Below, one piece after another: positions 1 through 40,692 of a DNA stretch of 40,692 nt (positions within the stretch are counted from its first letter, which is position 1; every line of letters starts with the position of its first letter). Below the pieces are notes generated by a model. It worked only from the letters and a program-made list of their open reading frames with translations. It did no database searches and had not been told where the DNA came from. The DNA is from a virus. A program made the translations under genes and the position numbers. The stretch is taken from IMG/VR virus record IMGVR_UViG_3300032116_014625, positions 1-40,692 of that record; one strand, 5' to 3'.

Positions 1-994
1 TTGATGAGCCGTTGATAGTTGCATATTCAGTTGCTGTAAAGAATTTAACATCTTTTGTGTTATTTGGCCATTGTGTAAAGTTACCTGCTACACGACTAAA
101 TACACCGTATGCATCTGTAATTGTTACGTTGTTAGATCCATTAACATCTGCTGCATAATAATCAAAACCAGACATCGTGCTATTACCTAATACCCATTGA
201 TTAATCAATTGTGCATCAGTTGCAGATATAATGTTACCTACATCCATAGTGTCGCCTTTGATTGCTAAACGAACATCCCAATAAGTGGTATCCAAGTTAA
301 CTGTGAATGTAAAGTTACCTGAGTTATCAGTGGTATACGTTGAATGTTGAGCCCAAGTAGAGCTACCAGCTGGACGTCTTTCTAATGCAAATGGCAACGT
401 TTTAGCACCCGTACCAGTTACGTTAGTAAATGTTCCTGCAAATGTAAATGTAGGTAAAATAAAGTTACCGCCATAGTTATGCAAGTTTAATGTAGTATCG
501 ATACCGGCACCGGTTGCTGCATATTGTTGGAAGGTTTGCGTTCCTGTCCAAGTTAATGGTGTAATTGATGCTAAGTTATTGAATACTGCTGGCGCTGCGT
601 GAGTAAAGGTAATTGCAAATCGTTCGCCGTTGGCTAATGTATATGATGGCGAAGCGCCTGTATATACTAAAGTAATTGTAATAAAACCATTAGTAGCATT
701 AGTTACAAATTGCATATCCAAGTTCGTAGTTGAACCAATCAATGCTACTGTTGCATTCGTAAATGCAATTTTGTCATAAAATACACGAAACTGGGTAGCA
801 GTGTATTTCGTTAATGTAGTGTTCTGCAAAGTAATATTTGCAGTAGTAAATCCTTGCGATGTTGGTGCCACTTGGTAATTTTGATGGATCAAACCATAAA
901 TACCATTACCTGGTGCTACAGGTGCTTGGGCTAATGTAACTGTTGTTGTAAATAAAACAGCAAGGAGTGTTAATAAACTTGTTAGTTTTTTCAT
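1..994 (-). CDS. Secreted protein with dockerin-like C-terminal pair (3' end cut by window)
   Basis: The frame is open from ATG at 994 to the window edge (331 codons, no stop), so the C-terminus is missing. AAAGGAGAG lies just upstream of the ATG. Residues 1-23 form a signal peptide: Lys-Lys, a hydrophobic run and a TLAQ-A cleavage site. Residues about 30-135 are a beta-rich segment with YDK, NGERFAITF and Thr/Asn-rich strands, resembling the cohesin/carbohydrate-binding beta-sandwich seen in Bacteroidota secreted proteins; this assignment is tentative. Residues about 245-305 carry two dockerin-like calcium repeats, GDTMDVGNIISATDAQL and ADVNGSNNVTITDAY, separated by a short insert. Dockerins bind cohesins in bacterial exoprotein assemblies, and one in a phage is unexpected. 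It may be a virion surface protein, a host-derived adhesin or a protein exported during infection. The reading frame is certain; the function is open. Confidence 0.8.
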   Translation of the reverse strand, partial: MKKLTSLLTLLAVLFTTTVTLAQAPVAPGNGIYGLIHQNYQVAPTSQGFTTANITLQNTTLTKYTATQFRVFYDKIAFTNATVALIGSTTNLDMQFVTNATNGFITITLVYTGASPSYTLANGERFAITFTHAAPAVFNNLASITPLTWTGTQTFQQYAATGAGIDTTLNLHNYGGNFILPTFTFAGTFTNVTGTGAKTLPFALERRPAGSSTWAQHSTYTTDNSGNFTFTVNLDTTYWDVRLAIKGDTMDVGNIISATDAQLINQWVLGNSTMSGFDYYAADVNGSNNVTITDAYGVFSRVAGNFTQWPNNTKDVKFFTATEYATINGSS

Positions 995-1020
995 TTATTC
1001 TCTCCTTTTTAATGTTCAAT

Positions 1021-1028
1021 AATAAATA
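1021..1028 (-). promoter_or_regulatory. TATTTATT octamer upstream of the secreted-protein gene
   Basis: The coding strand reads GATATTTATTATTG in the 52-base gap after the thioesterase gene, 26 bases before the AAAGGAGAG-ATG of the secreted protein. It matches 7 of 8 bases of TATTTATA, which recurs before virion and glycosylation genes. Promoter function is an inference. Confidence 0.35.
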
Positions 1029-1046
1029 TCAAACAAGAAAGATAAA

Positions 1047-1448
1047 TTACTTACTTTCTAACATACCTGTTATTCGTTTTTTGGCTTTTTCTCCTAATGG
1101 AATTGAATTGCCACCTTCATCTATTTGAACAAAGGTAATGTTTGTCTTCAATACAAGATCTTGCTTACCAGTATATACATTATGAGCACGTGCTTCCATA
1201 TACAATGTCATCGATGTATTGCCTACTCGTACTGGATAGCCGTATATCTTTAGTAGTTGCGATTCTTTTGCAGGTCGTTCGAAGTTGCATTGGTCAATTG
1301 ATACCGTTACCATACGAGGCGTATCACATAGTTGCATTGCATATCCTGCTGCTGAAGCATCGATCCAGGATAAGAGTTTACCTCCAAATAGATTGCCATG
1401 AAAGCCTAAGTCACTTTTCTTGATTGGGTGTGTATTTAATTGTTCCAT
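1047..1448 (-). CDS. Acyl-CoA thioesterase, hotdog fold (YciA/ACOT-like)
   Basis: 133 aa, single hotdog domain. The family signature is HGNLFGGKLLSWIDASAA at residues 17-34, with Asp30 in the position of the catalytic Asp of YciA-type acyl-CoA hydrolases. It is followed by the usual strands VTVSIDQCNFERPA and NTSMTLYMEARA. These enzymes hydrolyse acyl-CoA to free acid and CoA and normally work as dimer-based oligomers in the cytoplasm. The start overlaps the thymidylate synthase stop (TAATG), so it is translationally coupled to it. An acyl-CoA hydrolase is not a usual phage gene. It could alter host lipid or CoA pools, or the fold could have been recruited for another substrate. The family call is firm; substrate and role are unknown. 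Confidence 0.85.
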   Translation of the reverse strand: MEQLNTHPIKKSDLGFHGNLFGGKLLSWIDASAAGYAMQLCDTPRMVTVSIDQCNFERPAKESQLLKIYGYPVRVGNTSMTLYMEARAHNVYTGKQDLVLKTNITFVQIDEGGNSIPLGEKAKKRITGMLESK

Positions 1449-2455
1449 TAGTTGCTTAAAGGGAATTTAATTGCTGGGTGTGATTCATAATTTTCAAGTT
1501 GCAAGTCCTCAAAGAAACATTTGCAATACGCATCATCAGAGAAGCCGTCGAATACTGCTGCAGCATCTATTGCACCTAAGCCAGCTTCGCCAGTCTCTGT
1601 TGGCCAAAACTCTGTATTGATTGTTAATTTAGGTAGCGTCAATGGTTGTCGAGTTAATTGCTCTTTAACACCATCTATTTGATTTGAGTATATGTGACAG
1701 TCTCCTAAGTTCCCAATCAATTCATCAGGCACCATATTCGTTGCTGTTGCAATGATTTCTAATAACAAACCGTAAGATGCGATATTAAACGGAAGTCCTA
1801 GTGGTGTATCTACTGAACGTTGATTCCACATTAGGGAGATTGCTCGCTTCGGTGCCCAATCTAATGGATCAATATTTTTAACATATCCGAGTTTCTCATA
1901 TTCAGCTACACGTTCTTTAACATTTAACTCTCTTGTATAGATCTGAAATCCGTAATGGCAAGGAGGTAAAGTCATTTGATCTAATTCCTCAACATTCCAA
2001 GCCGATACCATTAGGCGACGTGAATCTGGTTTTGCTTGTAGTTCCTGGATTAGTTTTTGTATCTGATCGACGCCTGGCTTTCGTTTCGTCTTGGTACCTA
2101 ATATGTGATTAGTCTCATATCGACTTCCCCAATCGCGCCATTGATGTCCATAGATAGGTCCTAACTCGCCATCTGTTCTACCACTTTTTTCATAATCGCC
2201 ATCCCATATGTGACAACCATTATCATGAAGAAACTTGATATTAGTATCACCACGTAAGAACCATAACAATTCTGTTACAATTGTTTTAAATGGCATCTTC
2301 TTTGTAGTCAATAAAGGAAAGCCAAGCTTCATGTCATGACGGATCTGCCTTCCAAACGTTGAAACGGTTCCTGTACCCGTACGATCTTGTTTCTTTGTTC
2401 CATTACTTAAAATGTCATGGAGTAGTTTTAGGTAGCCATGTTCTATATTGTTCAT
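1448..2455 (-). CDS. thyA: Thymidylate synthase (ThyA type)
   Basis: Converts dUMP to dTMP with methylene-tetrahydrofolate, supplying thymidine for phage DNA. 335 aa. Visible family motifs are RTGTGT at 25-30, the RR pair at 146-147, catalytic Cys166 in LPPCHYGF, RSVD-PLGLPFNIASY and GD-HIY. It is longer than the 264-aa E. coli enzyme, mainly through inserts around residues 85-140 and after the catalytic Cys (about 178-197). An in-frame ATG at 2488 exists, but I chose 2455. There the ATG overlaps the stop of the preceding 57-codon gene as ATGA, and the protein then begins MNNIEHGYLKLLHDIL, as the family does. With the dUTPase at 39682-40110 it forms a dTMP supply route. Confidence 0.95.
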   Translation of the reverse strand: MNNIEHGYLKLLHDILSNGTKKQDRTGTGTVSTFGRQIRHDMKLGFPLLTTKKMPFKTIVTELLWFLRGDTNIKFLHDNGCHIWDGDYEKSGRTDGELGPIYGHQWRDWGSRYETNHILGTKTKRKPGVDQIQKLIQELQAKPDSRRLMVSAWNVEELDQMTLPPCHYGFQIYTRELNVKERVAEYEKLGYVKNIDPLDWAPKRAISLMWNQRSVDTPLGLPFNIASYGLLLEIIATATNMVPDELIGNLGDCHIYSNQIDGVKEQLTRQPLTLPKLTINTEFWPTETGEAGLGAIDAAAVFDGFSDDAYCKCFFEDLQLENYESHPAIKFPLSN

Positions 2456-2625
2456 TTTGACCATTCTACGGTGAAACCAAGATCCCAAAACAATATGCTA
2501 GCACTTAAGCAAAGCAATCTTACATTGCGGGATATTTTGTTATGTGTTATAAACAATGTAGGCCAAAGAGCCATTTGCGTAAATCCACCTCCTATGGTGT
2601 TGTGCGAGTAAAATCTAATTTTCAT
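2452..2625 (-). CDS. Small hypothetical protein (57 aa) coupled to thymidylate synthase
   Basis: Short ORF in the space upstream of thyA. It runs from ATG at 2625 (MKIRFYSHNTIGGGF...) to TGA at 2452-2454 and overlaps the thyA ATG as ATGA. The middle and C-terminus are rich in hydrophobic and aromatic residues, and VRLLCLSASILFWDLGF could be one membrane-associated helix. An internal in-frame ATG at 2574 has a strong AGGAGGTGG (2585-2593) about ten bases upstream, giving a 40-aa form. The same bases encode IGGG in the longer form. The longer start has only an A-rich leader. I prefer the long form because its N-terminus looks like protein, but both may be made. No family recognised. Confidence 0.6.
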   Translation of the reverse strand: MKIRFYSHNTIGGGFTQMALWPTLFITHNKISRNVRLLCLSASILFWDLGFTVEWSK

Positions 2626-2663
2626 TTTTATACTTTATTACGTGATATCCGAGCCAGCATAAT

Positions 2664-2906
2664 TCAATTATCCAAGCACTCAATATCACTAGACTTGTCC
2701 ATTTCAACATATTCAGCATCTTTTATTGTTTCACAAAATAAAAAGTGAGTATTCGATCGTAATACATGATCGCAGTTCCGCCATTGCATATATAATTGTA
2801 CATGATCCATATCAGGTTCTTCATCTAATTTTTTTGCAAAATGAGATATTAGTTTTTGATCTAATACGATGTATGCATTATCGCCATGTTTATATACTGG
2901 TTTCAT
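2664..2906 (-). CDS. Hypothetical protein (80 aa)
   Basis: Small acidic protein. It starts by a 4-base ATGA overlap with the stop of the 69-aa gene upstream, so it lies in the groEL operon tail. Sequence features are YIVLDQKLISHF followed by an acidic stretch (KKLDEEPDMDHVQL), an aromatic MQWRNCDHVL segment, and an acidic C-terminus. No signal peptide, membrane helix or known catalytic motif is visible, and I recognise no family. The coupling to its neighbours is the main evidence that it is expressed. Confidence 0.65.
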   Translation of the reverse strand: MKPVYKHGDNAYIVLDQKLISHFAKKLDEEPDMDHVQLYMQWRNCDHVLRSNTHFLFCETIKDAEYVEMDKSSDIECLDN

Positions 2907-3112
2907 CTAATATATTTTTCTAAACCTAAAACAACTGCATCTGATATTTGCAGTTTAGGATTTTCTTTCATTACGCGTAATGCTTCTGTAACTACTTCAA
3001 CCGTTATTCCATAATCGTCTGCTTCATGTAATACATATGTTACAACGTCCATGGACCGATGAATATCTTCCACCGGCCCAACTTCGAAATATTTTTTCGC
3101 GAACGTCTTCAT
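2903..3112 (-). CDS. Hypothetical protein (69 aa) directly after groEL
   Basis: Small, apparently all-helical protein that starts 2 bases after the groEL stop and ends by ATGA overlap with the next gene. It has alternating acidic and hydrophobic residues (VEDIHRSMDVVTYVLHEA, VEVVTEALRVMKEN). It is not a GroES or gp31-type co-chaperonin: it has no mobile-loop region and is far shorter than the usual 95-110 aa. Its first ten residues, MKTFAKKYFE, loosely resemble a T4 capsid-targeting leader, but the P3 residue is Tyr and I do not count it. Function unknown. Confidence 0.65.
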   Translation of the reverse strand: MKTFAKKYFEVGPVEDIHRSMDVVTYVLHEADDYGITVEVVTEALRVMKENPKLQISDAVVLGLEKYIR

Positions 3113-3114
3113 GA

Positions 3115-4743
<1,629 letters not shown>

Positions 4744-4758
4744 TTATAACTTTTATTT

Positions 4759-4787
4759 AATATAAATATTTAGATTGCAATTTCCAA
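4759..4787 (-). promoter_or_regulatory. Two-part promoter of groEL: TTGGAAA - 16 - TATATT
   Basis: The coding strand has TTGGAAA at 4787-4781 and TATATT at 4764-4759 with exactly 16 bases between, the same geometry as eight other sites in the window. It lies across the 3' end of the VWA gene. A TATTTATA octamer (4768-4761) overlaps the -10 box, so this gene may carry both kinds of upstream signal. A leader of about 25-30 bases containing AAAAGGA precedes the groEL ATG. Confidence 0.55.
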
Positions 4788-6845
4788 GAACTTTTTATTC
4801 AAAGTTTTTGATACTTCGGTCATGCTTTCTGGATTAATGAATTGAGCATCAGGTCCATACATTTTGCGGAAATTATCTACTGTCGACTCATACATGTAGC
4901 CGTCTTTGATAAAGTAACTAACTACATTGATTCCATTTTCGCGGAAGTTATTAACTACTCGACGGGTAAAGTCAACACCATTGTAATAATGTCCTGTACC
5001 TCTAACACTTGTAGGCTCACCATCTGAGTAATTCACAAAGATACATTCATCGCCCTTTGCATCAGTTTTGATATATTTCTCAATACTCTTAAAAGCAATG
5101 CCTTCTGGGGTACATCCATAGACATCCAAGTAACGAAACATTGTGCGGATCTTGTTCATCTTATCCTTTGCAGAATCATATGCATAAATCGTTACTGCGC
5201 GCTCGCCGGCATTATCAAAAGTAGATGTACCTCGCAATGAAATCTGCACACGGATACCTGTCGTCATGGATGCTGCCTGCGCTACAGCTACTGCTGAGGT
5301 AAGAGCATTTCTAAATTTAGGTCCGCCCATTGATCCAGATGCATCAATTGAAATATGAATGAAATAATTCTTGAAACGATCTGTTACAATGCGGTGGAAT
5401 ACATTTGCATTATTGTATCCTAATTGAGAAATCAATCGTCTATCAATCTTACCAGTCTCGAGACGAGTGCTTTTCAAGCTGCGGTCCGCATTACGAAGCT
5501 GAAGCTTTTTACCTAATTGCTTGCCTAATACAATGCCTCGCAGTACTGCTTGATCCGTTTCGTGTATGCCTCGCGTTCTGTATGAGTCTTTCGATATATC
5601 TTCTGCATAATCTTTCATACCGGTTAGGTAATCATCTGCATATGAAGCAAACAAATTGGGCATTGCTGCTGTGATACCAGGAGTAAACTTTTTGATAACA
5701 ATAGCTTCAACAATGTCAGTTTCACCTGCACCTGTTGCTACTTGCACTGTTTCTGTACCAGCTTCGCGGATAGCATTTACTGTGGATGCTTGTGCCTTTG
5801 TCAGCTTACCTGTCTTTTTAGTGGTACCATTCACAAATTTGCGTTGCTGCTCAATTGCCTTTTCCAATTGCTTTTGCTCTCTTTCTGAGAGTTGAGATTG
5901 ACTTGCAGTGGTAGGAGCTCCATCGTCACCTTCTTCTTCACCATCAGATGTTCCATTTCCTGTACCGCTTTCGTTGCCTCCATCGCCATCACCATCGCTA
6001 CTTTCATGACCACCATCGCCTGCTGCATCCATTTGTGCCTTTTGTTGTTGCTCAGCTTCTTGTACTGCTTTATTGATAATAACATAAGCATCAATAGCAA
6101 CATCTAAAGCATCCTGGGTTGATTTCAAACGATCGATATTTTTCAAATCAATAAGGTTCCATACCTCACGTAGCCTTTCTAATGCTGACAAGTTACGATT
6201 TGGATTAGTGAAGTTAATGATGTGAAATAAATAATCATCCAAAGTCTCTTGTGTCTTTTCATTCTTCTTAAGAGCTTTGTCAATTACTTTGTCATTGAAA
6301 TACTTATCATACATTGCCTCATAATACATACGGTATCCTGGAGCTGTCTTATAGATATGAAAGTCGATGCGACGGTCTTCAATCCAATTAAGAAGATCCT
6401 TTATGATAGCATAATTTTCATCAGTCATCGTCATATCCGGATCTACGCCGCGCATCATTACGCGCGAAGCCATTTGTGTTTGACTTAAGCTATGCGCTGA
6501 GTAACCATTAGGCTGTTTAAATACATCAAAATCTGTCAATGCAATATGCGAGCCTTCATGCAATGCTAATCCTACTGCAGCATCAAAATTTTCGTTATCT
6601 AATTTAGTACCAATAACAACTCGCTCACCATCTGTATAGCTATTGTCTGAACTTTGGAATACTACTGGAATTTGCTTGCCGGTAACAATATTAACAAAGT
6701 TACCAATTGCTCGTTGAGTTGCTGCTAATTTAGTATAATCAACACCAGACTCGCGTTTGAAATCTGTATCAAAGTCATCCATCCAAAAGCTAGATGCTTG
6801 ATTGCTTGTATACTTGCCATTAATGATTTTGTCGATAATACTCAT
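4770..6845 (-). CDS. VWA-domain protein with HExxH metallopeptidase-like domain (CobT/DUF2201-like partner of MoxR ATPase)
   Basis: 691 aa; the start at 6845 (MSIIDKII) follows the promoter and AAAAGAG. The N-terminal domain carries HEGSH at 96-100, an HExxH zinc-peptidase-like motif as in DUF2201-type proteins. Residues about 270-330 are an acidic, Gly/Ser/Asp/Glu-rich linker, reminiscent of CobT. The C-terminal VWA domain has an intact MIDAS: DASGS at 501-505, Thr579 in GCTPEG and Asp608 in YSDGEP. VWA proteins of this type pair with MoxR/CobS AAA+ ATPases to remodel target proteins or insert metals, and the MoxR gene is directly upstream. The two genes are separated by a terminator but have nearly identical promoters, so they are likely co-regulated. 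The target is unknown. Cobaltochelatase itself is unlikely because no cobalamin gene is nearby. Confidence 0.85.
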   Translation of the reverse strand: MSIIDKIINGKYTSNQASSFWMDDFDTDFKRESGVDYTKLAATQRAIGNFVNIVTGKQIPVVFQSSDNSYTDGERVVIGTKLDNENFDAAVGLALHEGSHIALTDFDVFKQPNGYSAHSLSQTQMASRVMMRGVDPDMTMTDENYAIIKDLLNWIEDRRIDFHIYKTAPGYRMYYEAMYDKYFNDKVIDKALKKNEKTQETLDDYLFHIINFTNPNRNLSALERLREVWNLIDLKNIDRLKSTQDALDVAIDAYVIINKAVQEAEQQQKAQMDAAGDGGHESSDGDGDGGNESGTGNGTSDGEEEGDDGAPTTASQSQLSEREQKQLEKAIEQQRKFVNGTTKKTGKLTKAQASTVNAIREAGTETVQVATGAGETDIVEAIVIKKFTPGITAAMPNLFASYADDYLTGMKDYAEDISKDSYRTRGIHETDQAVLRGIVLGKQLGKKLQLRNADRSLKSTRLETGKIDRRLISQLGYNNANVFHRIVTDRFKNYFIHISIDASGSMGGPKFRNALTSAVAVAQAASMTTGIRVQISLRGTSTFDNAGERAVTIYAYDSAKDKMNKIRTMFRYLDVYGCTPEGIAFKSIEKYIKTDAKGDECIFVNYSDGEPTSVRGTGHYYNGVDFTRRVVNNFRENGINVVSYFIKDGYMYESTVDNFRKMYGPDAQFINPESMTEVSKTLNKKFLEIAI

Positions 6846-6864
6846 AGCTCTTTTATTTTTATAT

Positions 6865-6893
6865 ATTATATGAAATTCATTCCAATAATCCAA
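6865..6893 (-). promoter_or_regulatory. Two-part promoter of the VWA gene: TTGGATT - 16 - TATAAT
   Basis: TTGGATT at 6893-6887 and TATAAT at 6870-6865 with 16 bases between; 19 bases then lead to the ATG at 6845. The block from GGTTGGATT to the start codon closely matches the promoter of the MoxR gene, including TTTCATATAATATA. It sits just past the MoxR terminator. Confidence 0.7.
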
Positions 6894-6902
6894 CCAGATA
6901 GT

Positions 6903-6936
6903 AAAAAAGGGAGGCAATTTCTCGCCTCCCCTTTTG
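6903..6936 (-). terminator. Rho-independent terminator after the MoxR gene
   Basis: Perfect 7-bp stem GGGAGGC (6909-6915) / GCCTCCC (6924-6930) with an 8-base loop, flanked by A and T runs. On the coding strand the stem is followed by TTTTTT. It ends the MoxR transcript 13-40 bases after its stop codon and separates it from the VWA promoter. The flanking runs make it possibly bidirectional. Confidence 0.85.
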
Positions 6937-6948
6937 AGCTATGAAAAA

Positions 6949-8097
6949 TTAAAATGGCGTTGATTCTGTATCCATTGAAACATCGCCCGTATTGAAAATG
7001 TCATTCATCTCAGTTGCCATATGCTTCTGGATGATCTGCTTAACAAACGTCCTTTCAGAATCTGAACCGCCTGATGCATCAAAGAATGGAAGAATTGCTA
7101 CTTCTGCTGCCTCAGTTAAAGAGAAGCCATCTGCTAACAATTCACATACGCGCACCGTCATACGAGTGGATACCATTGTGGTAAGTTTGCCTTCTTCTGA
7201 TCTCCATTCTTTTCGTGTTGCATCTGCAATGTCAGCAACTGCATGAATCATTTTTGCAGACACTGCATCTCCAAAGCGACGTGTCAATAAGTCTTCTTCT
7301 TGAGATAAAGAAAGAATATCTACTTCAATAATCTCAAAACGATCCATCAATGCACGGTCTAATACACGTGTCGATGTATATTCGGTACCAATGTTTGCTG
7401 TTGCAATAAAGGATACTCCTGGTGCTACGTTTACTAATGGAGCATTGATATCTTCATCGAGTCGAAGATAACGCTGACCTTCATCCAATACTGTCATCAA
7501 GATGTTCCATGCTTCAGGGTGCGCACGAGACAACTCATCCATAAGGATAACTGCATTTTCGGTCTGAATTGCTTTCACAAAGGCAGACTCATCAAAAGTG
7601 GTTTGACCATCTTTGAAGTGAGTGTTACCAATAAGAGTTGCTCTAGGATCTTGAGTTGCACCCAAGTTAAAATAAAAGAAAGGACGATTAGTAGCTACTG
7701 GCAAATCTTTTGCTGCCTGTGTCTTACCACAGCCTGCAGGACCAACCATCATGATGTTCTTGCCACGGACTGCGCTTCGCACCAAATACTTCCACTTAAC
7801 ATCTGACATCTCTAACGAAGATGGTTTAATCTTATGGGCATTATTAATAAGTTGCAACTCCGGTGTTAATTCTTTTTTGATTTCCATTGCGGGTTCCGGT
7901 GTTGGAATTTCGCCTTCGCGAGCTACTCGCTTTGCACGACCTGTGTCTTCGTCTAATACTAATAATTCATCATTTGCAAATGCATGACTAATCATGATGC
8001 TACGGAACTTATCCGTGATGTCAACATTAGTACCTAATTCGATGATTCTTTGTTTGCCATTTACTAAGGTTGGCACACCAATTTTCTTGTTTTTCAT
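6949..8097 (-). CDS. MoxR/CobS-type AAA+ ATPase
   Basis: 382 aa. The N-terminal ~95 residues are not part of the ATPase. The AAA+ core has Walker A GPAGCGKT at 119-126, Walker B ILMDE at 184-188 followed by LSRAHPEAWN, sensor 1 in SFIATANIG, and LDRALMDRFE supplying the arginine finger. The MoxR family acts as a hexameric chaperone-like motor with a VWA partner. Its partner here is the downstream HExxH/VWA protein. CobS-like ATPases are common in T4-like cyanophages, but their role there is unresolved. The C-terminus is acidic (TGDVSMDTESTPF). Expression is from its own promoter at 8115-8143 and ends at the hairpin at 6909-6930. Confidence 0.93.
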   Translation of the reverse strand: MKNKKIGVPTLVNGKQRIIELGTNVDITDKFRSIMISHAFANDELLVLDEDTGRAKRVAREGEIPTPEPAMEIKKELTPELQLINNAHKIKPSSLEMSDVKWKYLVRSAVRGKNIMMVGPAGCGKTQAAKDLPVATNRPFFYFNLGATQDPRATLIGNTHFKDGQTTFDESAFVKAIQTENAVILMDELSRAHPEAWNILMTVLDEGQRYLRLDEDINAPLVNVAPGVSFIATANIGTEYTSTRVLDRALMDRFEIIEVDILSLSQEEDLLTRRFGDAVSAKMIHAVADIADATRKEWRSEEGKLTTMVSTRMTVRVCELLADGFSLTEAAEVAILPFFDASGGSDSERTFVKQIIQKHMATEMNDIFNTGDVSMDTESTPF

Positions 8098-8114
8098 AAC
8101 TCTTTATTTTCTAT

Positions 8115-8143
8115 ATTATATGAAATAAGAGTTATGAATCCAA
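8115..8143 (-). promoter_or_regulatory. Two-part promoter of the MoxR gene: TTGGATT - 16 - TATAAT
   Basis: TTGGATT at 8143-8137 and TATAAT at 8120-8115 with 16 bases between; 17 bases, including AAAGAG, lead to the ATG at 8097. The -35 box lies within the last codons of the 41-codon gene, where GGTTGGATTCA encodes its final residues. Confidence 0.7.
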
Positions 8144-8257
8144 CCTTTCGTCAGTCTTTTTATGTTTCTTTTTGCGCGTATATGATTTTTTATTTTTATA
8201 CACAGCGGGACGAGTAGCTTGCCAAATTTCCTGCATTGTTACTTCTATCTTTTCCAT
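8132..8257 (-). CDS. Small basic protein (41 aa)
   Basis: Short ORF filling the gap between MoxR and the next gene upstream. It starts MEKIEVTMQEIWQATRPAVY and then becomes strongly basic (KNKKSYTRKKKHKK). The basic tail suggests binding to nucleic acid or another polyanion; this is inference. It has its own two-part promoter whose -10 box ends 6 bases before the ATG, so the mRNA would be leaderless or nearly so. I recognise no named family. Support comes from the promoter, the fit in the gap and protein-like composition. Confidence 0.7.
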   Translation of the reverse strand: MEKIEVTMQEIWQATRPAVYKNKKSYTRKKKHKKTDERLDS

Positions 8258-8263
8258 GACACA

Positions 8264-8292
8264 AATATAATAAAAAGGATACAAAGATCCAA
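8264..8292 (-). promoter_or_regulatory. Two-part promoter of the 41-codon gene: TTGGATC - 16 - TATATT
   Basis: TTGGATC at 8292-8286 and TATATT at 8269-8264 with 16 bases between. Only TGTGTC separates the -10 box from the ATG at 8257. A short GGAT/ATCC inverted repeat in the spacer is too weak to be called a terminator. Confidence 0.6.
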
Positions 8293-8293
8293 A

Positions 8294-9046
8294 TTACCAC
8301 TTACGACAAGACCAATATCTTGCTGATGTTCTATCTTTGGCTGTATGACAACGGTGTCTAGCTCTAAATGAACGTCTACGTGCGGGGTTGCTCTTGCGGA
8401 TTCTCATATTAGGGTCGCCAAAGTTAACCTTTACAACGTTGCCTTTTTCATTCTTAACGTAGACTTTAAATTTCTTTACATCGCCGCGCATTGGTTTACC
8501 TAATTGCACTTTGCGACCTTGATATTCAGCTTCTGATATTACATCAAATTTACCAGCTTTAATATCTTCCATTAACGATAATGCACATTCCGTGCAAATT
8601 GACATTTCTTCCATGAATTCCTTTTCTAGTTCTTCATTCTTTTTTGATTTGTTACCCCAATTCTTAGCACCTTTTTTACGACAAGCAGAAAGAGCTAATG
8701 AACCATATGCTGATGGCCACGTTCCTCCGTTGCGCGTATAACGAGCTTTAACTTTGTGATAACATGCATCTCGTTTTGCTTTTTTTTCTTCATCAATAAC
8801 TGCTTCAGCTTTAGGAGTACGTTTACCCATACCAACTCTACGCTTTTGAGCTACTAATGAATCTTTTTCTTTTTTATCAAATGAACTCCATGTTTTAGGA
8901 GTATCTTTAGAAACTTTTTTACTAGGACGACATTTTTTTACACCTTTGGTTTTATCATTACCACAAGGACGTCCATGTTGATCAACCCACTTTTCTTTGA
9001 CCCAGCGGCGCAAATCTTCATTCATTATGTCTTGCAAACGGATCAT
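8294..9046 (-). CDS. Basic multi-segment phage protein with capsid-targeting-like N-terminus
   Basis: 250 aa, very rich in Lys and Arg. It begins MIRLQDIMNE, the leader pattern shared with four other genes here and equivalent in length to T4 internal-protein leaders cut after Glu10 by prohead protease gp21. Conserved-looking blocks follow: RRWVKEKWVDQHGRPCGN (13-30); a central CYHKVKARY...WPSAYGSLALSACRKKGAKNWG (95-131); a C-terminal YQGRKVQLGKPMRGDVKKF domain; and RRSFRARHRC...ARYWSCRKW (224-250). These blocks recur, by my recollection, in proteins of T4-like marine phages. A second ISE-A site at 170-173 precedes the C-terminal domain, so the protein could be cut in two during head maturation. 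The TAATG overlap with the gene upstream and AGGAG support the start. Probable head-internal or structural protein. Confidence 0.75.
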   Translation of the reverse strand: MIRLQDIMNEDLRRWVKEKWVDQHGRPCGNDKTKGVKKCRPSKKVSKDTPKTWSSFDKKEKDSLVAQKRRVGMGKRTPKAEAVIDEEKKAKRDACYHKVKARYTRNGGTWPSAYGSLALSACRKKGAKNWGNKSKKNEELEKEFMEEMSICTECALSLMEDIKAGKFDVISEAEYQGRKVQLGKPMRGDVKKFKVYVKNEKGNVVKVNFGDPNMRIRKSNPARRRSFRARHRCHTAKDRTSARYWSCRKW

Positions 9047-9798
9047 TATATCTCCTGACGAATTCCTAGCTTAGGTAAACGTTCTCTCCAAACCTTTAAG
9101 ATATTTTGTTTATCTGTTTCAGTTATAGATTGATTGCTAACCCATATATTTAAATAATTATCAACAACTTGTTTAAAAGGCGTACGTGTTTTTTTAGCTC
9201 GCAAATACAAACCTTGAATCATTGCATCAATTTCTTTTGGCAATGTAAAGTATCGAGCCGGCGGCAATTTGCCTGATTCAATTTTATTACGCATTGCTTG
9301 GTCTGAAGGAATATATTTTGAATCTATTGTATTCCAACCGCTTTGCGTAATATGTTCAATTTCATGACGAAGTGTATCTCGAAGATCAAATGCAATTTCA
9401 GATAATACTTTAGGATAATCTGCAGGATCTAATTTGAAACGAATTTCAATTAATGGCGCAGCATCGGCAACACCTCGTTTTGTTTCATTGTATGCATCTC
9501 CGCCTACATGTACATCATTAAATCCTTCAATCCATTGCACTTTCAATGTTAAATAAAAATCTAATGGAATATCTGTATTTTCTATTTCCTCAAAGTAAAT
9601 ATGATCTATTTGGCTTGAATCTTCAATATGTGGAACTTCTTCACCTTTTTTGTAGTATATTTTTTCTCCCCCAAAGAATCCTTCTGGATCTTTAGTACAA
9701 GCATAACTGTCTTTGATTACTTGTAATAGTTTGCGAGACAATGCAGTCACTAAACTATCATATCGACCTTCTACAATTAACTTTTTTAAAGATATCAT
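9046..9798 (-). CDS. HExxH metallopeptidase-like protein with capsid-targeting-like N-terminus
   Basis: 250 aa from ATG 9798, which gives MISLKKLIVEGRYD. An ATG five codons earlier is possible but would spoil the leader shared with neighbours. Ile8-Val9-Glu10-Gly11 is an excellent gp21-type cleavage site. HEIEH at 145-149, in an LRHEIEHITQSGW context, is a zinc-binding HExxH motif. A Glu in LPKEIDAMIQG (189) could be the third ligand, giving a gluzincin-like site. Residues 60-130 are beta-rich. It is a probable phage peptidase packaged in the head. Substrate is unknown: it may act on scaffold or, after ejection, on host proteins. Peptidase activity is inferred from the motif only. Confidence 0.7.
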   Translation of the reverse strand: MISLKKLIVEGRYDSLVTALSRKLLQVIKDSYACTKDPEGFFGGEKIYYKKGEEVPHIEDSSQIDHIYFEEIENTDIPLDFYLTLKVQWIEGFNDVHVGGDAYNETKRGVADAAPLIEIRFKLDPADYPKVLSEIAFDLRDTLRHEIEHITQSGWNTIDSKYIPSDQAMRNKIESGKLPPARYFTLPKEIDAMIQGLYLRAKKTRTPFKQVVDNYLNIWVSNQSITETDKQNILKVWRERLPKLGIRQEI

Positions 9799-9801
9799 AT
9801 T

Positions 9802-9809
9802 AATAAATA
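9802..9809 (-). promoter_or_regulatory. TATTTATT octamer before the metallopeptidase-like gene
   Basis: The coding strand reads TGATATTTATTAATATG: the octamer lies between the HNH stop codon and the ATG at 9798, three bases from it. A weak two-part match (TTGGAAT - 16 - GATATT) also ends here. The same TATTTATTAATATG string precedes the lysozyme gene. Confidence 0.35.
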
Positions 9810-10364
9810 TCACTCAAGCAAATTGTAATTCCAATATTTTTCTTTGTCTTGATTAAAAGGATTGCCTGTTTGCTGATAATAACAATTCAAACAAAGCATT
9901 TGTAGATTTTCTAATTGATGATTAGTTTCATCTCCATCAATGTGATCTAACAATACCGGGACGGTATCATCAGTTATTCTTCGTTCATCATATCCGCAAC
10001 TAGAACATTCTTCTTTAAATACTCCTAATGCTAATAATCTATTGCGAAGTTTCCAGGAAGGATAATTAGGATGCTTGCCCATTAAAATGTTATCAATAGA
10101 GTAGATACCCTTTGATGCTTTTTGAACATCTTTAGGAATACCTACTCCAAATTGATTTTTATGTAGCTCATACAACGTCTTACCCGAATCTCGGTCTGTA
10201 TACATACGAGCATACTTTTTATAAGTAGTAAATGATACTTTAAGAAAGCGAGCAGCTTCTGCATTAGATTTTGTATTATCCATTGCATAACGAATTTCAC
10301 TTTCTGGAATATCTAGAGCCGTCTTACCGATTCCATATACATACTTATATTGTTTGTCTTCCAT
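9810..10364 (-). CDS. HNH-type nuclease-like protein with N-terminal helix-turn-helix
   Basis: 184 aa. Residues about 20-55 look like a helix-turn-helix (SNAEAARFLKVSFTTYKKYA). The C-terminal half is a zinc-bound HNH fold: CSSC at 120-123, LDHIDGD with Asp140-His141, an Asn in TNHQLENLQ, and CLNC at 158-161. In most phage HNH proteins the second CxxC is followed by His; here Tyr162 replaces it, so cleavage may be weak or lost and the protein may only bind DNA. It starts by TAATG overlap with the gene upstream, within the ClpS operon. No intein or intron surrounds it, so it may be a free-standing homing-type or regulatory nuclease. Confidence 0.75.
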   Translation of the reverse strand: MEDKQYKYVYGIGKTALDIPESEIRYAMDNTKSNAEAARFLKVSFTTYKKYARMYTDRDSGKTLYELHKNQFGVGIPKDVQKASKGIYSIDNILMGKHPNYPSWKLRNRLLALGVFKEECSSCGYDERRITDDTVPVLLDHIDGDETNHQLENLQMLCLNCYYQQTGNPFNQDKEKYWNYNLLE

Positions 10365-10750
10365 TAATATACTCCGTGTTTACGAAGAACAGTAACTGCA
10401 TCTTTAGGCATCGTTTTTTCATCATACATTTGTTGCAACAAATCTTTTAGTTTCATTGCTCGATCCGTAAAAAATGATGAATGTACTTTTGTTTGTTTTT
10501 GAACTTCTATAATCCAAAATGAATATACCGGGTAAGCATCGTCAAATCTATCTGCATCCGTACGATTTTCCCAATATTCGATTTGATCTTTCAAAGGCCA
10601 CATATGAATTGGAATATCTGGATCTTTTCTTCTAGCAGATTTAAATGGTTGATGTTTTTCGCGGTTCATATTTTTTGCTATGAACTTATCCATGATATTG
10701 ATCGAACGATCTTTTGGAGACTCTCCAGTGTGTGCAGATTTTCTACCCAT
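10364..10750 (-). CDS. Hypothetical phage protein (128 aa)
   Basis: Basic N-terminal third (MGRKSAHTGESPKDRS, KSARRKDPD) followed by an aromatic-rich segment IHMWPLKDQIEYWENRT and a helical C-terminus (AMKLKDLLQQMYDEK). It overlaps the gene upstream by 8 bases and the HNH gene downstream by TAATG, so it is in the ClpS/UVR operon. No membrane helix or signal peptide, and no family recognised. DNA or RNA binding is possible from the charge but is not shown. Confidence 0.65.
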   Translation of the reverse strand: MGRKSAHTGESPKDRSINIMDKFIAKNMNREKHQPFKSARRKDPDIPIHMWPLKDQIEYWENRTDADRFDDAYPVYSFWIIEVQKQTKVHSSFFTDRAMKLKDLLQQMYDEKTMPKDAVTVLRKHGVY

Positions 10751-10928
10751 TTGTTTTTATTTTATTTGTTAATATAACTATTTTACGCCAAGCATCTTCA
10801 GCTCGATAAATATGTTTTTTGAATGAAACTATATCATGATTAGTTCTTGCTTCATCTGCTCGTTTCATGTTTCTATGATATGTAGCATGAAGTATACCTA
10901 TACGAATTTTAATAAAAAAAGTAATCAT
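10743..10928 (-). CDS. Hypothetical protein (61 aa)
   Basis: Small basic protein that starts by ATGA overlap with the clpS stop and ends inside the next gene. The first 14 residues (MITFFIKIRIGILH) are hydrophobic with two basic residues, then mostly helical and charged (KRADEARTNHDIVSFKKHIYRAEDAWRKI). The N-terminus is too short for a confident membrane helix. No family recognised. The two-sided overlap supports expression. Confidence 0.6.
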   Translation of the reverse strand: MITFFIKIRIGILHATYHRNMKRADEARTNHDIVSFKKHIYRAEDAWRKIVILTNKIKTNG

Positions 10929-11197
10929 TTCTTCTTATTATATTTTCTAACTATTGTTTTTAATTTAGATTTATTTAATAACGTACTAACTTGAATACAT
11001 TCATCATATACATCTGTAAAAATTGAACATTGCCCCGCTCGATCTACAATCACTGCACATTGATATGCCTGTAACTCATTATAATCGCAATATGACATCA
11101 AACAGTCAACAACATGATCAAACGTTATTTTGTCATCATTAAACAAAATTACTTCATGAAGTCCTCTGTTAGATTTCGTGTAAATTTTCTTTGACAT
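10925..11197 (-). CDS. clpS: ClpS-like protease adaptor
   Basis: 90 aa from ATG 11197 (MSKKIYTKSN). The ClpS core is clear: HEVILFNDDKITFDHVVDCL (14-33), AYQCAVIVDRAG (44-55), FTDVYDECIQV (60-70). ClpS hands N-degron proteins to ClpAP/ClpCP. Aligned with E. coli ClpS, the NDD loop is kept (Asn20, Asp21, Asp22), but Met40 is replaced by Phe26 and the N-degron-contacting His66 by Asp52, so substrate choice is probably changed. The start lies 29 bases inside the UVR-motif gene, so the two are coupled. A longer start at 11257 would add residues unlike ClpS. The likely role is to redirect or block host Clp degradation; which of these cannot be told from sequence. Confidence 0.85.
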   Translation of the reverse strand: MSKKIYTKSNRGLHEVILFNDDKITFDHVVDCLMSYCDYNELQAYQCAVIVDRAGQCSIFTDVYDECIQVSTLLNKSKLKTIVRKYNKKK

Positions 11198-11369
11198 CTC
11201 TAATAATTGCACATTGTTCAAATAATTCACGATCTTCAGCAAACCGCAATGACTCATTTAAAAATTTTAAACGTCTTTCTCGATCCCAATGATCAGGCCA
11301 TTCCCACTTATCAGTAGCCATGATATTAATAGATTCAACAAATAAACGTTCAATGAAATTATGATTCAT
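11169..11369 (-). CDS. UVR-motif small protein (McsA/UvrB-type UVR)
   Basis: 66 aa. Residues about 34-63 (LKFLNESLRFAEDRELFEQ, then CAIIRDVKENL) fit the UVR motif of UvrB/UvrC and McsA, with the E..A...R.FE..A.IRD spacing. In McsA and related proteins this motif contacts the Clp ATPase. Its overlap with clpS suggests that the two act on the same machine. The start at 11369 fits a promoter whose -10 box ends 5 bases before it. A second ATG at residue 17 (MATDKWEW) would also leave the motif intact. There are no Cys pairs like those in full McsA. Confidence 0.7.
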   Translation of the reverse strand: MNHNFIERLFVESINIMATDKWEWPDHWDRERRLKFLNESLRFAEDRELFEQCAIIRDVKENLHEI

Positions 11370-11374
11370 AACTT

Positions 11375-11403
11375 ATTATATTAAAATTTAGATAAATATC
11401 CAA
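11375..11403 (-). promoter_or_regulatory. Two-part promoter of the UVR-clpS operon: TTGGATA - 16 - TATAAT
   Basis: TTGGATA at 11403-11397 and TATAAT at 11380-11375 with 16 bases between; AAGTT then ATG at 11369. It lies in the 36-base gap after the lysozyme gene and predicts a leaderless message for the UVR protein. Confidence 0.65.
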
Positions 11404-11405
11404 AT

Positions 11406-12257
11406 TTATACAAATTTAGCATTTTTATCTATAGTTACAGCATCAAAGCGAACCCAGCCATGATCGTGTAATAAACTTATATTTTTTGGCAATTCAACAT
11501 AATACCAAGTCATCATTCGGTCATCTGTTTTCTTCTTCTTCGCGACGCCTACTGGATTAGGCCATTCTATAGTTGCGATGATGTTATTAACAATACCATT
11601 ATTAATCGTAGGCGCATTTCGTACATTAGCATAATCATGTTTCGATGTTTTCCTAGGATACAATGTTTTTCCAATTGTCATGTATTGCTCGCCATGTCCG
11701 TATGCATCTGCAGATTTTTTATTTTTTAATTCTTGTGCATATCTATCAAATGCATCTGCATTAGATTTCATTCTGATAACTACGCCTCGAAGATTACCTG
11801 GGTTGATATAATTTGGATGATTTAAATATTCTTTTGAAACTTTATTCCATTGACCTGAATTGATCAATTTAATTGTTGCTGGTCCTAAATCTCCACGATA
11901 TGATGAATTCATGATCGCCATTTGAATGTATTTAGGATACGAATCATACTTTGGAATACGACGTTTAACATCGCTTTCTATTTTTTGTATGCCTTTTGTT
12001 AATAATGATTCAGCTTGTTTTTCTGAAATCTTCATTCCAGGTTTAAGTTGCGGGTATATAGATTTAGTTGTACCATATCCGATCGTAACAACTCCTTGTA
12101 CTTGTTTAGAAGATTTTACCGGACGCATTGTTGCGTCATCATATGTCACATGAAGACCATTTTCATCAGTTACTTTGCCTTCCCATTCTTTTACTTTGTC
12201 GCGGAATTCAGGGTCATCTATTAATGATTCAGATAATAAAGATTTTAAACGTATCAT
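11406..12257 (-). CDS. GH24 (T4-type) lysozyme with C-terminal SH3 domain and capsid-targeting-like leader
   Basis: 283 aa. The leader is MIRLKSLLSE-S with Glu10, matching the packaged-protein pattern. The GH24 domain follows: catalytic Glu26 in KEWEGK, TYDD at 38-41 and VTIGYGTT at 57-64, equivalent to Glu11, Asp20 and Thr26 of T4 lysozyme, then helices to about residue 180. It hydrolyses the MurNAc-GlcNAc bond of peptidoglycan. Residues about 205-283 form a bacterial SH3-like domain (YANVRNAP, WYYVEL, GWVRFDAV) that would bind cell wall. A separate GH19 endolysin sits in the lysis cassette, so this enzyme may serve entry rather than exit. No signal peptide. Confidence 0.85.
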   Translation of the reverse strand: MIRLKSLLSESLIDDPEFRDKVKEWEGKVTDENGLHVTYDDATMRPVKSSKQVQGVVTIGYGTTKSIYPQLKPGMKISEKQAESLLTKGIQKIESDVKRRIPKYDSYPKYIQMAIMNSSYRGDLGPATIKLINSGQWNKVSKEYLNHPNYINPGNLRGVVIRMKSNADAFDRYAQELKNKKSADAYGHGEQYMTIGKTLYPRKTSKHDYANVRNAPTINNGIVNNIIATIEWPNPVGVAKKKKTDDRMMTWYYVELPKNISLLHDHGWVRFDAVTIDKNAKFV

Positions 12258-12260
12258 ATT

Positions 12261-12268
12261 AATAAATA
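12261..12268 (-). promoter_or_regulatory. TATTTATT octamer before the lysozyme gene
   Basis: The coding strand reads TAATATTTATTAATATG: it begins with the stop codon of the gene upstream and ends at the lysozyme ATG. It is the same string as before the metallopeptidase-like gene and has no TTGGA box at the usual distance. Confidence 0.35.
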
Positions 12269-12931
12269 TTACAATGTAGGAATCAATTTATAAGATTTAC
12301 GTCCAAATAATAACATGGATCTAAAATCTGCTTGTTGAAATGCATCTAATGAATTTTTTGATAACACGTTAAATCTTTTAACAACTGATATTATTTCTTG
12401 CCAATTGGTATGTTGTAATACTGTTTCTACATAATCAATGTCAACGAGCATATCTGATACATCTAAGTAATCCCATTCTATATGAACTACGGGACGAACT
12501 CGGTCTTCTAATATATAATCAATACATAGATCTAAACCACATTTGAATTCGGCACTTAAAATTCTTAATAGTTCCGGACGTTGATTTGCATACATTTTTA
12601 TTTGTGCTGCAGCATCACCCGTTATTGGGTATCTAAATACAAACTGACTATGATCTAATATTAATTCAGAATCATTTTGTTGAGTGAGCCATGGTTGAAT
12701 AATTGCGTGTGCGCCTTTGGCAGCATCGCCATCTTTATACCATGTTGTATCATGTTCTAAAGAAACATTATTATATCTGTAATATTCTTGTTCAATTTCA
12801 TTTAAATCAAAGCCTTCATGATCTACATGGCATGTATAATTTAATAAAACATGTTGTGCAATATCATCAGGTAATGGTTTTGAAATTGTAATATCATGAT
12901 AAATAGGTTTTGATACGTTATAACTTAACAT
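12269..12931 (-). CDS. Hypothetical protein (220 aa)
   Basis: Acidic protein without leader, signal peptide or membrane helix. The N-terminal half is aromatic and acidic (DLNEIEQEYYRYNN, HDTTWYKDGDAAKGA). The middle has FVFRYPITGDAAAQI, and the C-terminus is helical (VETVLQHTNWQEIISVVKRF). It starts by TAATG overlap with the gene upstream, inside the block of packaged-protein candidates, so a virion-related role is plausible. I do not recognise a family or catalytic motif. Confidence 0.65.
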   Translation of the reverse strand: MLSYNVSKPIYHDITISKPLPDDIAQHVLLNYTCHVDHEGFDLNEIEQEYYRYNNVSLEHDTTWYKDGDAAKGAHAIIQPWLTQQNDSELILDHSQFVFRYPITGDAAAQIKMYANQRPELLRILSAEFKCGLDLCIDYILEDRVRPVVHIEWDYLDVSDMLVDIDYVETVLQHTNWQEIISVVKRFNVLSKNSLDAFQQADFRSMLLFGRKSYKLIPTL

Positions 12932-13329
12932 TACATCATGTTTTTAATTATGTTTGCAAAATTTGTTTTCGAATTATTAAAATCAGAATTAGAATCATCA
13001 AACAATGTAGTTTCATATGAATTTTTTGATTTTCGTATTAAACAGACTGTTGCATCAAATTGTTCTAATCCGTTTAGCAAATAAACAATTCCAAAGTATG
13101 CATATGTATCTGAAACTTTTGCTATGAATTCAGCTTTAGAAAATATCAATTTCAATGTACCTAAATCATCTATAGGTGCACTAAATATATGTTCTTTATT
13201 TTTCAAACCCAAATATGAAAATTTTGGAGAAACTTTCATTTGTTTTGAAAATTCTTTAAAAAATGGATTAGCCAATTGTTTTGGATCAACTACATCGTTT
13301 TCTATCAATATGTTTTTTAATTTCATCAT
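12931..13329 (-). CDS. Hypothetical protein with capsid-targeting-like leader (132 aa)
   Basis: Starts MMKLKNILIE-N, with hydrophobic residue 8 and Glu10 as in four other genes here; a second ATG directly follows the first, so the leader could be one residue shorter. The rest is mixed alpha/beta (FSYLGLKNKEHIFSAPIDDL, AYFGIVYLLNGLEQFDATVCLI) and ends in an Asn-rich stretch. It is coupled to the cysteine-rich gene upstream by overlap and to the next gene by TAATG. It is a candidate internal head protein with unknown activity. Confidence 0.65.
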   Translation of the reverse strand: MMKLKNILIENDVVDPKQLANPFFKEFSKQMKVSPKFSYLGLKNKEHIFSAPIDDLGTLKLIFSKAEFIAKVSDTYAYFGIVYLLNGLEQFDATVCLIRKSKNSYETTLFDDSNSDFNNSKTNFANIIKNMM

Positions 13330-13745
13330 TTGGTTAAATCCTTATCATCTAATGCTCCGCCTGTTACCCAAGCAGTACAACTTCTAGAACCTGCACATTT
13401 AAAATGAAGAAAATTGCAATATCCCAAATCTGCTTTTTGAATTGTAGCTAATGCATCAATATTTTTTTCATTGCCTTCTATGCCTTTAGACATACATTTC
13501 CACATCTTATCAGAAACATCAAATGCTGCACAATTGGCACATTTCATTGTTTTAGCAGTAGCTTCATCTATTTTCCAACGCTTTGCTGCATCTTTCCAAT
13601 AACTTCCTGGTTTTTCTGGATTTGCTGGGCCGTAATAATATTCATCAATTGCATGTTGTCGATTTTTTAAATTAACATGAATATCCTGAGTTGCAATAGG
13701 GCAACCTGTTTTAGCTTCAATCAACAAATGTTTAAGTTTTTCCAT
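13326..13745 (-). CDS. Cysteine-rich, HiPIP-like protein with capsid-targeting-like leader
   Basis: 139 aa. The leader MEKLKHLLIE-AKTG has a near-ideal gp21-type cleavage site. The body has CANCAAF at 69-75, Cys84, LGYC ending at 110, and further Cys at 117 and 123. The order C-x2-C-(N)-C-(N)-G-[YW]-C resembles high-potential iron-sulfur proteins, which hold a [4Fe-4S] cluster with four such Cys. Blocks CPIATQDI, YGP-NP-PG-YW and FKCAGSRSCTAW recur, by my recollection, in proteins of T4-like marine phages. If cluster-bound, it would be a redox protein carried in the head; zinc binding is the main alternative. Confidence 0.65.
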   Translation of the reverse strand: MEKLKHLLIEAKTGCPIATQDIHVNLKNRQHAIDEYYYGPANPEKPGSYWKDAAKRWKIDEATAKTMKCANCAAFDVSDKMWKCMSKGIEGNEKNIDALATIQKADLGYCNFLHFKCAGSRSCTAWVTGGALDDKDLTK

Positions 13746-13757
13746 TATTTACCATGT

Positions 13758-14219
13758 TTATGTTTTTGAAATTTCAACTGCTGCCAATTGCATTAATGCT
13801 GCTTTTTTAGATTTAGGTTTTTTAGATAATCGTCGACCTGTTTCAGTAGTAGCAAAATAACCAGCTTCGGTTTTTTCAATACGCTCTGGCATTAATTGTT
13901 TTAAGTGATTCTTAAATCCTGCAGGAATAAATTGAGGTTGTTGCATATTGTATGAATCCATTTCGTCATCATGATGCATTTCATTCATTAAAAAATCTCC
14001 AACTTCTTGTACATCATCTTTTGAAGTTGCAATATGATCAGCTGCCCAATCATGTCCATTACTTAATATCTCTTGAACATGTTCTGCATCCATCTCTAAC
14101 ATTGCATCTACATATTTTTTAATAATTTTTAAATTACCAAAAAACATATAGTTACTATCATTATCATTACACCCTCCGGTGCCTCCGCAACCGCAATCGC
14201 ATTCATTTAATTTTTTCAT
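13758..14219 (-). CDS. Hypothetical protein with N-terminal Cys/Gly cluster (153 aa)
   Basis: The start at 14219 follows AGGAGG. An earlier ATG (14255) lies inside the tail-fibre-like gene and is unlikely. The N-terminus is MKKLNECDCGCGGTGGC, a tight Cys-Gly cluster that could bind metal. Residues about 25-90 are helical and acidic (NLKIIKKYVDAMLEMDAEHVQEI), with an HHDDEMD patch. The C-terminus is basic (GRRLSKKPKSKKAALMQL). The small protein at 14676-14864 also has a DCGC motif. It lies among virion genes; function unknown. Confidence 0.7.
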   Translation of the reverse strand: MKKLNECDCGCGGTGGCNDNDSNYMFFGNLKIIKKYVDAMLEMDAEHVQEILSNGHDWAADHIATSKDDVQEVGDFLMNEMHHDDEMDSYNMQQPQFIPAGFKNHLKQLMPERIEKTEAGYFATTETGRRLSKKPKSKKAALMQLAAVEISKT

Positions 14220-14221
14220 AT

Positions 14222-14692
14222 TTATCCTCCTACGGTAAATAATGCTCGTACCCAAGCTGAACCATTGTATATATACAAATAATTATTGCCAAAGTCCCAA
14301 TATACACTCCCGCGGGTAGGCGTACTAGGCGCAGTGGTAGGCAACATAAAATTACCACTTGATCCAATTGTATTTAAATTCATTATCAATGTACTCGAGC
14401 CGGTTATATTTCCTGCTAAAGTGCCATTTAGACCTAAACTACCAGTTACTCCTAAACTACCAGTAATTCTTGCAGAACCCGTAATTGCTAAACTTTGGTT
14501 TAATGAATTAACAAATGAAGCAGTACTAGCAAATGAAGCCGATGTAGCCAATCCTGTTAATGATCCACTAAACGATCCAGTTGCTATTATAGTATCAGTA
14601 CTTACGCCGCTCAATGCATCGATGGCTCGTGTTACATGTTCTGCTTGTACCGTGCCGCCGTTTGTAATACCTGTTTTATTTATTACCGCCAT
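14222..14692 (-). CDS. Tail-fibre-like repetitive protein
   Basis: 156 aa, low in charge and dominated by Ser, Thr, Gly and Ala. Repeats of the form x-G-S-[LA]-x-[VI]-T/N-G run through residues about 60-110 (ITGSARITGSLGVTGSLGLN), typical of beta-structured phage fibres. The C-terminus APSTPTRGSVYWDFGNNYLY...GSAWVR resembles the end of phage fibre or adhesin proteins. The N-terminus MAVINKTGITNGGTVQAEHV is a small head domain. AAAGGA precedes the ATG, and the gene overlaps its upstream neighbour by 17 bases. Probably a virion surface or tail protein; the exact position is unknown. Confidence 0.7.
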   Translation of the reverse strand: MAVINKTGITNGGTVQAEHVTRAIDALSGVSTDTIIATGSFSGSLTGLATSASFASTASFVNSLNQSLAITGSARITGSLGVTGSLGLNGTLAGNITGSSTLIMNLNTIGSSGNFMLPTTAPSTPTRGSVYWDFGNNYLYIYNGSAWVRALFTVGG

Positions 14693-14864
14693 TTATATTC
14701 CTTTTTTTATAAATAGCCCAATTCTTAGTTTTTTCGTCAAGCCATTCTGCACGATCATCACACCCACAATCTTCGTCTAATATTTTTGCAATTTGTTTTG
14801 CTAATTGATCTAAACCTGTAGCTTTAGTAATCTTTTTAATATCGCTTCCTAAACCTTTAGACAT
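14676..14864 (-). CDS. Small phage protein with DCGC motif (62 aa)
   Basis: The pattern is MSKGLGSDIKKITKATGLDQL, then an ILDEDCGCDDRAEWL segment and a basic C-terminus. Proteins of this form (GLG-start, KATG, [DK]CGC, short tail) are, as I recall, common in phages of marine and freshwater bacteria and have no known function. GGAG precedes the ATG, which overlaps the nucleotidyltransferase-like gene by 8 bases; its own end overlaps the fibre gene. The two close Cys may bind metal. Confidence 0.75.
   Translation of the reverse strand: MSKGLGSDIKKITKATGLDQLAKQIAKILDEDCGCDDRAEWLDEKTKNWAIYKKRNINGGNK
14708..14715 (-). promoter_or_regulatory. TATTTATA octamer before the tail-fibre-like gene
   Basis: The coding strand reads GCTATTTATAAAAAAAGGAATATAAATG: the octamer is 16 bases before the fibre ATG and inside the 3' end of the small DCGC gene, followed directly by a Shine-Dalgarno sequence. 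Confidence 0.35.
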
Positions 14865-15888
14865 ATTGAGCTCCGTTTCTAATTTTATTTACTAACTGAA
14901 TCATTAATGTTTGCCATTGTGGAGTTCTAGGTATTTCAAATACTTTAGAACCCGGAAATGTATATGATTGTTCTGGTTTCATTAATTTCATGTGGCCCAT
15001 ATCATCTATACCTAAAACATCGTATGGTACACGTTTCATGGTTATTTGATTACTAGGAATCATTGTACAACGTCCCGGATGTTTCCATTGACCCATTGCA
15101 TCATGTACGCCGTTTGTTTTCATTATTATATTAGACCATTCTTCATTGGTTAATATGCGTTCTTTAGTAATATGTTTAGCTAATGAATCAGATACAGATT
15201 CATCGATTTCTAATTTACCATATGTTGATTTATGCAACAATTCTTTTAATTTAGATAAATAACCTTTATTACGTAAATGTTTATATGCTAAATTTTCTAT
15301 AGAATATTCGCCGGCAGCTTCTAAACCCGTTGCTCTTAAATTTCTTAATCGATGTAAAATATCTTTTATTTTATATTCCAAATCAACATCATCTGATTTT
15401 AATCCATTAATTTCATATTCATATGGTGCTGCTTTATGTTCAATATCAGAATCATCAATTGAAATTATATCAGCTGACGGTTTTCGTATCCATTTTTTAT
15501 GTAACACTGAATAAATACCAACTGAAGAATGTAGTTCATCATTTGAATCTTGAGCATACAATTCAATATTCATCCCTTTATATTTTAAAGGATAATTTGT
15601 ATTCCATATGCTTTTCTTTGCATGAAGATATTGTTCTACTAAATGTAAATTATCTCCAACTTCTAAATAATTTATAACAACATGCAAATCAATATCACTG
15701 TATTTTGTCCAATTATAGTTAGCGTTACTTCCAATTAGTATAACATCTAATATTGGAGCTGATATTTCTAAAAATTTATAGAAATGATCTGCAATTTGAA
15801 TAAATTTTTCTTGTAGATTGCTTTTAAGATGAAATTCATCCCATAAATTTGGATTCAAAGAGTTTTGTGTCTGATATTCTTTTAGCAT
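14857..15888 (-). CDS. Nucleotidyltransferase-fold protein with phage-specific C-terminal domain
   Basis: 343 aa. The nucleotidyltransferase signature is IGSNANYNW at 52-60 followed by SDIDLHV at 64-70, with Asp65 and Asp67 as metal ligands and an acidic residue in MNIELYAQD as the probable third. A helical middle follows (about 170-255). The C-terminal ~75 residues contain MGQWKHPGRCTMIPSNQITM and VFEIPRTPQWQ, a block I recall from other T4-like phage proteins. The minimal NTase fold transfers an NMP to protein, RNA or small molecules; the target is unknown. It sits among virion genes behind a TATTTATA octamer. It lacks the Glu10 leader. Confidence 0.7.
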   Translation of the reverse strand: MLKEYQTQNSLNPNLWDEFHLKSNLQEKFIQIADHFYKFLEISAPILDVILIGSNANYNWTKYSDIDLHVVINYLEVGDNLHLVEQYLHAKKSIWNTNYPLKYKGMNIELYAQDSNDELHSSVGIYSVLHKKWIRKPSADIISIDDSDIEHKAAPYEYEINGLKSDDVDLEYKIKDILHRLRNLRATGLEAAGEYSIENLAYKHLRNKGYLSKLKELLHKSTYGKLEIDESVSDSLAKHITKERILTNEEWSNIIMKTNGVHDAMGQWKHPGRCTMIPSNQITMKRVPYDVLGIDDMGHMKLMKPEQSYTFPGSKVFEIPRTPQWQTLMIQLVNKIRNGAQYV

Positions 15889-15892
15889 CTAT

Positions 15893-15900
15893 TATAAATA
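15893..15900 (-). promoter_or_regulatory. TATTTATA octamer before the nucleotidyltransferase-like gene
   Basis: The coding strand reads TAATGATATTTATAATAGATG in the 15-base gap after the membrane-protein gene; the octamer ends 4 bases before the ATG at 15888. A TTGGAAA lies upstream but at the wrong distance (10 bases, not 16). Confidence 0.35.
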
Positions 15901-15903
15901 TCA

Positions 15904-16251
15904 TTATTTCCAAAATAGCTGTACTAAAATAAGAGAGAATGCTAATGTTAAAGAAATTGCCGTTTTCATATTAATGCCTTCATCTTTAAAGATATATGTC
16001 ATTAATGTAAATATCATTATTCCAGAAACAAATGAAAGAAATCTGCCAGGCCAAAAAGCACCGGAAAATCCTGATACTGATAATCTAGTTGCTTCCATGA
16101 ATGCCCATGTTATTGGAACTCCTAATAACATCAGTGAAAATCTATATTCTTTTGCCCATGGCCAAATTAATGGGCCATTTGTTTGAATCCAAACAACGAT
16201 TTGACCAAATAAAAATATTAAAAATGAATAGGCTAAATGTTTATAGTTCAT
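15904..16251 (-). CDS. Integral membrane protein (115 aa, about four helices)
   Basis: Hydrophobic segments lie at about 5-22 (HLAYSFLIFLFGQIVVWI), 38-55, 70-90 (FLSFVSGIMIFTLMTYIF) and 96-113, with little soluble sequence. The conserved-looking centre is SGFSGAFWPGRFLSF. It resembles small conserved membrane proteins I recall from T4-like marine phages. It lies next to the lysis cassette but is separated from it by its own promoter, so a holin or antiholin role is only possible. The promoter's -10 box ends 5 bases before the ATG. Confidence 0.75.
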   Translation of the reverse strand: MNYKHLAYSFLIFLFGQIVVWIQTNGPLIWPWAKEYRFSLMLLGVPITWAFMEATRLSVSGFSGAFWPGRFLSFVSGIMIFTLMTYIFKDEGINMKTAISLTLAFSLILVQLFWK

Positions 16252-16256
16252 AATAA

Positions 16257-16285
16257 ATAATAAGGAATATTATGATTGTATCCAA
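16257..16285 (-). promoter_or_regulatory. Two-part promoter of the membrane-protein gene: TTGGATA - 16 - TATTAT
   Basis: TTGGATA at 16285-16279 and TATTAT at 16262-16257 with 16 bases between; TTATT then ATG at 16251. It fills the gap after the holin-like gene. A TATTTATT octamer (16259-16252) overlaps the -10 box. Confidence 0.55.
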
Positions 16286-16286
16286 A

Positions 16287-16712
16287 TTATTTACGATCGC
16301 CTTTATGTAGATCTACTTTGTCTAGAATTGCATTCAATGCTTCCATTTTAATGAAGCCTGCCATCGATGCATTTTTTAATGCACTAATTAATTGAAATAT
16401 AATGAAAGGGACTAAAACGGTCTCACTTAACCAACTAGTCCCTTTAAATCCTTTTTCTACCATTAACAACACAGTAAGAAGAACAATCCAACTTACTAAA
16501 GTTTTCAAAACTTTAAGTGCTTTAAAGGTTTGAAATCCTTCTCGTTTTACTCCAGCAATTACACCAAAGAAGCCATCTGCCATTACTACTCCAACCAATG
16601 CCAAATATTGATCTGAATTTGCCATTGCTAAGTTGAAAAAATAAGTGCAGATAAATGCTGCAATTGTACTCAATGAATATATTCCTGTTGCTGTTAATGT
16701 GGTTGTTTTCAT
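16287..16712 (-). CDS. Holin candidate (phage holin 4/Cph1-like)
   Basis: 141 aa. Three hydrophobic segments lie at about 10-30, 35-55 and 75-97, followed by FIIFQLISALKNA and a charged tail (DKVDLHKGDRK). The motif MADGFFGVIAGVKREGFQTFKALKVLKTL matches the D-x2-x-G-x-x2-A-x-K...K layout of the holin 4 family. It directly follows the L,D-transpeptidase-like gene and the GH19 endolysin. Holins form lesions in the inner membrane that release endolysin. Confidence 0.75.
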   Translation of the reverse strand: MKTTTLTATGIYSLSTIAAFICTYFFNLAMANSDQYLALVGVVMADGFFGVIAGVKREGFQTFKALKVLKTLVSWIVLLTVLLMVEKGFKGTSWLSETVLVPFIIFQLISALKNASMAGFIKMEALNAILDKVDLHKGDRK

Positions 16713-17302
16713 TATTTTATATCTGCGGATTCAATTAATGTATAAGTAAATGATTTACCATGGATAGCAGCTGCTTTACGACAAATTGTCATAAATGCTT
16801 CGAAGTCAGCTGACTTCTTAAATACTTGACATCCTTCAGACCAATTCTCAACATACGTTGAATCTGCACCCGCTTTGTGAATATTGATTCCAAATACTCC
16901 TTCGGCAATTTTACTTTCGTCATAAGTCATATCACGATTTGGATCGCGATAAACTTTAACCGGCTTTGCTTGTTTAAGAGCCTCATATTTGCCTTGATGT
17001 AATCCTAAAGTATGAGAACCTCTATATTGTCCTTCTACTAAACGTGCTACACCTGCTGCATTATGATATTCTTTAACTCCTTTTGTACCCGGATCAGTTG
17101 TACAAGGCCACGATGCAAATTTCCATTCACCATTTTCTTTATACGACACAGTCATGGTATCATCAAATACATTGGTTACTTTATTTCCTGTATCTGAATT
17201 TCTAACTCCTACGATATTAACGTCGAAGTCTTTTGCGCCTTCAAACCAAACATACCCTTTGGCTTTAACAGCTGTTTCAATTTGTTCTCTTGTATATGCC
17301 AT
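16712..17302 (-). CDS. L,D-transpeptidase (YkuD)-like protein
   Basis: 196 aa, no signal peptide. The C-terminal half has GINIHKAG with His142 and, 13 residues on, NWSEGCQVF with Ser155 and Cys158. This is the H-x(12-14)-[ST]-x-G-C pattern of the YkuD catalytic site, where Cys attacks the peptidoglycan stem peptide. The usual Arg/Asn after Cys is Gln here. The N-terminal ~110 residues form a beta-rich region of unknown role. It lies between the GH19 endolysin (2-base gap) and the holin candidate (1-base overlap), so cell-wall action at lysis is likely. It might cut rather than form crosslinks. The family call rests on the motif alone. Confidence 0.65.
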   Translation of the reverse strand: MAYTREQIETAVKAKGYVWFEGAKDFDVNIVGVRNSDTGNKVTNVFDDTMTVSYKENGEWKFASWPCTTDPGTKGVKEYHNAAGVARLVEGQYRGSHTLGLHQGKYEALKQAKPVKVYRDPNRDMTYDESKIAEGVFGINIHKAGADSTYVENWSEGCQVFKKSADFEAFMTICRKAAAIHGKSFTYTLIESADIK

Positions 17303-17304
17303 AA

Positions 17305-17916
17305 TTATTTCACGTATTCGTAATATTTTTTAGTTTTAGCATTTCTATCTTCTAAACCATGAGTTCCACCATTGATTCTTTTTGTCAATGCTAAGATAGC
17401 TGCATCGTTAACGCCTTGGTCACAAATAGACCAAAGTTTATTACGATCAAAAAAGAACATTGCTGATTCAAATGCATATGTTGTTGCAACTAAATCTGGG
17501 GTATCTAATATTTCTGGTTTTTTAAGATATTCTGCAAATGCTGCATAATTCGCTTTTCCTGTGAGTTGTAGTGCACCTCGGCCCCGATACTTCCAACCAT
17601 CCCCTGATGCTTCATCGCCATTCCCCATTCGGCTTGCATACACTCGGTTGGCAATCTTTTCTGGTTGCCGCGCATAAGACTCTTCTAATGTTCCAGGAAA
17701 GTATTTTCCAAAGATCCCTTGTAGACCTTGTGCTGAATAATTTAAATTTTCTGAAAATGCTTTAAAGCCGCCTGTTTCATGTGACGTTTGTGCAAAGAAG
17801 TGTGCTGCTCTAACTGGAGTTAATTTATAAAACTCCATTGCTTTTTTCATTGTGCCTGGGCCAAATGCTCCATCTGCCGTAACACCAATTTTTTCTTGTA
17901 AACTTTTTAAACTCAT
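17305..17916 (-). CDS. GH19 endolysin (chitinase-like lysozyme)
   Basis: 203 aa. The GH19 signature is AHFFAQTSHETGGFKAFSEN with catalytic Glu47 in HETGG, then LNYSAQGL...FGKYFP, RVYASRMGNGDEASGDGWKYRGRG (which includes the RGRGxxQLTG motif) and a C-terminal KRINGG. The first ~30 residues (LQEKIGVTADGAFGPGTMKKA) resemble a short peptidoglycan-binding repeat. Phage GH19 enzymes cleave peptidoglycan glycan strands. With no signal peptide, release needs the holin. It overlaps the upstream small membrane gene by TAATG. Confidence 0.92.
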   Translation of the reverse strand: MSLKSLQEKIGVTADGAFGPGTMKKAMEFYKLTPVRAAHFFAQTSHETGGFKAFSENLNYSAQGLQGIFGKYFPGTLEESYARQPEKIANRVYASRMGNGDEASGDGWKYRGRGALQLTGKANYAAFAEYLKKPEILDTPDLVATTYAFESAMFFFDRNKLWSICDQGVNDAAILALTKRINGGTHGLEDRNAKTKKYYEYVK

Positions 17917-18164
17917 TATTCTTCCTCAGTAGTGGTTTTTCCTTTTCCTGCAAATTTTTCTAAACCTGCAATACCTAAGCTACCTAATGTTACAACAACG
18001 AATGAATTATAAATGTACTCATTCAATTTTAATTCATTACCGAAATATCCGGTAACTAAATCAACAAACATTGCGATAGTCATCACTGCAAATGACATAA
18101 AACCAATAATAGTTTTTTCGTTGAAGTCATTTGAATTTTTAAAAATGTCCGTAAACTTTGCCAT
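17916..18164 (-). CDS. Small membrane protein, holin candidate (82 aa)
   Basis: The start at 18164 (MAKFTDIF) follows AAAGGGAG; an ATG 16 codons earlier has no such site. Two hydrophobic segments at about 20-38 (IIGFMSFAVMTIAMFVDLV) and 48-65 (YIYNSFVVVTLGSLGIAGL) are joined by a short loop, with a charged C-terminus (KGKTTTEEE). It is the first gene of the lysis cassette and is coupled to the endolysin by overlap. Size and layout fit a two-helix holin, with the longer holin-4-like gene as alternative or partner. Confidence 0.75.
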   Translation of the reverse strand: MAKFTDIFKNSNDFNEKTIIGFMSFAVMTIAMFVDLVTGYFGNELKLNEYIYNSFVVVTLGSLGIAGLEKFAGKGKTTTEEE

Positions 18165-18180
18165 AAATTCTCCCTTTTTG

Positions 18181-18188
18181 TATAAATA
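18181..18188 (-). promoter_or_regulatory. TATTTATA octamer before the lysis cassette
   Basis: The coding strand reads GTTATATATTTATACAAAAAGGGAG: the octamer ends 16 bases before the ATG of the first lysis gene. A poor two-part match (TTTGCAA - 16 - TATATT) overlaps it. Confidence 0.4.
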
Positions 18189-18202
18189 TATAACAAAAGA
18201 GA

Positions 18203-19363
18203 TTACTTGCAAATAATGAGTTCGTTTTTACGATCTGTAATAGAAACAATTGTTATTTTTAAATTACCTAATTGAAATAAACCAGGTTCTCCAGAATCTT
18301 GTATGATAGCTGATAAATTTTCTATAATATTATAATCTTGTTGAGTAAATCTATTGCCGTTGATTTCGACTATGATATCATCATAATCATATCGATCTAA
18401 ATCAGTTAGTGCATGGCAACGTTCTCTTAAATTAAATTTAGTATTAGGTTGTTCTAATGTAATATACTTCATCCATTCCGCATCAGAATATATTCTATCA
18501 CACCACGGTTCCAATAAACGCAATAAATCTTGAGAACAATTTTCTACTCGAAATGCAACATTGTATTTCGGTAAAATAACAGGATGTTGCCATTCATTAT
18601 TTTTAATCCAACTACCCCATTTTCTTAAATAGTTTCTGCCGGCTTTTTCCGAAACTTGTTTAAAGTAATCATCATCTCGTCCGACTTGTTCAGTCCATCG
18701 ATGTCCTCTACATGTTAGATGATATACAAATGCATCTCGGCTTTGAATTAATTCATAGCCCGCTAATATCCAGCGTTGAAAAATATCTGAATCTTCATAT
18801 GGGAAAGGAGCAAACATCGGATCGTGGCCGCCTATTGCTTGAAAATCTTTTTTATAAAGAATCCATGGAGCAAACATTCCATATGTAACTTTATCTAATT
18901 CTTCTTCTTGTTTATGCAAAACAAATTCTTCAAATGCATCAATATTCAATGTATCGAAGTCTTGTCCAAAATCCATAATGATTTTTTCTTTACCTTCTGG
19001 GTGTAAAGGTGGTTCTATACGGGTCGCACAGACAACTTTCCCTGGCTGTAAGTGCTTTAACATATTTTCAATATACAAAGGACCAATAATCATATCAGCG
19101 TGTAAGATACCCACTATATCATTTGTAGCAAGTTCAATGCCTTTGTCATATAGTATCGTATGCCCTACTCGTTCTTCACTCCTTAGTATTCTGGTTTTAT
19201 TATTTGCCTCAATCTCTACTTGTTGCATCCACTCCCATGATCCATCCGTTGAACCATCATCCAATAAAATAACTTCTGCTTCCGGAGCATGTTTTTTAAT
19301 ACTTGCGTATACATTCTTAAGATGTCGCAGATTGTTGTAACTAGGTATAATTAATGATATCAT
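18203..19363 (-). CDS. Family 2 glycosyltransferase with extra C-terminal domain
   Basis: 386 aa. GT-A fold: SLIIPSYNN at the N-terminus, LLDDGSTDGS (33-42) for nucleotide-sugar binding, LHADM (88-91) in the position of the DxD metal site, and GGHDPMFAPFPYEDSDIFQR acceptor/catalytic region, then WTEQVGRDDDYF. It shares this layout with the gene at 31155-32009 and looks paralogous to it. Residues about 290-386 are a separate domain without known match. It is the last gene of the sugar island and overlaps the next upstream gene by ATGA. Donor and acceptor unknown. Confidence 0.85.
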   Translation of the reverse strand: MISLIIPSYNNLRHLKNVYASIKKHAPEAEVILLDDGSTDGSWEWMQQVEIEANNKTRILRSEERVGHTILYDKGIELATNDIVGILHADMIIGPLYIENMLKHLQPGKVVCATRIEPPLHPEGKEKIIMDFGQDFDTLNIDAFEEFVLHKQEEELDKVTYGMFAPWILYKKDFQAIGGHDPMFAPFPYEDSDIFQRWILAGYELIQSRDAFVYHLTCRGHRWTEQVGRDDDYFKQVSEKAGRNYLRKWGSWIKNNEWQHPVILPKYNVAFRVENCSQDLLRLLEPWCDRIYSDAEWMKYITLEQPNTKFNLRERCHALTDLDRYDYDDIIVEINGNRFTQQDYNIIENLSAIIQDSGEPGLFQLGNLKITIVSITDRKNELIICK

Positions 19364-20085
19364 AATGTATAAGTTTCTCCGTAAATTCTCATAGAAAAAT
19401 ATGTAGAACTAAATTCTGAATTTAAAAAGTATGATTTCATATTATCATCTGCAAGACGACAAAATTCATCTACTCCAATATTAATTTTATTTTCTTTAAA
19501 TGTTAAAGAATTCATATGTGTAATTGTATTGTTATCTGATACAACTGTTTTAAAATTATATTGTTCGGCAATGCAACCTGTATAAAAATCTATACCCCAA
19601 CCATATATCAATTCCATTGGATATTTTTGAATCTTTTCTAAAATATCTCTTCGTAATAACGGAGCTTGAAAATCAATACACCTAACTTCTCGTAAATCAT
19701 TACCCCAATTCCACATTTGTTTCCAATGACATTGCTCTTTAGATGCATTGATAACAGTAGGCGAATATACAGATGCATTTGTCGTTTTAGCCTCCATCAA
19801 TGATGTTGTTATAAATTTAAGACCATGGAAAACTAAATCATTGTTTAAAAAATAAAGATATTCATGATCTGTTTGTAAAAAATAATCTAAAACAACGTTG
19901 AATCCGCCTCCGAAAAAAACATTTTCTTGTAATCGATGAGTTGTTGATTGTGCTAATGGCTCTGAAGATCCGTTGTCTAATACCATTAATTCACACTGTT
20001 CAAATAAAGGATCTCGTTTAAGTTGCGTAACTAAATTATCTGTCCAATCTGGCAGATTATGATTAAGTGTTGCTAATAGTATCAT
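19360..20085 (-). CDS. GT-A type glycosyltransferase (family 2-like)
   Basis: 241 aa. It starts MILLATLNHNLPDW, the first strand of a GT-A fold, so the start codon is well fixed. VLDNGSSEPL is the nucleotide-binding turn, FLNNDLVF the metal-binding site (NND for DxD), and IYGWGIDFYTG the late acidic motif. It has its own promoter whose -10 box ends 5 bases before the ATG. The protein is compact with no membrane helix. Sugar specificity cannot be told from the sequence. Confidence 0.8.
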   Translation of the reverse strand: MILLATLNHNLPDWTDNLVTQLKRDPLFEQCELMVLDNGSSEPLAQSTTHRLQENVFFGGGFNVVLDYFLQTDHEYLYFLNNDLVFHGLKFITTSLMEAKTTNASVYSPTVINASKEQCHWKQMWNWGNDLREVRCIDFQAPLLRRDILEKIQKYPMELIYGWGIDFYTGCIAEQYNFKTVVSDNNTITHMNSLTFKENKINIGVDEFCRLADDNMKSYFLNSEFSSTYFSMRIYGETYTL

Positions 20086-20090
20086 AATTT

Positions 20091-20119
20091 ATTATAAGTA
20101 TTTTTTTTAAATTTTCCAA
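20091..20119 (-). promoter_or_regulatory. Two-part promoter inside the sugar island: TTGGAAA - 16 - TATAAT
   Basis: TTGGAAA at 20119-20113 and TATAAT at 20096-20091 with 16 bases between, in the 34-base gap between two glycosyltransferase genes; AAATT then ATG at 20085. It splits the island into at least two transcription units. Confidence 0.6.
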
Positions 20120-21706
20120 TTATTGATTAATCATTGACTTTAATATATTTGACCAATGTGGCCTAGAACCTTCAATATGATCTAAATAATATTTTTCATC
20201 TTCTGGTAAATTGTTTGCATCAAAATACCATGGTTCGTGTCTAGCAAAAAAATTGCTAGCTGCTCTATACGCAAAATCACTATAACCGCAAGCCATACCA
20301 GGAGAATTAACAGCAAATGTTGTATCAACCGGTGCCTTGAATAATTGACATTTTTCATCCATAATATATTCTCGTTCAAAGAAACTACTCTCATGTTGTA
20401 CAACTCGTTCTTTTAACGGAAAGTGATCTGGCAAATCATCAATCTTAAGACTTAATCCTAATTTAGGTATTTGATATTTTTTACACATTTCAATCATATC
20501 ATCAATAAATGTGTCCGGAACTGTTTCTGTGGGTACTACATCACTATCTGTATATACATGATATTCATTTAAAACAATGTGATTGTATTTATTCTGAAAT
20601 TCTGATTCGTAATTTCGTACGCAATCTAAAGCTTCGGGGCCATAATTACTTTTGCAAAAATATACTTGATCTGAATGTAATGTTTTATACCAATCTAATA
20701 ATGGCGGGTATGTTGATCCATTATCTAATATAACAATATTGTGATAACCTCTATCAGTTAATGATTTAACTAATCGTTTTGTTGGTTCTAAACGATTAAA
20801 ATTACAAATAAAAATATATGTAGATTTCATATTAGTATCCTTTATTACATAATTAAAAAGTTGTCTCGTTGTTAAATTGTTTTTAGCATATTGCAATAAT
20901 AATTTAGTATATACAATGGCATCTTCAGATGTTAATTCTCCTATACGTAATTTAAAATTACAATCCAATATTAATTTTTTAGGAAAACTAATCATTGTGT
21001 GTTGAGGACATTGTTCTAAATCAGTAAAATATGGTATACATCCATTTGCAATGATTTCATAATGTCGTAGACAATCCCAACCGCCTTTTTTAAAAGTAAC
21101 TCCAAAATAAGATTCTTGATACCCATTATAATAATCTTGTTCATTATCATATATGTATGTAGACAAATCTCCGGGAATTATAGTTGCATATTCTTTATGT
21201 TTTTCTGGAACATTTTCTAAAATAATATCTTCCGGAATAGCAAAATACAAAGCCTTTGCTTTATCCATATCACTTGTTAAAAGTTCTCGTTTAAAATACG
21301 TACCATATTCTAATAAATTAGTTCTGATAGATTGATCGTCTTCTCCGTCAATTAAAATTACATCTTTTTTATCATATGTTTCCGTAACTAAATCAAAATA
21401 ATCTAAACATCTTGTGCAAGAACCGTATATAATTTTATCAAAATAATGTTCTTTGATTTTTTCCGGAATATTAGTTCTATCAATATTATCTTCAGTTAAT
21501 CTACCACACATGGTAAAACCTCTACCGTATGATTTGCCGGCATCTGGTACTCTTGTTGTCCAATGAAGATCTTTTTCATCTTTATACATGTACCATAATT
21601 TGTTACAATCAACAAAATTATCTCCTAATGCCGTACGACCTCCATGAAATATCATATCGCTTTGATAATCTGGTAGATCACCTTTTGCTATAAAAAGTAT
21701 TTTCAT
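20120..21706 (-). CDS. Two-domain glycosyltransferase
   Basis: 528 aa. The N-terminal ~290 residues look like an exostosin/GT-B type half: MKILFIAKGDLP, DVILIDGEDD, and WDCLRHYEIIANGCIPYFTDLEQCP resembling the donor-site end of such enzymes. The C-terminal part from about residue 300 restarts as a GT-A domain: STYIFICNFNRLEPTKRLVKSL, VILDNGST, and VYTDSDVVPTE as DxD. It could be a natural fusion of two transferases making successive linkages. The start overlaps the epimerase gene upstream by TAATG. Both donor sugars are unknown. Confidence 0.75.
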   Translation of the reverse strand: MKILFIAKGDLPDYQSDMIFHGGRTALGDNFVDCNKLWYMYKDEKDLHWTTRVPDAGKSYGRGFTMCGRLTEDNIDRTNIPEKIKEHYFDKIIYGSCTRCLDYFDLVTETYDKKDVILIDGEDDQSIRTNLLEYGTYFKRELLTSDMDKAKALYFAIPEDIILENVPEKHKEYATIIPGDLSTYIYDNEQDYYNGYQESYFGVTFKKGGWDCLRHYEIIANGCIPYFTDLEQCPQHTMISFPKKLILDCNFKLRIGELTSEDAIVYTKLLLQYAKNNLTTRQLFNYVIKDTNMKSTYIFICNFNRLEPTKRLVKSLTDRGYHNIVILDNGSTYPPLLDWYKTLHSDQVYFCKSNYGPEALDCVRNYESEFQNKYNHIVLNEYHVYTDSDVVPTETVPDTFIDDMIEMCKKYQIPKLGLSLKIDDLPDHFPLKERVVQHESSFFEREYIMDEKCQLFKAPVDTTFAVNSPGMACGYSDFAYRAASNFFARHEPWYFDANNLPEDEKYYLDHIEGSRPHWSNILKSMINQ

Positions 21707-22656
21707 TATAAATTTGTAAAGTTATTGTTTGAATTTTCAATAATTGGGTATGCTTTAAGTAATTCTGCAATGCCGGCTTCTAATGTAAATTTAGGATACC
21801 ACCCTAGTGCTTCTAATTTATCATTACTTACAATGTAATTGCGTTTATCGGGGTCTTCATTAATTTCACTTTCAGCAATATAAAAATCAGGAATAAATGT
21901 TTTGATTGTTTCACATAATTCTTTTTTACTAATATTAGCTGATGATAAACCTACATTGTATGTTTGGCCTTTCATTTTGTCAAAATTTTTCATAACAAAC
22001 ACAAAGGTATATGCAATGTCTTGAATATGTATAAAATTACGTTTAAAATGAGATTCAAATAATACAATATACTTATCTTTATAAGCTTTGTATGTAAAAT
22101 CATTCACTAACAAATCTAAACGCATTCTAGGAGACATACCAAATACGGTAGCTAATCTTAAGGTAACCGCATTTCCGTTTGCTAATAACGACTTTTCAGC
22201 TTCAGTTTTAGTTACTCCATATAGCGAAATTGGATTCAATGGTGTTTCTTCCGTACAATGAATTCCATCTTGTCCAATACCATAACCACTATTTGTAGTT
22301 GGAAAAATAATTTTTTGATCCGGACGAGTTACTTTAGTTAACCACTGAACTGCTTCTTGGTTAGTTGCTACTGTAAGTTCTGGATATTTTTTACATGCCG
22401 GCATTCCAACAATACAAGCTAACGGAATAATTACATCTGCTTCTTGTACTAACGGAAGAATTTTATCGTAATCACGAACATCGAGTTTATGAAACTCAAA
22501 TTTATTTCGATGGCAATATTGAGTAAGAGTTGTTTGATTGTACATTAAACTATCAACAGCGATAATTTTATCAAACATTTCATCTTGAGTATTAAATAGG
22601 TAATCGATTAAAACGGAGCCAATATACCCAGCTGCTCCTGTTATTAATATAGTCAT
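21706..22656 (-). CDS. NAD-dependent sugar epimerase/dehydratase (extended SDR)
   Basis: 316 aa. The Rossmann motif TGAAGYIG lies at 6-13, and the catalytic pair is Tyr146-x3-Lys150 in SLYGVTKTEAEK, preceded by PTTNSGYG. RNFIHIQDIAYTFVFV and YNVGLSSANISKKEL are standard late motifs. The family acts on nucleotide sugars such as UDP-glucose or dTDP-glucose by 4-epimerisation or dehydration. It is one of three SDR enzymes in the island and probably supplies an unusual donor sugar. The exact reaction cannot be assigned. Confidence 0.88.
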   Translation of the reverse strand: MTILITGAAGYIGSVLIDYLFNTQDEMFDKIIAVDSLMYNQTTLTQYCHRNKFEFHKLDVRDYDKILPLVQEADVIIPLACIVGMPACKKYPELTVATNQEAVQWLTKVTRPDQKIIFPTTNSGYGIGQDGIHCTEETPLNPISLYGVTKTEAEKSLLANGNAVTLRLATVFGMSPRMRLDLLVNDFTYKAYKDKYIVLFESHFKRNFIHIQDIAYTFVFVMKNFDKMKGQTYNVGLSSANISKKELCETIKTFIPDFYIAESEINEDPDKRNYIVSNDKLEALGWYPKFTLEAGIAELLKAYPIIENSNNNFTNL

Positions 22657-22665
22657 AACTTCTTT

Positions 22666-23316
22666 CTATTTTAAAAATTCATTTTTTATCCAAACCGAAT
22701 CACATTGTGTTGCAGCATCAAAATCACAATAATCAATCATTGTAAACCCGGCATCGATTAATAAAATTTTGAAATCATCAAATAATTTTTGATTTTCATA
22801 CAATTCAATTAATTCTCCTTCAATATGAATAGATTTAACAATATTTAACTGTTTTCCAAATCCGGATAATACTTCATAACTACAACCTTCTACATCAATT
22901 TTACATACATCAATAGACTTAATATCATGTTCAATAATAAAATCATCCATTCGATATGTGTCTAATTCAATCTCATTGTAATTATCTAAATAATGACCAT
23001 GATAAACATAATGACTTACTCGTTTTTTAAATGATGAAATATCGGCAGCCGGGCCATGTAATTGAAATGTTTGTTTTCCTGTAAAATCAGATATTGCTAC
23101 ATGAAAATTATTAAAATCTGGAAAATTATTACATAGTGTTTGATAATTTCCTGGATTAGCTTCGAAACAATATACTTGTTTTGGGTCAACATTAAATGAT
23201 TGTTGTAAATGCCAAGCATCTGCTCCGTTCGATGCTCCAATTTCAAAAACATTTGTAGGATTAATGTTAGTTGTTTTTCTTAATAACTCTGGTAAATCTG
23301 GTATTGTAATATGCAT
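22666..23316 (-). CDS. FkbM-family methyltransferase
   Basis: 216 aa. SAM-binding motif I is VFEIGASNGADAWHL (about 22-36) with acidic motif II in YCFEANPGNY. The FkbM hallmark is DVCKIDVEGCSYEVLSGFG followed by SIHIEGE. FkbM enzymes O-methylate sugars or polyketides, and in glycan clusters they often cap the chain. AAAGG precedes the ATG, with a TATTTATA octamer just upstream, so a new transcription unit may begin here. Confidence 0.88.
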   Translation of the reverse strand: MHITIPDLPELLRKTTNINPTNVFEIGASNGADAWHLQQSFNVDPKQVYCFEANPGNYQTLCNNFPDFNNFHVAISDFTGKQTFQLHGPAADISSFKKRVSHYVYHGHYLDNYNEIELDTYRMDDFIIEHDIKSIDVCKIDVEGCSYEVLSGFGKQLNIVKSIHIEGELIELYENQKLFDDFKILLIDAGFTMIDYCDFDAATQCDSVWIKNEFLK

Positions 23317-23327
23317 ATAACCTTTTA

Positions 23328-23335
23328 TATAAATA
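23328..23335 (-). promoter_or_regulatory. TATTTATA octamer before the FkbM gene
   Basis: The coding strand reads TTTATATTTATATAAAAGGTTATATG in the 34-base gap; the octamer ends 11 bases before the ATG and is followed directly by AAAGG. Confidence 0.4.
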
Positions 23336-23350
23336 TAAATTAATTTGAAT

Positions 23351-24160
23351 TTAGAATATAAATTTCCAAATACCTTCCATAATGTTAGGACCTTGATTTA
23401 GCTGTTGCCATGCTGGCCGATTATCGCCATTTGGGTCCATATATGAATTAGTAAAATCTTGTATTTTTTTATAGAATGATTGCGAATTTCTTTTTATTAA
23501 TTTTTTACTAGCAATAAATTGATTTCCGGCGCCGAACTCCCAACTAGTTGGAGGATTCCATTTACCATCAATATTGGTAGCCGGCATCGATTTACAGAAT
23601 TCCAACCACGGAACTTTTGAAAAATCATCACTGTATAAAGACCATTGATAATCATGATCGGGCCATATCGTTCCAATTTGATCACAAAATGGTTCAAATT
23701 CTATAACAGATTCAATTACATGCGGAATAGAATTTGTTAATTGCCCACCGGGTTGTTTTGTATATGTAGTATGTTTAATTTGATCTGGATTATTAAATAT
23801 ATTAATTACATTTGAAACATATATTTCTGGATGAGCTTGTACGAATACCGTATAGTCATTTAACTGTTTGTATTTAGAATAACAATGAAACGCATATGTA
23901 CTAGCTTCAAAGCCTGGATCATCTGGTATATTAATAATTTCTAAATTGATGCCATTTGCTTTGCATCGTTCTACATCTAAGCCGCCTAAAACATCATTTG
24001 GGTCTTTTGGTTTTGCCCATGCAACTGCATCCGGAACTCCCATTCCGGGAGATTCGCCGGACCTATTATATACGTATACATCTACATTCGATGTAATTTG
24101 TTCTATCCAACGTAAATCTTCATAATATCTAGAAACTACGATGCCTACTTCGTTTTTCAT
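23351..24160 (-). CDS. DUF3431-like protein, probable glycosyltransferase
   Basis: 269 aa. It begins VGIVVSRYYEDLRWIEQI, then VYVYNRSG, and has PDDPGFEASTYAFHCYSKY and DYTVFVQAHPEIY. This order (VVSRYxEDLxWL, then E-x3-Y-x3-H, then VFxQ-x-HP) is that of DUF3431 proteins, which are thought to be glycosyltransferase-like. The C-terminus is Trp-rich with GKWNPPTSWEFGAGNQF. It overlaps the methyltransferase gene by 1 base at its end/start junction. Enzyme activity is not established for the family. Confidence 0.7.
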   Translation of the reverse strand: MKNEVGIVVSRYYEDLRWIEQITSNVDVYVYNRSGESPGMGVPDAVAWAKPKDPNDVLGGLDVERCKANGINLEIINIPDDPGFEASTYAFHCYSKYKQLNDYTVFVQAHPEIYVSNVINIFNNPDQIKHTTYTKQPGGQLTNSIPHVIESVIEFEPFCDQIGTIWPDHDYQWSLYSDDFSKVPWLEFCKSMPATNIDGKWNPPTSWEFGAGNQFIASKKLIKRNSQSFYKKIQDFTNSYMDPNGDNRPAWQQLNQGPNIMEGIWKFIF

Positions 24161-24894
24161 TAATCTATCCTTTTTGAAAAAATTTCAGATGTGTAACCAG
24201 CTCTATCCAAAATAAAATTACTTTCATATGGTTCGAATCCATATTTTTGTATATGAACAACCCAATATTCTCTAGGTTGTGCATTGCAATGTATATGTTT
24301 ATGGTCTTCAGCTGGATACTCAGTCGTGCACGCCGTAAAAATTAAATGCGTACCAGTTTTAGAATGATTTCTAATATTTTGCATTAATGCAGTTACGCTT
24401 TCATCTGAAATATGTTCGAAATGTTCAAATGATATAATTAAATCAAATAAAATTTTATTACCATTTGAATCTGTAAAATCTAACGGTTGATCGGTACGAG
24501 CAATAAAATGATTATCATCAATATATGGACTATTAATTACTTCTCTGTTTGCGTCTACAGTTACTGTAACAATATTGGGATCTAATTTTCTAATATAATT
24601 ACTTAGTTGTCCGCTGCCACATCCTAAATCTAAAACATATTTAGGCTGTATAGTAGTTACTAAATATTCTGCAATTCTAGAAAACATGTTATGCCATAAT
24701 TCTAAAAAATTATCTAATGGCATATGTTTGATATCTCTATTTAAAAATTCAGTACCTGGAGAATTTTTCCATACTAATGCATCATGAAATTGAAACCCGG
24801 GTGCTAGATTTCCATTTTCATCAACCCCAAATGATGTATTTTCTTTTTGAAAAAATCCAGTTATATTTTTTTTATTTTTTTGAAGTATTTTCAT
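24160..24894 (-). CDS. SAM-dependent methyltransferase (class I)
   Basis: 244 aa from ATG 24894, one base after the stop of the reductase gene; an ATG 10 codons upstream would overlap that gene by 29 bases. Motif I is YVLDLGCGSGQLSNYIRK, motif II VTVDANREV, and LIISFEHFEHISDE is the post-II region. C-terminal residues HIHCNAQPREYWVVHIQKYGFEP may form the acceptor site. It probably methylates a sugar or sugar precursor, given its neighbours. Not related to FkbM. Confidence 0.85.
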   Translation of the reverse strand: MKILQKNKKNITGFFQKENTSFGVDENGNLAPGFQFHDALVWKNSPGTEFLNRDIKHMPLDNFLELWHNMFSRIAEYLVTTIQPKYVLDLGCGSGQLSNYIRKLDPNIVTVTVDANREVINSPYIDDNHFIARTDQPLDFTDSNGNKILFDLIISFEHFEHISDESVTALMQNIRNHSKTGTHLIFTACTTEYPAEDHKHIHCNAQPREYWVVHIQKYGFEPYESNFILDRAGYTSEIFSKRID

Positions 24895-24895
24895 A

Positions 24896-25852
24896 TTATT
24901 CTTTATTTTGTTTATACCAATCAATAGTTTTCTTTAAGTTATTATTTAATGAATCTGGTTGAATAATAGATGTCCAGCCATATTCATTTTTAGCTAATGT
25001 AACATCTAAAACTTTATGTTTAATTCCAACAAATCGATTGGTATTGTAAAATATATTACCAGCAAACCCAGATTGTTCTTTAATTGTTTCTGCCAATTCG
25101 CGTATTGTAATAGATTTACCGGTACCGATATTAATTAATGATCCATTATAATCTAAAACAGATAACAATGCTTTGATTTGATCATCAACGTAAATTAATT
25201 CTCTTGTTTGTGTACCGTCGCCCCAAACTTCGACTTCTGTTTCATTGTTATCAACTGCATCTACAAATTTCTTAACTAATGCAGAAACCACGTGTGATTT
25301 TTCTGGGTCAAAATGATCATGCGGGCCATACAATGTAGCAAATATAACTGTTGTACCTTTTAGTTTATATTGGTCTTTATATGCTTCAATTCCTACACTT
25401 ACTGCTTTTTTAGTAAACCCATAAATATCAACTGATTCGTGCATTGCGCCATCCCAATAATCTGATTCTGCTAGAACTTCTTTTGTTTTCGGATATGAAC
25501 AAGAACTTCCAATGCCTATCATTTTTGCTTGTGGTTGATACTTATGCCACATTTTAAATGTATTCGTATGTATTTTTAAATTGATATCATATTGTTCTGC
25601 TTTATGATGCAATGGCCAATCTCCAGCGGCTTGCAATGCCGCACCATGGATAATATAATCAAATTTATCAGTTAATATGTTTTTAAACAAATGATCTGCT
25701 TGTTGTTCATCAGATAAATCATACGATGATCCAATTGTTATAACAGTTCCGCCAAGTTGTTCAACATATGTTTTAAAATTTTTTCCAAAAAATCCAGTGC
25801 CGCCTGTAACTAAGAATTTTTTACCATTAGTGTTTGTTTCAATTGAATTCAT
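24896..25852 (-). CDS. GDP-L-fucose synthase-like epimerase/reductase (SDR)
   Basis: 318 aa. TGGTGFFG at 16-23; GIGSSCSYPK with the catalytic Ser, then IYGFTKKAVS with the Tyr-x3-Lys pair; and LYGPHDHFDPEKSHVVSALV, the characteristic GDP-fucose synthase (Fcl/WcaG) loop. The family converts GDP-4-keto-6-deoxymannose to GDP-L-fucose or makes related deoxysugars. No GDP-mannose dehydratase gene is in the window, so the substrate would come from the host or another phage locus. The C-terminal helices are typical. Confidence 0.85.
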   Translation of the reverse strand: MNSIETNTNGKKFLVTGGTGFFGKNFKTYVEQLGGTVITIGSSYDLSDEQQADHLFKNILTDKFDYIIHGAALQAAGDWPLHHKAEQYDINLKIHTNTFKMWHKYQPQAKMIGIGSSCSYPKTKEVLAESDYWDGAMHESVDIYGFTKKAVSVGIEAYKDQYKLKGTTVIFATLYGPHDHFDPEKSHVVSALVKKFVDAVDNNETEVEVWGDGTQTRELIYVDDQIKALLSVLDYNGSLINIGTGKSITIRELAETIKEQSGFAGNIFYNTNRFVGIKHKVLDVTLAKNEYGWTSIIQPDSLNNNLKKTIDWYKQNKE

Positions 25853-25858
25853 AATATA

Positions 25859-26626
25859 TTATAAGTTTAAATTTTCAAATAACAAATCTTTTGTTATTGT
25901 ATTGTTTCTAAATGTTATTGGGTCTGCATTAACGCCCGGGGCATTACAATGACAATCAGCCATATGATGAATAAAACAATGTTCTAAATCATTTCTGTTT
26001 AACGGTAATACTTTGTTCATAACACCGCGCGGCCCAATGGGCCAATCTTTGAATATTCCAGATGATGCTAATTCAGGTCCATTGCCATCTAATGCAGTTA
26101 TATTAAAATCTGTATTTTCAATTACATACTTTAATTTATCCTGTGTCAAAATATATGCGGCTTGATGTACATTTGTTAAACTAAAATACTCATTGTTATT
26201 TAATGATATATTATAATTTTTAATGTAATTGTATCCGCTAATGTTTTTCCATAAATCAATTAAATATTGAATTTGTTCAGGCGTATTTTCATAACGAATG
26301 AATCCTAAACAATAATCAATTGGTAAATGTTTATCATGTTTTAAAAATGTATCAATACACGATTCTTGTATTAACATATCATATTCTGCAAACAAAAACA
26401 AATCAAAATTATTTTGTTCTCGTATAAAATCTTGTCTATGAAATAAACAAGTTGTTGCTGGGTTATTATGTACTATTTGATTGATATCATCTCGATCTAA
26501 TTTAACCGTACAATGTACATCGATCGTAACATCATATTTTTTATATGATTTATAAACATCAATCACATGATTAAGATATTGTAAATTTTTATTACCATAT
26601 GATGATAATGATACTAATAATTTCAT
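25859..26626 (-). CDS. Glycosyltransferase-like protein (255 aa)
   Basis: It starts MKLLVSLSSYGNKNLQYL, a GT-A type first strand and helix. LFLFAEYDMLIQ looks like the acidic metal site (EYD for DxD). LTNVHQAAYILTQDKL and LASSGIFKDWPIGPRGV are conserved-looking loops. The C-terminus has a His/Cys cluster (HCFIHHMADCHCNAPG) that could bind metal. The start overlaps the next upstream gene by ATGA. I do not recognise a named family; the role is inferred from fold hints and context. Confidence 0.6.
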   Translation of the reverse strand: MKLLVSLSSYGNKNLQYLNHVIDVYKSYKKYDVTIDVHCTVKLDRDDINQIVHNNPATTCLFHRQDFIREQNNFDLFLFAEYDMLIQESCIDTFLKHDKHLPIDYCLGFIRYENTPEQIQYLIDLWKNISGYNYIKNYNISLNNNEYFSLTNVHQAAYILTQDKLKYVIENTDFNITALDGNGPELASSGIFKDWPIGPRGVMNKVLPLNRNDLEHCFIHHMADCHCNAPGVNADPITFRNNTITKDLLFENLNL

Positions 26627-27423
26627 AAATTTAAATAGTTATTAAGATGATGTAAATTATTGTTTTGAATCCATTCATTTGTTATGTCTTTGAGATTTCG
26701 TTCTCCAAAGAAACAAGATGATTGATGTATGTATGGAAAATAACCACATCTTGTAGCAATCCACGGAAATACTGTTTCAAAATAACATGGTTCTTGTATT
26801 TTATTTTCATAAAATGTATTAGATGTTAATAATAAAAATGTTTCTATAGAATTTTTATTAATAGCATACATTGTTTCTATATAAGACCAATTAACATGAG
26901 TACATGGCATTTTATCAGTAATAGAATTCAAACAAATTTCAATTTCATGATCTTTATTATATGTTGCCCAATCTAACATTCCGGCGCTTCTAGATACGCC
27001 TCGCAACGCATAGCTACCTAAATGATCATTATTTTTAAACATTGATTCAATATGTTTGCGATTTCCAAATAGTTCCGTTAAATACATATTTCGTTCAAAG
27101 GGACGATTGTTAACTGCACCTTTAGTATGAGCAAACCAATATAAATCATATGTTTTATTTGAATCTTTTAATAGTTTAAGTGCTTGTTGATACGCACTGG
27201 CATCTGAACCACAATATAAATCAGAATTCGTTAAACGTTTTATATTTGTATTTAAATCATATGAATCAATTATCGATTCTATTTCAGTAACTGAATTATA
27301 ATTTATTCCAATATAAAAATCACAATCTGAGTATGTAGTTTTAAATTGATTTAAAAATTCGTGCAATACATATAATTTTGAATTATCAAATATTGATATT
27401 GCAAATATAACACATGATTTCAT
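26623..27423 (-). CDS. Possible glycosyltransferase (266 aa)
   Basis: It begins MKSCVIFAISIFDNSKLYVL, with DCDFYIGINYNS in the second-strand position. The segment YDLYWFAHTKGAVNN resembles the YHTKG motif seen in rhamnan-type and other capsule transferases. RGVSRSAGMLDW and VNWSYIETMYAINK follow, and the C-terminus is Trp/His-rich. The composition is very AT-rich like its neighbours. It overlaps the preceding gene by ATGA. Assignment to a glycosyltransferase is tentative. Confidence 0.55.
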   Translation of the reverse strand: MKSCVIFAISIFDNSKLYVLHEFLNQFKTTYSDCDFYIGINYNSVTEIESIIDSYDLNTNIKRLTNSDLYCGSDASAYQQALKLLKDSNKTYDLYWFAHTKGAVNNRPFERNMYLTELFGNRKHIESMFKNNDHLGSYALRGVSRSAGMLDWATYNKDHEIEICLNSITDKMPCTHVNWSYIETMYAINKNSIETFLLLTSNTFYENKIQEPCYFETVFPWIATRCGYFPYIHQSSCFFGERNLKDITNEWIQNNNLHHLNNYLNL

Positions 27424-27424
27424 A

Positions 27425-27784
27425 TTAAATTTCTAAATTAGATATTCCTTGATTTCTATTTAAATTTATTGCTTCTGCAGTTGACAGCCCGTTTGGTTTT
27501 AGATCATTAATCAACACACGTGCGCCTCCTCCGATTCCCATTATCAATTGATCGTAAAAAATACCAACTTCAGCTAACTGTTTTTCGGTAATTTTTCGTA
27601 AACTTTCACGCCGGCCTGTTGTTAAAATAATATTATAACCTTTACGATCCCATTCTGCTAATTTTTCTAACGTGCCTGGTAATATTTTTACCTTAAATGC
27701 CGGCAATGAACTTTCCCATGGAACTGTATGTTCTATTAATGTACCATCTATATCACAAAATATTGTTTTTGGTCTAATTTCCAT
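27425..27784 (-). CDS. HAD-family phosphatase (small)
   Basis: 119 aa. Motif I is IFCDIDGTLIEH with nucleophile Asp11 and acid/base Asp13; motif II Thr is in ILTTGRRESL; and INDLKP near the C-terminus would carry motif IV Asp. There is no cap domain, as in KDO-8-phosphate phosphatase-like enzymes. It overlaps the nucleotidyltransferase-kinase gene by 11 bases, so the two are probably successive steps of one pathway. A sugar or polyol phosphate is the likely substrate, by inference. Confidence 0.82.
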   Translation of the reverse strand: MEIRPKTIFCDIDGTLIEHTVPWESSLPAFKVKILPGTLEKLAEWDRKGYNIILTTGRRESLRKITEKQLAEVGIFYDQLIMGIGGGARVLINDLKPNGLSTAEAINLNRNQGISNLEI

Positions 27785-29096
27785 ATTCTAATTCGTTGAT
27801 TAAATTTTCAGCAATAAAACTGTATTCTTTTTTATATGATGCTACTCTAACTGCTTCTGCGGCAATTAATGTATCAATATATTTAATATTTGATTTTTCT
27901 TTTATATAATTAAATGATGCCGAATCATTTTTATAAAATTTAAAACTAAAACATAATTTTGCTAAATCTAATTCATATGATCCAAATTTATGTTTTGAAT
28001 ACAAAGGATCAATCATTTTAAGTCCATTAATGGTTGGAATCATATTCATAACACTTAAATCGCCATGGCAAAATGTTGGTTGAATTTGTAATTTTTTTAA
28101 CTTATTAATTAACTTAGACCCATTAGTTATATTAGAATTTTTAATTAAATGATTTTCAATATTTTGTATATAACTATTAAATCTTAAATTGTTTAATTTA
28201 TCATATGTTTTATATGTATCGATCAACTCAAATACATCATCTAAATTAAAATCATCATTTCGTTTAATATATTCTAATACAATTTGACTATCTTGATATG
28301 TTATAACTTTAGGAATTTGTTTTTTGTTTTTATATGAATGATACCACTCATTTTCAAAACATACTAATTCGCCAGTTTTAATCACAGTATTTTTATTTTT
28401 AATAACTGTATTTTTAGTAAATCCTGTACTTAGATCTTTTTGTTTAGAATTACGAAATGAAAAATTATCAATGTAAATATCTTGCAATGTACCATAACGA
28501 TATATGATACTGTCAGTATTTAATTTACAATTGATGTTATTCAATAACATTGTGTTAATACATTCTGATATATTTTTACATGTTAATGAGTATTCATTAA
28601 ATAATTTTACATCTGAAAAATAATACATCCCGGCGCCGGCATATTTATGTAATTTTTGTTTTTCATTACATTCTAAAATATTGTTATTTGCATCAGATTT
28701 AAAATTACTATAATTTAATAATTTAGTATCATTTAAAAAAGTAAAAACGGTTGAGTATTCTTTATTAAATTCAGTAATATCAATTGGTAAAATATCACAA
28801 TCAATAAACATACACGAGCCTTCTAATTCAGAAGTTACAGTCCGAAGTGTTTCTACTTGAGAATTTGTTTGTTGAATAACTTTAATCGTAACAGTAGAAT
28901 CTAATAATTTTCGAAGTGCATCGTAATATGATTGATTTGTTAAAATAATAACATTTGCATCTGTAAAACGTTGTTTAACGGTTTCAATTGATTTTAATAT
29001 TAATTCGGTACCCTGATGTAATAAAAGATGTTTAGGCGTAGAAAATAAACTACCCATTCTTTCATTTCGACCATTAATGGGATAAATTATGTTCAT
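27774..29096 (-). CDS. Bifunctional nucleotidyltransferase / APH-choline-kinase-like kinase
   Basis: 440 aa. The N-terminal domain (1 to about 220) is a sugar-type NTP transferase: YPINGRNERMGS at 5-16, STPKHLL with the key Lys, and FIDCDILPID at 97-106 for metal binding. The C-terminal domain (about 240-440) is a small-molecule kinase: FCHGDLSVMN with catalytic Asp346 and Asn351, and MIDPLY with Asp363. This pairing recalls LicC plus LicA (choline kinase and cytidylyltransferase) and capsule enzymes that activate polyols. It would phosphorylate a small alcohol and then activate it as an NDP derivative. Overlaps: 23 bases upstream, 11 downstream. Very AT-rich. Confidence 0.75.
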   Translation of the reverse strand: MNIIYPINGRNERMGSLFSTPKHLLLHQGTELILKSIETVKQRFTDANVIILTNQSYYDALRKLLDSTVTIKVIQQTNSQVETLRTVTSELEGSCMFIDCDILPIDITEFNKEYSTVFTFLNDTKLLNYSNFKSDANNNILECNEKQKLHKYAGAGMYYFSDVKLFNEYSLTCKNISECINTMLLNNINCKLNTDSIIYRYGTLQDIYIDNFSFRNSKQKDLSTGFTKNTVIKNKNTVIKTGELVCFENEWYHSYKNKKQIPKVITYQDSQIVLEYIKRNDDFNLDDVFELIDTYKTYDKLNNLRFNSYIQNIENHLIKNSNITNGSKLINKLKKLQIQPTFCHGDLSVMNMIPTINGLKMIDPLYSKHKFGSYELDLAKLCFSFKFYKNDSASFNYIKEKSNIKYIDTLIAAEAVRVASYKKEYSFIAENLINELEYGN

Positions 29097-29949
29097 TTAC
29101 TAATTCCTTAATCCATTGCTCAATAGAAAGCACTGGTTTCCAATTTAATTTTTTACAAGTATCATCATATACTTGTGGATCACTATTTGTACGATCACCT
29201 TTTCTTGATTCAACAAAAACAATGTTATCAGAAAACATTTTTGCTATCTCTATTATTTTATAAGATTTTATTGGATTAACCAAATCAAATTCATCATTTT
29301 TTTCATATTTCCACGATTTGATTAAACCATCAACGATATCATCTACATATGTAAACATTCGTTGTTGTTCTCCATCGCCAACTATAGTAAGTGGTTGGTT
29401 GTTTTTATATTGTCGTTCGAATATACTAATTACTGATTCATAACCTGGTACTGGTGAACTATCATGGCCCGGGCCGAAAACATTATAGAAATAACAGATT
29501 GCATACTTTAATCCATACCATTTTGCAAATCCTTTAACTAATTCAACACTCATTGATTTACTTAAAGAATATGGTGAATGATCGATGCCTTCTTTTGCAA
29601 ATCTAGTACTAGAAGCAGCATATATAATTTTTATATTTCGTTTCATACAAAAATTAACTACTTCAAACGTGCCAACTGTATTGTAATTCCAAACTTTTTC
29701 ATATTCATTAAATGATGGATGTATTCTAGAATATTCTCCTAAATGAAATACTACATCTGGATGAAATGGTAGATCAATATCATTAATGTTTTTTGTATGA
29801 TCTTTAATATATATTACACCTGCAATTTCATTTTCATGTTTGCCGGCACTATAGTTATCGATAACTACAATTTTATGATTTTCATTTTTAAGGCGTTTAA
29901 CTAAATTTGATCCTACAAATCCAGCGCCTCCTGTTACTAATATATTCAT
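29074..29949 (-). CDS. UDP-glucose 4-epimerase-like SDR
   Basis: 291 aa. TGGAGFVG at 6-13; VFHLGEYSRIHPS; catalytic YSLSK in HSPYSLSKSMS; FYNVFGPGHDSSP; IVGDGEQQRMFTYVDDIV. It is a typical extended SDR acting on nucleotide sugars (GalE/RmlB/WbpP group). A short C-terminus gives it less than the usual 310-340 aa. It overlaps the next gene by 23 bases, so the two are likely coupled. The exact reaction cannot be assigned. Confidence 0.85.
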   Translation of the reverse strand: MNILVTGGAGFVGSNLVKRLKNENHKIVVIDNYSAGKHENEIAGVIYIKDHTKNINDIDLPFHPDVVFHLGEYSRIHPSFNEYEKVWNYNTVGTFEVVNFCMKRNIKIIYAASSTRFAKEGIDHSPYSLSKSMSVELVKGFAKWYGLKYAICYFYNVFGPGHDSSPVPGYESVISIFERQYKNNQPLTIVGDGEQQRMFTYVDDIVDGLIKSWKYEKNDEFDLVNPIKSYKIIEIAKMFSDNIVFVESRKGDRTNSDPQVYDDTCKKLNWKPVLSIEQWIKELVNEHNLSH

Positions 29950-29950
29950 A

Positions 29951-30754
29951 TTAATACCTTAATGGTGCGTTCCAATTTGATGTCATTATTACTCCCATAT
30001 AACATGAAGCTATATCTTGTTCTGTATATCCTTGTTGTAAAAATTGTTGATATTGCAATGGATAATGAAATACCATGAATAACGGTTCAACGGGATATAT
30101 TTCAATTGGTTTGAATGCTAACAATGCTTCTCCATACCATGTAAATTCACTTGGCTCGAAATCAATTAATTGATTAAATGTTATGTTATTTGGCTCTAAA
30201 TAATTTTGTTCCAATGATTCCCATACTTTACTAGACCATATGGTTGGAGATGGACCAAAATCATAATTCATATTAATTTCACGATTAAAAATTTTTCCAA
30301 TTTTATTTCTAGATGCATCAAAGCTTTGTTTAGGATCAAATCCTAACTCTCGACGATATCTAGCAGTCCATTGAAATAAATTTTTTTGTTGATGCATTAC
30401 CGTATATGGCGTAGTATCATGTGCAATAAAATCATGTATATAAAACGGTCGAATAAAATATGAATCGGAATCAATACATACGTAATTCGATGTTGGCACG
30501 AGTTTATAAAATTGTGATTTTACAATTTGTTGCGTATGCCAAGACTGTTCTATAGATTGTTGAATAATATCTTCATCTAAAATCAAATTAACAAAATCAG
30601 GTAAATTATTTTTAAATGTTTCATAATCAGATTTTGGACATGAAACGTAATATGGTATTTTATCAACATTGTATTGAGCAATTGATTCTGCTTGAATTTT
30701 AACTCGATTTAAATCATTGATATAACTTTTACAATATAATACTACGGTTTCCAT
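29951..30754 (-). CDS. DUF6492-like glycosyltransferase
   Basis: 267 aa from ATG 30754, which overlaps the upstream stop as TAATG; a TTG two codons earlier is also open. VVLYCKSYINDLNRVKIQ starts the fold; YVCIDSDSYFIRPF contains DSDS as the metal site; FTWYGEALL and MVFHYPLQYQQF are later motifs. This order fits DUF6492, a group of GT-A-like proteins found in glycan clusters. It is rich in Tyr, Gln and Asn. No membrane segments. Confidence 0.7.
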   Translation of the reverse strand: METVVLYCKSYINDLNRVKIQAESIAQYNVDKIPYYVSCPKSDYETFKNNLPDFVNLILDEDIIQQSIEQSWHTQQIVKSQFYKLVPTSNYVCIDSDSYFIRPFYIHDFIAHDTTPYTVMHQQKNLFQWTARYRRELGFDPKQSFDASRNKIGKIFNREINMNYDFGPSPTIWSSKVWESLEQNYLEPNNITFNQLIDFEPSEFTWYGEALLAFKPIEIYPVEPLFMVFHYPLQYQQFLQQGYTEQDIASCYMGVIMTSNWNAPLRY

Positions 30755-31158
30755 TACCAACTAATTTCCCAATCTTTAAATTCTGCAGCTAAACAATCAA
30801 TTTTATAATCTTTACGACCGCCAACAATTTCTTGAATTTTATTTTTAGCAGTATTTCTAATACCATTGATGCCATGAGTTAATTCTAGATTATTACCATC
30901 TTTAATACCTTTACGATAATTTGATTCATTATGCCATATATGCAAATTCATTTGACTCAAAACAACAATTGCACGAATTGTTTCAGCTGTAATTTCTGAT
31001 TTATTTTCATCAATATGTTTTTGTATATCATATACAATATCTTGAATTTCTTGACCATATTCTGCTTTGTGCTCTGGTATGAATACTTCTTTTAATTGTA
31101 CAATTGATAATCTATCTATTAATTCGCTTAATGTTGGTAGATACTTTCTGTCTTTCAT
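30754..31158 (-). CDS. DUF4254-like helical protein (134 aa)
   Basis: All-helical, starting LPTLSELIDRLSIVQLKEVF. The segment QMNLHIWHNESNYR followed by THGINGIRNTAKNKIQEI resembles the WHxE...R and N-x2-R-N pattern of DUF4254 proteins, which occur in LPS and capsule clusters with glycosyltransferases. No catalytic motif. AAAGGA precedes its ATG. It may assist or regulate a neighbouring transferase; this is inference from its usual location. Confidence 0.6.
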   Translation of the reverse strand: MKDRKYLPTLSELIDRLSIVQLKEVFIPEHKAEYGQEIQDIVYDIQKHIDENKSEITAETIRAIVVLSQMNLHIWHNESNYRKGIKDGNNLELTHGINGIRNTAKNKIQEIVGGRKDYKIDCLAAEFKDWEISW

Positions 31159-32009
31159 TTTTTTATTCCTTTAATTGTTCCAAATTCGTCAAATATGGGT
31201 AATCCGCCCCATTTGTTATAAAATTTTGTTTGATTTATTGATTCTGCTGTTTTTTGTCTAATATCTGTTTGACCATTGTTTTCTTCTAAACGATGTGAAC
31301 CTCTTGCTCCAAAATGCCATACTAATGATTTAGTTGTTAATACAAAATGATATCCTGCATTCCGCATTCGTAAAAATAAATCCATATCTTCCCAGGAAGC
31401 TGGTGCAAACTGAGGATCGTTACCTCCAATACGATCCCAATCTTTCTTTTTAATTAATCCAGAAACGCCTTCGGTTTTTGGTATTTTAATATTATTAGTT
31501 TTAGTAAATTCTTTTGCCCATTCTTCAAATGCAGCTGCGTTAAAATCATCATGATATGCACCGAAAATATCTTTTTCAACGATAATTGTGCCTGGGCGCG
31601 ACTGTCCGTTACCAAACATATCTGGCTCTATTCGATAACTAAATACCCATGTTGGCGCTTGATATTTTTCATGTTCTTGTAAGCATTCAATATCCCAATT
31701 TTTAGATACATAAAAATCCGAATGAAGGAACATGATATATTCTGTTTCAACATGATCGGCACAAACATTCATTCCACCTCCAATACCTCGAACTTCAATA
31801 TTTTCAGGTTCAACAAGTAAAGTTAAATTATATTTATCTTGATTTTCAAATAACCATTCATTAGTTCCATCAGTACAATTTTCAGCGTGAATAATAAATG
31901 GTGCATCTTTAAAATAACTATTCTTTCTAACTGATTGAATTGCTAATTTAAGATATGATAAATTGTTATATGTGGATATACAAAATGTTATCGGACTAGA
32001 GTGTATCAT
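31155..32009 (-). CDS. Family 2 glycosyltransferase
   Basis: 284 aa from ATG 32009 (MIHSSPITFCISTYNN); an ATG 27 codons earlier lies deep in the upstream gene and adds non-GT sequence. Motifs: FCISTYNN, AENCTDGTNEW, MFLHSDFYVS (metal site), GGNDPQFAPASWEDMDLFLR and VWHFGARGSHR. It has the same order of blocks as the gene at 18203-19363, including an AFEEW segment, but lacks that gene's C-terminal domain. It overlaps the next upstream gene by 14 bases. Sugar unknown. Confidence 0.85.
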   Translation of the reverse strand: MIHSSPITFCISTYNNLSYLKLAIQSVRKNSYFKDAPFIIHAENCTDGTNEWLFENQDKYNLTLLVEPENIEVRGIGGGMNVCADHVETEYIMFLHSDFYVSKNWDIECLQEHEKYQAPTWVFSYRIEPDMFGNGQSRPGTIIVEKDIFGAYHDDFNAAAFEEWAKEFTKTNNIKIPKTEGVSGLIKKKDWDRIGGNDPQFAPASWEDMDLFLRMRNAGYHFVLTTKSLVWHFGARGSHRLEENNGQTDIRQKTAESINQTKFYNKWGGLPIFDEFGTIKGIKK

Positions 32010-32625
32010 AATATGCGTTTTGTTTTTCCTGTCGTTCAATTGTTTTTGGATGATATAATGCCCATTCTTTCTCCATTGGTAAGTAAGCAAATTGTTTATG
32101 CCCTTCTAATCGTTCATGAACTTTATTTTTCCATTTTATTTCTGGGAGATTTTTGTAGATTCTAGTTTGAAAATCAGGCCAGTTAACCCAGCCATTTTCA
32201 TTCACATTCCATCTCCAGTTTTGAATATGTTTATCTGTTAAACCATCTACAGTATTAATTCTTGGAACAGCATATAATTCAACAGCCGAGTTATGTTCTA
32301 AGAGTGTAGGAAGATTTTGAATTAAATATTCTGAAGGAATTTCATCTGCATCAATCTGGAAAATATATTCTCCTTTACATGATTGAGTTAACATATTTTT
32401 CCAATCAGAAAAATGTCCATTAAATAAATCTTCAACTAAAGTAATTTTATTATTAGAACTTAATTTATGTAAGTATCCTAATAATTCAGATGTTGGTTCG
32501 TTTTTAGTCATATCAACTAAAACTACTATTTCATCTTGTAGTCTTTTATTCTTTAATAAGAATGTAATAAGTCGTTGTATTTCAACAAACTCATTACAAA
32601 CTGTTACGGCATAACTTATTTTCAT
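31996..32625 (-). CDS. Family 2 glycosyltransferase (WaaE/KdtX-like)
   Basis: 209 aa. ISYAVTVCNEFVEIQRLI is the first strand and helix, VVLVDM the nucleotide-binding strand, and FQIDADEIPSEYL contains DADE as the metal site. RIYKNLPEIKWKNKVHERLEG is the block that defines WaaE-type lipooligosaccharide glucosyltransferases. It is shorter than bacterial WaaE (about 250 aa) and ends just after that block. It is probably a soluble, membrane-peripheral enzyme. Confidence 0.82.
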   Translation of the reverse strand: MKISYAVTVCNEFVEIQRLITFLLKNKRLQDEIVVLVDMTKNEPTSELLGYLHKLSSNNKITLVEDLFNGHFSDWKNMLTQSCKGEYIFQIDADEIPSEYLIQNLPTLLEHNSAVELYAVPRINTVDGLTDKHIQNWRWNVNENGWVNWPDFQTRIYKNLPEIKWKNKVHERLEGHKQFAYLPMEKEWALYHPKTIERQEKQNAYYDTL

Positions 32626-32626
32626 G

Positions 32627-33886
32627 TTATACCTTTTGTAATTTAGGTAGTTCTACTTTTTTAAGTTGAGGTAATTTTAATTCAACTGATTTTGGAATTT
32701 GTTCCATTAATGTATCAATTTCATTGAAAACATTTCCATATATTTTAGTTACCGCAATCTTATTGAAATTACTTTTTGCAAAAAAACGTTGACGTTTTGC
32801 TAATTCAAACCATTTTTTGTAATTTTTTTGGACATCTCGTAAACATTCTACCGCATACTTATAATCTGGAGTAAACCACTTTGCGTCTCCAATTAACCAA
32901 TCGTTTTGAGCTGACGGATGAATATTAGTTAAGCCTCCTTTAACTTCACAAATAAAATCTTGTTTAAGAAAATCAACTGGGCCGCTATGATATGGTGCAA
33001 TAATTGGTTTAGATGTTGTTGTAAATTCTAATAATGGTCGGCCGAATCCTTCTGATTTTGTTAAAGAATACATTGCTTTAACTTTAGGGTGCATATACAA
33101 TGAATTCATTTGTTTGTCAGTTAATTCGCCGTGCAACAAATATATTTTAGGTAATCGATCTGTTTTTTTGAAAAGATTTTTAACTTGTGCTATTTTCTTT
33201 TCAATCTCCATTCGATCTGTAATTGAATATGTAGCTCCGCTTGTTTTTAATATTAATGCGGGTTGATTTTTTTGATTTTTAAATGCATCAAAAAATGAAT
33301 AAATAGTACCGCTAATATTTTTTCGGTCTTCACCTAATGTGCCTTGCAACCAATGACCTACTGTCAAAAATGCAAACGTTTCAGAAATTGAATCTAGTTC
33401 AGGTAATGAAATTTCATATTGTCCCGTATATACTGTTTCATCAAAATATTCCGGAATTACATAAATTGGTGTAGTAATATGTTTTTGATGTTTCGCTGCC
33501 GTGTTTTGAAAGGTCTTTTTTGTAAACTCAGTAGGAACAATTATTAATTGCATTGAGTTTAAATTGTCAATCCATGATTCGGGACAAATATCACCTTCGG
33601 TACCAGCTGTAAATCCAATATTAAATTTACCAACCGGTTGAAATTCGTTCGGAACTGTTACTTGAATCCAAATATCTGGTTGCTCTTGTAATGGTAAGGG
33701 AACAATTCTAGATTTTAAATCATTAGATATTGGATATGTAAATGGAGTATATCCCCATGGCAATGAAACTAATTTTACGTCCCATTCTGAACCTCGTTGT
33801 TCTATTAATTGAGAAATAATTTCTCGTGCGTGATGTCCGTAACCTGATTGTGTCGCTACTGGCGATGCTATAACTAATTTTCTCAT
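32627..33886 (-). CDS. GT-B glycosyltransferase (family 4-like)
   Basis: 419 aa. The N-terminal Rossmann half has ASPVATQSGYGHHAREI and FTAGTEGDICPESWID, with IVPTEFTKKTF at the domain junction. The C-terminal donor half has FLTVGHW, YLLHGELTDKQMNSLY and MYSLTKSEGFGRPLLEF with the E-x7-E type motif of GT4. The last 20 residues carry KLPQLKKVELPKLQKV, repeating the ELPKLQK found at the start of the protein encoded just upstream. Its start overlaps that gene's stop (TAATG), so the two may work as a pair. Confidence 0.85.
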   Translation of the reverse strand: MRKLVIASPVATQSGYGHHAREIISQLIEQRGSEWDVKLVSLPWGYTPFTYPISNDLKSRIVPLPLQEQPDIWIQVTVPNEFQPVGKFNIGFTAGTEGDICPESWIDNLNSMQLIIVPTEFTKKTFQNTAAKHQKHITTPIYVIPEYFDETVYTGQYEISLPELDSISETFAFLTVGHWLQGTLGEDRKNISGTIYSFFDAFKNQKNQPALILKTSGATYSITDRMEIEKKIAQVKNLFKKTDRLPKIYLLHGELTDKQMNSLYMHPKVKAMYSLTKSEGFGRPLLEFTTTSKPIIAPYHSGPVDFLKQDFICEVKGGLTNIHPSAQNDWLIGDAKWFTPDYKYAVECLRDVQKNYKKWFELAKRQRFFAKSNFNKIAVTKIYGNVFNEIDTLMEQIPKSVELKLPQLKKVELPKLQKV

Positions 33887-35376
33887 TATTTTACAATTCC
33901 TATATTTTCGTATTTTGTATCTTCAATTGAGTTAAATGTATATGTTGGCCTAGATTCTTTATTAACGTCAAATAAATAATCAATCATATGAATCATTTTG
34001 TTACCCATTTGCTCAGCAGTCAAACCATTTGCTAATGCCCATGTTCTTCCAACTAATCCCATTTCATCGCGAAGTGTTTCTGGTATATTATACCAATACA
34101 TAATTGCATCAGCGACATCTTCAAATTTTACTCGGTCATCAAATATATACGGTGTTTGCGGTGAGCCTTGTAAACTTCTATTGCTAGGAAATACTGGTTT
34201 TACCCAAACGCCATGTAATTTATACTTACCGGTATGATTAGTTGCAAATTCACCATTAAAACGAATCCATTCTCCATTTTCATCTTCAAAACCGCATTGG
34301 TCTTGTAATCCGCCTGTTACGTTATTAATAATAGGTGTACCAGAAAGAATTGATTCCGTAGAACTTAAACCCCAACCTTCGTTACTGCCAATATTGATTA
34401 CAACATCTGATATATTATACAATGCATTAAGTTCTTCGCTTGTTAATTTTTGATCTGAAAAAATTATTTTACAATCAGGTGCTACTACATCTCTTACTGC
34501 AATCAAATCAGTACCATTATCATCAACTGGTTGAGTATGCATTACTAATCCAACTTTATTCTTTTGATCTTCTGGTAATGAATCAACAAAAGTTTTAAAT
34601 GCTAAAATAACGTCGCCTGGTTGTTTTCTTCGAATATTTCTATTATTCCAAAATACCATGAATTCAATTCCGTTTTCTTTTTTAAATTGATCATGCATTT
34701 TTTTATACAATTCATCATCTTTTGGAATCGGCTTGAATTTAGTATGATTCAATCCGTGAGGTACATATCCCGTAATAATTTCATTCCATTTTAGATCCAG
34801 CGGAGCCGAATCATGTTCATCGTAATCTACAACACCAAATCCATTCTGTTTAAGAACTTCTCTATGGATATTATCAGATTGCTTACTAATTCCCATAATT
34901 AAGTCACAACTACCATAAAACGGCGCGTTCCACATTGGATAAGGTAAATCATCCCAAATAGAATAATAAACTAATGGAATATTGTAAGTAGTTTTTAACT
35001 CATGTTCTAATGCATACAACCAAGTCCAATAACGTGGATCAGTAAAGTGAAAAATTGCATCTGGTTGTTCTTGATTGATAAGTGCAAATAAAACATTGCG
35101 ATCACCATAACCTGACCATGGTATTAATTTAACTGATGCATCTTCGACACCTGTTTCATGTGCAACATGTTGAGACAAATCTACACCTTTTCCATGTTCA
35201 GGGTGTTGTAATGCTGCACCTAATTGTATCCAATCATAATGTTGTACGGTATTATAAATAATTTCTTTGCTAACAGTCCCAATACCAGATGGCAATCTAA
35301 AATCATCTGCCAATAAAAGAATTTTTTTCTTTTTAAGTTTGTTAGGGTCAATTTTTTGTAACTTTGGTAATTCCAT
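33886..35376 (-). CDS. GT-B glycosyltransferase (family 4-like)
   Basis: 496 aa. It starts MELPKLQKIDPNKLKKKK, a basic tail ahead of the Rossmann strand ILLLADDFRLPSGIGTVSKE. MGISKQSDNIHREVL is the domain junction. The donor half has VFWNNRNIRRKQPGDVILAF, KIIFSDQKLTSEELNALY and VINIGSNEGWGLSSTESILSG with the GT4 catalytic Glu pair. It is the first gene of the sugar island after a TATTTATA octamer and AAAAGGA. The N-terminal ELPKLQK also ends the next protein, suggesting a docking peptide or an old shared boundary. Confidence 0.88.
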   Translation of the reverse strand: MELPKLQKIDPNKLKKKKILLLADDFRLPSGIGTVSKEIIYNTVQHYDWIQLGAALQHPEHGKGVDLSQHVAHETGVEDASVKLIPWSGYGDRNVLFALINQEQPDAIFHFTDPRYWTWLYALEHELKTTYNIPLVYYSIWDDLPYPMWNAPFYGSCDLIMGISKQSDNIHREVLKQNGFGVVDYDEHDSAPLDLKWNEIITGYVPHGLNHTKFKPIPKDDELYKKMHDQFKKENGIEFMVFWNNRNIRRKQPGDVILAFKTFVDSLPEDQKNKVGLVMHTQPVDDNGTDLIAVRDVVAPDCKIIFSDQKLTSEELNALYNISDVVINIGSNEGWGLSSTESILSGTPIINNVTGGLQDQCGFEDENGEWIRFNGEFATNHTGKYKLHGVWVKPVFPSNRSLQGSPQTPYIFDDRVKFEDVADAIMYWYNIPETLRDEMGLVGRTWALANGLTAEQMGNKMIHMIDYLFDVNKESRPTYTFNSIEDTKYENIGIVK

Positions 35377-35397
35377 TTATTCCTTTTATAACTTTAT

Positions 35398-35405
35398 TAT
35401 AAATA
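35398..35405 (-). promoter_or_regulatory. TATTTATA octamer at the head of the sugar island
   Basis: The coding strand reads ACATATTTATAATAAAGTTATAAAAGGAATAAATG in the 33-base gap upstream of the first glycosyltransferase; the octamer ends 21 bases before the ATG with AAAAGGA between. Confidence 0.4.
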
Positions 35406-35409
35406 TGTA

Positions 35410-35814
35410 TTAACCTAATATAACCACCGGTTTTTTAAGTTTATTTACATTGTTGTATGCTGTTTGAAGAACTGGATCTAATTTAGATTCATTATTTAAA
35501 ATCATCATATAATCGCATCGTTCTGCAATTAGTTTCATACGGTGATGTAGCTGACTAAAATGATAAGATTTTCCATAATATGACTCTGGCATTGCAGAAT
35601 GTAGATTGTAACCTGAAAATGATGGATTATATTCTTCATATTGCATTCCAAATTCTAAAGTAAATTTTCTTACCATACTATTTGCACCTTCATTCCCGCC
35701 GGCGCCAACGATAATTAATTCATCGCCAAATTTTTGTTTTAATTTTTGCAACGTATCTTGTACTTTGCGTTTATTTTGCCAATTTGTATTTCCTATAACT
35801 GCTACACGTGTCAT
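35410..35814 (-). CDS. SLOG/DUF2493-like Rossmann protein
   Basis: 134 aa. VAVIGNTNWQNKRKVQDTL is the first strand and loop, and LIIVGAGGNEGANSMVRKF the second glycine-rich turn (GAGG-x-GA-N). Then comes a strand after the EFGMQYEEY helix, and a final YMMILNNESKLDPVLQ with a nucleotide-loop character. The family binds nucleotide-like ligands; members include DprA, LOG phosphoribohydrolases and sensors in anti-phage systems. It overlaps the small upstream gene by ATGA. The ligand is unknown. Confidence 0.7.
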   Translation of the reverse strand: MTRVAVIGNTNWQNKRKVQDTLQKLKQKFGDELIIVGAGGNEGANSMVRKFTLEFGMQYEEYNPSFSGYNLHSAMPESYYGKSYHFSQLHHRMKLIAERCDYMMILNNESKLDPVLQTAYNNVNKLKKPVVILG

Positions 35815-36023
35815 AATTTTTCATATAAAAATTTAACACCTTTAGGCATATATCCATAAACTATTCGTAGTGCTTCTTCTAATAATTTTTTATTTGCTTT
35901 GCTCGTTGGGCCATCATGATTTGTACATAATGTGTATTCTTGCGTAGTGAAATGAGTACCAGGCCATGTTGGATGATTCTTCATTTCAAATTGATAAACA
36001 TATATGTGCTTATGATGAAACAT
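35811..36023 (-). CDS. Hypothetical protein (70 aa)
   Basis: Aromatic and His-rich N-terminus (MFHHKHIYVYQFEMKNHPTW), a PGTHFTTQEYTLCT strand region and a helical end (NKKLLEEALRIVYGY). Its promoter places the -10 box 5 bases before this ATG, which supports the start; an ATG at residue 14 is an alternative. It is coupled to the SLOG gene by ATGA overlap. No family recognised. Confidence 0.65.
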   Translation of the reverse strand: MFHHKHIYVYQFEMKNHPTWPGTHFTTQEYTLCTNHDGPTSKANKKLLEEALRIVYGYMPKGVKFLYEKL

Positions 36024-36028
36024 ACTAT

Positions 36029-36057
36029 ATTATATAAAAAATTATTCTCGAATCCTA
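36029..36057 (-). promoter_or_regulatory. Two-part promoter of the 70-aa/SLOG genes: TAGGATT - 16 - TATAAT
   Basis: TAGGATT at 36057-36051 and TATAAT at 36034-36029 with 16 bases between; ATAGT then ATG at 36023. The -35 box lies in the last codons of the nuclease gene. It predicts a leaderless message. Confidence 0.6.
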
Positions 36058-36998
36058 TTTTCTTTAGGACAATTTACATAATCTGTTTTAAATGGGCAAT
36101 ACTTACAATTCTTATCGCCTTTGCCAGAAAATGCATGATATACTGCGTCTGCTCGTTTATTGCCTTCTGCATCAAAACAATTTTCAACGAATGCATCAAT
36201 TTGACGCTGCACTTTCTTTTGTGTGACAGAACCTGCTGACGGACGATGATTTTGTATGCGCTTTTGCGGAAACATTGAATCTTCAATCAACTTGCGTTTC
36301 ACAATAAAGAATTCAACATCAATATTTTCTTGCGGTACTCCAAATTGCTTTGAAAAATAAGTTTTATATGCAACTAATTGGGCAGACTTCAATGAATCTG
36401 ATTTTTGATATTTATTCCAACCTGAGCGAGATGTTTTGATATCAAACAACACAATACGATTGGTTGCTGGATGACGCATTACAACATCAATGAAACCATA
36501 CCAATAAACTGAAGGATTCTTTTCTGATGCTTGAACACATAAATCTAATTCGATGCCTACGAGCTCCCAACCCTTCGAAGAAAAATATTGTGCTCGACGT
36601 TTCTTAAACCATTCTAATATTGCAACACCATCTTCTAGATATTCTGCTAATTGCAATGGATTAGAAAAATGTTCTCCACCCATTTCTGTTACGCACTTAA
36701 CATATTCTTCACGAAGCTTGTTTTGCAATATGCTACGGAAATCTAAATTCTCTGCTTTCTTTACAGATTCATTATACATTACCGTAAGGAAGTATTGAAA
36801 TGTCTCGTGAAAGGCAGTACCAAACGTTGTGTCAATAGATGCTTGGAATGGAGCTAGACCATCAATGTAGGCAAGTTTCCAAGATAATGGACATCGTTCA
36901 TACATTGACCATTGTGAATAAGATATTTTTCTAGGCACCGTATCTGGGTCTCGTAATGATAAACGATAGATAGGTGCTACATATTGTCCAGCTTTCAT
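36042..36998 (-). CDS. RecB/Cas4-like PD-(D/E)xK nuclease with iron-sulfur cysteines
   Basis: 318 aa. KISYSQWSMYERCPLSWKL at 24-42 contains Cys36; GTAFHETFQYF carries the His motif; GFIDVVMRH...RIVLFDIKTSRSGW holds the catalytic D and D-x-K of the PD-(D/E)xK core; and SAQLVAYKTYF is the QxxxY motif. C-terminal Cys298, Cys301 and Cys310 (CKYCPFKTDYVNC), with Cys36, make the four-Cys [4Fe-4S] arrangement of AddB and Cas4. It is a DNA exonuclease or end-processing enzyme, probably for phage recombination or host DNA breakdown. The gene follows a terminator. Confidence 0.88.
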   Translation of the reverse strand: MKAGQYVAPIYRLSLRDPDTVPRKISYSQWSMYERCPLSWKLAYIDGLAPFQASIDTTFGTAFHETFQYFLTVMYNESVKKAENLDFRSILQNKLREEYVKCVTEMGGEHFSNPLQLAEYLEDGVAILEWFKKRRAQYFSSKGWELVGIELDLCVQASEKNPSVYWYGFIDVVMRHPATNRIVLFDIKTSRSGWNKYQKSDSLKSAQLVAYKTYFSKQFGVPQENIDVEFFIVKRKLIEDSMFPQKRIQNHRPSAGSVTQKKVQRQIDAFVENCFDAEGNKRADAVYHAFSGKGDKNCKYCPFKTDYVNCPKENRIRE

Positions 36999-37031
36999 AC
37001 TATTAATATAAGAAAATTAATTCAAGAACAC

Positions 37032-37059
37032 AAAAAAAGCTCGACATTTTTGCCGAGCT
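37032..37059 (-). terminator. Rho-independent terminator after the 189-aa gene
   Basis: Six-base stem AGCTCG (37038-37043) / CGAGCT (37054-37059) with a 10-base loop. On the coding strand it is followed by a run of seven T. It lies 19-40 bases past the stop codon of the gene at 37078 and ahead of the nuclease gene, separating two transcription units. Confidence 0.8.
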
Positions 37060-37077
37060 ATATTCGTAACTTATTGT

Positions 37078-37647
37078 TTATTCTGATAAATCTTGTTGAA
37101 TGAATGATAAAACTTCATCAAGCACCATTTGCCTACGACTATCCATTTCTTCATAGTATTCGTCAGTCCAATTATCCTCATCATCTTTGTATTCATCTAA
37201 CTCATCAAAGTCTGGATGATGATATTCAACATCTCGAAATTCTTGATTAGATGCAGCTGCTCCAATGAAATTGTATCCTTCATCTTCGAATGTAACTTGC
37301 ATTGTAACTCCTTGATAACGTTCTCGAAGGAAATCAGACAATTTGAAAAACAAACCTTCTGGGAAGTCCCATGCAGATGTCATATTGATAATTATGCTTG
37401 AATCCGATGATCGATCAACATCATCAAAATACATCCATTTAGCACCAACATTGTCAATCCACCATTGTCTTGTATCTTCATTATCGGGATATAAATTATC
37501 CATCATGATGTTGCAACAAGCTTCAATTCGAGCCATCCATGGAATGTTTTCATCTTTCGGATCTAATCCGATCCATTCTGCAAACTTATTGCAATCTTCT
37601 TCTGTTTTGAAATCGATTTCAAAATAACTATAAACGTGATTTGCCAT
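37078..37647 (-). CDS. Acidic phage protein, possibly Api92/DUF1281-like (189 aa)
   Basis: It starts MANHVYSYFEIDFKTEEDC, then WWIDNVGAKWMYFDDVD and IINMTSAWDFPEGLFFKLSDF, a strand-helix pattern like the ferredoxin-like Api92/DUF1281 proteins of phages (N-terminal Asn/His start, G-x-KW, TAW-P). The C-terminal ~60 residues are strongly acidic (FDELDEYKDDEDNWTDEYYEEMD) and may mimic DNA. It has its own promoter, with -10 box ending 8 bases before the ATG, and its own terminator. Function unknown. Confidence 0.6.
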   Translation of the reverse strand: MANHVYSYFEIDFKTEEDCNKFAEWIGLDPKDENIPWMARIEACCNIMMDNLYPDNEDTRQWWIDNVGAKWMYFDDVDRSSDSSIIINMTSAWDFPEGLFFKLSDFLRERYQGVTMQVTFEDEGYNFIGAAASNQEFRDVEYHHPDFDELDEYKDDEDNWTDEYYEEMDSRRQMVLDEVLSFIQQDLSE

Positions 37648-37655
37648 TTTTCTAT

Positions 37656-37684
37656 ATTATAGAAAATTATTTGTTAGAATCCAA
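37656..37684 (-). promoter_or_regulatory. Two-part promoter of the 189-aa gene: TTGGATT - 16 - TATAAT
   Basis: TTGGATT at 37684-37678 and TATAAT at 37661-37656 with 16 bases between; ATAGAAAA then ATG at 37647. The -35 box overlaps the 3' end of the gene upstream. Confidence 0.65.
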
Positions 37685-37870
37685 TTGTTCTTTCAAATAA
37701 ATGTCAATAAGATCCTTTGTCTTGGTTAAATCTTGTTCAAAGGAACCTTTATGCCGGCATCTTACAATGCGTTTAATGATATCAAATTCGTAGGTATTCA
37801 AACCCCAATCTTCTGCAAATTTATAAAGGCTATCTTTGCCTTTGTAATGTGATTGCGTATTTATGCTCAT
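37667..37870 (-). CDS. DUF3310-like small protein (67 aa)
   Basis: The pattern SHYKGKDSLYKFAEDWGLN, then FDIIKRIVRCRHKGSFEQDLTKTKDLIDIYL matches DUF3310: an HY near the start, a conserved helix with K-R-x3-R, then D-L-x-K and a Leu/Tyr-rich last helix. DUF3310 proteins are common in phage genomes near DNA metabolism genes, with no settled role. It begins by ATGA overlap with the gp62-like gene. Confidence 0.65.
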   Translation of the reverse strand: MSINTQSHYKGKDSLYKFAEDWGLNTYEFDIIKRIVRCRHKGSFEQDLTKTKDLIDIYLKEQLDSNK

Positions 37871-38319
37871 TTGATTCCTTTCAACATTTTCTTTTTATCG
37901 CCTTCACTATATCCGTACATTGTTAAAATGCGCTCACAATTTGTTTTATCCATTAATTCAACATAATCAGAAGCTTCTGATTTGCTTACTTGATAATGTT
38001 CAGCAATTTGTGCAACTAATTCTTTGTCAAATTTATCTTCTGATTTGCCTTTTATGTATTTTGCAAATGTTTTGTTATTTGGCAGTAATTCATGATACAA
38101 TTTATATGTCTCTTGTGGACGAAGTAATCCAATTGTATATGTTTGAAATTCGTTAATTAATTCTGTTAATTCCATTCGCATTGATAAGAATCGATTCATC
38201 ATATAAGGGCTGAATGCTTTTTGATCTACATCGGACCATTTTGACCATTCTTTCTTTTTATGAGTTACCCCATCAATAAAATCAAACATTGTAGCTGCTT
38301 TACGTTTTTCTTCTGCCAT
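37867..38319 (-). CDS. 62: Clamp-loader small subunit (gp62-like)
   Basis: 150 aa. MFDFIDGVTHKKKEWSKW, then AFSPYMMNRFLSMRMEL, with YKLYHELLPNNKTFAKYIKG and ELVAQIAEHYQVSKSEASDY. This order (short N-terminus, xYMMNRFLS, YxxxLLPxxK, K-W/Y-x-K-x7-L, then AxxYxxSxxxAxxY) is that of gp62 proteins in T4-like marine phages, shorter than the 187 aa of T4. gp62 joins four gp44 subunits to load the gp45 clamp. It lies 3' of the gp44 gene as in T4, but with two small genes between them. Confidence 0.78.
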   Translation of the reverse strand: MAEEKRKAATMFDFIDGVTHKKKEWSKWSDVDQKAFSPYMMNRFLSMRMELTELINEFQTYTIGLLRPQETYKLYHELLPNNKTFAKYIKGKSEDKFDKELVAQIAEHYQVSKSEASDYVELMDKTNCERILTMYGYSEGDKKKMLKGIK

Positions 38320-38534
38320 TATAAATTATATTTTTTACGATATTGTTGTTCTAAATGTTCACCCATTCCTATTTCTAGTATAACTGCCTTATCTGGTATT
38401 CCTACTAGTTTCTTTGCATCTAAAATATCATCTATAGATTTATTTCGATATGATTTTATTTTTGTGTTTGCATTGCTTCTATTAGAAGTTTTAAACACAA
38501 TGGTAACTAAATCTTTATGATATGATATTGACAT
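38319..38534 (-). CDS. Hypothetical protein (71 aa)
   Basis: The start at 38534 (MSISYHKDLVTIVFKTSN) overlaps the zinc-ribbon stop as TAATG; an earlier ATG would lie within that gene. It has two strands, a basic middle (KIKSYRNKSIDDILDAKKL) and a C-terminal helix (GEHLEQQYRKKYN). It sits between the gp44-like and gp62-like genes in a replication operon. No family recognised. Confidence 0.65.
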   Translation of the reverse strand: MSISYHKDLVTIVFKTSNRSNANTKIKSYRNKSIDDILDAKKLVGIPDKAVILEIGMGEHLEQQYRKKYNL

Positions 38535-38752
38535 TATTTTTTTACTTTGATTGGTTGAAATTCTTCTGGAATACATCCGCAATCATCACAACGAAATACC
38601 GGAATTGGTACCATTGTGTCTTTATCTGCTCCAGTTAAAAATTTTGACACTTTATTGATTGCCATTACCTGACGAAAATACATACCATCACATTCTTTGC
38701 ATTGAATTGGTTGCATATCATTAGGTCCAATATTAACATTCATTTTACTCAT
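38534..38752 (-). CDS. Zinc-ribbon protein (72 aa)
   Basis: Cys18-x2-Cys21 (QCKECDGMYF) and Cys55-x2-Cys58 (FRCDDCGC) frame a 33-residue insert, a zinc-ribbon or rubredoxin-like knuckle pair. A third Cys at 60 follows the second pair. It starts by ATGA overlap with the clamp-loader gene. Small Zn-ribbon proteins at this place in T4-like phages often bind DNA or RNA polymerase; here the role is not known. Confidence 0.75.
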   Translation of the reverse strand: MSKMNVNIGPNDMQPIQCKECDGMYFRQVMAINKVSKFLTGADKDTMVPIPVFRCDDCGCIPEEFQPIKVKK

Positions 38753-39675
38753 AGTTCTCCTAATAAATTAACAAACATTGCCATAATATTAATTTCTTTA
38801 TCTACAACTGATGCATCTTTGAATTGCGATTCTGCAATAATTAAAATACATGGTGCAACATGACCTGTTGCAAACTCATCTAAGCTGTCATAAAGAAATG
38901 TATACAATGGTGTGAAATCTTTTACTTTGCTATCTGCAATAATTTGACGGATCTTATTAAAAGATGCTTTTTTGTCTTTAGCATTTTTTAATACTTCTAA
39001 AATTTCAGTCATATAATTTGCTTGAATAGCGCTTGCTTTATCTAATTGCAATTTTCTATTAACAACTGATGCTTGTGCTGCATTGAGTGCTCGACGAATA
39101 TCTGGATATGATGCATTGATAATTGCAGCAACATCTTTGATATCATATTCAACACCCTTTTCATTTAAAACAGCAACCAATCGTTTTGCTACATCTGATT
39201 TACCTGGAGGTGTAATTGCAAATGTTTGACAACGTGATTGAATCGGATCAATGATCTTTTCAACATAGTTACAAGTTAAAATAAAACGAGTTGTTTTGCT
39301 ATAAGTTTCCATTAAATTACGTAATGCTGCTTGAGCATTAGGTGTAAGATAATCTGCCTCATCTAAAATAATGATTTTCCAACGCTTAAATCCTACTGTT
39401 GATGCATAACGCTTAATCTTATCACGAACTGCATCTACTGAGTTTTCATCTGACGCATTGATATACATTAAATCAGCATCAACGCTATTTGCAATAATCT
39501 TGGCCAATGTTGTTTTGCCAGTACCTGCTGATCCGTAAAATAACAAATGCGGTACATCCCCATTTTCGATAAAAATTTTAACTTTTTCAATGATGTGCTC
39601 ATTGCCAATATAACCTTCTAATGTATCAGGGCGAAATGATTCAACCCAAAGTGTATTTTCTTGTTGTCCAAACAT
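38749..39675 (-). CDS. 44: Clamp-loader large subunit (gp44-like AAA+ ATPase)
   Basis: 308 aa. It starts ENTLWVESFRPDTLEGYIG; Walker A GSAGTGKT at 48-55, Walker B IIILDEAD at 101-108, sensor 1 FILTCNYVEK and arginine-finger SRC at 147-149, then KRLVAVLNEKG. The sequence is close to archaeal/eukaryotic RFC small subunits as T4 gp44 is. As a gp44-gp62 complex it opens the clamp and places it on primed DNA. It lies 6 bases after the dUTPase gene. Confidence 0.95.
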   Translation of the reverse strand: MFGQQENTLWVESFRPDTLEGYIGNEHIIEKVKIFIENGDVPHLLFYGSAGTGKTTLAKIIANSVDADLMYINASDENSVDAVRDKIKRYASTVGFKRWKIIILDEADYLTPNAQAALRNLMETYSKTTRFILTCNYVEKIIDPIQSRCQTFAITPPGKSDVAKRLVAVLNEKGVEYDIKDVAAIINASYPDIRRALNAAQASVVNRKLQLDKASAIQANYMTEILEVLKNAKDKKASFNKIRQIIADSKVKDFTPLYTFLYDSLDEFATGHVAPCILIIAESQFKDASVVDKEINIMAMFVNLLGEL

Positions 39676-39681
39676 AATTTA

Positions 39682-40110
39682 TTATTTACCTGTTGATCCG
39701 AAACCTTTTTCTCCTCGTTTTGTGCTAGAATCTAATGAACCTACTGCTTGCCATTGGATTCGTTCCGCCGGAGCTATTACCAATTGTGCAATTCTATCAC
39801 CTGATTTAATTTCGAAGTCATATTGACCATGATTGATTAAAATAACGCCAATTTCGCCTCGATAATCTGCATCAATGGTACCCGGGCTATTTAATACAGT
39901 AATACCATAATTCTTAGCTAACCCGCTTCGAGGTCTTACTTGTATTTCATAACCATATGGAATTTCAACTCGCAAACCAGTTGTTATTAATTTAAACTGA
40001 CCTGGTTTTAAAAGTCCATTTTCTGCACTTTTAATATCTAGACCAGCACTCCCATTAGTTTCATATTGTGGGAGTGCATTGTCTGAATTATTTACTATTT
40101 TTACTACCAT
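39682..40110 (-). CDS. dut: dUTPase (trimeric)
   Basis: 142 aa with all five motifs: SAGLDIKSAE, VRPRSGLAK, NSPGTIDADYRGEI, GDRIAQLVI and RGEKGFGSTGK. It hydrolyses dUTP to dUMP and pyrophosphate, keeping uracil out of DNA and feeding thymidylate synthase. The start follows the clamp stop by one base. It is inserted between the gp45-like and gp44-like genes, which are neighbours in T4. Confidence 0.96.
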   Translation of the reverse strand: MVVKIVNNSDNALPQYETNGSAGLDIKSAENGLLKPGQFKLITTGLRVEIPYGYEIQVRPRSGLAKNYGITVLNSPGTIDADYRGEIGVILINHGQYDFEIKSGDRIAQLVIAPAERIQWQAVGSLDSSTKRGEKGFGSTGK

Positions 40111-40111
40111 C

Positions 40112-40692
40112 TTAGTTTTGTAGCATTACTAACCAATAAGTTGATTCAAAGTCAGCACCAGTAAATTCAATACGAGCTAAGCCATCTGGAGATACTTTTA
40201 ATTCTCCGGAGTCTCCGCGGTTTGCTACTAATACTTCTTTTAATTTATCTGCTGAGAAACAAACCGGGTCCATATCAGCAGAATTTGTAGTTCCTACTTC
40301 AAAAGAGATATTATCTGCATTCACGGTTGAGTAATTGATAATAAATTTAATATTACCACCCACCACTTGCACTGCAAAATTCTTTGCATCTGGTAATGCA
40401 TTCTTTGCTTTAATGAATTTGCTAATAAATTCTTCATTTACTGGAATTGTAACTTCATAGTCAGGTTCTGCATTGATTGAAGGCACTGCTGGAATAACCG
40501 TTGTGTCTGCTAACATGAAAGTTGCTTGAGTTGAACCTTCTGAAATTTTCATTGCATAATTCTTACCTGCTGCTTCTTTAACATCAATTGTGATATTTTC
40601 ATTTACAGCTCCTAGCATCTTAATTAATGCTCCGGTATGATTGATACCCAACATACCTTTCATAAATGGTGCGGTATTCCATTTAATTTTTC
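40112..40692 (-). CDS. 45: Sliding clamp (gp45-like), 5' end outside the window
   Basis: The frame is open to the right edge, with 9 codons (KIKWNTAPF) before the first visible ATG at 40663, so the true start lies outside; 192 codons are seen against 228 in T4 gp45. Blocks such as VTIPVNEEFISKFIKAKNAL, VQVVGGNIKFIINYS and the C-terminal FESTYWLVMLQN fit T4-type clamps, whose trimer rings DNA and tethers polymerase. The gene order clamp - (dUTPase) - gp44 - gp62 supports it. Confidence 0.8.
   Translation of the reverse strand, partial: KIKWNTAPFMKGMLGINHTGALIKMLGAVNENITIDVKEAAGKNYAMKISEGSTQATFMLADTTVIPAVPSINAEPDYEVTIPVNEEFISKFIKAKNALPDAKNFAVQVVGGNIKFIINYSTVNADNISFEVGTTNSADMDPVCFSADKLKEVLVANRGDSGELKVSPDGLARIEFTGADFESTYWLVMLQN

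Follow-up and report, generated by a model that had tools for sequence, protein, structure and literature searches.

Positions 2-994 on the minus strand carry the first half of a phage scaffold gene with a full size of about 637 codons. The window, that is, the whole stretch of DNA analyzed, is an entire virus record of 40,692 bases; the gene forms an open frame of 331 codons running off the contig end, and the rest of it lies beyond. In complete relatives the domain order is well supported: signal peptide, cohesin-like domain, X-like domain, dockerin, linker, second cohesin, and type IX secretion system (T9SS) sorting domain. Computation establishes this architecture, the conserved cassette behind the gene, a lineage in which the gene is split, and its residence in viruses. 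The protein is probably a phage scaffoldin, exported by the T9SS and holding dockerin-bearing partners at the surface of the infected Bacteroidota cell as a glycan-binding coat. The gene has the following features in the window.

2-994, minus strand: 5' half of the scaffold gene, 331 of about 637 codons (complete relative at L003:8001-9914, 92% identical over 331 residues)
1002-1006, minus strand: ribosome-binding site AGGAG, 7 nt before the ATG
926-994, minus strand: signal peptide, residues 1-23 (from the sequence; helix 2-16 in the L003 model)
455-913, minus strand: N-terminal cohesin-like domain, about residues 28-180 (Pfam cohesin below the cut-off in 12 of 21 records; model residues 28-304 aligned with CipA Coh-X-Doc)
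257-454, minus strand: X-like beta domain, about residues 181-246 (predicted model; homologous stretch in the lectin protein)
59-256, minus strand: dockerin-like domain, residues 247-312 (Pfam Dockerin_1 and profile match to a solved dockerin)
215-253, minus strand: first repeat loop, residues 248-260, degenerate (alignment of 38 relatives)
113-148, minus strand: second repeat loop, residues 283-294, canonical calcium-loop pattern (same alignment)

The start of the gene and its surroundings agree with most of the preliminary description. That description had the phage gene encoding a secreted protein with a dockerin, which is borne out by the dockerin matches and by a clear signal peptide (MKKLTSLLTLLAVLFTTTVTLAQ); action at the surface of the infected cell is a prediction. 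The proposed ribosome site is confirmed, and AGGAG is common to the four closest relatives among 15 upstream regions compared. The proposed T4-type late octamer is not supported: TATAAATA has 7 copies in the window against 10.2 expected by chance, all on the plus strand, and the nearest (4761-4768) is thus on the strand opposite to the scaffold gene. The record is phage-like, with a T4-type clamp loader, an exonuclease, and GroEL matching PHROG families. The window protein itself matches no PHROG family at E<=1; no known tail protein family was hit, and identification of the gene as a known structural or virion protein was rejected. Directly upstream lies a gene for a 4HBT-type thioesterase (1047-1448, minus strand), and a thymidylate synthase gene is found two genes upstream. 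Further along the minus strand are a full-length GroEL chaperonin gene (3115-4725; PHROG 5725, E 3.7e-175) and a neighboring pair at 4770-8097, consisting of a MoxR-type AAA ATPase (6949-8097) and a protein with a CobT-like VWA match (4770-6917).

Complete relatives carry both a cohesin and a sorting signal in the same protein. When IMG/VR was scanned with the window protein, 81 relatives came up; the best 80 (53-92% identity) were taken, and complete genes among them have about 634-658 codons. The preliminary description proposed searching for a cohesin partner and a C-terminal sorting domain, and both are present in these proteins, the sorting domain being outside the window. In the closest relative, L003 (92%), the T9SS type A sorting domain exceeds the curated Pfam and NCBIfam cut-offs (PF18962, TIGR04183), and a 54% identical UniProt entry, A0A6J5M064, bears the automatic label "Secretion system C-terminal sorting domain." Scans of 38 non-redundant relatives, protein by protein, find the sorting domain in 38, Pfam cohesin in 35, and Pfam dockerin in 11 (E<=0.01). 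Within the phage records searched for the sorting domain, the scaffold gene is the only place where it occurs (22 of 22). The cohesin of the C-terminal half is over the Pfam cut-off in 19 of 21 phage records, while a second, weaker match in the N-terminal half is found in 12 of 21 and is never over the cut-off; the same search matched in 2 of 14 control genomes, in one of them over the cut-off. At least one cohesin domain, as a scaffoldin needs, is therefore present in the relatives, and the window holds only the weaker N-terminal one.

The predicted structure agrees with the Pfam and NCBIfam matches, which supports the architecture. In the L003 model (mean pLDDT 68.6), residues 405-534 superimpose on cohesin 6kgf_C (Z 14.6, rmsd 2.6, 128 aligned). 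For residues 28-304 the match is to the Coh-X-Doc end of the Clostridium thermocellum scaffoldin CipA, in 4fl4_I (Z 11.7, rmsd 10.3, 230 aligned) and 3kcp_A (Z 11.2, rmsd 9.9, 228 aligned). The large rmsd to CipA is probably due to domain placing in a model of middling confidence.

The dockerin region has one canonical calcium loop. Pfam Dockerin_1 (PF00404) matches residues 256-296 of the window protein with E=5.2e-4 and 20.6 bits, short of the curated 22.9-bit cut-off, and a profile of 38 relatives matches the solved dockerin 4uyp_B (E=8.7e-4). The repeats thus resemble dockerins and not a non-calcium fold. Two calcium repeats had been described, and the second stands: D1, N3, and D12 of its loop are kept in 38 of 38 relatives, and position 5 is small polar or acidic. 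The first loop departs from the canonical calcium-loop form, since all 38 relatives have Met at its position 3 and an additional residue. With a score below the cut-off and one canonical loop instead of two, the window protein falls short of a type I dockerin. Dockerin_1 is over the cut-off in 4 of 21 related phage records, and at E<=1 the model also matches in 9 of 14 control genomes. In gp014 of the cultured Flavobacterium phage Immuto (NC_055915), loop 2 has lost the Asp at position 1. Together with the degenerate first loop, this suggests that calcium binding is perhaps weak or lost there. We infer that the dockerin is calcium dependent.

The scaffold gene is followed by a conserved set of genes. 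Among loci long enough to show each gene, a small membrane protein comes after the scaffold in 58 of 64, a CsgG-like protein in 52 of 52, then a predicted surface protein, whose middle part is of low complexity, in 48 of 48 and, downstream of it, a dockerin-bearing lectin protein in 46 of 47. The single miss (L075) has at that place a 994-residue gene with lectin domains and also a BLAST match to the scaffold. Two further genes follow, f4 in 43 of 43 loci and f5 in 41 of 43. By profile comparison f4 (L004:14108-14551) is a shorter, second CsgG-like protein (91.5%, E 8.5e-7), and f5 (L004:14526-14975), which is small and secreted, has a conserved HES-x-HLY motif. In 14 of 45 loci the cassette also contains a gene for a secreted DNA/RNA non-specific endonuclease (PF01223; L004:13527-14111 and similar), an insertion that is therefore not part of its core. 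Searches of solved structures with profiles of f4 and the predicted surface protein gave nothing meaningful. In the small membrane protein, a single N-terminal membrane segment precedes a long hydrophilic tail, and the C-terminal Trp is invariant (26 of 26 aligned).

The linkage is also seen from the other direction. A scan with the CsgG-like protein found 444 relatives, from which the best 80 loci were taken, giving 76 new locus ids, and the scaffold is upstream of the CsgG-like gene in all 66 of these that have enough sequence. In the 46 loci that do not overlap the first set, it is upstream in 39 of 39 testable cases. The lectin-dockerin gene is present in at least 55 of 60 loci among the same 80; this is a lower bound because at least one miss, L111, sits on a contig where the gene was found as L034.

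The lectin protein and the scaffold share a module. The last 180 residues of the lectin protein are homologous to the X-dockerin-tail part of the scaffold (hhalign 99.7%, E 1.1e-25), and the domains in front of this module vary: C-type lectin in 23 of 32 proteins, laminin-G in 9, Ig_7 in 4, and GEVED in 3.

The CsgG-like protein is named for its predicted fold. A low-confidence model built from 27 relatives (pLDDT 54) has CsgG in all of its top 15 Foldseek rows (best E 1.4e-6). VIA also ranks CsgG first, with Z 7.8, rmsd 7.5, and 168 aligned, although below Z 8 the tool warns of chance arrangements. A Pfam search with the protein gave no CsgG match, and the family profile found no CsgG among solved structures. 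For these reasons the name is kept at "CsgG-like." A strict lipobox is found in 6 of the 27 proteins and several more have FSC at the same place, while the others have a plain signal peptide.

The scaffold family appears to be viral. The two most conserved patterns of the family were used to scan 84,980 bacterial and archaeal species genomes, and distant bacterial relatives are possible beyond the reach of these two patterns. The scan gave one match, a 16.5-kb contig in a Sphingomonadaceae MAG. This contig is probably a mis-binned phage, since it carries the same cassette as the phage loci and the rest of the 3.4-Mb assembly is without a T9SS tag. The only matches among 50,697 named phage records are the four records of the Immuto isolates. 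T4-type major capsid (Gp23) genes are present in 14 of 23 related records, and several of the other nine are fragments. The window gene is under purifying selection, with dN/dS of 0.10-0.17 against four relatives. Recent gene capture from the host, which the preliminary description had offered, is rejected because many phages share the family, its gene neighbors are strict, selection is purifying, and the genome scan gave that one match.

In Immuto and its relatives the scaffold is encoded by two genes. Immuto gp014 has a signal peptide followed by cohesin-like, X-like, and dockerin-like domains, while gp015 has its own signal peptide, a cohesin, and a T9SS tag, the latter two over the cut-off. 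Adjoining them is gp013, a lectin and X-dockerin protein. A scan with gp015 found 27 loci, 20 with the Immuto-type split and 7 with divergent fused genes. In 20 of 20 Immuto-type loci, counting Immuto's own record, the first stop is directly before a second start that opens a new signal peptide; these loci probably descend from one event. The split falls exactly between dockerin and cohesin, as expected if the halves relink non-covalently. Such relinking would explain the split, though it is an interpretation and not proof, given the probable single event and the missing first Asp in loop 2 of Immuto's own dockerin.

These features suggest how a phage scaffoldin would act. The scaffold would leave the cytoplasm by Sec export and cross the outer membrane by the type IX secretion system of the host, and the C-terminal tag would leave it on the surface of the infected Bacteroidota cell or release it from there. 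The cohesin domains may hold dockerin-bearing partners, namely more scaffold copies and the lectin-X-dockerin protein of the cassette. For partners lacking a T9SS tag, passage through the outer membrane would probably be aided by the CsgG-like and predicted surface proteins. The outcome would be a glycan-binding coat made during infection, possibly serving adhesion, sibling capture, or superinfection exclusion.

The arrangement recalls cellulosomal scaffoldins such as CipA and the adaptor and anchoring scaffoldins, with which it shares the order cohesin-X-dockerin and then another cohesin. In the split lineage the likeness extends to three tiers: an anchoring cohesin, a cohesin-X-dockerin adaptor, and a terminal X-dockerin protein. 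Cellulosomal scaffoldins are anchored by an S-layer or sortase signal, whereas the anchor of the phage scaffold is a T9SS tag. The phage system also differs in being encoded by a virus, in having lectins instead of enzymes as terminal partners, and in the degeneration of one calcium loop. A more elaborate form of the scaffoldin reading is tentative and somewhat doubtful: a cellulosome-like surface apparatus of three tiers, built on the infected cell by a widespread lineage of Bacteroidota phages, with a T9SS-anchored cohesin, a chainable cohesin-X-dockerin adaptor, variable lectin-dockerin tips, and a dedicated CsgG-like exporter, acting as an adhesion organelle that keeps neighboring host cells or glycan particles close for released virions. 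If true, it would be a new kind of adhesion organelle, one built by a virus.

Other roles for the cassette are less likely. It is unlikely to be a module for lysis, in which the CsgG-like, small membrane, and surface proteins open the outer membrane late in infection with the scaffold as an accessory. Flanks of 68 complete loci do contain GH19 endolysin-like genes (33 loci) and two families of holin-like genes (32 and 20 loci), and the small membrane protein has a shape that we take to resemble that of inner-membrane spanins. However, a cohesin-dockerin-T9SS scaffold with variable lectins has no obvious place in lysis, and in the window and its closest relatives the scaffold gene is instead beside the thioesterase and thymidylate synthase genes. 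Similarly improbable is an auxiliary gene set of host origin, which would let the infected cell bind or digest polymers and would play no direct part in the spread of the virus or in exclusion. In its favor, bacteria typically handle glycans with cohesins, dockerins, lectins, and T9SS tags. Also, Cryophage carries a T9SS-tagged endoglucanase and a GH39 enzyme (PMC7468147). Against this, the named domains of the lectin-dockerin proteins are for binding (lectin, laminin-G, GEVED, Ig), the tally includes no catalytic family, and the pattern scan of 84,980 genomes gave no bacterial copy beyond the probably mis-binned contig.

Decoration of virions, raised in the preliminary description and meaning that lectin-dockerin complexes on cohesin-bearing proteins coat released particles, is very unlikely: phage heads and fibers often bear lectin and Ig-like domains, but the signal peptides and T9SS tag would export the proteins before particle assembly and thus point to export, and the window protein matches no PHROG structural family.

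Phage-encoded T9SS cargo and phage CsgG have each been published, and no report of their combination was found among openly licensed papers. Cryophage encodes proteins with T9SS type A sorting domains, and the cargo, an endoglucanase, a GH39 enzyme, and a PA14 protein, varies between variants; in contrast to the present cassette, cohesin, dockerin, and CsgG are absent from the available text (PMC7468147). Pelagimyophages and phage Melnitz, which infect SAR11 and OM43, are reported to have CsgG/CsgF, with a CsgG-type outer-membrane channel but no recognized curli subunits, and "sibling capture" was proposed for it (PMC7029224, PMC9004378). The CsgG-like protein described here is distant in sequence from theirs and is tied to a T9SS-tagged scaffold and lectins. 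Immuto gp013-gp019 is a cultured member of the same cassette with the scaffold split. Its record already labels one gene "cohesin domain-containing" and one "lectin C-type," and the annotation carries no mention of a sorting domain, dockerins, or a CsgG-like protein. Among the titles and abstract openings of openly licensed papers that searches listed, none describes this cassette or a cohesin-dockerin scaffold from a phage.

The results suggest that phages of aquatic Bacteroidota use the type IX secretion of the host to cover the infected cell with a lectin-tipped coat that assembles itself; if true, cellulosome-type assembly, the T9SS, and phage biology would be linked. The question of why phages carry CsgG would become testable in a cultured phage, using Immuto on Flavobacterium sp. 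LMO8. The predicted cohesin-dockerin pairs are new and possibly orthogonal. The window also has three genes that match phage glycosyltransferase or O-antigen conversion families (18203-19363 and 32627-35376, minus strand), and these possibly change the host surface too.
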